Position numbers and translations under genes: made by a program
Source: Nannochloris sp. 'desiccata'
Taxonomy: Eukaryota > Chlorophyta > Trebouxiophyceae > Chlorellales > Chlorellaceae
Direction: 5' to 3'
NCBI GenBank assembly: GCA_019044685.2
Contig: JAGTXX020000002.1
Span: 620,001 to 684,000, forward strand
DNA length: 64,000 nucleotides
The notes under the pieces: model-generated
Seen by the model: the letters and a program-made list of their open reading frames with translations, nothing else
Told to the model about the DNA's origin: nothing
The model's database searches: none
Shown here: piece by piece, positions 1-64,000 of the stretch
How the letters are laid out: every line of letters begins with the position of its first letter
Position numbering within the stretch: position 1 is the stretch's first letter

Positions 1-3000
1 GCTTCGGTGTCTGTATCATCTTGCACCCCAATTCCAAAACACAAAGCCTTCATCAAGGCGGAAAAAGTTGGCGGCGGCAGTTCTCCTACTTTGCTAGAGT
101 GCGCTTCAACCATATGGGCTATCAAACCGAAGAATGCACTTCGTAGTTTAGGGAATTTCAAGTGTTCCGATTGTATAGATGGCATAATACGATCAAGACC
201 TTCAAACACAGCAGCAGCGACGTCACTTTCATCAGAGGCTTCTGCATTGGTTAGCTGTGTTAGTAATCGGAGCAAAGCACACAACGCAGCACGTTCTTCT
301 TCTAATTGCAACGATGCAGCAGAAGTTGACAGCGTACGATGTGATGCATAGGTACCGACCAGTTGTACTGCCCAATGGAACAAAGCACGTGCTGTGGAAG
401 CTTCCACCGTTGACGCATGATACTCGACAACATCTGCTGCTAATTTTAAGATTTGTCCATACACGCTCGGTTGACTTTGATAGGCGGTCAATAATTGTAC
501 TAATGCAGGTTGAACACTTTCCAAATGAAGATACACGACCCCATGTGTGGCACCGTGATCGACTCCACGGGCAGCACCGCGTAGTGATTGAATCAAATTT
601 AAAGATAAAAGTGCTTTATCAGCTTGTTGTAGAGTTTGAATGGGTAGTCTACTCACCTCTAGTAGAGTGTGGCTAAGCGGGTGTAAGAGAGTAGACACAT
701 ATTCTGTAATCACTGTAGAATCGCCAACACCGATAGCAGCATGTATCAAACACTGCATTAATCGCCTTTGCACCCCTGCTTCTAATTGCTGAATACCTTC
801 AGCTCTTGATGCTGAGGCAGCACACAGTTCACGCCATGCTGGGCAATGCACTGCCACAGCACAGGATGCTCTTCTACGTAACAATGGAGCCAGTAATTTC
901 ATACATGCTGCCCTATGTAAGGTCTTATCACCTGGATATTGGGTTAAACTCGACATTGCTAACCGGATAAGACTTTCGGAGACTTCCGATGCTTTGTGTA
1001 CATCTGAAAACACAGAATAAATAGCTGGAATTGCTCCGGTATGAGTACGCGATGGTGCTGCAGTATGCATTCCTCCAATTTGTTGATGGACGTGAGTATT
1101 CATTGTATTATGTTGCCCTCCTCCACCTCCTGTAGAACTATCATTATGAATCAAAAATGAATTTTCACTAGCGTCTGGGAGTAAATAAGTTTCGGCCCAT
1201 CTGCCCAAAGCAACACATACTTCTTCCATTAATCTAGGACTGATCACTGCTTGTCCTGCATGTTGATGACACACAGCACCTAGAGCAAGTAATCTCTGTG
1301 CTAACGCCACAGCGGGATCTTCTTGTCCTGTGCTCGCTGCAGCTACACACGCTTCCGCAACTGAAATTGGAATTAAAGGTGTCTCGCCATCTCCAGCATC
1401 GGCCAATACTATTGAGCACATACGTACTACCCAGCATAACTGTTCTAATGCAGCACTAGGGTCTTCATTTCGATGCATACACGCTTCTAAATTTGTTTGA
1501 CATTCTTGTAATTGATGTGCGAGTGCTGGCAAAACGACAGCACACGCAGCACGGCCGATGGCGGCAAGTCCTGCCAACCAACTTTCAGAATGAGCTTCTT
1601 CTCCTCCTTCATACTCTTCTTCATCTTCCCACGCCATGGCAGCTGCACGGAGTAATTCCCTTCGCATTGTTGCTGAGAAAACAGCAGCTGCGGGTGCTAT
1701 TACGTGTTGATTTCCAGCTATTGCTCCTCTGCATGGGTCGACACACAGCTCACTCCACATCTCTAATAAAATATCCCCAGCTTCTTCAGCAGCTCCTTCC
1801 CCACCGCTACCACCTGCACCCATCATAGTCACAGTCAGCTCTGAGAGTATACTAAACAACGCAGGTGCACCACCTTCCATTTCTGTTGAGGCTTCTGAAA
1901 AACCCGAAAGACGATGCGCTGTTGCTGCAGCTAGCAATGCACGACAGGTATCTAAAACAGCTTCGTCGTCGTTGTTTCGATTTGAAGAGGAAGATGGAGA
2001 AAGACGGAATGCAGCGTGAGAAGGTGGTGCTACTTCAGGAAGCATGATTGTAAATATGAAAGCCAAATGCCTTCCTCGTGTCCCTAGACCTGGTTGACTA
2101 GCACCAGCTATTGTCGGTGGTGGCAAGCCTAATAGTTGGTGTCTATGGTCAATTTGGTCAACACTTTCTTTAATGAAGATATCACCAGACATGGAACTGA
2201 GTTGAACAAGGACTTGTCGTACAGCCTGACCCAAATTACTCTTACCAAGGCCATTATTATTTCCGCTGCTACTTTGAGAAGACATGTCTGCTCTCCTGAC
2301 GCCTGCTGCGAGAGGGCCTAACCAACCAAGTCCTTGCTCATCTAGAAGCAATATCTGCCTCCACGCAGGTGGAGGACGGATATTTGGACTCAATTCCCCA
2401 GGTCTTTGTTGTATCTCGCTCACAGTAATTATTGAACTCGTGGTATTCATCTTTGAAGAAGGCGGTGAATAGCTCCAGGCGAGCAAGGCAGATAACAAAT
2501 TCAAACTCGCAACACAGGTACCTCCATCATCTCCACTCAAGGCAGCTCCAGCACCTTGATTTGCAACTGATACAGCATGCTTTAAAAAATCAGGTAAGAA
2601 TTCTTCTTGCAGCTGTAATTTACACGCTTCGTGGTAAGACCAAGGCAAGCCCATCGGTGATGATGTCAAAGGGCTAAATTCTAAAACTATAGCTGTAAAG
2701 ACCTCCATACTCGCCTTTTTAGCTTCTACACTAGCCCCCTGTGTAGCTAAAGAGTCTATCTCGGTGATTAAAGCACGACGTTGATCGGAAGAAAGGTCCC
2801 CCCATGCTCTTTTTAGTAAAGTAGCAGCTGCAGCAGAGGCTTGGCGGCGGACGAGGGGTTGTGGATCTGAAGAAAATTTGATTATAGCGGCGTGAAGAAG
2901 GAATCTGAGCAGATCGGTACGCATTTGGGGTGGTAGGCCAGTCCATTCACGAAGAGCAGCGTCACGGAGAGCCAGGATAGCTTGAAATTTTGCTGAAGGG

Positions 3001-3272
3001 TCTGCGGCGTGCTCGAGAATGTGTTGACAAGCTTGGTAAGGGGAAGGACTTGCTCTAAATTGTTGAAGCGTGCGTTCAGCTTCAGCATGTGTTGCTGGGT
3101 TCTATAATAGAGGAAGGAAGGGGACGGGGAAGAGGATAGTGTGTTTGTTTTTATTTTTAGATAAACAGAGCAGTTGGCCAAGACGGCGGCGGCGGGGATC
3201 AAATATTAGGATGCTTACAGCAAAAGCTTGGCAGGCGGCCTGTACTACATTGAGTACTGTCGCGAAATCCAT
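1..3272 (-). CDS. XPO4: Exportin-4 (partial, C-terminus beyond window)
   Basis: Importin-beta family nuclear export receptor. In other eukaryotes exportin-4 carries cargo such as eIF5A with RanGTP. Exon 1 (3272-3219) encodes 18 residues starting MDFATVLNVVQAACQAF. A 117-nt intron (GTAAGC donor, TATTATAG acceptor) leads to exon 2 (3101 to the edge), which stays open for 1,033 codons to base 1. Recognition rests on the N-terminal HEAT-like region (NPATHAEAERTLQQFRASPS, then YQACQHILEHAAD, then REWTGLPPQ) and on the family signature GDGETPLIPIS near 1370-1400. Close to the edge the text reads LPPPTFSALMKALCFGIG, matching the region before the family's last repeats. About 100-150 C-terminal residues should lie outside. 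The gene is divergent from the beta-adaptin gene, with a transposon between them. What is seen: the ORF, splice signals and motifs. Function is inferred from the family. Confidence 0.85.
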
Positions 3273-3531
3273 CTATAGTATGTTGCCGAGAGACTGGAAT
3301 TTAGTACGCCAACAGCTTAGTTTTGAGTGTCATCATCTGAAGGCAATTGCTCGACAATTAACGCCTTTGGAATTATTAAATCAGAGTAGCGCGTTTCCCC
3401 AGGGAAGATGGTTGTTTGGAGTACCTGGATATCTACAATGCAGGTAATTAGCAAGCTTACTCAGCTTCTATAGCGAAGGTTATATAGCTGCTGTGCTTTG
3501 AACGGAAAAACCTGTAACTTGAAATAAAACT

Positions 3532-3539
3532 GCAGCAAG
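3532..3539. repeat. Left target-site duplication of the hAT element
   Basis: GCAGCAAG, identical to 4300-4307 and directly abutting the inverted terminal repeat. Confidence 0.88.
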
Positions 3540-3561
3540 CAGTGCTTCGTTTAGCCGGCAT

Positions 3562-3716
3562 ATATGCCGAAAATGCCGGAAAATGCCAATTTTCCGGCAT
3601 TTTCAGGCGCAGGAACAGGAAAAAATGCCGTGCAAAAAGTGCCGGAGCGGAGCTCCGGCGGGCCAGAAATGCCGGGGGAAAATGCCGTTTTTTTCGAAAA
3701 TTTTGAAAAAATGCCG
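3562..3716. repeat. Left subterminal ATGCCG repeats of the hAT element
   Basis: At least six ATGCCG copies on the plus strand occur here. Reversed copies (CGGCAT) lie near 3556 and 3595, and a local palindrome, CCGGAGCGGAGCTCCGG, is also present. Four more ATGCCG copies lie at about 4182-4260 near the other end. Spacing is irregular and there are no unique spacers, so this is a subterminal repeat cluster and not a CRISPR array. Confidence 0.75.
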
Positions 3717-3789
3717 GAGATTTAGGCCAGTTTTAGAGTACTAAATTAACAAAAGTTCATTTGTAAGAGGTTATTCTCTCATTATCACT

Positions 3790-4093
3790 ATGGATACCAC
3801 TCGGCAGACCAATGATCAGGACTTAGTCCGAACTTTGGTTGCCCAGATCTTTGATCGAGTCATGGCTGTCCAGCACTTGCAACAACCCATTGATTTGACT
3901 TCTTCTCCGTTCAAAGAACCTGCTTTGAAGGTATGTGATGTCATCTGTATGCTTAATTTCTTAAAATAAGCCACCCAAATTCAAATCTGAATTTTCTTCC
4001 TTGTTGCAGAAGAGGAAAAAAGGTATGGAAGGCGAAGAAAAAGCGTCGTGGAGCGCATTTGTAGTTCCTTGTTTTGCTTTTTTAAAGATGTAA
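3790..4093 (+). CDS. Small two-exon ORF inside the hAT element (transposase remnant?)
   Basis: Exon 1 (3790-3930) starts MDTTRQTNDQDLVRTLVAQ. A GTATGT donor and a TTGTTGCAG acceptor join it in phase to exon 2 (4010-4093), which starts KRKKGMEGEEKASW and ends in TAA. The product is 74 residues with a basic KKRKK patch. I do not recognise it. It sits wholly inside the transposon and shares no sequence with the flanking genes. It may be the spliced N-terminus of the parent transposase, kept after internal deletion, or a captured host fragment. Whether it is expressed is unknown. Confidence 0.35.
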
Positions 4094-4299
4094 TCTAAAG
4101 AAATTCCAGCCATGTTTCAATAAGGCGCATCTGCGCTGCTCAGAAATAGTGCCTGATGCTGTCAAGAAAAAAAATGGAAAAAATGCCGGGGCAGAATCCA
4201 AATATGGAAAAAATGCCGGGGCAGAATGCCGAAAAACAGGCCAGGGACGAAAAAATGCCGGGAAAAAATGCCAGGCCAAAATCCTTAAACGAAGCACTG

Positions 4300-4307
4300 G
4301 CAGCAAG
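4300..4307. repeat. Right target-site duplication of the hAT element
   Basis: GCAGCAAG, identical to 3532-3539. Deleting the element and one copy would restore the empty site. Confidence 0.88.
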
Positions 4308-4426
4308 CCTTGCAGGTTTTCATAAATTGTTTTTTGGTCTTGATTAAAGTGCCTAGAGTGGCATAGCACTGGTGATCAAGGAAGAGCGTTCTGCCAAGTT
4401 TGTGATCAAAGTCCTAACTCGCCAAA

Positions 4427-7400
4427 ATGGACGGGCGATATTTCAGCACCACGAAGAAGGGTGAGTCAGATGATCATTATGGAGATTTTATGTCGCATTG
4501 TGTGATGGTTGGGTGGCTGTATTCCCAGACCTGTTCGACTAATCGTTTTATTTTCATTACTTTTTCATCTTTGGCAGGTGAGATACACGAGTTTAAGCAG
4601 GACTTGAACGCGGTGGACCGTGGAAAGAAGAAAGATGCAGTCAAGAAGGTTATTGCAGGTATGCACCATCAAGGCTTAAAGCCCACGGCAAAATAGTAAT
4701 CTTATTCATCAATCTTCAATTCTCGCTCCCTCACTAACTCACCATTCTTTTCTCTTCTTTCTCTTTCTCTGCAGCTATGACTGTGGGCAAGGACGTGAGC
4801 TCCTTATTCCCTGATGTCGTCAATTGCATGCAAACTGAGGATATGGAACTCAAAAAGCTCGTCTACCTCTACTTGATCAATTATGCAAAGACGCAACCCG
4901 ACTTGGCAATCATGGCTGTCAACACGTTTGTTAAAGATTCTCAAGACCCAAACCCTTTGATCCGTGCCCTTGCTGTCCGTACCATGGGATGTATCCGTGT
5001 AGATCGTATAACAGAATATCTCTGCGATCCTTTACAAAAGTGTTTGAAAGACGAGGATCCCTATGTGAGAAAGACAGCAGCTGTCTGTGTTGCTAAATTG
5101 CACGATATAAATCCCGAGATGGTGGAAGATCGCGGCTTTTTAGATACATTACGTAATCTGATAGGTGATGCAAACCCTATGGTCGTTGCTAACGCTGTTG
5201 CTGCATTGAGTGAGATTCAAGATGTCAGCGGGCGACCCGTGTTTGCACTGGATCAAGCGTCACTAACAAAGTTATTACGTGCTTTAAATGAATGTACAGA
5301 ATGGGGACAAGTATTCATTTTAGATGCAGTGTCTGCATACGAACCAGCAGATGCAGCGGAAGCAGAGACCATCATTGAACGTGTCTTACCTCGATTGCAG
5401 CATGCTAATGCAGCGGTCGTTCTTTCCGCTGTGAAAGTTGTCTTAAAAAATGTCGCTCGTCTTGAAGATCCTGCCTCTGCTGCTGCTGTGGGTAAGAAAT
5501 TAGCCCCCCCTTTGGTGACTCTCCTTGGAGCTGAGCCAGAGATTCAATATGTAGCTCTTCGTTGCATCAACCTTGTAGTTCAAAGAGCGCCGGAAGTTTT
5601 GTCGCATGAAGTTCGAGTCTTTTTCTGCAAATACAACGATCCTATCTACGTCAAAGTAGAAAAACTTGAAATAATGGTTCGTCTAGCCAACGAGAACAAC
5701 GTAGATCAAGTCTTATTGGAGTTTAAAGAGTACGCCACTGAAGTGGATGTTGATTTTGTTCGTCGATCGGTCAGAGCAATTGGTCGTTGTGCGGTTGCTA
5801 TTGAAGCAGCAGCTGAACGGTGCGTCAACGTCTTATTAGATCTAATTAAAACCAGGGTCAATTATGTGGTGCAAGAAGCTGTAGTGGTGATTAAAGATAT
5901 TTTCAGAAGATATCCGAATCGGTATGAGAGCGTTATTTCAACTTTATGTGATTGTCTTGATGGTTTAGACGAGCCAGAGGCACGTGCTTCTATGGTATGG
6001 ATCGTCGGAGAATACGCAGAACGTATCGATAACGCTGATGAGCTACTTGAACAGTTTTTAGAGTCTTTTCCCGAGGAACCAGCCATGGTGCAGTTGCAAT
6101 TGGTCACCGCTGCGGTCAAATTATTTTTGAAAAAACCAACAGAAAGACCACAAGCGTTGATCCAGTTGGTATTGACGTATGCGACACAGGAAACTGATAA
6201 CCCTGATCTTAGAGATAGGGCGTATATCTACTGGAGATTGCTGTCGACTGATCCCGAGGCAGCAAAAGATGTGGTACTGGCTGAGAGGCCGGTCATTACT
6301 GATGCTAAAGAGAATCTTGATCCTGCGGTACTGGATGAGTTATTAGGTGAATTGGGTGCATTGTCATCTGTATACCATCGTCCTTCAGGTACATTCGTGA
6401 CTAAGACACGAATGGCAGTGCAACGAGCGGAAGATTTGGAAAAGGCCAGAGTAGCTGCGGCGGCGAGTGTTGCTGCTGGTGCTGACGCTGGGAGTGTTGG
6501 ATTGTCGAGTACTTTGGAACAGCAGTCGCAACATGGAGATGGTGAATCTGCCCACTCGGCTGGATCTTCAGCTGCTGCTACACCACAAGCTGCAGCAACA
6601 GTGCCGGCAGCAGCACCGGTGCCTGATCTCTTAGGCGACTTGCTTGACTTGGACATGGGTGTTCCTGCAGCCCCTGCTGCCGCTCCTGTAGCTGCAGGTG
6701 GAGTAGTAGATCTTCTTGGAGATTTGAATTTAGGTACAACCACCACAGCAACAGCAGCACCAGTAGCTCCTGCTCCTGCTTCATCTACGACCACCACCAG
6801 CCGTTTCTTGCCTGTCCTTGTGGATGCAACCAAAGGCAAAGGTCTCGTTATTCGTGGTACAGTCACCCGTACTTCCCCTACATCTTCCATTATCTACCAG
6901 ATGGAGTTTGAAAATGTCAGTGCTGGTGTCACTCTTGATGGATTCATGATTCAATTTAATAAGAATATTTTTGGACTCGCCCCTTCAAACCAAGCAATCC
7001 CTGTGGCCCCTATTGCACCTGGCGCCACGTGTGCGGTTGCTGTCCCCATTACGCAAAATCCAAGCTTAGTAGCACCTCCAACAACTGGTGGTAATGCAGC
7101 ACCTGCAACCTTGCAAGTAGCTATCAAAAGCAACCAACTTGGTGTGTTGTATTTAGCAGACACCATCAATGCTGCAGTTGTACTTTCTGGTTCTGGTAAA
7201 ATCGATAGTACTGCCTTTGTTTCTGGGTGGAAAGCTATCCCTGAAGACCAGGAAGTACAACAGGAACTTCAAAATGTTATGATTACCGATAAAGAAGCTG
7301 CTACAAGGAAGCTGGAAAGTAAGAATGTGTTTGTGATGGCGCACAAAGTGGTCGGGGAGGAGCAAGTTTTATATTGCACTGGAAAGTTAGAGATCCCTGG

Positions 7401-7536
7401 TGCCCCTGTGCAAGCGTTGTTAGAGCTGAGGTTTAGTACGAGCGGTGGAAGCAGTGGAGTGAGAGCGTATTATAGGAGCACAAGGCAAGATTTAGCACAG
7501 GTTGTGTTGGCTGTAGTTGGTGCAGCGCTTTGTTAA
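4427..7536 (+). CDS. AP-1/AP-2 complex beta-adaptin
   Basis: Large subunit of the clathrin adaptor at the trans-Golgi/endosome or plasma membrane. Exons: 4427-4460, 4578-4658, 4775-7536, giving 958 residues. The trunk is highly conserved ([67 protein letters not shown]), with HEAT/armadillo repeats to about residue 580. An Ala/Pro-rich hinge carries LLGDLL-type clathrin-box motifs at about residues 656 and 682. The C-terminal ear (from about residue 705) starts [20 protein letters not shown]. Plants and algae usually have beta subunits that cannot be assigned to AP-1 or AP-2, and the same caution applies here. Exon 1 is only 34 nt. The upstream region holds the hAT insertion, which ends 127 bp before the start codon. 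Confidence 0.95.
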
Positions 7537-7709
7537 AAACATAAAAACGGGTAGATGAGAAGTATTTTAGACAGATATTTTCTTAGTGAGATCTGCTTGT
7601 TTATCATTTATTTTGTTTTTATTATATCAAATTGTTGTAAGAAGTAAATCAATCAGGTATGACAGTGAAATTAAGCAACAAATTCGGCTACAGCTTATTA
7701 TTATCTATT

Positions 7710-8569
7710 TCAACTTGCGAGGAGTGGCTGAGGTTCATTTTCTTGTTGTCGTGCGGCTGGAACAGCAGTGGGTTTATGCGTGGGTACAGAAGGCAACGCT
7801 TCTTCTTTCTTTTCTATAACAACCGCAGCAGGCACAGCAGGCAATTCTGCTCCTGCCACTTCCATCTCTAATGCCGCCAGCTCAGCTTCTATCTCACTTT
7901 CATCTTGTCCTGTCCAAGAAACTCCTAAAGCACGTTGTAATTGATCCTGATATTCACGTGCTTCTGCAGTTTCTTCCATTAATTCCTCTACGTCTTCTAA
8001 TGCAACTGCTTTTTGGAGTAATTTCTGAGCTTCATTCCCTTGTTTTAAAGCGGCAAATACTTTGACTTGGTCTTTAGAACTCTCCACGTCGGCTAACTGT
8101 GAATTATTATTATGTTTAGAGAGAGGAAAGTATAATTAGTTAATAATGATATGTAGAAGTGCAAGTAAAAGATTATTTACTATGTAACACTAAAGAATTA
8201 TAGTTCAATTTTACTTGCCATGCTCTCGACGTTCAACAAAAATGCATCGAGCTTTAATAGAGTATTTTCTTGCAATTTCTTCTTTTTCAGGGCAAGCAAC
8301 GCTCTATCTTTATGTTCTGATGCTATTAATTGCCGTGCAACGAGAGTTTCACGTCCTATTTGAGCTGTGACGCGAGTGCGGTGGTCTTCTAGACGATGAC
8401 GTTGAGTTTTGAGACCGAGCACCGCCCTGTCCACTTCTGTAATCTCTAGTCTGTAGCATTTTAGGGGATGGAAGTAAGGAGGAAAAGAGTTGGTTAAAAG
8501 ATATAAATGAGGTAACCAGAGTGTTAAAAAGGGGACGCACTTTGGTTTATTGCTAATAATATTTCCCAT
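7710..8569 (-). CDS. VPS20: ESCRT-III subunit VPS20/CHMP6
   Basis: Membrane-remodelling subunit that links ESCRT-II to SNF7 polymerisation in multivesicular-body formation. Proposed exons: 8569-8541, 8450-8215, 8092-7710, giving 215 residues, close to human CHMP6 (201). The N-terminus MGNIISNKPK has the myristoylation Gly2 typical of CHMP6. A basic coiled-coil core follows (EITEVDRAVLGLKTQRHRLE, ARQLIASEHKDRALLALKKK), then an acidic half (VEELMEETAEAREYQDQLQ) and a tail with AELPAVPA. The join between exons 2 and 3 was chosen to keep the reading frame (donor GTAAAA, acceptor TTAG) and is the least certain part. It is convergent with beta-adaptin, with 173 bp between the stops. Confidence 0.85.
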
Positions 8570-8982
8570 GATTGCTCGATTTTAATTGAAATTTTATTAT
8601 GATCGCGTAGAGAGGTGGCCTGTTTTGCACGTTAATTCAGTAGCTGATGTGCTTCTTCAGATGCTCAAGAACTATTTATGTTTTATGTGGAGCTGAGAAC
8701 GTGGTGAGGCCTGCTTTAAAGCAAAGAAGACCTTCCTTTCGGGAAATGTTTCTTTACAAAAGCGGTCATTTAACTTTGTTTCTGAACCTGCTTGGTCATT
8801 CCGTAAATTACAAGGATAACAAAAAATATCACTGAAGCGTAAGAAAGCTCCAATAACCGATCAAGTCGTTCCTGGATACGTAGCTGCTTCCTAATTATTA
8901 ATTTGATATTCGTTGAGAGGCCTTCCCTGAAACGCATTTTTGGTGTGCCAAATAGCTTTTCCGTAATCCTTGACCAACCAAT
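8570..8982. other. Divergent intergenic region (VPS20 / J-protein)
   Basis: 413 bp between two start codons pointing outward. It presumably holds both promoters. I see no TATA box, repeat or RNA gene that I could defend. Confidence 0.5.
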
Positions 8983-9681
8983 ATGGGATCTCATACGTGG
9001 GTACGTGATAATAAAAAGCCTGGAGGCGGTAAAACCTTTGCTGTCGGTGTCGCTGCCGTCATCCCTCAGGCGCCACCTCCTAAGAAACGCAAATTAGTCT
9101 GGCAAAGAGACGCCAATGCAGCACCAGGAAATACCACGGAGCCTAATACTGGTGAACCTGGTACTGAAGCTGAAGCAGCAAGAAAACCTGAGGTTAAAAA
9201 GGCAGTCACCACAACAACAACAACCGCTGCTGCTGAAAAGAAACGCAAAGAACTCGAAGCCCTCAAACGCCAAATAGAGCAACGTAAAGTCGCATTAGAA
9301 AACTCTCTCTCAGCAACACAAGCTGCAGAAGAAGCAGACTACCACAATAAAGAAGCAGAAAGAGAACATAGGAAAAGAAAACTAGAGGCGGGGTTCTCAA
9401 CTGCATTTGCCGCTGCAAAACTAGCTGCCGCTGCAGATATTGCATCGTCTAAAGTGTCTATATCATTTGCAGATCGAAAAGAAGTTGATCGTGTCCTTGC
9501 TGCAGGATCTGATTATGGTGTTTTAAAACTAACTCCTGGCGCTGACTCAGCTTCAGTGAAGAAGCGTTACAGAGAAATGGCCATTCAGTTACATCCTGAT
9601 AAATGTAAAGTGCCAAAGGCTGGGGATGCGTTCCATAGATTGGTGAAAGCATACCAACAGCTATCTAAATATGCTAAATAG
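8983..9681 (+). CDS. Nuclear-type protein with C-terminal J domain
   Basis: Single-exon gene, 232 residues. The N-terminal third is basic with a possible nuclear localisation signal (PPKKRKLVW). A charged Ala/Glu/Lys coiled coil occupies about residues 85-140. The last ~60 residues form a J domain (DYGVLKLTPGADSASVKKRY, then REMAIQLHPDKCK, then FHRLVKAYQQLSKY) with the HPD tripeptide needed to stimulate Hsp70 ATPase. J domains at the extreme C-terminus occur in several nuclear/spliceosomal and uncoating co-chaperones, and I cannot place this one in a named class. The start ATG follows a T-rich leader and no upstream exon is needed. Confidence 0.85.
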   Translation: MGSHTWVRDNKKPGGGKTFAVGVAAVIPQAPPPKKRKLVWQRDANAAPGNTTEPNTGEPGTEAEAARKPEVKKAVTTTTTTAAAEKKRKELEALKRQIEQRKVALENSLSATQAAEEADYHNKEAEREHRKRKLEAGFSTAFAAAKLAAAADIASSKVSISFADRKEVDRVLAAGSDYGVLKLTPGADSASVKKRYREMAIQLHPDKCKVPKAGDAFHRLVKAYQQLSKYAK

Positions 9682-9958
9682 AGAAATTTTGATGTTTCCT
9701 TGAAGGCTTTTTTACATATAATTTTTGGGGGTATTTTTTTTCTTGTTGAAAAGTTTCTTTGATAAATCGAAAGAGAATTTGGAAAAGAAGAATGAAGAAA
9801 CATCATATCTTGAGTACATTTTCACTTTAAGAAAAGTTTATAAAGACAGAAATAGAGAAAATAAAACATACTGAGAGGATAAATAAGCCGAAGCTTCACC
9901 TCGTACAATAGAAAACACCAGACCAAATAAAGACGGGGTAAACTAGTTTCTCCTAGAT

Positions 9959-12102
9959 CTATTCGATAACAATCGCCTTTTGGATCTCAGCTTCAATCTT
10001 CTTGACATACTCAATCGCCTCATCCACAGAAGGCTTTGTCACCATCAACTCACAAATCCAGGTAGGCAATCCATCGTTCGCACCAACCACTTTAGACCCA
10101 CTTGCCGCCAACGCTCGTGCATACAAGACGTCTTTGTCCTTCTCGGTATAGTTACTTAAAAACTCAGTATCTTTAAGAATGCCAGACTTCATAGCATTGA
10201 CGCTATATTCTGCGACATTGACTAAAGGTTTGGCCGCAACTGGAGGTCGGCAAGGGATACCAGCAGCGCATAAGAGCTGTTCCTCCACAAGATCGACTCC
10301 CCAGACTAACTGATTCATAGTCCTCACTGGGCCACCTCCCATCCTACAGTTGACTTCAATCAACCTAGGCCCGTGGCTGGTATATTTCCCTTCAACATGG
10401 AACACTCCAGACTGAAATCCCAATGCTTGGACGGTTTTTACGCCTAAATCAAGCAATTCCCGTTGTTGATAAGAAGGTAAAATCGAAGGAGAGTTGCTTC
10501 CGGTTTCCAAAAAGTAAGGTTCCAAAGTGGGCCAATTGTCCGTAATAGCCCCATAAACAGCTTGTCCTTCACTGAATACCAGATCAATATCTACTTCAGG
10601 TCCATCAAGGTATTCTTCCATCATAATACTCATTCGAATCCAGCTTCCTGCGTTGCCCGTAGCTGCTGTGGTAGCATTCCCGTCAGCATCTTCACCGTCA
10701 GCCTCACCTTGCTCCAGTGCTCCAGCAACGATTCTCGCAGAGGCGAGTTCCTTAGTTACGCGTGCATAGGCTACTTTTAGGTCTTCAATAGAGTCTACAC
10801 GGACGACACCGATGGAAGCAGCGCCGTATATAGGTTTAATAACCGCTGGGTAACCCACTTTTTTCGAGGCATCCTCTAATTGAGATGCATCTTCGATTAA
10901 GAAATTTTTCGCACTGGGAAGCCCAGCTTCATATTGTCTCGCACGCGTAGCATGCTTATCACGTGCATCATCTACAGCAGAAGGTGTATTTCCCGGTAAC
11001 CCCAATTTTTCAGCTAATCGACTCACCAATGGCATTGCCATCTCTGAGAATGACACCACGCCATCCAGTTCACCAAAATCTCTTCTAACTTTTTGCATCG
11101 CTGCGAGGCATCGATCAAACACAGATTCTGCATCAGTCATATCTAATCCGATAAAACGCTCGATAACACCCTCATCTTGCATAATTTTACTCCACGAATC
11201 AGGGCCATCAATCACAACCGCACGGACACCGAGCTCTTTTGCTCTCTCAAAAATAAATCTTTTACCAGAGTAGCCAGCAGTAATGAATACAATAACAGCA
11301 CCACGTAACACATGGCGTCGGAGACGTTTGCCTTCCATGGAACGGCCAGTCACGATTGAAGAAGGGAGAGAATTGAGGAGGTTCAACGTCGGGGAAAGAG
11401 GGGTTGATGCCAAGACAAACTCCTTTTCAGTCATTGAAAGTCCCTTGGGGAGAGATCCGATGACTGCTTGGCTCAAGAAATTAGAAGATAATTTGGATTC
11501 GATCTGAAAATATAGATGGATGGCTAGTGTTTAGAGAAAAGAATAATGAAGAAAAATGTTTTCATCGTTAGTTGAAAATTAAAGTACTTCTGGTACTTAC
11601 CAAGGAGGTGGGAAGCATCTCCTTGCCACTCCTGATACTGTAAGGGTTTAGCTCGTAGTCCTGGAATCAGTATGGGAATAGAAAGAAGGGTTGTAAGGAA
11701 GGGAAGCAGGGGAATAAAAAGCATTGAAGGCGGGGATCTAAACCAAAATAATAACATAATGGAGGCTTCAAACCTAGGTTAAGGGAGGTACTCGCTGGAA
11801 GACCCAAATTTCTTGGTTGTTAATAAACACAATTGCATACTCTGCACACAACTTACAGTCATGGTGCTGGACAAACGAGGGACAGTAGGAGCACTGCCAG
11901 CGAGAGATCGACGCCTGCTCAAATCCATCTGCTCAACCCCATCAGCAAGGTCATTCACATTGGAAGACCCATTCTCAGCCAGACAGGGGAAGGCAAAGGT
12001 ATCAGCCTTTGCCTGGGCAGCAAGATCTCCCTGCCCTCCTGCTAAATCTGCAGGATTTGAGCTCAAGGCTGCCGTCAAAGCGCTCTTCTTCTTGGAATCC
12101 AT
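9959..12102 (-). CDS. ATP-grasp ligase, carnosine-synthase-like
   Basis: Exons: 12102-11857, 11660-11601, 11503-9959, giving 616 residues. The ATP-grasp fold is visible: YPAVIKPIYGAASIGVVRVD (ATP-binding strand and loop), MMEEYLDGPEVDIDLVFSEG, then the metal-binding LIEVNCRMGGGPVRTMNQLV. The closest architecture I know is carnosine synthase (ATPGD1/CARNS), which joins an amino acid to histidine with ATP. Related ATP-grasp enzymes make other dipeptides, so the substrate is unknown. The N-terminal 80 residues are Ala/Ser-rich with no clear targeting signal. The 60-nt middle exon (DYELNPYSIRSGKEMLPTSL) is placed by clean GTAAGT donors and a GATTCCAG acceptor. It is divergent from the AP2 factor, 296 bp away. 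Confidence 0.8.
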
Positions 12103-12398
12103 TCCGTATGATGTCTACAGAAGAAATATTAATAATCAATTTGCAAATTACGTCGATGGAGAGCTAGGGTTTTACATCTCTTCGTGCGGAAAAGTTGCGA
12201 ACCAGCGCCCTCTCCCCTCTCCATCGGCAATGCTGTCGAAAGGCAATGAGTTAAATCGCTCAAACGGTGGTTAAGCCAATCATACTTTATTGCCACACTC
12301 ATAAATCAAGCGCGCATGGCCAGAAACTTACTTGCAGATCACGATTGTGGAATTAAAACTCGAACTTTAGAAACATGAGGTTTATCTAATCACTAGTA

Positions 12399-13319
12399 AT
12401 GTTTGCAGCACCTCTCCCTGACAACCTCGTAGAGACAATAAACTACCAAGAATCAACGCAGCCATCAAACTCTCTGGCAAAGGTCAAATGTAAAGAAGGT
12501 AATGCTTTAAAATCAATCTTGTTCCGACAACCGCTGCCATCGTTTCTTCACTGCTGCCCTCCTAACCAATTATCTTTCGAACTTGCAGGGACATCATCTC
12601 AATATGTGGGCGTCGCGGTTAAAAAATCTTCAGGACTATATAGAGCAGCCATTAAAGTCAAAGGCTTCACACACGACCTGGGCTACTATAAGGAAGAAGA
12701 GTCTGCAGCAAGAGCGTACGACATGGCGTGCATTTGTGTTCGTGGCTTGGTAGATGGAAAGATTAATTTCCCCGTAACAGATTATTCTATACACGCTGAA
12801 ATGCTCAGTAGCATGGCTATAGACGACCTAGCTAAACAGCTGCGTACACAAGCAGGCGCTACAGGCACCAGACAAGAGAAAACAACCCAATATCAAGGCA
12901 TCCGAGCAAAGCAGTACGGTGGCTGCGGTGGCAAATGGGAGGCTATCATTCGAGTCGCTGGACGGTCTATCTACTTGGGGATGTATGATACAGATAAAGA
13001 AGCAGCACAAGCGTATGATCAGGCGGCTATATTACGGTGGGCGCAGGGGGTGGGCGCTACATCGCATGCTGACTCGAGCACAATGCACCCAAGTTTAAAT
13101 TTCCCGCTAGAAAGTTACAAACACCTTATAGTACTAGGTCTTGATAGTGACACTGGAATCGAGCAACAAAAGGAGGCTATTACTAGTAGTAGTAGTCTAC
13201 CAATAGAAAACGTAGTAGGTACACCTGCGCTACTAGGGAAGAGGTATGCAGAGGCAGTGCTTCAAGTGTGCAGGCAATTTCTAGCGACGTCCGAGACGCT
13301 GAAAAACGCTCTTGCTTAA
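12399..13319 (+). CDS. Two-domain AP2-type transcription factor
   Basis: Exons 12399-12498 and 12589-13319, giving 276 residues. The 90-nt intron is a multiple of three without stops, so the frame reads straight through it. GTAATG and TTGCAG signals, and the join KEGTSSQYVGVAVKK restoring the start of an AP2 domain, show it is an intron. AP2 domain 1 covers about residues 37-93 (QYVGVAVKKSSGLYRAAIKV to GKINFP). AP2 domain 2 covers about 132-195 (QYQGIRAKQYGGCGGKWEAI, then YLGMYDTDKEAAQAYDQAAI). Both contain the YLG/YDxAA core. A tandem AP2 layout resembles the plant AP2/ANT class and many algal factors. The target genes are unknown. Confidence 0.88.
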   Translation: MFAAPLPDNLVETINYQESTQPSNSLAKVKCKEGNALKSILFRQPLPSFLHCCPPNQLSFELAGTSSQYVGVAVKKSSGLYRAAIKVKGFTHDLGYYKEEESAARAYDMACICVRGLVDGKINFPVTDYSIHAEMLSSMAIDDLAKQLRTQAGATGTRQEKTTQYQGIRAKQYGGCGGKWEAIIRVAGRSIYLGMYDTDKEAAQAYDQAAILRWAQGVGATSHADSSTMHPSLNFPLESYKHLIVLGLDSDTGIEQQKEAITSSSSLPIENVVGTPALLGKRYAEAVLQVCRQFLATSETLKNALA

Positions 13320-13562
13320 AATTTCAAGATTTTATTAGGAAGCTGTCTTCTTTCTATCTAACTGAATACATTTTGAATAGAGAAATCTTGATTATATTGC
13401 TTCTACAATATGAATTGAATAAAAGAATACTAGTAACTTATAACTCCAGCTGTTGTCGGGTGTTTTCTGATTATGATTATTTAAAATTGCAAACTTTTTC
13501 CTAAAAGAACCGACAATATCCCTCCACAAAAACACTACTAGCGGTGTTTGATTGCTATTATA

Positions 13563-15710
13563 TCAAGGTCCATCCAATGAGCCCCATGGCATTGATCCAT
13601 CATCAGCCACTCCTTCAGCCCCTTCTTCTTCTATCGCCAATCTCAAATATTCTGTCCTAGCAAAGCGTTCCCATTCTGTCGCTCCAGACGCCGCTTCCTC
13701 TCTTTCCTGCCTCACTGTGAAAGGATCCCTGGTCTCAAACGCTACAAATTTATTCAAATTAAACAGTACATTAAACAACGTCCCTGCTAACGCTCGAGAT
13801 TTTTTCAAATCTCTCATACTAAAATAAGGACTTTCTTCCGGATCAAGCATATCTTGCATTTGAGACAGTACATCCTCAAAACAGACAGTCTCTTGACTTA
13901 AACACTCCATTCTACCCAATTGCTCTTCATAAAACCATATCAACTCATCAGGAGTGAGTAAATCGTCGCCATTTAGGTCAATCGTTCGGAACCAATAGTC
14001 AAGAGCCGTGTTGCTGGTCTTATCCTCTTCACTTAGGATAAACCAAACAAAATCTTCATAGCCCATTCGACCCTGGACTCCACTGGATAAAGGGCGTGCA
14101 GCTCCTTCAAAGATACGGTCTGCAATTCTATACGTCAAAGAATGGTTGCTATATCGAAGGAGGTCTTCTCGAGAAAGTAAGAAATCGTGATCGTTGTCAA
14201 GATCCCAAAATTTGCAATAAATGACGTAAAAATGTTCATAAGAGAAGTAGCGTAAGCAATGATTGACGTCTTCTTCACTCTCAACTTCATGTAAAGCCTC
14301 AAGCAAATCACCTCTGCAACAGAAAAAGGAAGAGAAGTTATAATTAAATTATTTAATCTTCACCGGCAAGGGAAAAAAGTGTAGACTAAAAGTAATTAAT
14401 TTAAATTTCTCTTACTTTTTAAGGTCTCTGATGGTTAATCTTCCACTTCTGCTGTTATCCAATGCATAGAATATTCTATGCACCACTGTCTCTGCATATC
14501 TATCTTGAAATTCTGGTGAATCCTGTAAAAACGCCAACCCTGTGTGAGAGCCTAGAATTCCCGCCATGATGGGTCTAAAGTCTGCTGGAATTATATATTG
14601 TCTATCTGGAGATCGGAGAATATCAAGTGCACGGTTGGGATGGCCTTTTCCCATGAAATCTACGCTTGATAACCAGGTCTGTAAAGCTACAATTGGGACT
14701 GAGTGGTCTGGGGAGCCAGGTGCTAGTTTGGCGATGAGCGGGTAGGCGAGTGATGCTGGAAGGCCGAAAGTATCTCTAAGTAGAGTTTTCAGACCTAATA
14801 ACGGGAGATTTTCACGAAATGGAGCTAAGAAATCCATTGTTCGTTCTATTAGGTGTTTGCGCATGGCATCTACTGCTTCAGGGAAGTAGAGTTTCGGGAG
14901 GACGAGATTTCTGTTGGTTGCACTATCGTCACTGGCCTCTGGAGCTGAGGGGGAGTGCTGGTGTGCTACGCCCTGTTTTTATATTGGATAGAGAGCGGAG
15001 GGAGAAACTTGGGTTAGAAAATTGATTGGATATACAGTGATTTATGATATCTCTCTATAGGGAAGAAAGAGAATGCGAAAATAAAAGAGAGAAAAAAGAT
15101 AAGACAAGATAGATAACTAATTTTAATTTTTAACTTACCAGGCGATAGTTGGGTGAAAATGATGGCTTTGAAGGTGATTGTGGCGTAGGTCCAGCTTTTT
15201 TAGGTGATAATGGAGGCTGCAAGAAATAAATGGAATTAATCAGTGGAGTCGGAAATAATAAGTAGGGTTCTAGAAGCAAATTGATGATCGAACAGCCGCA
15301 GCAGTCGTCTTTTTCTCAACTGTTCTTTAAAACTTACTGTTGAGGAATGAAATGGGCTGACAGCACTGACTCGTTTATTTCCAGCAAGACTATTTAATCC
15401 GAGCGTTCTTCCTGTCTTGGAATCGTCTAAGAGACGGAGAACCTGTGAATAAATAAAAAGAGAGCAAGGGCGAGGGTAATACGAGGGCCGACGACGGTAG
15501 CTTAATTAATTAAGGAAAATTTTGAATACTGCAAATCCATTTCGCCGTCTCGGATGTAGATTAGTGAGGCAACGATATCAAAATATAGACAATGTTCGAG
15601 CTTACCAAGTGCTGGGACTCTGGAAGAGAAAACCATTGCAAAAATAGGCTGTCGAGCTTTAATTTACTGCAGGACAAGTGGCCAACGGGGGAATGCCCTT
15701 CTAACGACAT
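13563..15710 (-). CDS. PP2A regulatory subunit B'' (EF-hand)
   Basis: Calcium-binding B''-type regulatory subunit that directs PP2A to substrates. Five exons: 15710-15606, 15442-15338, 15216-15139, 14972-14416, 14313-13563, giving 531 residues, the same size as plant B'' proteins. The N-terminal LDSLFLQWFSLPE and HLVLRLLDDSKTGR match the plant B'' leader. The core holds PKLYFPEAV, SPEFQDRYAETVVHRIFYAL, FSYEHFYVIYCKFWDLDNDH and EF-hand loops DLDNDHDFLLSRE and DLNGDDLLTPDE. Near the C-terminus NLNKFVAFETRDPF and EWERFARTEYLRL are family signatures. Its scaffold partner, PP2A A, is encoded at 56406-58309. The 249-bp gap to CDKA is a divergent promoter. Confidence 0.93.
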
Positions 15711-15932
15711 TGTTTACTATAATTAAATGTTAATTGTCATACTTAGACGAGATAATTTTGAAGTTGAACGCTGCTGCAAGTGAAGTGATCAGTTGGTGGC
15801 AAGGTCATAAGACAAGCATTAAACAGCAATAGACGTCGCTCTTGATGTAAAAATAATATACACAATGGCGAGTGTGTCACCGAAGCGGACGATTACCTAC
15901 ATTATGATACCCGATCGCAAATTGAACTCAGA

Positions 15933-15947
15933 TTTTTGGCGCCGAAA
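15933..15947. promoter_or_regulatory. Candidate E2F/DP site before the CDKA start
   Basis: TTTTTGGCGCCGAAA is a near-perfect palindrome that contains the E2F consensus TTTGGCGC on the plus strand. It lies 13 bp before the proposed CDKA start codon and may fall in the 5' UTR. It is a motif match only. Confidence 0.45.
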
Positions 15948-15959
15948 TGGGAAGCCGAA

Positions 15960-17441
15960 ATGGTAAGCGTTTAATAAAGAGGGTTGACTTCAACCTAGCC
16001 AGTTTGTATTATTCGATTCTGAGATAAGTATCATATTAGTCTTATGCAGCAGCGCTAATGGCGTGCAAAGTCATTCTCTAGAGAAAAATAAATCGATCGT
16101 GGGGACCTAAGATACGTGCCAACAACCCTCTTCTTGCTCCCAGATTAAACACAGAAGGCCTACACGACCAAAATAGATACACTCAGCGTCTCAATAGTGC
16201 CCTTAGACCGCCTATAGTAGTCCTTACGTAGCCAAGATTACGACTTCAACCATTTAAATTATGGCACAGCGCCAAAGGCCTTCTGGGCTTGACCGGGTAA
16301 GATAAGGCTATAAATATCTTGGTATTACGGCGCATAGCCATCTAGCATGCTTAAAATCGTCGTGGACTTGATTAAAGCCACGGCGATCACGCATTTGTCT
16401 CCTGAGCTGTTTTCAAATAAAAGACCGAACCTTTATTTATTCCACAGCATCTGCATTCTAACGATCGTGTGTCATTCTTCATTGTAGTATGAACAAGTAG
16501 GCAAGATTGGCGAGGGCACCTATGGCGTAGTCTATAAAGCTCGAGACACCCGCTACAATGGAGAACTTCGAGCGGTGAAACAAATCCGTTTGGAACAAGA
16601 AGAAGAAGGCGTCCCCTCTACTGCAATTAGGGAAATCTCTCTTTTAAAGGATCTTCAACATGAAAATGTCGTTGGACTATTAGACGTTGTCCATGAGGAT
16701 CGCAAGCTCCATTTAGTTTTTGAATTCCTTGATCTTGATCTCAAAAAACACATGGACACAAGCCCTCAAGCGTATAAAGACCCTTTACGAGTCAAAAGAT
16801 ACCTGTATCAAATGCTGGATGGTATCGCATACTGCCACTCTCATCGCATCCTTCACAGAGATTTAAAGCCTCAAAATTTGTTAATCGACCGAGCAAATGA
16901 TAAACTCAAACTTGCAGACTTTGGATTAGCAAGAGCGTTTGGAATTCCTGTTCGACAATTCACTCATGAAGTAATTACCCTGTGGTATCGTGCTCCTGAG
17001 ATTCTATTGGGGTCGAAACATTACTCAACCCCTGTAGATTTGTGGTCTATTGGCTGTATCTTTGCTGAGATGGTCAATCAGAAACCGCTGTTTCCTGGAG
17101 ATTCTGAAATCGACGAAATTTTTAAAATATTTCAAATTAGAGGTACTCCTGATGAGGAGACATACCCGGGTGTTACAACATTACCTGATTTTAAGGAAAT
17201 TTTCCCGAAATGGAGAAGGCAAGATTTAAAAGTTTTAGTGCCGACGCTGTGTGCAGCAGGACTAGATCTGCTTGATAAGTTGTTGGAATATGTGCCTGCT
17301 CGTCGGATTAGCGCTAAAATAGCGTTAACTCATCCATATTTTGATGAATTACGTGCTATTGATGAAATTCCCCCGCTTAGAGAGTGGAATGGAGGCGGTC
17401 CTGCTGCGGCAGCGGGTGCTGTGAGCGGGAGACGAGGTTAG
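15960..17441 (+). CDS. CDKA: Cyclin-dependent kinase A (PSTAIRE CDK)
   Basis: Cell-cycle Ser/Thr kinase. The main exon (16488-17441) begins [20 protein letters not shown] directly after a TTGTAG acceptor in phase 0. The exact PSTAIRE helix ([19 protein letters not shown]), [27 protein letters not shown] and [10 protein letters not shown] are all present. The best-fitting first coding exon is a lone ATG (15960-15962) followed by GTAAGC, giving MYEQVGKIG and 318 residues with a 525-nt intron. Alternatives would need an exon not seen upstream. CDKA is usually about 294 residues, and the extra length is a Gly/Ala-rich tail ([16 protein letters not shown]). An E2F-like site lies just before the start codon. 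The kinase assignment is firm; the N-terminal exon is inferred. Confidence 0.9.
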
Positions 17442-17872
17442 AAATAGAACGAGCTCTTTTTTTTAGGATCTTAAGAATTACAATAATGTCACAACATATC
17501 TGTCCATCGTATTGGTTGTTTTCTTCATGCAAAAACACTAGTCAGTAGAATAAAATAATATAGAAAAGAAGCCAAATAAAACTTTAACGCAACCAGCCCT
17601 TTGCATTTTTTTTTTGATTTTAAGAGGTCATTTCAATTTTTATTCCCGTTCAGCCCTCTGTTTCCAATTCCAGCTCTTTTCCTTCATGGCATATTGTAGA
17701 CAGCGCTCAAACGCTTTTGTAAAGGATTTCTGTAAAGAAGACAATAGGGCAGAGGTTGATTTGGATTTGTGAAAGAGGAGGCTGTGAAGAGAGAAGACAT
17801 TGCTTCTTTTTGGGGGGAAGACTTTTTGTCGCATAAATATTAATTATTTTTGATTTTCGGCAACCCAATAGG
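17442..17872. other. Intergenic, CDKA 3' end to CDCA7 promoter
   Basis: 431 bp between two plus-strand genes, AT-rich with T runs. A minus-strand ORF at 17640-17834 has no recognisable features and was not called. Confidence 0.4.
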
Positions 17873-19392
17873 ATGTTTGCTTCACAGACAGCTACGCAGG
17901 CTGGCCAGAGCCTGGACTATGAACAACAAAGGCTCGCAAGAATTGCAGAAAACAAGAAGCGATTGGAGGTAAGCTTTCGACCCTAAAGGATCTTGATAAT
18001 TATTTGAATATTCTTTGTGTTGGTATAGTAGGCTGTGTTGGGTTTACAATGCACTGTACCTGCTTCCCCCCCAAATCTGTTGATCCCGACCAACATGCAC
18101 ACGGATCGGGCAGCTAATCAGCCTTGTCTAGGTTTATTGCCCCCGCAGTTATATTCTTGAGGTGTATGACAATAGTTCTGACCCCTCAAACAATCTTCTT
18201 AATGATTACAGGAACTAGGCATTCACACTAGCGTTGCTGCTCTCAATGAAACAGTCCAGGTTCCCAAGCCTACTCCCCAGCCTCGAAAGCGCAAGCAGAA
18301 GATTGATCATGAAGACGTAGGTTTAGTTAAATTACAATAGTTAGAAGTGCTCTTTGCTCATTGCTACTGGACAAAACACTGAATTAATGAAAATTAACAT
18401 CTTACCGCTCTCGACTTTTTTCCCGTCCACTGCAGGCTGGCCCAGTCCGTCGCTCTGGCCGTTTGCAAGGTGGCCCTAGTCTTGATGAAGATGAGATGTT
18501 CCGTAACCTTGGCATCGATCGTCTTGATTTGCTCCCCACCAGACGTCGTCGCACCCCCATGGAACCTGCCGCTTTAGCCGCTCTCAGAGAACAGCGTCTT
18601 GCCGACAATGGCGGTGGTCGTAGTGGCTTAGATTCCGGCCTTGGTGTCCGCCTCCAAGGTGGCCGTGTTTATGATTCCAAGTTAGGCGTTACCTGCCATT
18701 GGTGCCGCCAGAAAACTCTGGAAGAACACGTTGAGTGCACTGCAGAAGGCTGTGGAGGTGGTTCTCGCTTGCCCGTCGCCTTTTGCCGTATGTGTCTTCG
18801 CAACCGCCATGGCGAAGATGTCGAGCTTGCTATTGCGAGCAATTGCTGGGTATGCCCTGCTTGCAGAGGCAGCTGTGGCCCTGGATGTACTACGTGCTGT
18901 AATTGTGGCCCCTGCCGTAAGAAAGCAGGACTGGGTCCTACTCATCAATTAATCAAACAAGCACGTAGTGCCGGCTTTGACAATGTCCATGATTATTTAG
19001 TATACCGTGCGACTGGCGAGTCGGCTGAGGAAATTGCAGATAGAAAGAGTACCTTTTCTTGGGGTGCTTGGATGGACGTTCTCTTTGAAGAAGAAAAAAC
19101 TGAAAATGACGATAAAGCCGGTAGGACCCCGTCCGTCGAGAAAGAAGTTTTGGCTACTAATAGAGGTGGAGGAGGAGGAGAGTTATCCGAGAGTGGATCT
19201 GAGGAGGAATCACACGCTGAAGAAGCTGTAGTGCAGCCAGTGCCTACTGCTAGTAAAAGAGGTGCAAGGAAAGGAACACGCGATGTTCGCAGCAATGGCC
19301 TTCTTACAGAAACAGCCAAGCACAGCAGTACTGGAACTGGAAGGGTCACTAGAAAGGCTGGTTTAGCTACCCGTGGTGCTGTTGTTGTTTAG
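17873..19392 (+). CDS. CDCA7-like zinc-finger protein (zf-4CXXC_R1)
   Basis: Exons: 17873-17968, 18212-18316, 18436-19392, giving 385 residues. The Cys-rich domain at about residues 142-235 starts GVTCHWCRQKTLEEHVEC, continues CRMCLRNRHGEDVE and CWVCPACRGSCGPGCTTCCN, and ends CGPCRKKAGLGPT. That is the CXXC array of the CDCA7 family. A basic PRKRKQKIDHED stretch lies in exon 2. In vertebrates CDCA7 recruits the remodeller HELLS/LSH to chromatin and supports DNA-methylation maintenance, and plants have related proteins. A chromatin role is inferred. The C-terminal 100 residues are acidic and then basic low-complexity. The introns have clean GTAAGC/GTAGGT donors and TTACAG/CTGCAG acceptors. Confidence 0.9.
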
Positions 19393-19799
19393 TAAATTAT
19401 ATTTATCTCAAAAGAATGATAATTTGAATGACATTATCTATAACTTATTTTTCCCCCCATGTTGAACCAATTTTTTTTTTCCCCTCCCGACACATGAGCA
19501 TGCTCAACATCGGTGGTTGTGACTAGAAATACCAACTGACTGACATTTTTCTTTTAGATGAAAATTACAATGCGTAAATGCATTTACTAACTATAAACAT
19601 TGTTGTTTTATGATATTATATTGTTATTTTTAAAGAAAAGAACAAAGCAAGGTACGACTGGCAGCTTTTTTACTCCATGCCGCAGATCTCTCGAAAATAA
19701 AGTGACGCTTGATCTTTTATATTATCAAGCCGTCCCATTACACTAGCCCTACAAGTAATAGTAGTAATATCTCTAATAGCTATTTCTTAAATTAACAAT
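19393..19799. other. Convergent intergenic region (CDCA7 / PsbO 3' ends)
   Basis: 407 bp, AT-rich, between two stop codons. It presumably holds both polyadenylation regions. Nothing else was recognised. Confidence 0.4.
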
Positions 19800-21047
19800 T
19801 TAAGAGAGCTGAGCGTACCACAATCCCTGGATCTTGACATCCTTGGGAGCCTTGGCACCGAGATCGGTATCAGAGGGCTGGATGGACTCGAAGACACCAG
19901 CAATTTCGCCTGTGGCGGGGTCAACCTTGGCAATGGAGAAGACAGCCTGTCCCTTGAGGGCACCAGCGTTCTTGGCGTTCTCCTTGGCGAGTTCCTCCTG
20001 GTCACCACGACCGGGGAGAGCCTCAGCACGCTCATAACCGGAAGCAGCACCTCGTCCCTTGGGGTCGAGGAAAGTAGCGCCGCGGTAAGAGGGAACGGTG
20101 AATTCTCCGCCAAATCCATCAGCGGTACCCTTGGCAACGAGTTCCTTGACAGTGAAGAGGAAAGGAACACGCTCACCACCAGGGAGCTGAACAGTGACGG
20201 CGGCGTAATCAATGCCATCCTCTTCCTTGAGCTCAACATTGCCGCTGCCGTCGATCTTGAAAGTACCGGACATCTCATCGAGAGTGTAGGTCAAACGAGT
20301 AGTGAGTCTGGTCTTAACAAAGTCAGTCTCTCCACCCTTAAACTGGGACTCCTCCTTCACAGTGAAAGAAGTGGGCTCCATGCAGAACTTCTGGAACTTG
20401 TAAGATCCGGCCTTAAGGTCCTTGACGTTGGAAGATCCAGCATCGATGGTAGGGCAAGTGTTGGCGATACCGGAACCCTTGACCTGGAGGTAGGTAAGGC
20501 CTTGAAGCTCATCGAAAGAGAGAGCGTTGGCAGACTGCACATTCAATTATATATATAAGAAGGTAAAATGGAAGAAAACGAGGTTAGTGATGGTATAAAT
20601 AACAAGATCAGACAACTATAAAGAGGGAACATCGAAATAAACCCGGAAAAGCAGCTACTGGAAGAGATATATACGCGATAAGCCTTTCAAGATAATCAAA
20701 GATCGATATTGAAAAGGGCCTATCCGCTCCAAACCCTCGCGAAATTAAAGAGTTTACTCACCCCAGCAATCAAAGCGGAAGCAGCGAGAACAGCTGCCTT
20801 CTGGCTGGCGTTCTTGGCAAAAGCCTTAAGGCCTTCAGCATTGCACACCACCTGGCGGGTAGCACGGCTGCAAATGAAGAAGATGAGGGTAAGATCAGTG
20901 GCACATGATGTGGGCTTATTATGCATTTACCCTCCTGGGCGGTTGAATACCCAATACTGTGTTAAAATAAGCTGCTTACCTGGGCTTGGCGGATGCCTGC
21001 TGGAATGCAACCTTGCTGCCGGCGGGCTTGAGGCTAAGAACCTTCAT
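19800..21047 (-). CDS. psbO: Photosystem II manganese-stabilising protein PsbO (OEE1)
   Basis: Extrinsic thylakoid-lumen subunit that stabilises the oxygen-evolving Mn cluster. Exons: 21047-20980, 20867-20762, 20534-19800, giving 302 residues. The N-terminus [20 protein letters not shown] is a basic, Ser/Ala-rich transit peptide. A hydrophobic lumenal signal ([14 protein letters not shown]) follows and ends in SANA before mature [20 protein letters not shown]. The mature part keeps KSGSYKF-like ([14 protein letters not shown]), [46 protein letters not shown] and [14 protein letters not shown]. There is no ER signal peptide, which fits a primary plastid. Codons are strongly biased to C-ending forms compared with neighbours, as expected for a highly expressed gene. 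Confidence 0.97.
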
Positions 21048-22026
21048 ATCGACTAGAGATCTTCTTCGAAAAGGTGCTGTAAAATATTTTAGAAAGATGG
21101 GGTTGTTTACGAGCGAGCAAAGCGAATAAACTCAATGATTGATTTAATGATAGAAGAATCGCTGCCGGGGTAAAAACCCAATTGAATAGGCTGTCGGCAA
21201 GTTCATTAACTCAAGTTTGCCGAAAACAGAGTGTGCAACAACGGATAGAGCAATAATTTTAACGGCATTCAGGGTCAGAGTGTTATAAATATGCAACATG
21301 CAAATTCTGAATGGGGTGCCTTCGGGGGCTGTGACCGAATTTGTTTCCATTAGACGGGCGGTGGAGTGGGGACCCAATTTTTGTTGCTAGCTTCTGTTGG
21401 GAATTTACAGGCGGCTGAAACTATTGTGCACATAGTATCAAGCAACAGTCTATACATTCGTCATTGGTATGCGAAAGCGTGAAAATTTCTATTTCAATGT
21501 ATCCTTTATTCGCAGGAAATTTAGACAAGATGCCGGTCAGAGCGGCAGGATGAAGAACTTAAGATTGAAATTTGAAAAGGATAATGCGAGTTAACTGGCC
21601 AAATCAAACAAATCCTATGTGTTAAACGTGTTCCTACTAAAGTTACCTCTAAATGTCTGGCCAAACAGAACAGCCTTCATCTTCAATCTGCTGTTAGGCC
21701 CTTTGCTCAGGTGCTTGCCAAATTCGTGTTTTCTTTTCCCTTCAAACTCTCAGAAACTTTAATCCAAAACTCAGAATGGTTTAAGCACAATTCTTATTTT
21801 TAATTATTGGGAATGGTACAGAACTCGAAAATACGAGGGCACTGCATGTCAATGTGCTGCTTTTCTAGTAAAATGAGCATTTGAATTTAGAGTTTTTTCA
21901 AATTAAGTGCCCCAGTCTGTGCTGAAGCACTTTCCCGCCGCTATCTATTCCAATACTATAATTGCATACTATAAGAGATTTTGTAAATTTTGGAGCGCTT
22001 GTTTAGCTGACAAAACCCGGTAAAAC
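21048..22026. other. Divergent intergenic region (PsbO / TRRAP)
   Basis: 979 bp, the longest gap between called genes apart from the one with the transposon. It should hold the PsbO promoter at the left and the TRRAP promoter at the right. No RNA gene or repeat was recognised. An E2F-like site is listed separately. Confidence 0.4.
21931..21939 (+). promoter_or_regulatory. E2F-like motif upstream of TRRAP
   Basis: TTTCCCGCC matches the E2F consensus and ends 87 bp before the TRRAP start codon. It is a motif match only. Confidence 0.35.
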
Positions 22027-25000
22027 ATGGGGATGCTTGGACACCAAGGTCGCGCAGCTCCAGCAGGAGCTGCAGAAGCTCCACAAGCTCCTGAAGTAGA
22101 CCAAATGGCACAAGATATACAGGCTCTTGAGGTTGAGCTTAATGTTGCAGAACTAGCTGCAGAAGACACAGGTACGTTGATGGCTTTTACTTTAAAATTC
22201 ACTCTGAGCGATCAGGCCCTGGGGCTATGCTAGCAGCTCCCCAATAAAAATCCCAACCTGGATATATCAACATACATCTCATATTCTCTCTATTTCCCTT
22301 CTTGCAGCCTTTGATCGTCGCGCAGAACTGATGACCACTGTCCGTTCCCGCCTCGAACCATTACTCTCACAGCCTGGTGCAGCAGAGCTTGTTTTACGTG
22401 CTACTATCCACAGCATCACCCAAGCTCTTGCCCATGTCACTTCTAATCTTGATGCTGGGGTAGAGTCTCCAGAAAACAAGTTCCGTTCAGGTGTGATTGA
22501 ACTCCTCGGCAGAATCCCCGTCTCTGAGTTACCCAAACAAAAAGTCACCGAAATTTTGAACGCTTGCCATCGTGTTCTGGAAACTGACCACGAAGACAAT
22601 GGTGTTATCATTCAACGCATGCTGTTTGATATCCATAAGAGTTATAAAGGCTACTTGGAAGAACAAACAGGTCCTTTCTTTAAATGGCTTGAAGGCCTTT
22701 TCGACGCTTTACCTGCCACAGTTGAGCGTCAATTAGAAGCTGCCAGTGCTCCTGTGAACGAAAAGAGAGGCAAAAAGGATAAAGATGAAGTTATTCCACC
22801 TTTAGTCCCTGCACGAGAGTCTCTTAAAATCGCAATAGACGTCGCTCTTATGGTTTTTTACTTGATGCAAGCGTACCCAAAGAGGATGGCCATCCATGGT
22901 CCGAGTTTGGTGCCCTTAATGGTCAAAGTAATCTCTTTACATGGCCCTGATAAGGACAGTGTCCCCACTTCTGCATCATCCGTCTACTCTGACTTCCGCT
23001 TAGCTCAAATTAAAACTTTGGCATTTATGACTGTCGTCTCCAGAGCGCCTCAAATGGGTCCATTGCTTGCTCCTTATAGAGATGAAGTTTGCACCGCTTT
23101 AATTCGTATGATGGAGACAGCCCCTGATGTGTTAACTACACGTAAGGAAGTATTGACCTGTATGAGAAATATGCTAAATACGCCCTTTAAACCAGGTCTT
23201 CAAAGCAAAATGGATTCGTTGCTTGATGAAAAGACATTGCTGGGCACTGATCGGGTCTGCATCGAAGCCTTACGTCAGATTGCGTATATGAATTTAGCTG
23301 AACTTGTAGCTGTCACAAAGGCTGAATTAACTCTTGAGCAGGTTCGACGAGTAATTAAATTGTATACTCGTAATGCTTTAGACCCGTTGAACCCTTCCTC
23401 TTTGCAGACGACGTCACTTCGTTTGCTTTATAATATAATTGAAGTGTTATTTGCTCGTCGTGCAAAAGATCCTGAATCTGCTGAAGCGTACCGTAACCTT
23501 CTTTCTACGATTTTAGAGTGCATGGTAGCAAAACTTGGAGCTTTACGTAAGCAAGTGCCTAGAAAAGTCTGTGAATTGAGAGATCTTGAAGACGCTCGGA
23601 AGCACCGTAAAGAAGCAGAAGCTGCCACGGCAGCTGATAACGTAGCTGCTGGGAAGAAAGCGTTGACGGCACATAAAAGGAAAGTGACTGAAGCTGGTGC
23701 TGTGATTAAAGTCAAGCTGGAAGCTGAGGCTGCTGTTGCGGCTGAAGAAGCTGCTGCAGCTGCAGCAAAGACCGCTGCTGAGGCTGCCGAGGCTGCTGCT
23801 TTGAACCCTCTCCCTGCTGGTACCGAGGGAGCTGGGATCAAGCAAGAAGGTGGGGAAGGTGCTGCTACAGGTGTTCATGTGGAGTCTGCTGTCGCTGCTG
23901 CACCAATGGCTACTGATGCCCCTGCTGCTGAAGGTGAGCAAGGAACTGGAGATCAGACCAGAGCGGCTGCTCTTGAGCAAGTCACCGCAACTGCTGTTGC
24001 TCTTGGTGGTGAAGCTCCCAAGGCTGAGCCTATGGATACCACAGATGCTGCTGCCGATGCTACTACCGCTGCTGCTGCTGCCCCTACTTCTGATGCAGGC
24101 AAGAAGGGCGAAGCTGCTACCCCTGCTGCTGCCATTACTGCTGAAGAGGGCGAGAAGGAAGAAGAACCCGAGACGGAGTTTGAAGGAGAAGAGCCCAAGC
24201 TTCCCGACGGCCCTATTCCTGCCCCTTTTAGGGTGCTTCTCCACACCACAGCTGGTTCTTCCGCTAAAGAACGTGAAATTCTCGAGTTCCGTACTTTACT
24301 CCACACTGTTCTCAACTGTTTGAAGAACGTTCTCTTTATAACAGTGGCCTACCATACTCCCCGGGCGTTGCAACAGCCTCTTGGCTTCCCCATTGCCCCC
24401 TGGGGAACGCGTCCTAACGACGTCCGTTCGATTTCACACATCTTATCCTTTGGTTTACCTGCTATTTCATTCTTTGAGCATGCCAGTCCACCGGGTTTTG
24501 ATGCTAGAGAAGCCTTGGCAGAGTTGTTTACTCAGATTTCCGACGGTCGAGAATTTGCAGATATATTTGCACCACGTATGAGCTCTATATTCGATCTTAT
24601 TTTAGCGAATAGATGGTATATGCGTTTTCTCCGTCATTTAATTGAAGGAGATGCTGCTGCACGTACTTATGTGAATAGATATAGTATAGCTACGGTACTA
24701 AGATTCCTTGTTGCTGAGAAGCTGCATACTTTGGATGATATGGAGTCTGCCGAGGGTAAATTGACTTTGGAATTGCTAGAAATTTGTTTTGAAATGCTTC
24801 CTCGCATTCAAAACATCGATGTCGCTAAAGCACAGGCTCTAGCACACCATGGAGTTCCTACAGGAGAGAAAGCGGTCTTGCCACATGTGATTGCTTTCAT
24901 CAAGACGTCATTCCAGCGTATGGCTGCTGGAGGACCTACTGCGCAAGGCTATATGAGTGCATTACGTTCTCTTTTTTATTCTCTCTCTGTGGTTAACAAA

Positions 25001-28000
25001 TTCCAGGAGATTCAAACTGCTGTGGGTGCTACCGGCTTGCATCTTCGAATTGTTGATATTGCTCTTGGTCTAATTCAAGGTCCTTCTACTCGTACGAAAG
25101 AAGCTGAAGAAGCAGCTGCTGAGTTGTGTTTACTTGTCCCTGCACGATTAGAGCATCTTATTCCAGTATTGCCACGTATGATGCACGCTGTCGTACTTGC
25201 ATTAAACGGATCTGACCGCAGCGTGCATATCGCGCTCAGAGTTTTAGATGTTTGGGTAGAGTCTTTTAACCCCGAATTTATTGAGCGTAGCATGGCAGCT
25301 GTGACAAAGCCCCTTATGGCTGCGTTATGGAGTCATATCAGACCCCCTCCGCATCCTTTTGGTGCCAAAGTGGCTGAGATGTTGGGTAAGATGGGTGGCA
25401 GGGGTCGTCGTTGGTTGAGTGAGGGTACCTCTGTAGACTTTAAAGCTATTCCAGAGTATGGACTGCGTGTAATCCTCGCATTCCCACCGCATACCTCCTT
25501 TTTGGTTCCATTAGATCGCTGTGTGCAGTTGGCGTGGACTACTGTTGAATCTGGAACTGCAGATGTCCACCGTCGTAAAAACGCTTTAAGATTACTTCAA
25601 ATATGCGTTGGTACTCTGGCAAGGTTGCATTTACCTGGAGATATGTTAAAAACACATCCATCGCCTACGCCTACTATACCTGCGGCATCTGCTCAGAAAG
25701 CTGTGACTGCAGCTGGTGCTGAGGGTGAGCCAGCAGCTGCTGATGCTGCGCCCGCTCCTGCTGCTGCCGAGGGCACTGCTGTAGGACAGGAACCTTCTAC
25801 CACCACTGCTGCCGCTCCTTCCCCTGGTACTGCTGATAAGAGTAAAACATTTAAAGAGAAGGACGCTAAACCTGAGCTTATTGATGATGCTTTAGGTCGG
25901 CTGCAAGCCCTTCTCTTTGGGAATGGCCCCACTCCGGAGATTCCACCAGAGCTCAATTGGCCAACAGAATTGGGTGTAAAGACCAAGAAACAACACGCAG
26001 CAGAGAAACAGATGCTTGAAACTGTGCTGACTGCACTCATGGCATCTGCTGCGGTTGATTCTGAGCTTGAGGGGGCGAATGCAAAGGAATTTGCGCATGC
26101 AACCTGTAGACATTTTGCGTTGTTACTCGCTGCAGGCTGGGCATCAACACCGGTATGTTAAAATATATAGTCGTGCATCTTATTTTTCAAATTTTCTTTC
26201 ACAATAAGATTAATTCACTAATAATGAACCTTATTATTACGTTTTACTTCTTTTTCTTAAACTACAGAGTCCTCCTCCTGCGCCTCCATCTTCTCGTGTC
26301 GACAAGTACAGCGTCCGAGGGGGTACACCTGCATTTGTGGCTACATTAAAGCACCTGCAGCCTCATGTATTACTTGATGCATTCCAGCAAGGGTTACATC
26401 AAAGTAATGCCAAGGCTAGGGCTGCTGTGGTTGAGTGCATGGGTGTTTTCTTGGACACTTTACAAGAAGTTGGTGAAGTGCAGGCGAGAGAACGCCAAAA
26501 GGCAGCAGCAGCTGCTGAGAAAGATGATGCTGGAGCTGCCAAAGGCAAGGCTGATAAGAATGCAGATGCTGAAGGTGTTGATAAAGCTAAATCTTCTACC
26601 CCAGATGAACCTTATCTTAATATTCAACAAGATTTAGTTATGAGGGCTATGCACTGCTGCTACGGTGACAGCTGGCCATCTCGGTTAGGCGGCATTGCTG
26701 CACTGGAAGCTTTGTCCAAACGTGTACCTCAAAGATGGTTGGTTCGTGCTGCGAGCTATATTATCAAAGCATTGATGGGTGTATTACGTGCTCTGCCTGA
26801 TAATGCAGCTCAGGAACAGGTAGAGATTACCGCTGTGTTGCTAGACATTGTGAGACGTGCTCTAGATTTGCCTGAATCTGCTGTTGAAGCATTTATAGCC
26901 GAGCCTGCGACTACCGGTGTAGGTGCTTCACCTGGATTAGATGGTAAACAGGCAGCTCCTATGGAGGTTGAGCAAGAACCTGAAGAGGAGTCGGCCGCTC
27001 AGACTGGCAAGAGGGGCAAGCGTACCAAACGTGGTGGAGCTGCTCAGCCTCCCAGAAAGCGTCAACAGCGTGGTAGTGGTGCCTCTGCAGGAGAGGAAGG
27101 GTCTCCGTCTGAATCAGCTGCTGCTGCTGCTGCTGCTGCTGCAGAGGCTTCTACCCCAGCTGCCGGTGCTGCCCCTCCTGTTGCTGCGGAGCGTGGCGAG
27201 GATGACCCTGTCACCGATGCTGCACGTCGTTTGCAGAATGATCTTTTGGGAGCTGTGGTTAGTAGCAAGAGCAATGATGCTGTACGGTCTGCGGGAACCA
27301 AGTGCCTCAGGCTGCTTACCCACTTTACTGGCTTGACGGTCGGTGCTTTGATGAAAAATATGTTGGTCCGCAACCCCTCTCAGGAGCCTTCGGTTTCTGG
27401 ATCTCAGAAAACTGGTGCTGGAGCATCCACCCCACAGACTGGGCGCCTCGGTGCTGCTGCTGATCCTAGAACACCTGCCACAACACAGAAGCCTGGCCAA
27501 CAGCACTCACGCCTGGGAAGCTTGCTCGAGAGGAGAATGCTTCCTCTTCGCAGCATTTCTACTCAGACTAACTATGCACACAGCACAGCGTTCCTTTTGC
27601 GCACTTGTGGTGAACAGCTGGACTTTACTTCATCTTTGGCAACATTCCTCGCCGACTGCTGCACAGTTATAGAACTAGATGATACCGTGATAGCGACTGG
27701 TGCTGCTGTTCGCGGGCAAGCTCCAAAACCTGAGGTGACAACTAAGCTTCATGTCGCATGTATGGAAGTCTTAGTTGCTGCATTGGCTTGGCCAGCTTTC
27801 AAAGCTAGTGGCGATGTTGAAGTTAAAGCTCACCCCTGGGGACAAGGCGGCGAAATGCTGACTATTACAGGACAGCAGCTTCGCGATCGCATGGCAATGG
27901 TGTTTATCCGCAGGTTGGGTTCACCGCACGAAGAGATCGAGGATCTTGCCACCCAAGGGTTAAAAATCACTTCAGCAAACGATATGCTTGAAAAGCAGGT

Positions 28001-31000
28001 ATTGCACGAAGCTTTACGCCCTATTCTTATGGACTTGGCAGTCTATCATCGTATGACGGTGCAATTGCTTCGCCACGTTCATCGGTTAATGGATCTGCTA
28101 TCTGGACAATTCAATGTCACACTCGGCCAGAAACTTACTGAGCACCTCCAAAAATGGATGGAAGCAGACAAGTATCTTCACGGCCAGGCTCAAGCTGTCG
28201 CTTGGGAGCCAGGCACGGAGTGGGAGATTGCAGCGAGTATGCTAAACATTTTCCATAAACTCCCTCCGGCAGCGAAGGAATTTTTAGAAACCCACGAAGG
28301 GCGTCCTGGCATCGTTGTGTTGACTATTGGCTTAGAAGAAGCTTTGTATCAACTTTCGGGCACAGTTTTCCCTAGTAAGATGTGGTCTCCTTATCGCGCT
28401 CCCTTGACCCGATTTCTGAATAGATATGCCGAGGAGAGTGTGGCTTACTTTTTAGATTCAAAGAGCCGCTTGTCTAAGCCGGAATATTTCTATCGGCTGC
28501 TAGACATCATTCGCAATCCTCTGGGTCGCCCTCTTTTAGAAGCTCTGAAGTCTTCGATTGATAAGTTTGTTGCAGTATTGCAGGATAAAGCTGACGATGA
28601 AGGTATGTGGAACTATTTGAAATGTTATCTCTCCATTCCAATACAGCAAGGAACATGACCTGACTGGAGTTTTTTTTCTGCAGATACTCTGAAAGCGCAA
28701 ATGAACTGTATCCACTTGCTTCGTGCTATGGCGAAGATCTCACCAAGCTGGCTACCAAAAGAACTTTTTACGGTTCTCTTGCAGCGTTGGCGTTCTGCTG
28801 AACGCCTTGAAAGGGCCACCGCTGACGACGGATTCCCTCCTGAACAAATCAAAGAGAGCAAAAGACTTGCACACCTGCTTATGAACTACGGGCGACGGAA
28901 TCCTAGAGAGCTTGATGTATTCTTTGAGCTAGTAACATCTCTCAGCATGCACACCGCTTTAGATTTCTCCTTTGTCCAGGATTTCCTCTGCAGAGAGCTT
29001 CCTCGCGAGTTCTCTTTGGATCAGAAGCAGGCCTTGCTGCAACGTTGGGTTAAGCGCTTCAAGGCAGGCCATTCGAAGGGGGAAGACGCAGTTAATGTCA
29101 TTCGCTATCTTATTCGCCCCGTTGTGTTATGGGCTGTAACCCACGGGCAAGAGGGTATGTTTACCTCGAAGGTAGCCGAATCGCTGGTTAATGACATCTT
29201 CCGCACGTTAAGCTCTGATGCTGGCGCGTATAGTGAGCAATTGCAAGCTGAAGCAATCCAGCTTTGCAGTACTCTTCTGCAACATTCGCACTTCTTGTTC
29301 AAGGATCAAAAGAAGGATTTGATTCAGTATGTCTGGTGGACTTTGAAGCAGGACAACCTTGCGAAACCCTATGCATTCCTTTGCGTTGCACATTTTTTCC
29401 ATGCCTTCCGGGGAGCGCAGGACAACGTAGTGTTGAAAGCATTCGTAAATATGGTTCGAATGACACCTGCAGACACAGCATCGCGCGATGCTGTTAGACA
29501 AGCAATTGATATCATCATACCAATCCTTGTTGACAGCAGCGATAATCAACTTGTTTCAACTGGCGACGCTGAAATGTCAGATATCACTTCTGCTGGATCA
29601 TTTCCTGGTGACGTGTCTGCCTCTGCTGTTCTTGCTTCAGGACCAGGTACTTCTGGCAAGCAGAAAAGACCCAGCTATGCAGCCCATTTAAGAAAGGTCC
29701 TCGCCGAGGAAGGAGTCAATAGCAACACATTCCTAGTTGTTCTCCAAATGGTTGTCCGTAATCGCAAACTGCTGTATCCGGCGAGGGCAACCTTTATTCC
29801 TTACATGCTGAAGCATTTGCAACGCCTTGGTCTCCATAATCAAGCGCTGTTAGAAAACCGCATGTTGGCTGTCGATATGGCCTCTACCTTGCTTTGGTGG
29901 GATGCGCAAGCGGCAGCCGAGTCTTCTTCTTCTGAGGCCCCCGAAGGTGCTGACGAAGCCCAGCCAATGGATACCGATGATGGCGATGTAGATGGTGCCG
30001 GTAACAAAGCTCTTCGTTTAACTCCAGAAATGGACGAAGAAATTGTCAACTTCTTACTGCGCGTCGCATTCGTGAGTTGCGAAGCCCGCGAAGCTCGCGA
30101 GGAGGCTGGATGGCGAAAGTTGCATGCGCACTGCTTAGATGTCCTGAAAGACGCAGCACGTCGGCGTCCTCCTTCGCAATTGAAGTTAGGGTTCTTTGAC
30201 AAGCTTCTCCAGCAGAGCCTGCAACAACAACAGAGCCAGTCTCAACCTGGACAGGCAGCTGTTGACGCCTCGCCTCAATTGGTCACTGGTCTGCGCATCT
30301 TGAATATATTTTTGGAATTTCAACCGGATAATATTATCAGTAGTTGCGCTAATCAAATTGCCATGATGATCGAGCCGGCCATCTACAGTAAGCATAGAGC
30401 TCCTGTAGAACTTTTGGCAGCTGCTTCCCGTTCATTATTCACTGCCTTCCCTCCCAGTTCTACGGCATTGCTCCGTGAGACTGAAGGAGCTGCTGCTTTT
30501 GCATTAAAACTTCAGCACCGTATTCGTGAAGTCTTGGCCAAGTATTTGAATCACATTGCCGATCCTGCTGGCTTTAATGCCGACTATTTCTGGTTTGCTT
30601 GCAATTGCGTGAATGTTATGAAAGCGGCGATGCAGGCAGCGCCAGATTGCATGCATGAGGTGCTGTATTCTCTTTTGAAAGCGATGAACAGGATAGCGAA
30701 GGATCATAACCAGCAGCCGCAGATCGCTTTGCTGTTTGCAAAGACTTCCACAGCTCGTGAAGCTCCTACCGATGGTGAATATAGTACCGGCCCTTGGTTC
30801 ATGTATAATGCATTAAACATTGCGGTTCCATCAGCTTTAGTCTTATCGGCTGAGCATCGCAAGTTGTTCCTTTCGACGCTCGTTATGTTAATCACTGGGC
30901 AGTCAGTGCGCCAGGGGCAAACCGATGCTGCTATATTATTTAATGTGTTGAATTTAATGCGCGGCTGGCTGCTTGCTCCTAAGCAGACACACTTGACGCA

Positions 31001-34000
31001 CAAGGAATTGCTGGTATTGTTACAGCGCCTCGCTCAAGTTGATCGCTTACATGCTGTGCCCCTTCCGCTGAAGGCTTCTTGGGATTCGCAATTCCTCGAT
31101 CTCCTTTATACCGTTATTACAACGAAGAAGGTAAGTTTTTTTTTAGTATAAATGCTTTCAACCTGTTGCTAAGACGCAATTTTATAATTAAACATGTTGA
31201 TTTGCAGGAGGAGAATTTCGGCGAAGATGTATTTTTGCGCGTTGAACGCACTTTCTGCTGCGGACTCCACAGCTCTGACCCTGCCATCCGCCAAAAGTTC
31301 TTCCGTTTATACTCTGACCGTATTCAACGTGACTTGCACGATCGCTTGCGCTATATCATTCAGTATCAAGAATGGGACTTCCTTTCCCACACTTTTTGGT
31401 TGAAACATGCTGTTGCCTTGCTGTTTGATTGCCTCCACATGCGGGACCCGATCACTCTGGCCTACAATTCTGCCCATGTACCTCCATTGTTCAACTACAA
31501 AGAATCCCTCAAGTTCCCTGGTGGTCTTCTTGCTCAAGCAGCTCATCAGAGTGCAAAGCCAACTGAGCAGACTGCAGCTGGAACCTCGGCTCAACCCACT
31601 GATGCTGAAGGTGCCGCTCCTACTGCAGGCGAGGCCGCTGCGCCAGCTGGTGGTGAGGAAGGTGCAGTATCAGGTGATGCCCCTGTAGCAATGGATACCG
31701 AACTGGCAGCTGAAGGATTTCCTGCTCCCCCAGCTGCTGTTACAATTGAAACCGCTACTGCTGATGCCCCCGCTGCTGTATCTGGAGGAGGCTCCAAGGC
31801 CTCTGGTTCCAGATGTTCTCGCCGTGAAAAGACACCCGCCCCTGTCCTTCACCTCGATCTCCCTGAAGAACTCAGCTCTCAACTCACCCAGCATCTCGAT
31901 TTCTTAACCGAACAAAACAGCTTACAATCTGATGCTCTCGTCTCATGCTTGATTGAACAAGTTCAGAATGACCCTCTGGTAGCTCATCACCTCTGGGTAC
32001 TGCTGTTCCCTATTGTATGGACTTCTTTACAAAAGGATCAGCAAACTGGACTGGCCAAACCCATCATCCAGCTCCTTTCCAAAGAGCACCACTTGCGACA
32101 AGCCTACCTCCGACCCACCGTCGGTCAGACTTTGTTGGATGGTATCTCCATGTCTCAGCCTCAACCCAAGATTCCTGCTGAAATGATCAAATACATGGGT
32201 CGTCATTTCCACGCTTGGCACACTGCAATTTCCATGCTGGAGAGCCACGTTGGTCTCTTCCCTCAGGACATGCGGTGCTTTGATGCCGTTTGTGATCTGT
32301 ACTCGGCTTTGGGTGAAGAGGACATGCGTGCTGGGCTCTGGCAACGTCGTGCTGCTGCAGAAGAGACAAAGACTGCTATTGCGTTACAACAGCATGGGTA
32401 TATTGCTGATGCTCAAGGTCTCTATTTGGAGATGATGTCTCGAGGTGTCAGTGGTGGTGTCAGTGGTGTTACGAAAAGTGAAATGGTCCTTTGGCATAAT
32501 CAGTACTTGTCGTGCTGTATGGAACTGAATCAATGGGATGTTATTTCCGAGTACGCCAAGTCTACAGACAACTCTGCTTTACAGTTAGAGGCATCATCGA
32601 AATTGCACGATTGGGTTCATTTGAAACAAATGGCTGTCCCTAAAGCACAAGTAGAAGACGGCCCTGAGTTTACAATGATTAAAGCCCAGATGCAATTATC
32701 GGAAATGAGTTTGATGGAAGTAGATAAACTCTGCAAAAGTTCTCTAAATCAGTGTGTAATCCGCTGGTGGCAAATGCCAGAGTCTTCTCCTTGGAGCTAT
32801 GCCCCTGTCTTACATTCTTTCCAACGCGCTGTTGAGCTGATGGAATCCTGGCGTGTGATGATGGAATTCAGCATGCAGGGTGGCCCTGGTGCTCAATACC
32901 AGGACTTGAGAGATATTACCGACACGTGGAAATTAAGAACGCCGAATGATTGGGAACCAGTCCGGTGGTGGAGTGATGTGCTTACGTGGCGTAATCAGAT
33001 CTATAATATGACTATCCGTCAATTTAGTAGTTTCCAAGCGACTGCGCCTAATTTACATCAGATGGGCTACCGTGACAAAGCATGGAGTGTGAATCGTTTA
33101 GGTCACGTTGCTCGTCTTCATCACTTGCCAGAGGCTTGTTGCCACGTTATTAACACCTTATATGGCTTTAATGCCATGGAAGTGCAAGAAGCCTTTGTGA
33201 AAGTGCAAGAACAAGCCAAGGCGTATATGTTACGACCTACTGAACACTTGCATGGACTTAATTTGATCAATTCGACGAATATGGATTATTTCCAACCGCC
33301 ACATCAAGCAGAGATGATTTGTTTAAAGGCGCAGTTCTTGCAATTGCTCAATGAAGTAGATCAAGGTAGGTTTAATATTAGAATCGATAGAAATATAGTT
33401 AGATTTTGCATTTGAAACCGAGTAGACACTTTTTTATAACTCGAATAAAATTACAAAATTCTGGAGAATTTCCCGTCACTAACAAAATTTCTTCTCTCCT
33501 CTTGTCTCTTTTATCCTCTCCCTCGATACTGCTATTATTGCTTTCTGCAGCTAACAGCACTTTCAGTGAAGCTCTTACCTTATGGCCAATGTGCCCTGAT
33601 GCCTGGGTCAATTGGGGTCGATTCTGTGATAGTCGGTACATTCCAACAGATTCCAGTACATTCCATTGGCTAGAATTCGCTGCGTCCTGTTATTCTCAAG
33701 GAATTAGACTAGTAGGATCAGAAGCGCGGTCTTTAGTTCCTAGGTTATTGCATTTATTAATGCTGGATGTGAATGGAAACGAGTATGTCGGTCGTCCTTT
33801 AATGAATCAGGCTGGTGAAATGCCTAGTTGGGTATGGTTACCCTGGTTGCCTCAATTAATTACCAGTTTACAACGACCTGAAATGACTGTAGCGAGAAGA
33901 TTATTAATGTCTGCTGCACAGTATCATCCGCAGTATGTATATTGGCAAGTTAGACCTGCGTTGACATTGTTGAAAGATCAAGCATTGAAGGCGGTGGCTG

Positions 34001-35976
34001 CTGCAAAAGAAGAAAAGGCAAAGCAGAGTACTGCTGCTGCTGCTGCTGCTGCTGCATCAGCAGCTGGTGGTGGTGGTAACAGTGATGCTCCTGATGGCTC
34101 TGAGAAGGAGGGTGCTGCTGCAGATAAGAAGGATGCAGGAGGTGCTGCCAAGGAAGAGCCCGCAGCAGCTGCTGCTGCTGACAAAAAAGAAACTGCAGCT
34201 GCTGTCAAGGCAGGAGAGGACAAAGAAGGCAAGGCCAAGGACGAACCTGCTGCTGTTCCCGCTCGTCCTTCGTCTCCTCGTCTTGAAAAGCCCATGGAAG
34301 TCATTGCTTACGACCATTGCAAGGAAGTATTAGAAGCCTTACGTGCTAAACAGTCGCTTACTTTGCAATCTCTTGATCTTTTAATTACCGAACTTGGTGG
34401 TCAGAAATTTTCAAGTAGAACTGATGAACGATTACTCGCTGTAGTCTATACTCTCCAATTTAGGACGTATAAACAAGCATTACCTGCTTCAGCACCCATC
34501 CCTGCAACCCTTAAAAAAGAACTTGGCAGTGTATGCAAAGCTTGTGGTGGAAAAGACGCTGCTGCTGCTTCTGCCGCTGCTGCTGCTGCTTCAAATGCCC
34601 CCTTCTCATGGACTCGGTATCAGTATGAATTCGCTCGTGATTTAGACCCTGATTCTGAGAATACACCTAAAACACTAGGGGAATTAGGGGAACGTTTGAA
34701 GGGATGGAGAACGATGATGGAGGCGATGATCGAAGACTTGCATCCTCCGATTATTAAATTAGAAGAGCATGCTGCGAGTCTCGCTGAAATGCTTCTTGAG
34801 GAAATAGAGATGCCATGTCAAGCACCCCCATGCCCTGATGGTCCTGAACCTGTCTTTATTGAACGAATTGGAGCTGATGTTGAGATAGTTCGTAGAGCAT
34901 GTTCCTCTTCACGGAGAATCACCATCTTTGGTAGCGATGGACAGGCAAGAACGTTCTTGGTACAGCCTGTGACGCAGCAATTAGCACCTGGACATAGTGA
35001 AGAACGTGTAGGGCAGCTCCTACGTGCTGCAAATGGCGTTCTGGCAACACATCCAGAATCAAGAAGACGAGGTCTTGCCTTTTCTGCTCCCCGTTCTTTG
35101 GCATTATTACCTTCTGGTCGTCTCATTGAAGATGATCCCTCTGCTACGCTGTACGTGGATGCGTACGAAACGTATTGTGCACGGTATGGACGTGAACCTG
35201 ATGCTCCAATCTTGCATTTTAAATCGAGAACTTGTTTTGAAGATGGCTCTGTTGCTGACTCTCAGACCCGGCGTGCTGCTTATATTGAAATCACAGAGAA
35301 GATGGTTACAGAGAATGTCTTCTCACAATATATGTACAAGACCATGGTGGAGAATAGTCGAGTTATGTGGACGTTTAAACGACAATTTTCTCTTTCTGCT
35401 GCAATGTCTGCTGTTGCCTGTTACTCGCTCCGTTTGACAGGCCGGCTTCCAAATAAGATGCTTGTTTCAAAGGCAAAGGGAGAGATTACTCATTTGGAGT
35501 TATCTGCCATGTATAATGATCGATTACAACTGGATATGGCTGGTGAAACTGTGCCTTTCAGGTTAACCAGAAATATGACTGCCTTTATTGGTCAACACGG
35601 CTTTGAAGGAACCTTGATTGCCGCTGCCGTGGCTGCTGCTCAAGGTCTTCAACAAGAACGAAGCCCTATTGCATCGATGCTTGCGTTATTCCTGAGGGAT
35701 GACTTATTAGCATATGCACAGCGTAGATTAGTTGTACGATCCATTGCAGCTGTTAACTTGAAAGCAACTCAAGTAGACATGGCAACCACGTCAAACGTAA
35801 ATCAATGTTTGGGCAGACTTGAGAAAATTGGACCTAGGAATAGTGTTACGCCTGCGACTGTGCCTGGAACACAGACAATTGCCAATCCCCAAGCTGGTAT
35901 GAGGGAACTGGTGCATGTAGCGATGAGTGCGAATCAATTGTGTCAAATGGACCCCACTTTTATGGCTTGGTTGTAG
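22027..35976 (+). CDS. TRRAP: TRRAP/Tra1, PIKK-family pseudokinase scaffold
   Basis: Activator-binding scaffold of SAGA and NuA4 histone acetyltransferase complexes. Six exons joined in phase: 22027-22171, 22308-26152, 26268-28602, 28684-31130, 31208-33365, 33551-35976, giving 4,451 residues (human about 3,860). HEAT repeats fill most of the length, with N-terminal KFRSGVIELLGRIPVSELP. The FAT region begins around residue 3100 (AVCDLYSALGEEDMRAGLW, ANSTFSEALTLWPMCPDAWV). The PI3K-like fold is at about 4080-4400 and the FATC end reads ANQLCQMDPTFMAWL. The catalytic positions are lost (TGRLPNKM and THLELSAMYND replace HRxxN and DFG), as in all Tra1 proteins. The extra length is mostly Ala/Glu-rich inserts at about residues 470-680, 1175-1235, 1550-1750, 3040-3130 and 3795-3890. 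Confidence 0.95.
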
Positions 35977-36303
35977 AGAGAACGAAGGAGTTTTAATTTA
36001 CGTTTTGTACTCATTGTACTTACCGGTATTAGGAGGGTGTTACTGGTGGAAAGTTTGCTATGGGTAGATAGGATGAAGATATAATAGGATAAGTAGATAG
36101 TAATTAGATTAAATAATAATAAAGAATACTTTAGATTTGCTGACTTTTTTTGATTAATTTTCTTTGGCCGAGAGGGAGGAGCTCTGCATCCGCTCCTTTC
36201 CTTGTTTAAATTTGCGGGTGCTTTGAAAAGAAGATCTTTATATGTGTAACAAGACGTACATTAGTTATCACTAATACACTCAACAAAAGGTTAGAAATTT
36301 CAG
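35977..36303. other. Convergent intergenic region (TRRAP / CS-domain gene)
   Basis: 327 bp, AT-rich, between two stop codons. No RNA gene or repeat was seen. Confidence 0.4.
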
Positions 36304-37847
36304 CTAATTATTCAAAAGGCAAGGTCTTTTTTCATCTTTTACGACTTCTTTTTCTTCTTCCTCCTCCTCGACCGCCACCTCGCCTTCCTCATCTCCTTCT
36401 TCAGGCACCAATACTATCATCTCAGCCACTCCTTGCTGCATCAATGCCACTCTCACATCATGTCTATGTGATACCGCAGCATGCGCAGCACATACACCAT
36501 ATGGCAATGCATTTAATATATCTGTAGCATTATTTTCATAAACAACACCGGCAGCACCCGAGTAGATTCTAAGACGTGGAGAACGAATTGCTGTAGGCTC
36601 TATCTCCTCTGGTAATTTAATAGCGGCGGTAGGAGTAGCGGTACAAGTGTCAGTAGCAGAGTTTGTACTTTCTGCGTTTTTATTATGTTGTCTTTCATTT
36701 CCAGCCAAAGCAGCACGAACTGCATCAATACCTCTTGAGCTACAACCCTGGATATCATAATCTACTTGATTTTGTTGTTCGAAATATCGAGAAGAATCGT
36801 CATGCTCTTCTTCGTTAGGCAAAGCTTGAGCATGGGCTTTGATTGCGACCAAAGCGTCGTGCAGTCGAAGAGCGCCTGCAAACACAGCAGCAGCGTACTC
36901 CCCTGCACCAAAGCCTATACACGCTGTGATTGATCTAATAGCGTCAAGACCGTGGTGGAAGCGATAGTGCTCGACAGCGGCTAAGCCTGCTATAAGACAT
37001 CCTACAAGGCTACGTAAAGAGTAAAAAGAAACAGAAGAAGAAAGGGTGAACGACGGCGGAGGTGGCATTGCCATGGCCTCCTCTTCCTCTAATTCTTGTT
37101 CAATATCTTCTATTAATAGTATTCCAGTGAGGTTGTGGGCTAAGCGTACAAGTTTGTGTACAGAAGGTATATTTTGAGAATAACACCTTTTCAGAAACTC
37201 AAAACAATGTGGCCCTTGTTGAGGAAATAAAAATGCCGATTGGCCGAGTGGGCCACAGGGCAGCGTGCTCATTTGTTCAGCTATAGCATGAGAAAAAGCA
37301 GCTTTTAGAGCGCGGGTTTTAGCTATATGAGAAGCCAAGAGTGCATCGGCGTGATTATTAAATGCGTCTTTATCGTGGTTGCAGAGGTTAGTATGTTCTC
37401 TGTCATTGTTGCTGGGCTTGAGCACGAGAGACTGAAGGCTGTAGGGCCAAGACCCGAGGCTGGTAGGAGCTTTTACTAAAGTAATATGTAAAGAATGATT
37501 TTCTGTGGAGTGCCATTGACAGCTCTGGGGAGCTAGAGCACCCCATGGATGAACCTGCAAGGTTTTGTGAAAGAAAATATATTTAAAGATCAAGCGACGC
37601 TCAGGTGTGCCAACAACAGACATACTCTTTTCCTTACCTCTACGGCTATATCTCCAGCACTGTTCTTTAAAATTATAGCATCTTCACTAAATTCTACGCC
37701 AACATTTGTATCTAAAAGCTTTTGTGTCTTGCTATCAGCTCCCTCCTCCTCGCTTGCTAGCAACAAGGCATGAGGGATGTCTAGAATAACTTTTGCAAAG
37801 AGCTGTGTGACAGAACAGCTGACAGGACCTGCATAATACATATTCAT
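36304..37847 (-). CDS. CS-domain protein fused to degenerate malonyl-transacylase-like domain
   Basis: Exons 37847-37638 and 37554-36304 (GTAAGG donor, CTTGCAG acceptor, phase 0), giving 486 residues. Residues 1-~115 look like a CS (p23/NudC-type) fold: VSCSVTQLFAKVILDIPHA, IILKNSAGDIAVEVHPWG, CQWHSTENHSLHITLVKAP. Residues ~160-440 resemble a FabD/MCAT acyltransferase. SAFLFPQQGPHCFEFLKR stands where LFPGQGSQ is expected, GFGAGEYAAAVFAGALRLHD stands for GHSLGEYSALVAAGAL, and RLRIYSGAAGVVY with VRVALMQQGVAEMIVLVP matches the C-terminal part. The nucleophile Ser of GHSLG is Gly here, the GQGSQ Gln is altered, and the segment that should hold the catalytic His is replaced by a low-complexity stretch. 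It is probably an inactive scaffold. The acidic tail is EEGEVAVEEEEEEKEVV. Function unknown. Confidence 0.7.
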
Positions 37848-38375
37848 ATTTCATTTAGATATCGTTTGTGCGATAGATTTGCTCCATCGCGCTGCAGACG
37901 GTGCACAATTTTAAAGATCAAGATAATTGGTCAAACCTGTTTGACTTTGATATTGGAGGCTTATGGGGACTCCAAGCACCCCGCAGGCAGGGGACCATTC
38001 CATAGCTATGTTTGAATAAAATTACGGAAGCTCAGAATAGGTAACCTTCTGAGAAGAGATTTTTGGCGTGTTTTTGGCGATTGCAGGCAAACTTTCAAAA
38101 GAAAGTTTCTAACGAGCAACCGGGGCTGCAGTGGGCCTTCTTTCCCAAATTTTTCTTAGCAGAGCCCTACTTGAAGGCTTTGGAGCACTGTGCAAGACAC
38201 ACAAGTAATATATCATACACATCGCATAATTTCCAGGGATTTTATTAGGGAATCTGGTCTGTTGTGCTGTGTGAATCGAATTTTAACTCACTCAAACCAG
38301 GCACGCAATTCGCTCATTTGAAGCCAATATTTAATCAAGAGATATATCTATCGTTCCCCTTTTCCATTATTCAAC
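37848..38375. other. Divergent intergenic region
   Basis: 528 bp between the CS-domain gene and the P/Q-rich gene. It presumably carries both promoters. No supported element was found inside. Confidence 0.4.
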
Positions 38376-39200
38376 ATGGCGTTCCGTACGGGTCAAGAAA
38401 AGATTGATCAACTCACCATGAAGATTTCGGCGAGTCTTTATTGCTTTCCACATCTCTTCCAACCATTCTAGACCCTTGAATCTCTAACTTAAACACTAAC
38501 CAATCCTATCTTATCACTTTTTCAGAACCCCAATGTTGTTGGCAGTGGTTACATTGAACACCCGCCACAACGACCATTTACCGATAGAGTCCTTGTTCAA
38601 CCACCAACTATTAAGCCTGAAGAAATCCCTGATTGGTATGATTCCCAAGGTATATTGCATCATGGACCCCGTCCAGGTGGTGCAGGTGGAAGGGGACAGC
38701 AGGGCTATCCTCAGCGTGGAGGATACAGCACGGTAAGGGTTTTAAGGGAAAAAAAAGCAACTTGCAAGACCACCGCCGCACAAAATTCTTCTTTCTCTTT
38801 GCTCAGATTAATAATTTATATTTTTCAATTACAGGGTCGTGGATATCAGCCTGGTCAGAGACAAAGTGGAGGTAGTGGTGTGCCTGGCTACCATGGTCCT
38901 GCTGCACCCCGTCCTCAACATCAACATCACCAGCAACCTCGTCCCCAAGACCACCAGCCCCGTCCTGCTGTACAGCCTGGTGTGTTTGATACATCTACAC
39001 TTATGCATAGTTTGCAACAGCAACAACAGCGCCCTCCTGCTCCTGTTGCTCCTGCAGCTGCTCCTCGTCCTGCTGCCCCAGCTCCTCCTGCTCCCCGACC
39101 TGCACCTGTTCCTGTTGGTGCTGAACCAGAAGAAGAAAAGAAACTCAGTAAATCCGCAAAGGCTAAATTAAGGAAAAAGATGCGTGAAGCTAAAGCTTAA
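38376..39200 (+). CDS. Unknown P/Q/G-rich protein
   Basis: Proposed exons: 38376-38429, 38526-38732, 38835-39200, giving 208 residues. Exon 1 reads MAFRTGQEKIDQLTMKIS and would need a GC-AG intron (TCG|GCGAGT). Exon 2 holds the only conserved-looking segment (VVGSGYIEHPPQRPFTDRVL, then IKPEEIPDWYDSQGILHHGP). Exon 3 is Gln/Pro/His/Gly-rich with many APAPP stretches and ends in a basic helix, SKSAKAKLRKKMREAKA. The second intron (38733-38834) has no stop in frame but clean GTAAGG and TTACAG signals. The composition suggests an RNA-associated or disordered adaptor protein, but I do not recognise the family and assign no function. Confidence 0.6.
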
Positions 39201-39435
39201 AACAAAGCTCATGCCTTTCTTGGCGTTGAAGAAAAAATCCTCGAATTTGAAAACCTTTCACCATGTTTTTTTTCTTCTGATTTTTTTGGTGTACACCCGC
39301 TAGTTGCCTGTTGCTTGTAAGATTGCACTCACTTTATACATTAACATTAATCAGCATAAAAGTAGCTAAAATTCTATAAATAATAATCTATCTACCTAAC
39401 AACTCTTATCAACTCTCTGAATCAAGCTAAGCTCC

Positions 39436-40696
39436 CTAGACCTCTTGCTTCATTTTTAATTCGTCAACATCGGGAATCCACAGCGCCACAGCTTTACACG
39501 CACTTGCCACCAGCATCTTCCTCGGTGAGAATTTCAAACAGGTCGGTATATCAGGATGTTGTTTCCAGTTCGCAACTTCTATCCCCCTCTTGACACTCCA
39601 TGCTCGAATGTGCCTATCGCCACAGCCACTTAGAATGTATTGCCCATCAGCGGTCAAACACGCCTCCAACGCGGTACCACCTTCTGGTACACCTGTAGAC
39701 ACTTGCTGTAATGTATCGCCCTTAAATGCATCTAAAGCGTATATTCTACCTTCTACCACTGCTAATAAACACTGTCCATCTAAAGAGAACCTTAAAGAAG
39801 CGAACACTGCATTCGAGTTTCTTTCTTGCTCAACCACAAAGGTAACAAATGGTCCCGCCGAGTAGTTTCGTGCGTCGTACAATTTGACTACTCCACTTTC
39901 TGAGCCTACGCAAAAGACAAGACCTTGCTCATCCCATGCTACAGTTGGTAAACCCGGTGCGTGTAATAACGCGGTGCATAGACCGCTACGAAGATCCCAT
40001 AAACGCACTTGTTTATCTTCACCGGCAGAGAGGACGTCATCGGTTTTAGGGGAATGGCAAAGGGTAGTGACACGCCCTGTGTGCCCTTCAAAATAACGGA
40101 TGTATCTATTAGCTTCAATATCGTGATATCTCCATGCGTGATTGGCTTTGGCTTCTAATCCCTGATCAACCTGAAAAGATAGAAATAGAAAAATATGGGG
40201 TTGAAAAATATCTTGACGCCAGAAAATAAAATCTAATCATACTTAATTATTTATTTTCTATATAGCTTGAAGCAACATAGAACAAATAGTATCAAATGAT
40301 TATCAATCTCTCTACCTTTGTTGAGCTATATATAACAGAGTGCTGATCGTGAGCAAAGCAGATATTAGCCACCCCGTATTTTCGACTATATATACCCTCT
40401 CTGGCTTCAATACCATGCTGCGTGTCATAGAGACGGATACCATGATCAGTACTGGCAGTGACGAGTAAATCGTGTGTTCTATGGAAGGCTATCGAGTTGA
40501 CAGAAGGGAGATCATCCTCTATGGGTGGCTGTAGGAAGGAAGATAATAAGGATGGGCGGGGGAATGAGATTGGGAAGGAGGAAATGAGAAACGTTTCAGT
40601 ATATTAGAGAGTAATAGAGCGAATCTGTGGTCTTAAACGTACTTTAAATACCCTAGCCATTCTAAAGCTTCGGAGAACATTGTCGTCTAGCTGCAT
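39436..40696 (-). CDS. WDR82: WDR82/Swd2, WD40 subunit of COMPASS and transcription-termination complexes
   Basis: Exons: 40696-40643, 40528-40316, 40170-39436, giving 333 residues (human WDR82 is 313). The start MQLDDNVLRSFRMARVFK and PIEDDLPSVNSIAFH fit the family N-terminus. GHTGRVTTLCHSP, DKQVRLWDLRSGLCTALLH, VVKLYDARNYSAGPFVTF, DAFKGDTLQQVSTG and FSPRKMLVASACKAVALWIP match WDR82/Swd2 blade by blade, including the unusual last repeat. In yeast and animals the protein serves both Set1/COMPASS H3K4 methylation and polyadenylation/termination complexes. Same-strand neighbour of cereblon, whose 3' end lies 254 bp beyond this gene's start. Confidence 0.93.
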
Positions 40697-40950
40697 ATTT
40701 AAATTTTAAGACTCTAAATTTGATGCGATGATCTTATTATTTTGCTAGCAAATGAGGAGGTACTTGTCGATAATTGTGGTAATGGGTCCACTTAGATTTT
40801 CATTAATTTTGTTTGAAATGGTTCTTAGCCTTTTCCCCTATTGAAGAAAGGAAGCAGTGAAATTTCACTAACTTAGTAATTTTACAATCCCAGTGCTGGC
40901 CGGCAGCGCCCCCAGCTTTGATCAAAAACACAATCAGGTCATTCATACAT

Positions 40951-42427
40951 TTATTCATTCAATAAGTCATCAGAACCAGTATCTGTCTCCCACTCTTCAC
41001 TGCCCTCTTCTTCTTCGTCTTCGTCAGATGTGCCTTCAATAAATCGTCGCTGAAAATTTTCCCCCATTGCTACCACCCATGAATTTGATCTCAATTTATT
41101 ATCCAGCGCCGCAGTACGCAACCCAAAAAAGCTATCTGGCAAGTAATTTCCATCCCCTTCTCGTCTTCCAACTAAACCCCTTATTGCTTCTCTTCTTTCT
41201 CCATTAGGATTACCTTGTGTATCGTCTACAGATGTAAAATACCACCCTAGATGTTCTCTACACCCTGGACAATACGCTATTTGCCAAGCATACCCAGGAA
41301 ACCATGAATTATCTATCTCCGGTTCCGAGACAATTCTTGCACGAGCGTTTTTCAAACTTAGCATGTCATGCAAAGCACCATGACTATTCACATAATGCCC
41401 ACCGACGCCTTCATCGTTCATCTCTATTAACGCATCAATGCCAGCAATACAAAGCCCGCAATCTCTGCAATAGATACTCTCCATTTCTTTAATTAAGTCA
41501 ATTTCTTTAGAAAGTCGGTCAATAACGGACTCTTCTTGGAAAAGTGATCTTCTTTGCGACGGGTTGAAAGGTAAATTTCCAACCAACCAATAGGAGAGCT
41601 GTATTGGATCACTGCCTTCACATATATCTACTTTTCTTGTTGATGTGCTTCTTTCTCCTTCTCCTTCACCATGAGGAGTACAGCCGATGGAAAATTTTTC
41701 GATAAAAAGATTTCGTGCCGTCTTTGCCAACGTGACGGCATCCACACTTCGATAGACAAATCTAGGAAATGCAGCTTGATTTGGGTCTGCAGAGAAGGGG
41801 AGAGGTCTTGGAAGTGTATCTGGTATAACATGCATGGATATACGCTGAAAATCTAGTGGTTGAGGCGAGTTTTGAAAATCAATTTCGCATTTTTGTCGGC
41901 CTTGAGTGAGCAGAGTCTGGCCATCGGCGCTCTGTTTAATTATTTCGACAGTACAGGCAATTGTACTAAAAGAGAGATGAGCGCCACCAAAGTGGAATGG
42001 CTCTTCTCTATGGTTTGTCATAATTAATGCAATGAGGCGGGAAAGGGGTAGAGGAGCTTGCATTGCTTTCGAGACTATTTGTCGAAGGCGGGGATCATTT
42101 ATTCTCAAAGGAAAAAAGTCACCAGGACACACGAGTGCATCATCAACAGGGAGCATCGGTAGCTGGTAGGTACTACCAGGTTCTAATAATGGAGTACGGC
42201 CCTCGAGCTCCTGGAGATCTGTAGGAAAAAAAAACCTTGAATTATTTTTCTTGCAAAGACAAGCAGGGGAAGATCAAGCTCAAAGTGAAAGAGTCGTAAC
42301 AACAAGGCGAGAAAGGAATTTTCCTTTTGAGAAAACCAAATGACGGTGGTTCGAATTGTTTAGAATCTCAAGATCAATCGACAAACGTACCCCCAAGGTA
42401 TGAATGAGCAGATATTAGAGCAGTCAT
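40951..42427 (-). CDS. CRBN: Cereblon (CRL4 substrate receptor, LON + CULT domains)
   Basis: Exons 42427-42391 and 42218-40951, giving 434 residues (human 442). The N-terminus MTALISAHSYLG, ELEGRTPLLEPGSTYQLPML and ALVCPGDFFPLRINDP forms the LON-like domain that in animals binds DDB1. The CULT domain (about residues 280-390) has zinc-binding YCRDCGLCIAG and YCPGCREHLGW, plus GGHYVNSHGALHDMLSL. The ligand-pocket segment NSWFPGYAWQIAYCPGC keeps the Trp residues equivalent to human W380 and W386, and HLGWYF keeps W400. FFGLRTAALDNKL follows, as in CRBN. The tail is acidic (DEDEEEEGSEEWETD). Family-level identity is firm. Native substrates are unknown. Confidence 0.92.
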
Positions 42428-42877
42428 CAAAGTATTCGAATCACACTCCAAAAAGAAAATAAGTAAAATCAAACAGGTAGGTGAACTTTATTCACCATGC
42501 TAATTTCAAATATATTTTCATCGTAAACGACCAAGTCCAAGAGTCTCGGCAAGCTATCTGCGTGTTATATCCTTGATGCTAAGTTAATAAAGGAGTCTCC
42601 AAGAGCGATTAATCAGAAATTAATAAACGAAAAAATGATCTCGGCCAACTCTTGTTTTGGTCGGCAACGCTTTTTCGCCGGAGTGGTTAGCGTGTTAAGG
42701 CAAGGCTCGCTCCTATGAACTGTATTCTTCAAATTTATTTTCAGTAAGCTTGAATATTTCTCTTGGTCTCTAGAATACACGCTTCAGGCCCAGATTTTTA
42801 TTCAAGACTGCTGCTAAATGGCAACATCTTGAATCACGCCTTCGTAGCTTTAATTTTACCGCCGAATTGCTTTCAGC
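42428..42877. other. Divergent intergenic region (cereblon / membrane protein)
   Basis: 450 bp between two start codons. I see no RNA gene or repeat. Confidence 0.4.
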
Positions 42878-45800
42878 ATGGCTTCCTTCAAGGTGATGGC
42901 TTTTGCCTTCATCGTATTCGCTTTAGGAACGTGCGCAGAGCAGCTGACTCCTACAAGCGTTGACATCGGCTCTCTCAGCCGCGATGTAGTCCCTGGACAG
43001 TTGCCTTCATACATCGATGTCAAGCCTATTGCAGGTCCTAATGCTGATTCTTACCAAGTTCAAGTCCAGATGCGTAACGCTGGCAAGCTTGCGACCATCA
43101 CAGCTGTAGAAGCAGGTGTTTATGTCGGATCTTTTGCAAAAGAGGTGCCTCCGGGTACTCCTCAGCTGCGAATTGATGCTACAGGGGTAAGATTTACTTG
43201 GTTCGCAAATTATTTGCGGAAGTACTGACCTTGAATAAACCAACCAGTTTCCACATTTTCATTTTTCTCCAACTTAAATCTAGTAATTCTTATCCCTCGC
43301 CTTCTGACAATATTTTCTTCTCACCCCTATGCAGCTCAACAGTAACCTCCCTACTATTTTAGAGGGTGAACAATGGCCAGACAATGGCGTCACGTTCTTA
43401 ATCCCTGCTACTGAAATCCCAGAAACCACTGCCTGCTCTCCATTTGACATCACAATTTCCGTCAACACAACGCTCGATTCTGACGGTAAAGCGAATCAAA
43501 GTGAGCAAGACCTAGTACCCGTACGCGTCATACCAAAATGTTTAACGGTTACACCTACGATAGGAAACCAACTTCCAGTCAAAGCGACCTTCGTTTCACC
43601 CTATGTCGAAACTAATGATGCTGAATTGCCATTCTTGATTGATTTCGGTGAGAAAGTTTTAGAGATGAATCCTTTAAAACTATTCAACTTGACGGGTTCT
43701 AGCCGTGCGGATGTTGTTTATGAAGTTGAAGTCGGTAAAATCTTCCTGATGGTCTATCCAAATGATAAAGAGAAGGAAGCTCTGATTACGGTTTCAGTTC
43801 CTGCTGGAGCTACGACCACTTCAGGTGGCTTACCAAATATGGCAGCTACAGCCACCGCGCAGTACAAGCCTAAAATTGGAGCCATCCGTACTGCTGCGTT
43901 AGTCCTTACTGGTGTCTTTGGAGGTGTTATTCTCGCTTCCTGGGCTACTTCCTTTATCGTTTCTTCAATGCAACCATGGGCAACAGCAGGGTCTTTAGGC
44001 TATGGGGCCATTGCATTTATTCTTTGGGCTCAAAAATTATACCTTTCTGGGTTGATGAGCCCTTCTACCATGCCTGCAAATTATCGTACTTTATCTGATA
44101 CCTTTGCATGGTCAGATTTCCAACTAACTCTACCTTGGGACTGGTCTAGCTCTACTTCGAGTGTGACCGGCGTGTCAAAAAATGTGACTGAATCAAATAC
44201 GATATTTGAGAATAATGCTCAAGTGCTGTTGGATTCAATTAATGCTGATTTTGTATTCTATTATCCTAGTAAGTTGTCAAAGAGAGCGATTGTTTTTATA
44301 GCTTTAGATTTCAAGCGGAAATTTGATTGGTTGCTGTCGGTTTCCCTTTATTTTACATACTGCTCTTTCTTCAAGAAGCCCACCACTTTTTTCATTTGCT
44401 TTTTTTCTGTTAAATCCTAATTATCATTGGTATTCCTTAATACCAAGACTTACTTTTGCCCATCACTTTTTCTTCTTCCTTTCTTTCTAACCTTCCCCCC
44501 TCACCCTACTGCATCCTCACTCCATCTCTACAGGTGGCGGTAATGTTGCAACCATCGTTCCTGCTCCTGCCCCCGCTCCTGGCCCAGAGCCTGTACCTGC
44601 ACCCTCCTCTTTCTTATTACCCGACATCCCTACCAGTGTTATACCCACAGCACCAGCTCCAGACACTGGTCAAGGTGCCCTACCCACTGATCCAGCTGCT
44701 GCTGTCGCACCAGTGGTTCAGCCTGACAGCTGCAGTGTACTTCAAAATACAGATTTCTTTGGTGGGGACCTGACTAATACCACTTTCCCTACCACAGATC
44801 CACAAGAATGCTGTAATGCATGTTTATCGAACCCTGAATGCTACGTGTGGACTTTGTCTATCGTTCAAAACTCTTGTTTCTTAAAGGGGCAAGCGGGATG
44901 GCAACAGAAATCGGAGATGACATGTTGCTTGTCTGGAACAACGAATAGAGGTGGTATTAGTAATTTCATTCCTGGAACAACTACTGATCCAAATGCCGTC
45001 CCTGTTGATCCTCCTAATAACAACAACAACGATGGTGGTGGAGGCAATGGCAATAATAATAACAACAACAATAATAATAATAACAACAATAATAACAATG
45101 GCGGTGGCGGTGGAGGCAATGGCAACAACAATAATAACAACGATAACAATAATAACAATGGCGGTGGCGGTGGCGGTGGCGGTGGCGGTGGCAACAACAA
45201 CAACAACAACAACAATAATAACAACAACAATAACAACAATAACAAGAACCGTCGTCTGTTATTCTCACAGTTATCTTCTATTATTGATAGTTCTTCTACT
45301 GCTTCTGCTGCCAAGGAGTCTACTAGAACGCTCCTTCAGTTGCCTATTCTTAATGCCACCACGGGAGCTACTACGGTTGCAGGTCCCGACAACACCCGGT
45401 ACATCGTCACCTCTACCGCAGCTGGCTACACTGCTACGTCCCAAAGTCTACTTATGGTTCAGAATGTTGATGCTGGTTACAAGGTGAAATATATCACTAC
45501 CATTGGCTCTGCAGATCCTAAGAATGCCGACACAGCAAATGGTACTTCTGGGGATACCTACTTACGATTACAGCAACTAGGATTTTGGCTTGGGTGTACT
45601 ATGGCATTGGCGATATTATTCAATTTATGTGCGTGGTTGTTTGTTCAATGCTGTCAAGGGGAAGTTCCTGGAGTATTGCACGTCCCTCGTATGCAATTAA
45701 CATTGCTTATGCTCTCAATGTCAGCGTTAGCATATGTTGGTGCGAGGTTGTTCTCTGGTGGCTATGGCCTCGTGCCTCTTGTTGTCGGTATCGCTGTCGT

Positions 45801-47361
45801 TGTTATTGGACCCGTTTTATTCTTACTCGCTTCTTATATCGGTATCGCTGCTGCAGTGTATCGTAAAAAGAAGGCTGTGTATTTATTATCTAGCAGAGCA
45901 ACACCCGAGGACCCAGCAGAGCACTCTAAATGGGATTTACAGGTGGTTGGCTCCTGGATGGGGATGAGTCTTAATCGTGGTAAATGGAGGCCTGCAGATC
46001 CTTCGCGTAAGAATGAGTTTGTCTTCCGCTGGGGTCCACTTTTTGAAGATTGCCGGGGTCCTCTCTATCAACGTAGAAAAGTACCTGTGAATGGCAATGG
46101 CAGTGGAAGTATGAGCTTAAGACGTGTACACACCTCTTCTGCCTCTGATCATTCCAGTCAGAGTGGTATGGCAGGTGCCTATGGTGCTCAAGATACCCCT
46201 CGATCTCGTCGCAAAGTTGTTGCCTTGGAAGAAAAACCATTGACCAGCTGCGGAAAGCATAAAATTCGTAGAAGTGGATTCCAAGCGTATGGTGTTGTTA
46301 TCTCTTTAGTACGCATGGTTGCGTATGGATTAGTGATCGGTGGGCTTGAACAATGGCCTGAAGTGCAAGCTGGTGTTGCCTTATTCCTCGCGCTCGCCTA
46401 CTTTGCCTACCTACGCTTCTCTGTCCCTTATTCTCGTCGCGATGAAATGGCTTTAGAGTACTGGAATGCGTTTTTAGATGTGGCTTTGTTTGTACTAATC
46501 CTTGTATTAGCTCTTGCTGTTGACGATGGAAGCTTCTCCACTATCGATAATATGGGTGTAGGTCTAATCGTCGTCCAATGCCTTGGTTTCGCTTCATATT
46601 TGATGAATAGACTGCTTATCATCGTTCATGCATTTATGGAAGTAGTCTGCCCTGCGTGCACGTGCTTACCACCTTCTCCTAAAAAAGGTGGTTCTCGTCG
46701 ACGACGCTCCGTCTCCCGCTCTGCTTCTCATTCTGAATCTATGAGTGATGTCGGTATAGGGATGGGTAGTATGAGACAACATAGTAGTAGCGAGTTTAGT
46801 CCTGATGGTAAAGGTGGTGGTAGCAGTCCGTACATGGCAGAAAATGGGGGGGAACATTCCTCTGGAGGTTACCCTCATCTTGATAATGGTGGAATAAATG
46901 GTAATGGAGTGGGAATGTCGCCATATATGACTCCACCAGATCAAGCACAGATGTATGGTGGACCTCTTGGTGAGAATGGACTAGGTGGTGCCGCCGCCGC
47001 AGCAATGGCAGTTGATGGTCGTCAGAATAGCAGATCTGCTCGTCAAGGTGTGTTCCCTGCTATTGCTGAAGAAACTGACTCCCAGGTGACTACTCCAACT
47101 GTCTCTGGTGGTAATGGTGGTGCAGCAACAGCAGCGGGACAGATCCCTGCTGCTGCTAGAGCAATGTCCCATAGAGTTAATATTGAGGAATCATCACCAA
47201 CACGTCCTATTAGACCTCCTTCTAATCCTGGTATGCCGCCACCACTTCCTTCTATGCTTAGCTCTAAAAATACAAGCCGGGATGTCGAGGTCAGTATGGA
47301 GCAGAGAGGTAGTGGAGAGGGGCAGAATGCAGTCTTTGATAAATTCTGGAAATCGCTTTAG
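42878..47361 (+). CDS. Large membrane protein: signal peptide, Ig-like and PAN regions, multiple TM helices
   Basis: Exons: 42878-43186, 43335-44268, 44534-47361, in phase, giving 1,356 residues. A signal peptide (MASFKVMAFAFIVFALGTCA) precedes an extracellular part with a bacterial-type Ig-like fold at about residues 205-275 (PFLIDFGEKVLEMNP ending TVSVPAGATTTSGG). Two TM helices follow around 290-350, then FAWSDFQLTLPWDW, a Pro/Ala linker, and a PAN/apple-type Cys module at about 475-530 (CCNACLSNPECYVW, SCFLKG). Next come an Asn/Gly block and several TM helices between about 765 and 1060 (GFWLGCTMALAILFNLCAWL, LVVGIAVVVIGPVLFLLASY, AFLDVALFVLILVLALAVDD). The cytosolic Ser/Gly-rich tail is 300 residues. 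The overall plan recalls TRP-like/FLC-type algal proteins, but that placement is tentative. Confidence 0.75.
45014..45246 (+). repeat. Asn/Gly low-complexity coding repeat
   Basis: A 233-bp tract of AAC/AAT codons broken by GGT/GGC runs encodes poly-Asn blocks alternating with poly-Gly inside the membrane protein, between the PAN module and the main TM region. It is likely to vary in length by replication slippage. The reverse strand gives a spurious Leu/Pro-rich ORF. Confidence 0.9.
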
Positions 47362-47735
47362 AACAATTATAATTATAAAACTCATATTTATTCCATTCTT
47401 ATTATTCTAATAGGAGTAGTCTAGTTATGTATATTGTAAAACATTATAGAATCTCTTCTCTCTGTGTTTGTGTGTGTTTTCTCTCTTTTCCCTTCGCACC
47501 CCTCCCCCCTTCCCCCCCTTTCCACCCCATTTGGCGCTCCCCACTTTTTTCTTTTTTTCTTTCCTTCTTCCCTCTTTCACATTTCGTGTTTTTGTTTACA
47601 ATTCTTAAATAACTATGTTACACACGAAAAATAGGACTCCTAAAATAGAATTCATTTTATTCGTATCTTGATTGTGTAAATATCTCTATAAAGTAATCAT
47701 CACTAGATAAATAATAATAATAAAATTCCAACTTT
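47362..47735. other. Convergent intergenic region with pyrimidine tract
   Basis: 374 bp between two stop codons. It contains a long C/T-rich stretch (about 47455-47580). No gene was recognised. Confidence 0.4.
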
Positions 47736-49279
47736 CTACGCCCACCGCCGTGTGTCCTCTTCTACATCGACAGGCACGTACCAATCTGGCAATCCACCAG
47801 GTGCATTAGGATTCAGTCTATAATTTAAAAATAGCTCTTCATTTTCCAAATTACGGAGTGCAACAAGAGCTACACAGGGCGCTGCGTCGTTCCTTCTAGG
47901 AAGGTGGGTCTCTATTTTTTCCACCGAGGGGTTTTTGTCTAATTTTGTCTTTCTTCCTGCTCCGAATTCTCTTGCTGTACTACTAGTAGCAGTAGTACTA
48001 GTAGTACTACAGAAATCGACTGTAGGCACATACGCTCTCAACTCCCAGCCACAAGATAATTCTTCTTGATTTTCCATCGTTGTTATCGTTGTCGTTTTTG
48101 TTATCTCTTTCTCTTTAATTAAATTTGTTGAACGAGGTCTCCAATCAACCGCAGCTACCATCACATTCGGAGGTGTACCAGCAGGTGGATGATTCGCGTA
48201 ATGAGCTAATGCTAAAGGGTTTCTACGTTCAAGACGTGTTAATAACCCTTCTTCTGCTGCATTTTGACAAACCAACTCCACCGCCTCTCCTTCTTCTCCA
48301 TCTGTATTTTTAAATTTAGATTCACTCGTTTTATTACAGCTACTGCTTGAAGTGCTGCCTTCTACTCCTTCACCCCATGGTTTTGCGTCTAATACTACTC
48401 CATCATAGCGAGATAATAAAAAAGGATTGCTTCTCGCTACGAGAGGGTACCCAGGAATGTGTCTATGGTACAACGGTGAGTACGACACACCCGGATACAT
48501 AGCCACGATTTGACCCACCGTTGCCGTGCCTTGTAGAAAGAGACCTTGACCTGCTGCTGTGTGAGGAATGGAAGAAGGGGAGACGTGGAGAGTGAACTTT
48601 GCCAGGGAGAGAAAGGCCTCAGAAACTTGTTTTGGGGTAAGTTTAAGACGAGGAGAGGGAAGGAAATTTTCTTTTTCCGGCGGTGGTGGTGGTAGTTGTT
48701 TTGTTGTTTTACTATTTTTAGCAGCACTAGCAGCAAAGCCTAGTCCTAATCCTAGTCCACCACTACTTCCAATATTACGTGTTCTAGATGTTGAGGAACC
48801 TTCTAAAGAGCCAGCAGCTGCTTCTTGTCTACGCCACAAGTCTGCCAACGCCTTTGCTGGACCTGCATCGTCACCGCTATCCACTAAAGCTTTGTGCAGA
48901 GTTTTAGTTAATTCATAGAGCTGGTGGGAAAGGAAGCTAGATACCTGTGATCTGAGTCCGTCAGAGCCTAGTTTCTGTGCTTCAACATCGAGAATAGAAG
49001 CGATTTCCTCTCCAGTATTTTCAGATTGAATACTGTTGAATGCATCAGTGACGCGGTGATGATAAGCGGTGATGAGGTACAGGCGATGTAAATCGAGCTC
49101 TTCCTGCAGCTTTCTTTTATCAAGTCGATGCCTCACTGCTTTGAGCGATAGAGCATCGAGGATCTGCGAGAATGGGAGCAAAAACTTTGGGGACTAGATC
49201 AGAAGATTAGATGTGATTCGAAAAGATGAAGGATAAATTTTTGGAAGTGGGGCGGTCTCCTTGCCTTTTTGACAATCAT
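47736..49279 (-). CDS. SETD9-like SET-domain protein
   Basis: The main exon 49163-47736 follows a CTCGCAG acceptor and encodes 475 residues. Upstream, ATG ATT GTC AAA AAG (49279-49265) followed by GCAAGG would be a five-codon first exon with a GC-AG intron, giving 480 residues. This start is a proposal. The SET-like half shows GQGLFLQGTATVGQIVAMYP, GVSYSPLYH, RSNPFLLSRYDGVVLDAKPW, NPLALAHYANHPPAGTPPNV, ELRAYVPTVDF and VALVALRNLENEELFLNYRL. These match human SETD9 in order, including the NPLA..QYVN and EELF.NY equivalents of the usual NHS and ExxDY motifs. No substrate is known for the family. Ser-rich inserts make it longer than human SETD9 (about 300). Confidence 0.8.
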
Positions 49280-49458
49280 TAGACTTTGGATTAAAGGTCG
49301 ATATGCTGCGAATCTGCAATCTTGCCCTGATTTAACCAGCAGAAGCGATTTCTTAAACAATATGAAGGAAAATCTTCGAAACCACTAAAAACACCATTCC
49401 TCGCCCTACCACTTCATTTCATAAATTTAGTTTAATCTTATAAACCACCACTATCGCC

Positions 49459-50067
49459 ATGGCATTCGATATACAGGCAATGCGTGCGCAACTCCAAACT
49501 TTTTCATCCTCCAAACACACTCCCCGCTTCGTCTTATTTAAAGGTAAAAAAGAAAAACTAAAACTGTGAATTACCTAGCCTCATGAAATCCAGCAAAGCC
49601 ACCGTAAATCTCCTCATTTATATTTTTATTAGGTGATTGGTGTGGAGATTGTGTTCGTGGGGTGCCACCGACAAAGGCCGTTATTGTTGCCGCTGGTTTG
49701 TCTCTTGTTGAAGTAGACGTAGGGGATAGTGAAACATGGCGAGATCCAAATCATCCTCTACGTGTAGATCAACAGTTGAAATTGACTGGAATTCCTACCC
49801 TGATTGAGTGGACTGAAAATGGACCTGCGGTAAAGAGACTAGGTAAAAGACAAAAACGAGTTTTTTCTTTCTTTCAAAAGCGGCGACCTAGTTCTTGATA
49901 CCCATGGTAATTCTTTTTATAGCATTAAATTAGTTTATTATCTCATTTCTTTGGTAATTTCTCATTGTACAGGTCCTGAATTAGAGTCTGCATCGACGGC
50001 TGCTGAAGTAGAGAGGCTCGTGACGGCATTTGTAGTGGAAGCGCAGTTGAGGGCGGCAAAAGGCTGA
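49459..50067 (+). CDS. TXNDC17/TRP14-like thioredoxin-fold protein
   Basis: Exons: 49459-49543, 49633-49842, 49973-50067, giving 129 residues (human TXNDC17 is 123). The redox motif is DWCGDCVRGVPP (family WCPDC), followed by DSETWRDPNHPLRV and LTGIPTLIEW, which mirror the human protein. Members of this family reduce small disulfide substrates and cystine through thioredoxin reductase rather than serving ribonucleotide reductase. Cytosolic location is inferred, because no targeting peptide is seen. All introns are short with GTAAAA donors. It is divergent from the SETD9-like gene, whose proposed start is 179 bp away. Confidence 0.9.
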
Positions 50068-50348
50068 GGATGAAATTGTTTTTCTTTCTTTTCCCCTTCA
50101 ATTCTTCATTTTTCTGAACTCTCCTCTTCTTCAATTGAGCTCTTAATCATTCTTCGACGAACTTTAAGTACATTCTATCTTACATGTCAAAAAAGGATAT
50201 TAAAGTAAAGCTATAAAAGCTACAAGACTTCAGGGGCTACCACCGGCAAAACCAAGGTCTGTTCGTCGGAAATCCAAGCTTTGCAAGCAGATCATCTCAG
50301 AAATGTCAAGTAGCAGGCATCATACGTCATTCTGTTGGAGTGCAAAGT

Positions 50349-50897
50349 CTAGCCCCTAGCCCTAGCGAACTGAATTTCGCAGGCGATCTGCAAATTGAAA
50401 ATATTCAAAATGTTAAGAAATAGGGGACTTTGTCCTGAAGGAAGGCCTAGTAATATACATACAGCTGTTAGTCACAGATTTATAAAAAACACAATGACTC
50501 ACCCAAGGAATAGCGCAACCGAGAACAACGACTCCACCAACCCCAAGACCGAATTTAAGCTTGCGGTTTGTCATACTAGTGATGTTGTACATACTCTTGG
50601 CATGGACATAATCGGGTTCCTGCAGATGTAAATCAAGGGATTTAATTACGTGCATCAAGGAGAGAATCAAACAAAAACCCAGTGGTGAAAGAATTGAGTA
50701 AATTTCGAGGGCTGTTGAGCTGTTCCTGTGAAGCAGTGACGCAGCATTAAATAGACAATTCAACCGGTGAAATAGCCTATTCTACGTTAAAGATAACAAC
50801 TTACGCCATGGCCTCCCTTGGCAACAGCGCTACTTCTAAATCCACGAGCGGCCTGTTCAGCCACCTTGCGGCTAGCCTGTCTTGCTACAGCCAGCAT
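50349..50897 (-). CDS. Putative cytochrome c oxidase subunit 7C/Cox8-like
   Basis: Exons 50897-50805, 50619-50503 and 50387-50349, giving 82 residues. The first 31 residues form a mitochondrial presequence (MLAVARQASRKVAEQAARGF). Exon 2 gives a basic segment (SMTNRKLKFG) and one TM helix (LGVGGVVVLGCAIPW). Exon 3 ends IACEIQFARARG. The TM/C-terminus pattern P[FW][VI]AC..Q followed by basic residues resembles fungal Cox8 and animal COX7C. An alternative last exon at 50446-50405 (acceptor TTACTAG) would end AFLQDKVPYFLTF, which fits the family less well. It would be a small inner-membrane subunit of complex IV. The identification is tentative. Confidence 0.55.
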
Positions 50898-51311
50898 TCT
50901 TATATTATGTTTCTTCTTAATAGCTTAAACAGCGAGCAGCAGATTGAAATTATTGGGGTGACGGGGTTAAAGATTAGAAAGAGTGAAAATTGCTTGACCC
51001 GCTATCGCTGCTCATTACACTGCTAAAAGGTGGGCTAAAAAATTGCAAATGAACATGAAACTTTTCAGATGGTTTTGAATGAGGTACAAAAAGCTGCATA
51101 CAAAAAGAGGGCTTTAGATTTACATAATTTCTTGCTTTATGAGTGCATGCAGATTACAGGCAGCGATGCCAGAAAAGAAAGGAGCAAAAATTCATTTTGG
51201 AACTTGATTGCATGTACTGTGTCCCAAACTTATACTTCAAAAAAATTTCAGCGTTGATAAGTAGATTCCTGAGCATCCAGGTCAGTGCTCGTTTGTGCGA
51301 TCTTTACCAAA
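50898..51311. other. Divergent intergenic region
   Basis: 414 bp between the COX7C-like gene and the epimerase gene. Short overlapping ORFs here have no recognisable features. Confidence 0.4.
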
Positions 51312-52223
51312 ATGGCAGAGATTCAGATAGGGAATAATTCATTGACCAAAGCTGTCATCCGCTCAGCCAACGGTCATACAGCAGAAATCTACACCCACGG
51401 TGCTCACGTAACCAGTTGGAAAACTCCAAACGGCGAAGAAAACCTTTTGTTCTATTCTAAAGAAGCCATTTTTAATCCACCGACTGCCATTCGAGGAGGC
51501 GTTCCAATCTGTTGGCCTCAATTTTCTGACTTGGGCCCCTGTAAGACGCAGCATGGGTTTGCTCGTAACTCAGAATTCTCAATCATTAACAGCTCTACGA
51601 ACTCAGTCACCATGGAACTTCGAAACGAGGGCGCAGAGAACAAAACTCCAGGCTTTTCACCGCCCACTGACTTTCCTCAAAAATTTATTTTGACTTGCAA
51701 AGTTTCTTTAGATCAAGACGGGGTTTTACATCAAGAGTTAGTTGTACAAAACCCATCTACAGCTACTGATACTCTCAAATTCACTTGCGCTCTCCACACT
51801 TATTTTACTCTTAGAAATGGAATTCGGAACGCTGCAGTTGAGAATTTGAAGGGTTGTCGGTATTTAGATTCCCTGCAAGGAAGAATGGAATGTGTGGAAG
51901 CTGAAGAGAAGGTGAAGTTCCCTGGGGAAGTAGATAAAATCTACCTAGGCGTCCCTGACACTCTAAAGATCCTAGATGGTGGCGCTGAGAAAGGAGAAAA
52001 ACCGGAAGAGGCAGTAGTAGCTGGGTTTAAAATTGAGAAAACTGCATTCTCAGATGCAGTAGTATGGAACCCTCATGCAGCAAAAGCAGCTAAAATGGCT
52101 GATTTTGGTAATGATGAATGGGAACAGATGGTATGTGTGGAAGTAGCGCAGGCAGGCAGTGGTGCTATAGAGCTTGAACCAGGCAAACAATGGGCGGGAT
52201 GGCAAAAATTATCTTTGCTCTAA
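51312..52223 (+). CDS. Glucose-6-phosphate 1-epimerase (aldose-1-epimerase fold)
   Basis: Single exon, 303 residues. It would interconvert alpha and beta anomers of glucose 6-phosphate, feeding glycolysis and the oxidative pentose-phosphate pathway. Family motifs are present: IYTHGAHVTSWKTPNGEENL, IRGGVPICWPQFSDLG, QHGFARNSEF (catalytic His region), FTCALHTYF (second His), DAVVWNPHAAKAAKMADFGN and VCVEVAQ. The ATG at 51312 (MAEIQIGNN) is preferred over the in-frame ATG nine codons upstream (MLVCAIFTK), because the family begins close to this point and the context CAAAATGG is better. No transit peptide is visible. It is convergent with guanylate kinase (137 bp between stops). Confidence 0.9.
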   Translation: MAEIQIGNNSLTKAVIRSANGHTAEIYTHGAHVTSWKTPNGEENLLFYSKEAIFNPPTAIRGGVPICWPQFSDLGPCKTQHGFARNSEFSIINSSTNSVTMELRNEGAENKTPGFSPPTDFPQKFILTCKVSLDQDGVLHQELVVQNPSTATDTLKFTCALHTYFTLRNGIRNAAVENLKGCRYLDSLQGRMECVEAEEKVKFPGEVDKIYLGVPDTLKILDGGAEKGEKPEEAVVAGFKIEKTAFSDAVVWNPHAAKAAKMADFGNDEWEQMVCVEVAQAGSGAIELEPGKQWAGWQKLSLL

Positions 52224-52360
52224 AAGTTTTAGAAAACGTTAATTGCCTAGTTTTCTTTGGGTTAAATAAAGCAATTTAGTATTGTACACTGAGGATACAA
52301 ATTGAAGCGTATTTAGTACAGAGTATTCGTTTTTTTCCCTTGCTATTACTTAATGCCTTA

Positions 52361-53293
52361 CTACATACTCAATGTGCTGCTGTTATTTATATCCTTACCA
52401 AAACATCTCCTATCTACTCTTGCCTTCTCTGCTATTAATATAGCTTCAATTTGCTCTACTGTCTCTTCCATTGCCCCATCTCTATTCACAACAACATAAT
52501 CAAATTCTTTCACCCTCGCCATTTCATCTCTGGCCGTCTTCACTCGAACCGCCATCTTCTCTGCAGTTTCAGTTTTCCTTGAAATTAATCTCTCTACCAA
52601 CTCAGCCTCACTTTCAGCTACTAGAAATATTGTCAATAAACCAGGCAGAATCTTTCTCATTGTTTTCGCGCCTTGAACATCGACTCTTAAAATCACATCG
52701 GTGCCTCGTGACAATGCTTCATCGACTTGTTGTTTTGGAATTCCTTTATACTCTCCATATACAACAGCGTGCTCTAATAGCTGCCCTTCATTAATCCAAT
52801 CTTCAAACTGTTCTCGACTTACAAAGAAATAATCAACGCCATCAACTTCTCCTGGTCGCATTGGTCGGGAGGTGGCGGTGACAACAAAATGAAGATCTTG
52901 ACGTTTTTCTTGGAGACGACGAATAACAGCGTCTTTGCCTACTCCACTTGGGCCGGAGACTACTACCACTAATGGTTGGGTTGGGGGGACAGTAGGGGTG
53001 GAGGAGAGGGACCCAAATTGGGTGCTGTTGTTTTCTAGGTCGGTGGGGTTAGCGAGGGTCGAAAATGCAGATGGAGATGCAACAATAGGTGGAGAACTGC
53101 TGCTAGAATTGAAGCTTCGCATTTGTCTAATAGTAGACGTAGACTGCTTTCCAGAAGATATAGTGCGTGCGGGGACAGCAGAGAGGAAAGGAGCACTGCA
53201 GTTTGGACGAGATGTTATGTTCATACTTGGCATCATCCCACGCCGAAGTGCAGTCTGTAAATACGTTAGCAATCTGGCTTGTGTGATGCACAT
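52361..53293 (-). CDS. Organellar guanylate kinase (plant V2/GK2 type)
   Basis: Single exon, 310 residues. It phosphorylates GMP to GDP with ATP. The P-loop SGPSGVGKDAVIRRL has the KDAVI form typical of the plant plastid/mitochondrial enzyme. TSRPMRPGEVDGVDYFFVSR, GQLLEHAVVYGEYKGIPKQQ, LRVDVQGAKTMR and the lid region follow. The first ~105 residues are Ser/Thr/Arg-rich (RPNCSAPFLSAVPARTISSG) and look like an organelle transit peptide. The start is the first ATG in the frame (MCITQARLLTYLQTALRRG); internal methionines at MMPSMN are alternatives. The head-to-head distance to UBFD1 is only 157 bp. Confidence 0.93.
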   Translation of the reverse strand: MCITQARLLTYLQTALRRGMMPSMNITSRPNCSAPFLSAVPARTISSGKQSTSTIRQMRSFNSSSSSPPIVASPSAFSTLANPTDLENNSTQFGSLSSTPTVPPTQPLVVVVSGPSGVGKDAVIRRLQEKRQDLHFVVTATSRPMRPGEVDGVDYFFVSREQFEDWINEGQLLEHAVVYGEYKGIPKQQVDEALSRGTDVILRVDVQGAKTMRKILPGLLTIFLVAESEAELVERLISRKTETAEKMAVRVKTARDEMARVKEFDYVVVNRDGAMEETVEQIEAILIAEKARVDRRCFGKDINNSSTLSM

Positions 53294-53450
53294 CAGGTAC
53301 ACAGTTTTTATTAATGGATTGTCACTGTAACTTGAAACTGGGCTCTGTTATAATTTTATGAATGAGCTCCAGAACAGCTCGTGAAATTAACGAGTTTGCA
53401 TACTGTACTACCGTAGTGTTGAAAAATAACTTTAACATAAACAAGTATAG

Positions 53451-54278
53451 ATGACAGATGCAGAAGGTGCCCCAGATCAGGCCACCGAGCCTAGCAGTGA
53501 AACTAATAAACGATCAGCATCAGCTGATCCAAATCCAGAAATTGAACCCAAACGCCCTGCTACAGCAGGAGACGCTCACGATGCTGAAACGATCCAAATC
53601 AAAGTCCAATTCGGCAAACAAATGAAAGTTGTTTCACGCCGCCTAGACACCACAATCGCTGAACTCAAAGCTGAAATAGCAGAGCAAACGTCAGTCCCCG
53701 TCTCTAATCAAAAACTACTTTTTAAAGGCCAGCTCAAAGATGCAAGCACTCTACGAGAAACAGGCCTTAAAAATGGAAGCAAACTCATGGTTATCGGCAC
53801 CAAACCTGAGGATACAAGAATCGCAAACAATACTACTGCCTCAAATAGCGAAACCGGTGATTGGGACGCCAACCCTAAAAGCTCACCCTGGTCAAAGGAA
53901 CCGAGACATGAGAAAATTCTCTCAAAGGGAGTTCCTGAAGATGCATGGCCTGGCTTAGAAGGGCGTCAAGTCTCTCTACGAGATGATCAAACATATATTC
54001 CTGGTCTCTATAATTCACAAGGCGTTAAAGTGAGATTTACTTTTAAATCTGAATTAGAACAAGTTTGGATCGGCAGTCCAAGTCACACACAAAAAGTACC
54101 ATATAGTACGATTAGTAAAATAGAAGCACAGGTTATAGAAGGGAATGAGAAGTATTCAATACTAAGATTGATGTTGGGAGCATCGGCGGCGAATAGTTAT
54201 TGGCTTTATTTTGTACCGAGTCAGTATGTAGCAGCGATTAAGATGCGGATTTTAGGGGTGGCCTCGCTGTTAGAATAA
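53451..54278 (+). CDS. UBFD1: UBFD1-like ubiquitin-like-domain protein
   Basis: Single exon, 275 residues. The ubiquitin-like fold at about residues 46-120 (IQIKVQFGKQMKVVSRRLDT, then QKLLFKGQLKDASTLRETGL) has no C-terminal diglycine, so it is not conjugated. The C-terminal half (WPGLEGRQVSLRDDQTYIPG, VRFTFKSELEQVWIGS, YWLYFVPSQYVAAIKMRIL) matches the conserved domain of ubiquitin family domain-containing protein 1. In animals the protein binds polyubiquitin and is linked to NF-kB signalling. In algae the role is unknown. The N-terminus is acidic and disordered. Confidence 0.88.
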   Translation: MTDAEGAPDQATEPSSETNKRSASADPNPEIEPKRPATAGDAHDAETIQIKVQFGKQMKVVSRRLDTTIAELKAEIAEQTSVPVSNQKLLFKGQLKDASTLRETGLKNGSKLMVIGTKPEDTRIANNTTASNSETGDWDANPKSSPWSKEPRHEKILSKGVPEDAWPGLEGRQVSLRDDQTYIPGLYNSQGVKVRFTFKSELEQVWIGSPSHTQKVPYSTISKIEAQVIEGNEKYSILRLMLGASAANSYWLYFVPSQYVAAIKMRILGVASLLE

Positions 54279-54614
54279 GAAATGCATAGAAAAGATGGAT
54301 CAGTAGGGCACAGTGCAGTGGAGGGGAGTCTTTGAGAAACTTTTTCTGGACTTCTTTCTGATTGGCCACAGGGCTCGGTGGCGAGGAGCAATATACTGCA
54401 AGTTCCCCGTCCTTTCTAGATTTTGCTGTCTGTAGATCCTCTGTGCGATAAACAAATCTTTACGGTTTTGAATGATGTAATACTTTTGTTAAATTAGCGA
54501 GAAAACAAAGCGAAAGGGGGTAATAATACAGGTAAAAAAGCTAGCAAGGGTAAAAGTAAATTCAAGAAATTGGCGTCGTCAATAAACAGTCCTAAATGAG
54601 GGCAAAGTAGGTGT
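54279..54614. other. Convergent intergenic region (UBFD1 / NDUFA1)
   Basis: 336 bp with both 3' ends. No RNA gene or repeat was seen. Confidence 0.4.
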
Positions 54615-54815
54615 TTACTTGCTCGCACTCTTCTGCCATTCCGCCATCATCCGCTGATCTCTCTTCTCTACAAGCCTATCAAAGTCATCTGCGCAAATCA
54701 ACTTGGGCTTGCCATAAAATAAATGATGCACGCCTTTTTGAAGACCTCCAGCCGCGCCTATAAGTCCAGTGATGAGCACCAATGGGACTACTGCTTCTAT
54801 CCACGCAGGGAACAT
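54615..54815 (-). CDS. NDUFA1: Complex I subunit NDUFA1 (MWFE)
   Basis: Single exon, 66 residues, the usual size. MFPAWIEAVVPLVLITGLIG is an N-terminal TM helix preceded by the short family motif (W.EA..PL). HHLFYGKPKLICADDFDRLV then RDQRMMAEW follow the plant pattern (Y.GRPK.I..D.WD....RRD). It is a one-helix accessory subunit of mitochondrial NADH dehydrogenase, needed for membrane-arm assembly. The open frame has a plain ATG and no intron within the coding part. Confidence 0.9.
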   Translation of the reverse strand: MFPAWIEAVVPLVLITGLIGAAGGLQKGVHHLFYGKPKLICADDFDRLVEKRDQRMMAEWQKSASK

Positions 54816-55375
54816 TGCAAATCTGATTTAAATCGTCCGCAAACTCAAACTAAGTGAGGTTATAACAAATTGCGATTTGTATAGAAACGAGCTGAACGGA
54901 AGCTCCGTTGGGTCACAGGCTCCCAAATGTGGATCAATAGTAAAAAATTAAACCTTAGGCAAGAAAGGGTATGACAAGGGTGATCTTATAAACCCTGCCA
55001 GTTCATTTCACAGCAGCGGGGCAAAGCAGCGGCAGGCGCCGACCCTGAGAGAAAGGCTGTAATTTTCATGCCTGGACTTTCAATGTAATAAGCCGATTGA
55101 TTATCAATAGCTTTCATCTACTCAATGAGCGGGGAATACAAGGGTCCCTGACATTCAAGTAATAAAGCCCTGTGCCTTCCCACCCAGCCCGGCTCTGCGC
55201 CTCCCGTCATATTTCCCCGGCCTCTGACTATTTTTCTAAAGACTTTTTAAACAAAAGTGCTGTTTTACAAAAAACAATCAACAAGTCATCCTATCAGCCA
55301 TATAAAATAACTGAGAATCGATATATTAATCAATAAAAAGCAGCAAGAGAAGTCTAATAACAAACTTTTACAATC
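54816..55375. other. Intergenic region, NDUFA1 promoter and thioredoxin 3' end
   Basis: 560 bp between two minus-strand genes. It is GC-richer at 55010-55230 than most gaps. I found no ORF or structured RNA that I could support. Confidence 0.4.
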
Positions 55376-56056
55376 TCATGCATATTTCTCGATCAGAGTT
55401 CTGAGTCTGTCTTTGGACGCTCCTACGAGCTCATCCACCTTGGCAGAATCCTTGAATACCTGGAATGTCGGCATAGCGCTGATTCCGCATGCAGCAGCGA
55501 CGGCCTGCAATGAGATGGACGTGAAAAGTGGGTTGGTAACAATATATCTAATTCACCGTCGAGTGAACTGAAGAATAATATGTCTTCTTTGCCCCTTATG
55601 CTTACCTCAACCTCATCAACATCAATCTTGAGGAACACAATACCGGTAAACTCAGTGCTGAGCTTCTCAAACTCGGGGGAAATCATCCTGCAAGGGCCGC
55701 ACCAGGTCGCAGAGAAGTCAACGACGATCTGCAGGGCAAAATTCGACAAATAACGAGAAGTGAAATGGACGTCATCAGGAACAGTTAGGATTTGATTACA
55801 AATTCAATGACTATATAACACGTTTCTGATCCCTACTGGTAGTTGAAACGCACCACCTTGGCAGCATTGCTAGCATCAGCCTGCTGCTTGTCCCACTCCT
55901 CCTTGCTGTGGATCTCAATAACGTTGCCGCCTGCATATATAGTGAAGAATGTTAGAACCAAGGGAAACCGAGGGTACCTCAGGAGATATAGAAGCGAACC
56001 ATTCAATATTGATCACCACAAATTGAATTTTAGTTTTGCGATCACACACCTGCCAT
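55376..56056 (-). CDS. Thioredoxin h-type
   Basis: Four exons: 56056-56050, 55930-55857, 55728-55606 and 55504-55376, giving 110 residues. Exon 1 encodes only ATG GCA G. The product starts [20 protein letters not shown] and carries [20 protein letters not shown] with the canonical WCGPC active site, then [30 protein letters not shown] (cis-Pro) and LRTLIEKYA. Length and lack of a targeting peptide fit a cytosolic h-type thioredoxin reduced by NADPH-thioredoxin reductase. Intron signals are all GT-AG. A tiny first exon like this can be missed by gene finders. Confidence 0.93.
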
Positions 56057-56405
56057 TGTGGATATAGAGTCTGCTGTCGATATAACAAGAGTCTATTCAG
56101 AGTCAAGAATGATATGATAGGTCTACTTTAACGTTTCACGCGTTTTATAACCGAAGAAGAACGTTTCCAGTTCTTTCTCGTCATCCATTGCTCAACATTT
56201 CTGTGGAGCCCATTAATAATCAATCTTCCCATTAAATTGCTGCTTCACCTCTTTTACTGACGAACTATAATAGATTGAAGTATGTGTTTACCACTAGTCA
56301 TTGTGCCTGTGTGTGTACATTGCAATTTTTAAGCATAACGTATGTAAGAATCCGTATGTAACCTTTAATTTCTCTCTTTTGACTGCTAGACTAATTTTCT
56401 CATTC
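56057..56405. other. Intergenic region, thioredoxin promoter and PP2A-A 3' end
   Basis: 349 bp between two minus-strand genes. AT-rich, nothing recognised. Confidence 0.4.
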
Positions 56406-58309
56406 TCACTTCATTGACGCTGCCCCGTCGCAGGCAACCAACGCCTTTGCCGCAAAGAACCGTACATCAGCATCAGTATCACTCGTCATACCAGTCAAAC
56501 ACGGTTTCAGAGTCGTCTCAACTACCCTAGCATCAACCAACTGCACTAAACCCTCCATCACTCGTGCAGCGTTAAATCTCACATTAGGAACTCCGTCCTT
56601 TTGTGCAGTAGAAACAACAGCAGGAATTAAACTTGAATCCAATACACCGCTATTCACATGTGGAGCCAATGCTGAAATAGCAGTTAACGCAGTTTCCCTG
56701 TACAGGTAATTACTATCTGCTAATGTTTTCAAGACATCGGGTATCAAGAAATCTTTAGCCCAATCTGATCCAAAAGCTGCTGCGAGTTTCTCCAAAGCCT
56801 TGGTAGCTGCTTCTCTGATACAATACACTTGATCTTGAAGCCATTTAATGCATTGTGGACCCAATTTTTGTTGTAAGAATTCTGCACCAAGTTGTTCTGC
56901 AAGGAGTGGGACATGACCGATAATCGCCAATCTGACTCTCCAGTGTTTATCCCCAGCAAGACCTTCTACAGCAGGCAACAAACTTTCACTTAATTGCTCT
57001 ACTCCTACAACCTTACCCACGGCATCCAGTTTGCCAATTATCCCAAGACGCACCTCTGGACATTCATCCCGCAACAATTCCAAAAAGATTGGAAGTAGTT
57101 GATTCGTAGTCACTTCTTTACCCAGTTTCGGTGCCAGTTCAGTGATCACACCAGCTAATGCAGTGCGTACGTATTGTGAAGCATCTCCTGCAAGTTCTCT
57201 ACAGCATGGCACTATTTCTGCAGTAACACTTTCTGCAGGCAAAATAGCACATAACGCAGCAATTCGACCAGCCGCTGCAGCACGTACCTCCGCTTCTGGA
57301 TCCCGTAATAATTGAGTAAATGCAGGTAAGAGTTGATCACGTGAGATATCTGCGCCTAAAACTTCAGCTAGTGCAGGTACTTGTGTCGCAGAGTTATATC
57401 TCACCCGCCAACTTTTATCTCCAGCGAATTTAAGCAGTACAGGCAGTATATTCTGAGATACAACTTCTTTCTTTTGCAATGCTGTTGCCAAAGGGCCACA
57501 TGCTTCAACTGAAATCAAACGAACACTGTCTTGTTCGTCCCCCGTGAGACGTTCAAACACAGGCAATAACTCGCCAAGAACGACTTCTGTTTCAACTACT
57601 TTAACCAATCCACCAAAGGCAGCTGCAGCAGCACGACGTACCATGGGTGTTTCATCAGTGGCCAACGCAGAAAAGGCAGTTCTTAACTCTGTTTTTAAAG
57701 ATGCCGGGCACTGAGGGTACGCGGTAGAATACAGCTGAGCTGCAGAAACTCGTGCTGTCCATTCTTTTGCTTGCAGTCTTTGTATCATAGGTACAAACTG
57801 TTGTTCAATAGTCGCCTTGGGTAATGATTCACCTACAGTACGTAAACTAGCAACAGCAGTGTCTCTAACGACTGTCTCATCGACACTGGCCAGAGCCTCT
57901 AATGGAGGAATGAGAGAATGGGCGTGAGAAGGGCCACCTACAAGGGGTACGAATTTTCCTAGTTCTTCTGAGACGATAAGAAGGACTTCATCTTCATCAT
58001 CGTGGTTTTCTTGTAAAAAGGGGAGGAGTTCTTTTCGTGTTCTCTCCTCGCCGAGAGCGAGAGCAATTGTGGACAAACGTCTGACGGAGTTGAGACGCAG
58101 CGCAACGTCCTCGTTACGTAATTCATCTCTGCAAAGAGGGAACGCATGTTTGTGAGGATGATGAAAAGGCAGTGTAGAAGCGTTCAAAGCTTGTGTAGAT
58201 CGATTTTTAATTTGATCCTTTCCAAAGAAAATAAAACTGCTCTAGACCCGACTTACATGAGAACTGCGATCGGGTATAAGGAGTCTGCTGGATCCATTGA
58301 TCCCACCAT
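56406..58309 (-). CDS. PP2A scaffold subunit A (PR65), 15 HEAT repeats
   Basis: Exons 58309-58257 and 58128-56406, giving 591 residues (human PR65 is 589). Splicing across the AT|A codon yields LYPIAVLIDELRNEDVALRL, an almost exact family N-terminus. NSVRRLSTIALALGEERTRK, LPLLG-type loops, LAGDKHWRVRLAIIGHVPLL and FNAARVMEGLV follow the HEAT repeats to the end (ADVRFFAAKALVACDG). It is the scaffold on which the PP2A catalytic and B-type subunits assemble. A B''-type partner is encoded at 13563-15710. Translation could start at MVGSMDPAD or at the internal MDPAD. Confidence 0.96.
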
Positions 58310-58639
58310 GATACCGTGTAGACCGTTTAGGGCTAATCACGCACTTTTCACGCTGGTGAAAAAAACGAAAAAAGTCTTGATGGGATGAGTTCAGACGCAG
58401 CAAAGGAACGCAGTCCTAGAGAGCTTGATAATATAATAGTCGTTGTTTATGTCTAATATATTTTACTGAACAGCGAAAGCAAACCTGCTATTGATATCAA
58501 AACCGAAGAAAATACCGGTAAAAAGTAGCTCGATCGAGCAAAGCATTGCCTGTGAGAAATTTAAGGCCCAAATGAAGGTATAAGGCTAAATTGTTTCAGT
58601 AAATATAATCTTTCGTATCTAGGAAAACGCCCGTAAAGG
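58310..58639. other. Divergent intergenic region (PP2A-A / CDKG)
   Basis: 330 bp between outward start codons. No repeat or RNA gene was recognised. Confidence 0.4.
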
Positions 58640-61040
58640 ATGGGGTAAGCTTAACTTCACCAATTTATTCAACTGATCAAGAACTAAAACCTATTCTGTG
58701 ATGGCTTTTTCTAAATATTGCCTCTCAAGCCTTACTAATGAAAATTGGTTTATGTTTTACAGGGAAAACGGCGAGCAAAATGAGATTCCACTCCGACCTG
58801 CTCGCACATTTCACAATCCTCTCATTGCCGAGGCGGCAGCTCTCGCTAAGGAACGACAGCTCCTTGGTGGTGCTGAAGAAGGCCCTTCTCCTGCTAAATC
58901 CAAAGTCAGCAAAGGAGAAGAATATGATGGAGGCAATGCTGTGAAGAAGGGCAAGTCCCGTTGGATGGATGATGATGATGAAGAAGAAGAGGACAATTCT
59001 CCTGCAGCAGCAGGAGCGGAGGCTGGTACTAATAAAAGGCGGCGGTCTCCAATCGTTTGGGAAGACCAAAGCAAAGCAGCTCGTACTTCCCACGAAAACG
59101 GAGCAGTGAGAGCGCTACCTTCTAGACCAATGACTATGGCTGAACGAGCTCAAGCAGAGGTAGAGGAGTTTAGAAAGAGACAAGCTGAACTAGCAGCAGC
59201 CGAGGAAAAAGAAGAAGCGGCTCTGGCGACAGCAGCTTCAAAAGACGGCGATAAAGGTAAATATCTAGGCCATTCTCCAGATATATCTAGTCCTGAAGAA
59301 GAAATGCATATTAGAAGAGAGGGAAATTCTGCGCACAACCTCACTGAAGAGCAGGAAGAGGTGAAAAGAGAAGAACCACAAGAGGTAAAGCCAAGCGACA
59401 GCATCAAACCCAGTTACTCTTTACCTGCGAAACAACATCAGAAAGCAGGTCTTTGGGATCTAGATGACTTAGAAGATGAGATAGTTGAAGATAAAAAAGA
59501 TGCTACTGATCAGAATGTTAATTATCTTATTGCTGAAGCAACAGAGCAACGAATAGAACCGAAAAAATGTTCCGACGGTAGTCACATGGCACAACGAGGC
59601 GAAGAAGAGTTTTATCTTGATTCTCGTAAAGACAAACGACTCAAACACGATATCCAGTCCAAACAAGAAATAGGTGACCATGTCACAGAGCAGTATATGA
59701 TAGAAAAAGAAGGGGTTTTACCTCCAAAGGCAGGACCTGAACGACCTCCGGCACTGTCGGAGGATGAAGATGGTTTTGTCGCTGATGGTCGAAATGGATA
59801 CCCAGAAGTAGAAGAATATAAACCTAATAATAATAGTAATAGTAATAGTGATGATGGTGGGTATCCTGAAGCTGACAATGTGATTTCAGACGACGGACGA
59901 GAAAATCAAGAAAGAGCTGCCCCTTCTGCTGCGACAATCGATGCTTTAAAAAATAATGAGCTGAATACTCGTCGCTCGAAAGGGAAAGAAGAGAAGGGAG
60001 GGGTTGTACAAGTTAATAAAAGGCAAGTGAGTATGCTAAATGAATGCCGTAGTGTCGAGCATTACGAGAAACTCAATCGTATCAGTGAAGGTACCTATGG
60101 AGTCGTCTACCGTGCACGTGATCGTGAAACGGGTCAAATTTGCGCTCTGAAGAAAGTCAAACTTGAAAAAGAACGTGATGGATTTCCTTTGACTTCCGTC
60201 CGCGAAATTAACGTTTTACTTTCTTTAGCCCACCCTTCTATAGTCAACGTATCTGAAGTTGTAGTAGGCTCCTCTCTCGATGCTGTGTTCATGGTTATGG
60301 AGTACGCAGACCATGATTTAAAAACAGTTATGGAAAAGAGAATGCATCAACCATTCACAATCTCTGAAGTGAAATGTCTTATGCATCAATTGCTCTCTGG
60401 CATATCGTACCTCCACGGGAATTGGGTGATACATAGAGATCTGAAAACGTCAAACATACTGTATACAAATAAAGGACAATTGAAAATATGTGATTTTGGG
60501 TTGGCTAGACAATACGGCGAGCCTTTGAAACCGTACACACAGTTGGTGGTTACTTTGTGGTACCGCTCACCTGAATTATTACTTGGCGCAAAGACCTATT
60601 CTACAGCTGTAGATGTATGGTCTTGTGGATGTATTATGGCAGAGTTATTGGCGAAAGAACCCTTATTTAAAGGCTCAAATGAACTTTCACAGCTAGATAC
60701 AATTTTTAGAATTTTGGGATGTCCGACATCAGAGACGTGGCCAGGGATTGAGAAATTCGAAAATTTTAAAAAATTTAATTTTAAAGGTTCAAGGAGTGTA
60801 CGGAGTGCATTGCGTGGACATATCCCTGCACCTGGACCTGTATTTGATGGAAGACCGACGCTCAGTGAATCAGGATTTGATCTATTGCAAGGCTTATTAG
60901 AGTTGTGCCCTGAGAAGAGGATGTCGGCTCAACAAGCACTAGATCACCCTTGGTTCAGAGAACATCCTTTACCGAAAGATCCAGCGATGATGCCTACATT
61001 CCCTGGGACAAATGAATCCTTGCATGGGCATAGGCATTAG
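58640..61040 (+). CDS. CDK11/CDKG-type kinase (PLTSVRE)
   Basis: The main exon 58763-61040 begins in phase 2. The only upstream ATG that fits the phase is ATGGG at 58640-58644, directly before GTAAGC, giving [20 protein letters not shown] and 760 residues. The first ~430 residues are disordered and charged, with acidic Asp/Glu runs. The kinase domain (about 435-725) starts [20 protein letters not shown], has the cyclin-binding helix PLTSVRE, then [35 protein letters not shown] and [20 protein letters not shown]. PLTSxRE marks the CDK11/CDK10 group (plant CDKG), which binds cyclin L and acts in splicing and transcription. The small first exon is inferred from phase. Confidence 0.92.
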
Positions 61041-61239
61041 AGAATAAAGTAATTTATTTAAGGTTACAGATGCAGATTTTTTTTTTTTTCAAATTTCGTT
61101 TTCATAAAAAACAAAAATTCAAAACCGCTACCAATGTAATAAAATTCAATGTTAAGCCTCTCTTCTACTTCTCTTTTTCATATTTACATTAGGAAGTTAA
61201 TTAGAAAAACAATGAAATCATCTATCTACTATTATTTCT

Positions 61240-61423
61240 TCACTCCTGTGGTTGTGGTACAGGTCCATCAGCCACGACTGCATTACCTTTCAACAATGGT
61301 GCCCATTTTTCTAGAATTAATCTGCTACCATACCACACTCTTGGACCTGGAGATGCCTCTGCTGCAGCCTGTTCGACTGATTCAATAGAAATATTGTACT
61401 CATCAGAATCATAGGAAGTACCA

Positions 61424-61454
<31 letters not shown>

Positions 61455-62379
61455 GCTTCATTTCTGCTAGTGCTGCGGAGACTTCATTATTTTCTCCATT
61501 CTTCTCATCAACAGAGCCTTCTTCCGCACCTAAAGGTGAATGATACACCCCCTCAAGCGTCACCTGTAACGCTCCATCCAAATGAGCAGCTGGCACAGGC
61601 ACGACTCCGTCACCCCATGCACTTGAATCTCCACATACTTGTTGGTAACCAGCACCTACGACACGCCGTTGCCACCCACCGGGACCTGAAAATGGGGCTC
61701 CTTTAACGTATTTACCAGCTATAGTCACATATTCTACGTCGTCATGATAACATCCAGGAGAATTTTCTGAGATCCAAGTCAAAATGCCTCGAGTTTGATC
61801 TACGACTCCTGGTGGGGGCGCTAAGTGGGGGGAACCAAGAGAAACAAAACGATCTATGCCTTGAGAAGTAGAAGGAGGGCCGTATTCAAGCATGTAGAGA
61901 CGGCCTAGCCAGCCACCAGCAGAGTGGGCAAGTAGGGTGAGAGGGACATCTGGTCCAGCTGCAGACTTTGCTGCGGCAATTGCAGTTGCAATGCGATTGA
62001 GATACCAATCGACAGTAGGGCGAGGTTTCAGAGAGCCTGTCCAGTAGGCGGTGTCTAAAAGGCCTGCTGCGTTACGTGCCCAGTCAATGCGAGCTACTGG
62101 AGCGACTTCTACGTGTAAATTTTGAGTTTGTAATTGAGCTGCGAGGTTTGAGTAGTCGGCGGCATTGTTGCCTAGACCTGGAAGGATAATAACAGCCCTT
62201 TCAGGTGAACTAGCAGCTGCTTTGGAGATCACACGACATCTGCGGTGATGGTGGTGGCGTGATGCACTAGGTACTCGAGTGAAGCCAACAATTTGTGAAG
62301 ATTTCAACTTGCGATCGAATGATATTTTCTGCAAGAAATGACCAGTATTTGATGGCGATGATACGCTCAACACCTTCAT
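61240..62379 (-). CDS. Plastid-targeted alpha/beta hydrolase (lipase-like)
   Basis: Single exon, 379 residues. The first ~60 residues (MKVLSVSSPSNTGHFLQK to ISKAAASS) are basic and Ser-rich, a likely chloroplast transit peptide. The hydrolase core starts RAVIILPGLGNNAADYSNLA. The nucleophile elbow is LLAHSAGGWLGRLYMLEYG (GxSxG variant AHSAGG). VSLGSPHLAPP and GDGVVPVPAAHLDGALQVTL follow, with a His in GVYHSPLG as the probable catalytic partner. It resembles plant chloroplast proteins described as PGAP1-like or esterase/lipase/thioesterase hydrolases, likely acting on lipids; the substrate is unknown. A poly-Gln run of about ten residues near residue 310 lies outside the fold. Confidence 0.82.
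61425..61455 (-). repeat. CAA trinucleotide repeat (poly-Gln)
   Basis: About ten uninterrupted CAA codons on the minus strand (TTG on the plus strand) sit in the lipase-like coding region. It is probably a length-variable microsatellite. Confidence 0.9.
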
Positions 62380-62697
62380 GTTTAATGTATGAATATGAAA
62401 TACAGATTATTTTGTTAAGAATAGCTGCTTATGGTGTGGTTTTACTAATTTGACCCAATACAATACTCCACCCTGCCCTGTTGTTGGCGCCGCTGCTGCT
62501 ACTGCGGCCTCTCACCACTTCTAGCTTCTCCTTTCCTGTTTTCCATCAAAAACACCCTGCTGCACCTCTTTGAATTGACCATAAACATGTAATTTTACAT
62601 TTAGAAGCCACGTTTTAAAATCAGATCTTCCCTCACATACGCAGACAACAAACCAAACCAAATTTCACATTTACCTGCTCCTCTCACAAAAATTGTT
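62380..62697. other. Intergenic region between two minus-strand plastid-protein genes
   Basis: 318 bp. It holds the lipase-like promoter and the protease 3' end. A C/T-rich stretch near 62465-62560 was noted; nothing else. Confidence 0.4.
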
Positions 62698-63999
62698 CTA
62701 GTTAATCAACTGTGGTGGCATTGAGGTCATTCCATCAAGAACAACTTCAGAAATTGGCGTAGGCGCAAACGGATACGGTAACAACACCAAAAAGGGCACT
62801 ACAAGCGCTACAATCGTTGCAATTTTTAATAAACTATTTTTTGGCAACGTCGTCAGTTCCTCATCACAGGGAACGATCGGCCCTCTTTGCAGCGTTAAAA
62901 CAAATAAAAGCCAAAATAAAGCCAAACTGTTAGTAAATCCACCTATTCCTATTAAAAAAAACGTAAATGCACTCATACGGCTCGCTGCAGCTCTTCCAAA
63001 TAACGATAAAAAGAGTCTACCGCCATCGAGCTCCCCTACTGGCAAGCTATTGATTGAATTGAAAATTAAGCCCGCCCAACCAGCAATAAACAATGGATTA
63101 CAATTCAGACTCTCTGCAGTGAAAACGCGGTCTCCAAATACAAGCTGGGTTAATGAACCAACGAGCAAAGACTCTTTAAAGGACGCAGAGTCCACTTCGA
63201 GCCCACCAACGCCATTTGACGTCATGACAAGACCTGTTAATAATAAAGCAAGCGAAACAGCAGCGCCGGCAAGAGGTCCAGGCGCAGTAACGGTCGCCAA
63301 AGCAATACGGTTCGGTACGGGACTAGCAATACGTGTAATCGAACCGAATGTGCCGAGTAAACCCAGTCCAGCTGGTATTGGAATAGGCGGTGCAAGTTTG
63401 AGATTTGCTTTTTTGGCGCCGAGAAAATGGCCTGCTTCATGTGCTAATAAGATTGCGAGAGCAGCTGCTGTACCAGGAATAGCAGCAGAGACAAGTTCAG
63501 GGTCGAATTTGACTGTCAATAAAGCAGCGTTGAAGAGTTCAGCGCCGTTGATATTTAAAGTCGTGGCAATTGTAATGAAACCAAGGCCGAGGGATAATAA
63601 CAATTCAACTGTGGGGCTAGCTGTTTGGAATTCAGCCGATTTTGCAGGAATAACCACCGCTGTAGGTTTTTCATCTTGATCTTGTAATAGAAACAAACGA
63701 TACGTATCACCCAGCTGTTCTTTTAATCTCAAAACGAGCTTAGCGTGAGCAGCGGCGGGATCGCCTCGAAGGTTGCCTTTAAAGAGAACGCCAGAGTTGC
63801 CGTAGTTTTCTACAGAGGTGACGAAGAGGGTATCGAGACCGAAGACTGTGTCGCGGAGCTTGCCAATGACGGATTGAGGGAGTTGAAGATCTGCGACTTC
63901 TTGTTTCAGTCGAGGGGGTGATGATTGATCATCACTACCATTGAACTGCTGTTTGTAGTTTTCCTTATCAGCTGATGGAGAGGAGCCGAGTTTGCTAGT
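62698..63999 (-). CDS. EGY-like site-2 (M50) metalloprotease, partial
   Basis: The open frame runs from the stop at 62698 to the window edge without interruption, so the N-terminus lies outside. At least 433 codons are present. FGLDTLFVTSVENYGNSGVL then KGNLRG is the conserved pre-domain of plant EGY proteins. Zinc ligands are in LLAHEAGHFLGAKK (HExxH) and NSLPVGELDGGRLFLSLFGR (NxxPxxxLDGG). About eight hydrophobic segments surround them. EGY proteins are chloroplast intramembrane proteases needed for thylakoid development. Some EGY members lack the metal motif, but here both metal-binding motifs are intact, which predicts activity. Confidence 0.92.
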   Translation of the reverse strand, partial: TSKLGSSPSADKENYKQQFNGSDDQSSPPRLKQEVADLQLPQSVIGKLRDTVFGLDTLFVTSVENYGNSGVLFKGNLRGDPAAAHAKLVLRLKEQLGDTYRLFLLQDQDEKPTAVVIPAKSAEFQTASPTVELLLSLGLGFITIATTLNINGAELFNAALLTVKFDPELVSAAIPGTAAALAILLAHEAGHFLGAKKANLKLAPPIPIPAGLGLLGTFGSITRIASPVPNRIALATVTAPGPLAGAAVSLALLLTGLVMTSNGVGGLEVDSASFKESLLVGSLTQLVFGDRVFTAESLNCNPLFIAGWAGLIFNSINSLPVGELDGGRLFLSLFGRAAASRMSAFTFFLIGIGGFTNSLALFWLLFVLTLQRGPIVPCDEELTTLPKNSLLKIATIVALVVPFLVLLPYPFAPTPISEVVLDGMTSMPPQLIN

Positions 64000-64000
64000 G

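Follow-up and report, generated by a model that had tools for sequence, protein, structure and literature searches.

A predicted green algal protein with a CS-like domain in front of a malonyl-transacylase-derived fold stripped of its catalytic residues

Background

What does a gene do when it seems to couple a chaperone-type domain to an acyltransferase that can no longer catalyze? The question is raised by a locus of Nannochloris sp. 'desiccata', a trebouxiophyte green alga, within the window analyzed here (the 64,000 nucleotides at positions 620,001 to 684,000 of contig JAGTXX020000002.1, GCA_019044685.2). A preliminary description made from the letters alone had proposed a CS (p23/NudC-like) domain fused to an apparently dead malonyl-transacylase (MCAT) fold, and its author knew of no described family of that kind. 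Profile comparison, predicted fold and relatives bear out both halves of the proposal within one gene, and our searches of open-access papers likewise turned up no account of a protein joining a CS domain to an MCAT-derived fold, nor any paper on acyltransferase or malonyltransferase pseudoenzymes or on the WPRLTKE motif.

Results

Gene model

The gene is built of three exons (Table 1), spliced from the start of P0001, a Nannochloris sp. 'desiccata' protein that matches with 99% identity over 97% of the query. The start first placed at 37847 lies inside intron 1; translation begins at 38003, and the exon thereby missed encodes the first N-terminal strand. The second intron lies exactly where it had been put. 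Exon 3 holds the last CS-like strands, a linker helix, the pseudo-MCAT domain and an acidic tail. The spliced product differs from P0001 by 4 substitutions and in its last residues, which are altered because the coding 3' end (36329-36304) is two bases off P0001 in length, and is otherwise identical; the TLPFE end of P0001 is also present in P0002.

Table 1. Coordinates and basis of the features of the locus, in window positions
Feature	Position	Strand	Basis or remark
Whole gene, CS-like plus pseudo-MCAT	38003-36304	minus	Three exons, 502 residues, spliced from start of P0001
Exon 1 (residues 1-22 and first base of codon 23)	37937..38003	minus	N-terminus same as NCBI P0001
Intron 1 (GT...AG)	37829..37936	minus	Splicing on P0001 start
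Exon 2 (residues 23-86), CS-like strands	37638..37828	minus	Splicing and secondary structure
Intron 2 (GT...AG, 83 bases)	37555..37637	minus	Splicing
Exon 3 including stop (residues 87-502)	36304..37554	minus	Single open frame
CS-like domain, residues about 13-131	37420..37967	minus	Profile-profile comparison and predicted fold; split by both introns
LxK...GSW motif at end of CS-like domain, residues 112-122	37447..37479	minus	Member alignment
Pseudo-MCAT domain, residues about 188-470	36403..37251	minus	Profile and predicted fold
His202-Cys203 (GPHC), replacing second Gln of GQGSQ and its neighbor	37204..37209	minus	Alignment
Gly302 at catalytic-serine position (GxSxGE to GFGAGE)	36907..36909	minus	Alignment
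Gln459-Gln460-Gly461	36430..36438	minus	19/19 members

We rejected a reading as two separate genes: exon 3 carries the CS end and the entire MCAT part in one frame, and a single ORF of the divergent relative P0015 spans both an N-terminus that can be aligned and the MCAT part. Across the surveyed genome (21.55 Mb, 18 contigs), matches of P0001 were its own three exons, two MCAT genes and one weakly matching frame (L012) that was set aside by eye as unrelated; no second copy of the gene was found among the best-scoring candidates. Rfam returned 0 matches on the window. The convergent neighbor (33403-35976, plus strand) encodes a PI3/PI4-kinase domain (E 4.4e-17) and is presumably TRRAP/Tra1-like; TRRAP/Tra1 is a pseudokinase.

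A family of 19 proteins

Three protein searches, each scoring the 7994-7998 candidates that shared most words, so that more members are possible, gave a family of 19 proteins including P0001, all of them without precomputed Pfam domains. The remaining 18 are between 76% and 31% identical to P0001, and 16 columns are invariant throughout. Many of the entries are probably ORFs called without regard to introns. Nine of the 19 start at the motif [ML]QA..W (7 members) or 8-11 residues before it (2 members); these starts fit the intron-2 acceptor of the window, which therefore seems, from the alignment, to be common to all nine, so intron 2 is probably old. Two candidate members, P0017 and P0018, were rejected: they are MCATs with other N-termini, and their catalytic Ser and His are intact. 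In P0017 a single frame encodes ankyrin repeats and MCAT; P0018, of metagenome source, bears a further N-terminal extension, and its C-terminus is odd. A pattern scan of viral contigs matched 60 stretches, none of them a relative.

The N-terminal domain

With E values up to 10 allowed, the Pfam CS model (PF04969) matched neither the window protein without exon 1 nor full-length P0001 or P0015, and a PF04969 search of the alga's own genome did not return the locus; we therefore call the domain 'CS-like'. The N-terminal 148 residues likewise found no match among PDB sequences. Given these negatives, the assignment rests on profile-profile comparison and predicted fold. With 15 of the 19 members as query (P0006, P0012, P0013 and P0016, which have little or no CS part, being omitted) and a CS profile of 10 sequences that did not include 2rh0, 2cr0 or 2jki, hhalign gave a probability of 78.6 (P 1.7e-5), a value reached by 0 of 300 shuffles, and a reversed score of 14.3 vs 35.0; a different choice of match columns gave probabilities of 23-29. 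Single sequences carried less signal: P0001 alone matched weakly (P 0.0075), and P0015 alone did not match (probability 0.3, P 0.2).

In fold searches with the whole model, the rows shown were all acyltransferase-fold proteins (AT enzymes, PKS/FAS and an acyl hydrolase), and for that reason the N-terminus was modeled alone. The resulting model, from an alignment of 9 of the 19 members, adopts a predicted CS beta-sandwich (pLDDT 73.7) with a low-confidence loop at residues 48-61; two of its 9 rows span the domain, P0001 and P0015 being the 2 of 19 members that cover it entirely. Conservation is strong at the end of the domain, where L112 and K114 occur in 15/15 members reaching the motif and G120-S121-W122 in 16/16, followed by P123 in 14/16.

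A malonyl-transacylase fold with a lost active site

Profile comparison and the predicted model both return the MCAT alpha/beta fold for the C-terminal part, and the MCAT landmarks pointed out there by the preliminary description are present and conserved in relatives; structure prediction thus agrees with its proposal for each half of the protein. Library models see the resemblance faintly. Pfam PF00698 scores 12.9 bits on both the window protein and P0001, below the cut-off of 32.7, the best score among members scanned being 19.9 bits (P0002), and NCBIfam acyltransferase models match weakly and far under their cut-offs (best E 0.00092).

We compared active-site columns with 13 intact MCATs, namely 9 of 80 bacterial loci, the two MCATs of the alga's own genome (L005 and L006), P0017 and P0018. 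The alignment supplied the columns, which we take to correspond to S92, H201, R117, Q11 and Q250 of E. coli FabD. The catalytic Ser, already suspected to be Gly, is present in 0/19 members (18 Gly, 1 Arg) vs 13/13 enzymes; an assembly error was rejected as its source, P0001 being among the 18 with Gly. The catalytic His of FHTxxM falls in a gap in 19/19 members and is His in 13/13 enzymes, the malonyl-binding Arg is found in 0/19 vs 13/13, and QxxxPVxW has lost its Gln in 19/19. The GQGSQ motif is degraded, as first noted, and reads FPQQGPHC; the Gln of the FPxQG loop, presumably that of the oxyanion hole, is retained by 11 of the 18 members reaching it. The ferredoxin-like small (lid) subdomain is missing or replaced. 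The earlier view that low complexity had taken the place of the His segment holds in part: the segment is lost throughout the family, but low-complexity spacing (105-131 residues between the flanking motifs) is confined to P0001-P0003, P0005, P0006 and P0016, and the other 13 members are merely short (51-70 residues, vs 130-151 in the 13 intact MCATs). P0004 is among the short ones although it belongs to the same subgroup as the low-complexity members. Within IYSGAAG the window has Ala where 17/19 members, P0001 included, have Asp.

Other positions have become fixed within the family. H202 and C203 are each present in 17 of 18 members; the 13 enzymes all carry Gln in the first column, and in the second they carry Ala, His, Phe, Thr or Ser. 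Cys272 occurs in 17/19 members, Cys298 in 18/19 (Cys in 0/13 intact MCATs), and Arg413 in 19/19 vs 4/13 enzymes, while Gln459 and Gln460 are each matched in 1/13. A copy that was simply decaying would not be expected to gain such shared residues.

Origin of the family

A maximum-likelihood tree of 32 rows, including 18 of the 19 members (the partial P0016 was omitted) and 9 of the 80 bacterial loci, places the 18 family rows in one clade (100/100). This clade lies within a group with human MCAT, an ankyrin-MCAT of the alga's own genome, P0017 and P0018 (98/98), outside which fall the second own-genome MCAT (L006) and the 9 bacterial sequences. Because the family stem is long (1.69), the letter make-up of P0015, P0017 and L040 is odd, and the four reference rows do not form one clade among themselves, the tree does not settle which lineage is the exact sister, and long-branch effects may be at work.

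In both own-genome MCATs the Ser, the His, the Arg and the two Gln are all intact. With two catalytically complete genes present, the enzyme is supplied elsewhere and the CS-like/pseudo-MCAT copy is free of that duty. The ankyrin-MCAT (L005/L013) is the best-scoring other own-genome match of P0001 (34% identity, E 1.9e-8). It lies on contig C3 (L013 2742-1174, minus strand) with an ankyrin exon upstream (L013:2617-2742, Pfam Ank E 8.7e-7), and its linker resembles what we take to be that of LTD/GDC1, the ankyrin protein of light-harvesting protein import; no paper on an LTD-MCAT fusion was found. Its bacterial relatives were gathered by a scan with six short peptide patterns, and the best-scoring among the 80 loci kept (L014-L039, L042) are mostly Planctomycetota, with up to 51% identity.

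Discussion

Sequence comparison and structure prediction together show a monophyletic family with a CS-like/pseudo-MCAT architecture, an MCAT-derived fold, loss of the catalytic residues and newly fixed positions of its own. From N- to C-terminus the protein would consist of a CS-like (p23/NudC/SGT1-type) domain, a helical linker, the MCAT-derived alpha/beta domain and an acidic tail, the last in this lineage. The N-terminus shows no apparent signal for import into an organelle: the first 40 residues of P0001 contain no Arg and one Lys, and the first predicted strand, from near residue 13, would leave little room for a transit peptide; the 2 Arg in the first 40 residues of P0015 speak against this reading. 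The Arg/Lys-poor N-terminus of P0001, the early strand and the intact MCATs elsewhere in the genome lead us to favor a cytosolic or nuclear CS adaptor. Such a protein may dock a chaperone or other partner through its CS part, and the pseudo-MCAT part may act as a module for protein binding, retaining a particular client or complex. We consider the chances about even that this is an undescribed family of non-catalytic cytosolic or nuclear adaptors or co-chaperones, consisting of CS-like domain, linker and a lidless pseudo-MCAT without catalysis, and neither an enzyme nor an acyl sensor. A fuller history is somewhat less likely: in green algae a mitochondrial-type MCAT may have come to lie behind a CS-like domain and lost both its lid and its catalytic residues. 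Remodeled around the newly fixed GPHC, PR and QQG, it would have become a cytosolic or nuclear pseudoenzyme co-chaperone whose former active-site cleft bears a new, conserved site for binding or of thiol type. The suggestion that the protein chaperones fatty-acid or polyketide synthase components survives to the extent that a chaperone-type role suits a CS domain; nothing was seen that links FAS or PKS clients to it.

Human MCAT doubles as an assembly factor of the mtSSU (PMC9892005, PMC11452305), so kinship with it makes organelle ribosome assembly a rival role, with the CS-like domain as a handle and the pseudo-MCAT part as the retained non-enzymatic side of mitochondrial MCAT. The shared tree group agrees with this, as does the account in PMC9892005 that human MCAT and METTL17 hold back mtSSU head compaction in states A-D. 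The same paper describes the role for human and states that yeast has no MCAT homologue, the Glu-rich tail of P0001 would be unlike an RNA binder, and the N-terminus bears no evident organelle signal; we regard such a role as unlikely.

We think it similarly unlikely that the family is an enzyme with new chemistry, in which His202-Cys203, perhaps with Cys298, would act near the former active site. The near-universal presence of these residues in the family, set against Gln in 13/13 intact MCATs at the first and Cys in 0/13 at the others, would fit such chemistry, but the cysteines may be structural. More doubtful is a sensor of malonyl-CoA, acyl-CoA or ACP, which had been raised at the outset and which MCAT ancestry and the Gln kept in the FPxQG loop might favor. 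Loss of the malonyl-binding Arg, of the lid, of the Ser, His and QxxxPVxW Gln, and of the thioester chemistry weakens it throughout the family, and so does the apparent want of a targeting sequence, algal ACPs being organellar. A decaying pseudogene or mis-joined gene model, to which the two-base difference at the 3' end might be thought to point, is very improbable, since conservation across a family of 19 members with 16 invariant columns stands strongly against it, as do the single clade formed by the 18 rows in the tree, the intron-2 acceptor apparently common to nine members and the single ORF of P0015.

Pseudoenzymes and CS fusions or adaptors are known kinds of protein; their combination here, and the family itself, are undescribed as far as these searches go. 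A domain structure can now be assigned to proteins that had no precomputed Pfam domains. An algal branch keeping the MCAT fold without catalysis would show the reach of this fold as a binding module, human MCAT already having a non-enzymatic role in mitoribosome assembly (PMC9892005).

Compared with human mitochondrial MCAT (PDB 2c2n, and 8csp for the mtSSU assembly intermediate), the family protein lacks the Ser-His-Arg site, the small lid subdomain and any evident transit peptide, and it has a CS-like domain in front. The CS domains of NudC, SGT1 and p23 (3qor, 2jki, 1ejf) sit in different architectures; the family N-terminus, unlike them, has no Pfam CS match, and its model contains the low-confidence loop. 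Nearest at hand is the ankyrin-MCAT of the same genome, which shares a tree group with the family but, unlike it, has complete catalytic residues, an ankyrin exon upstream and no CS domain that we could see.
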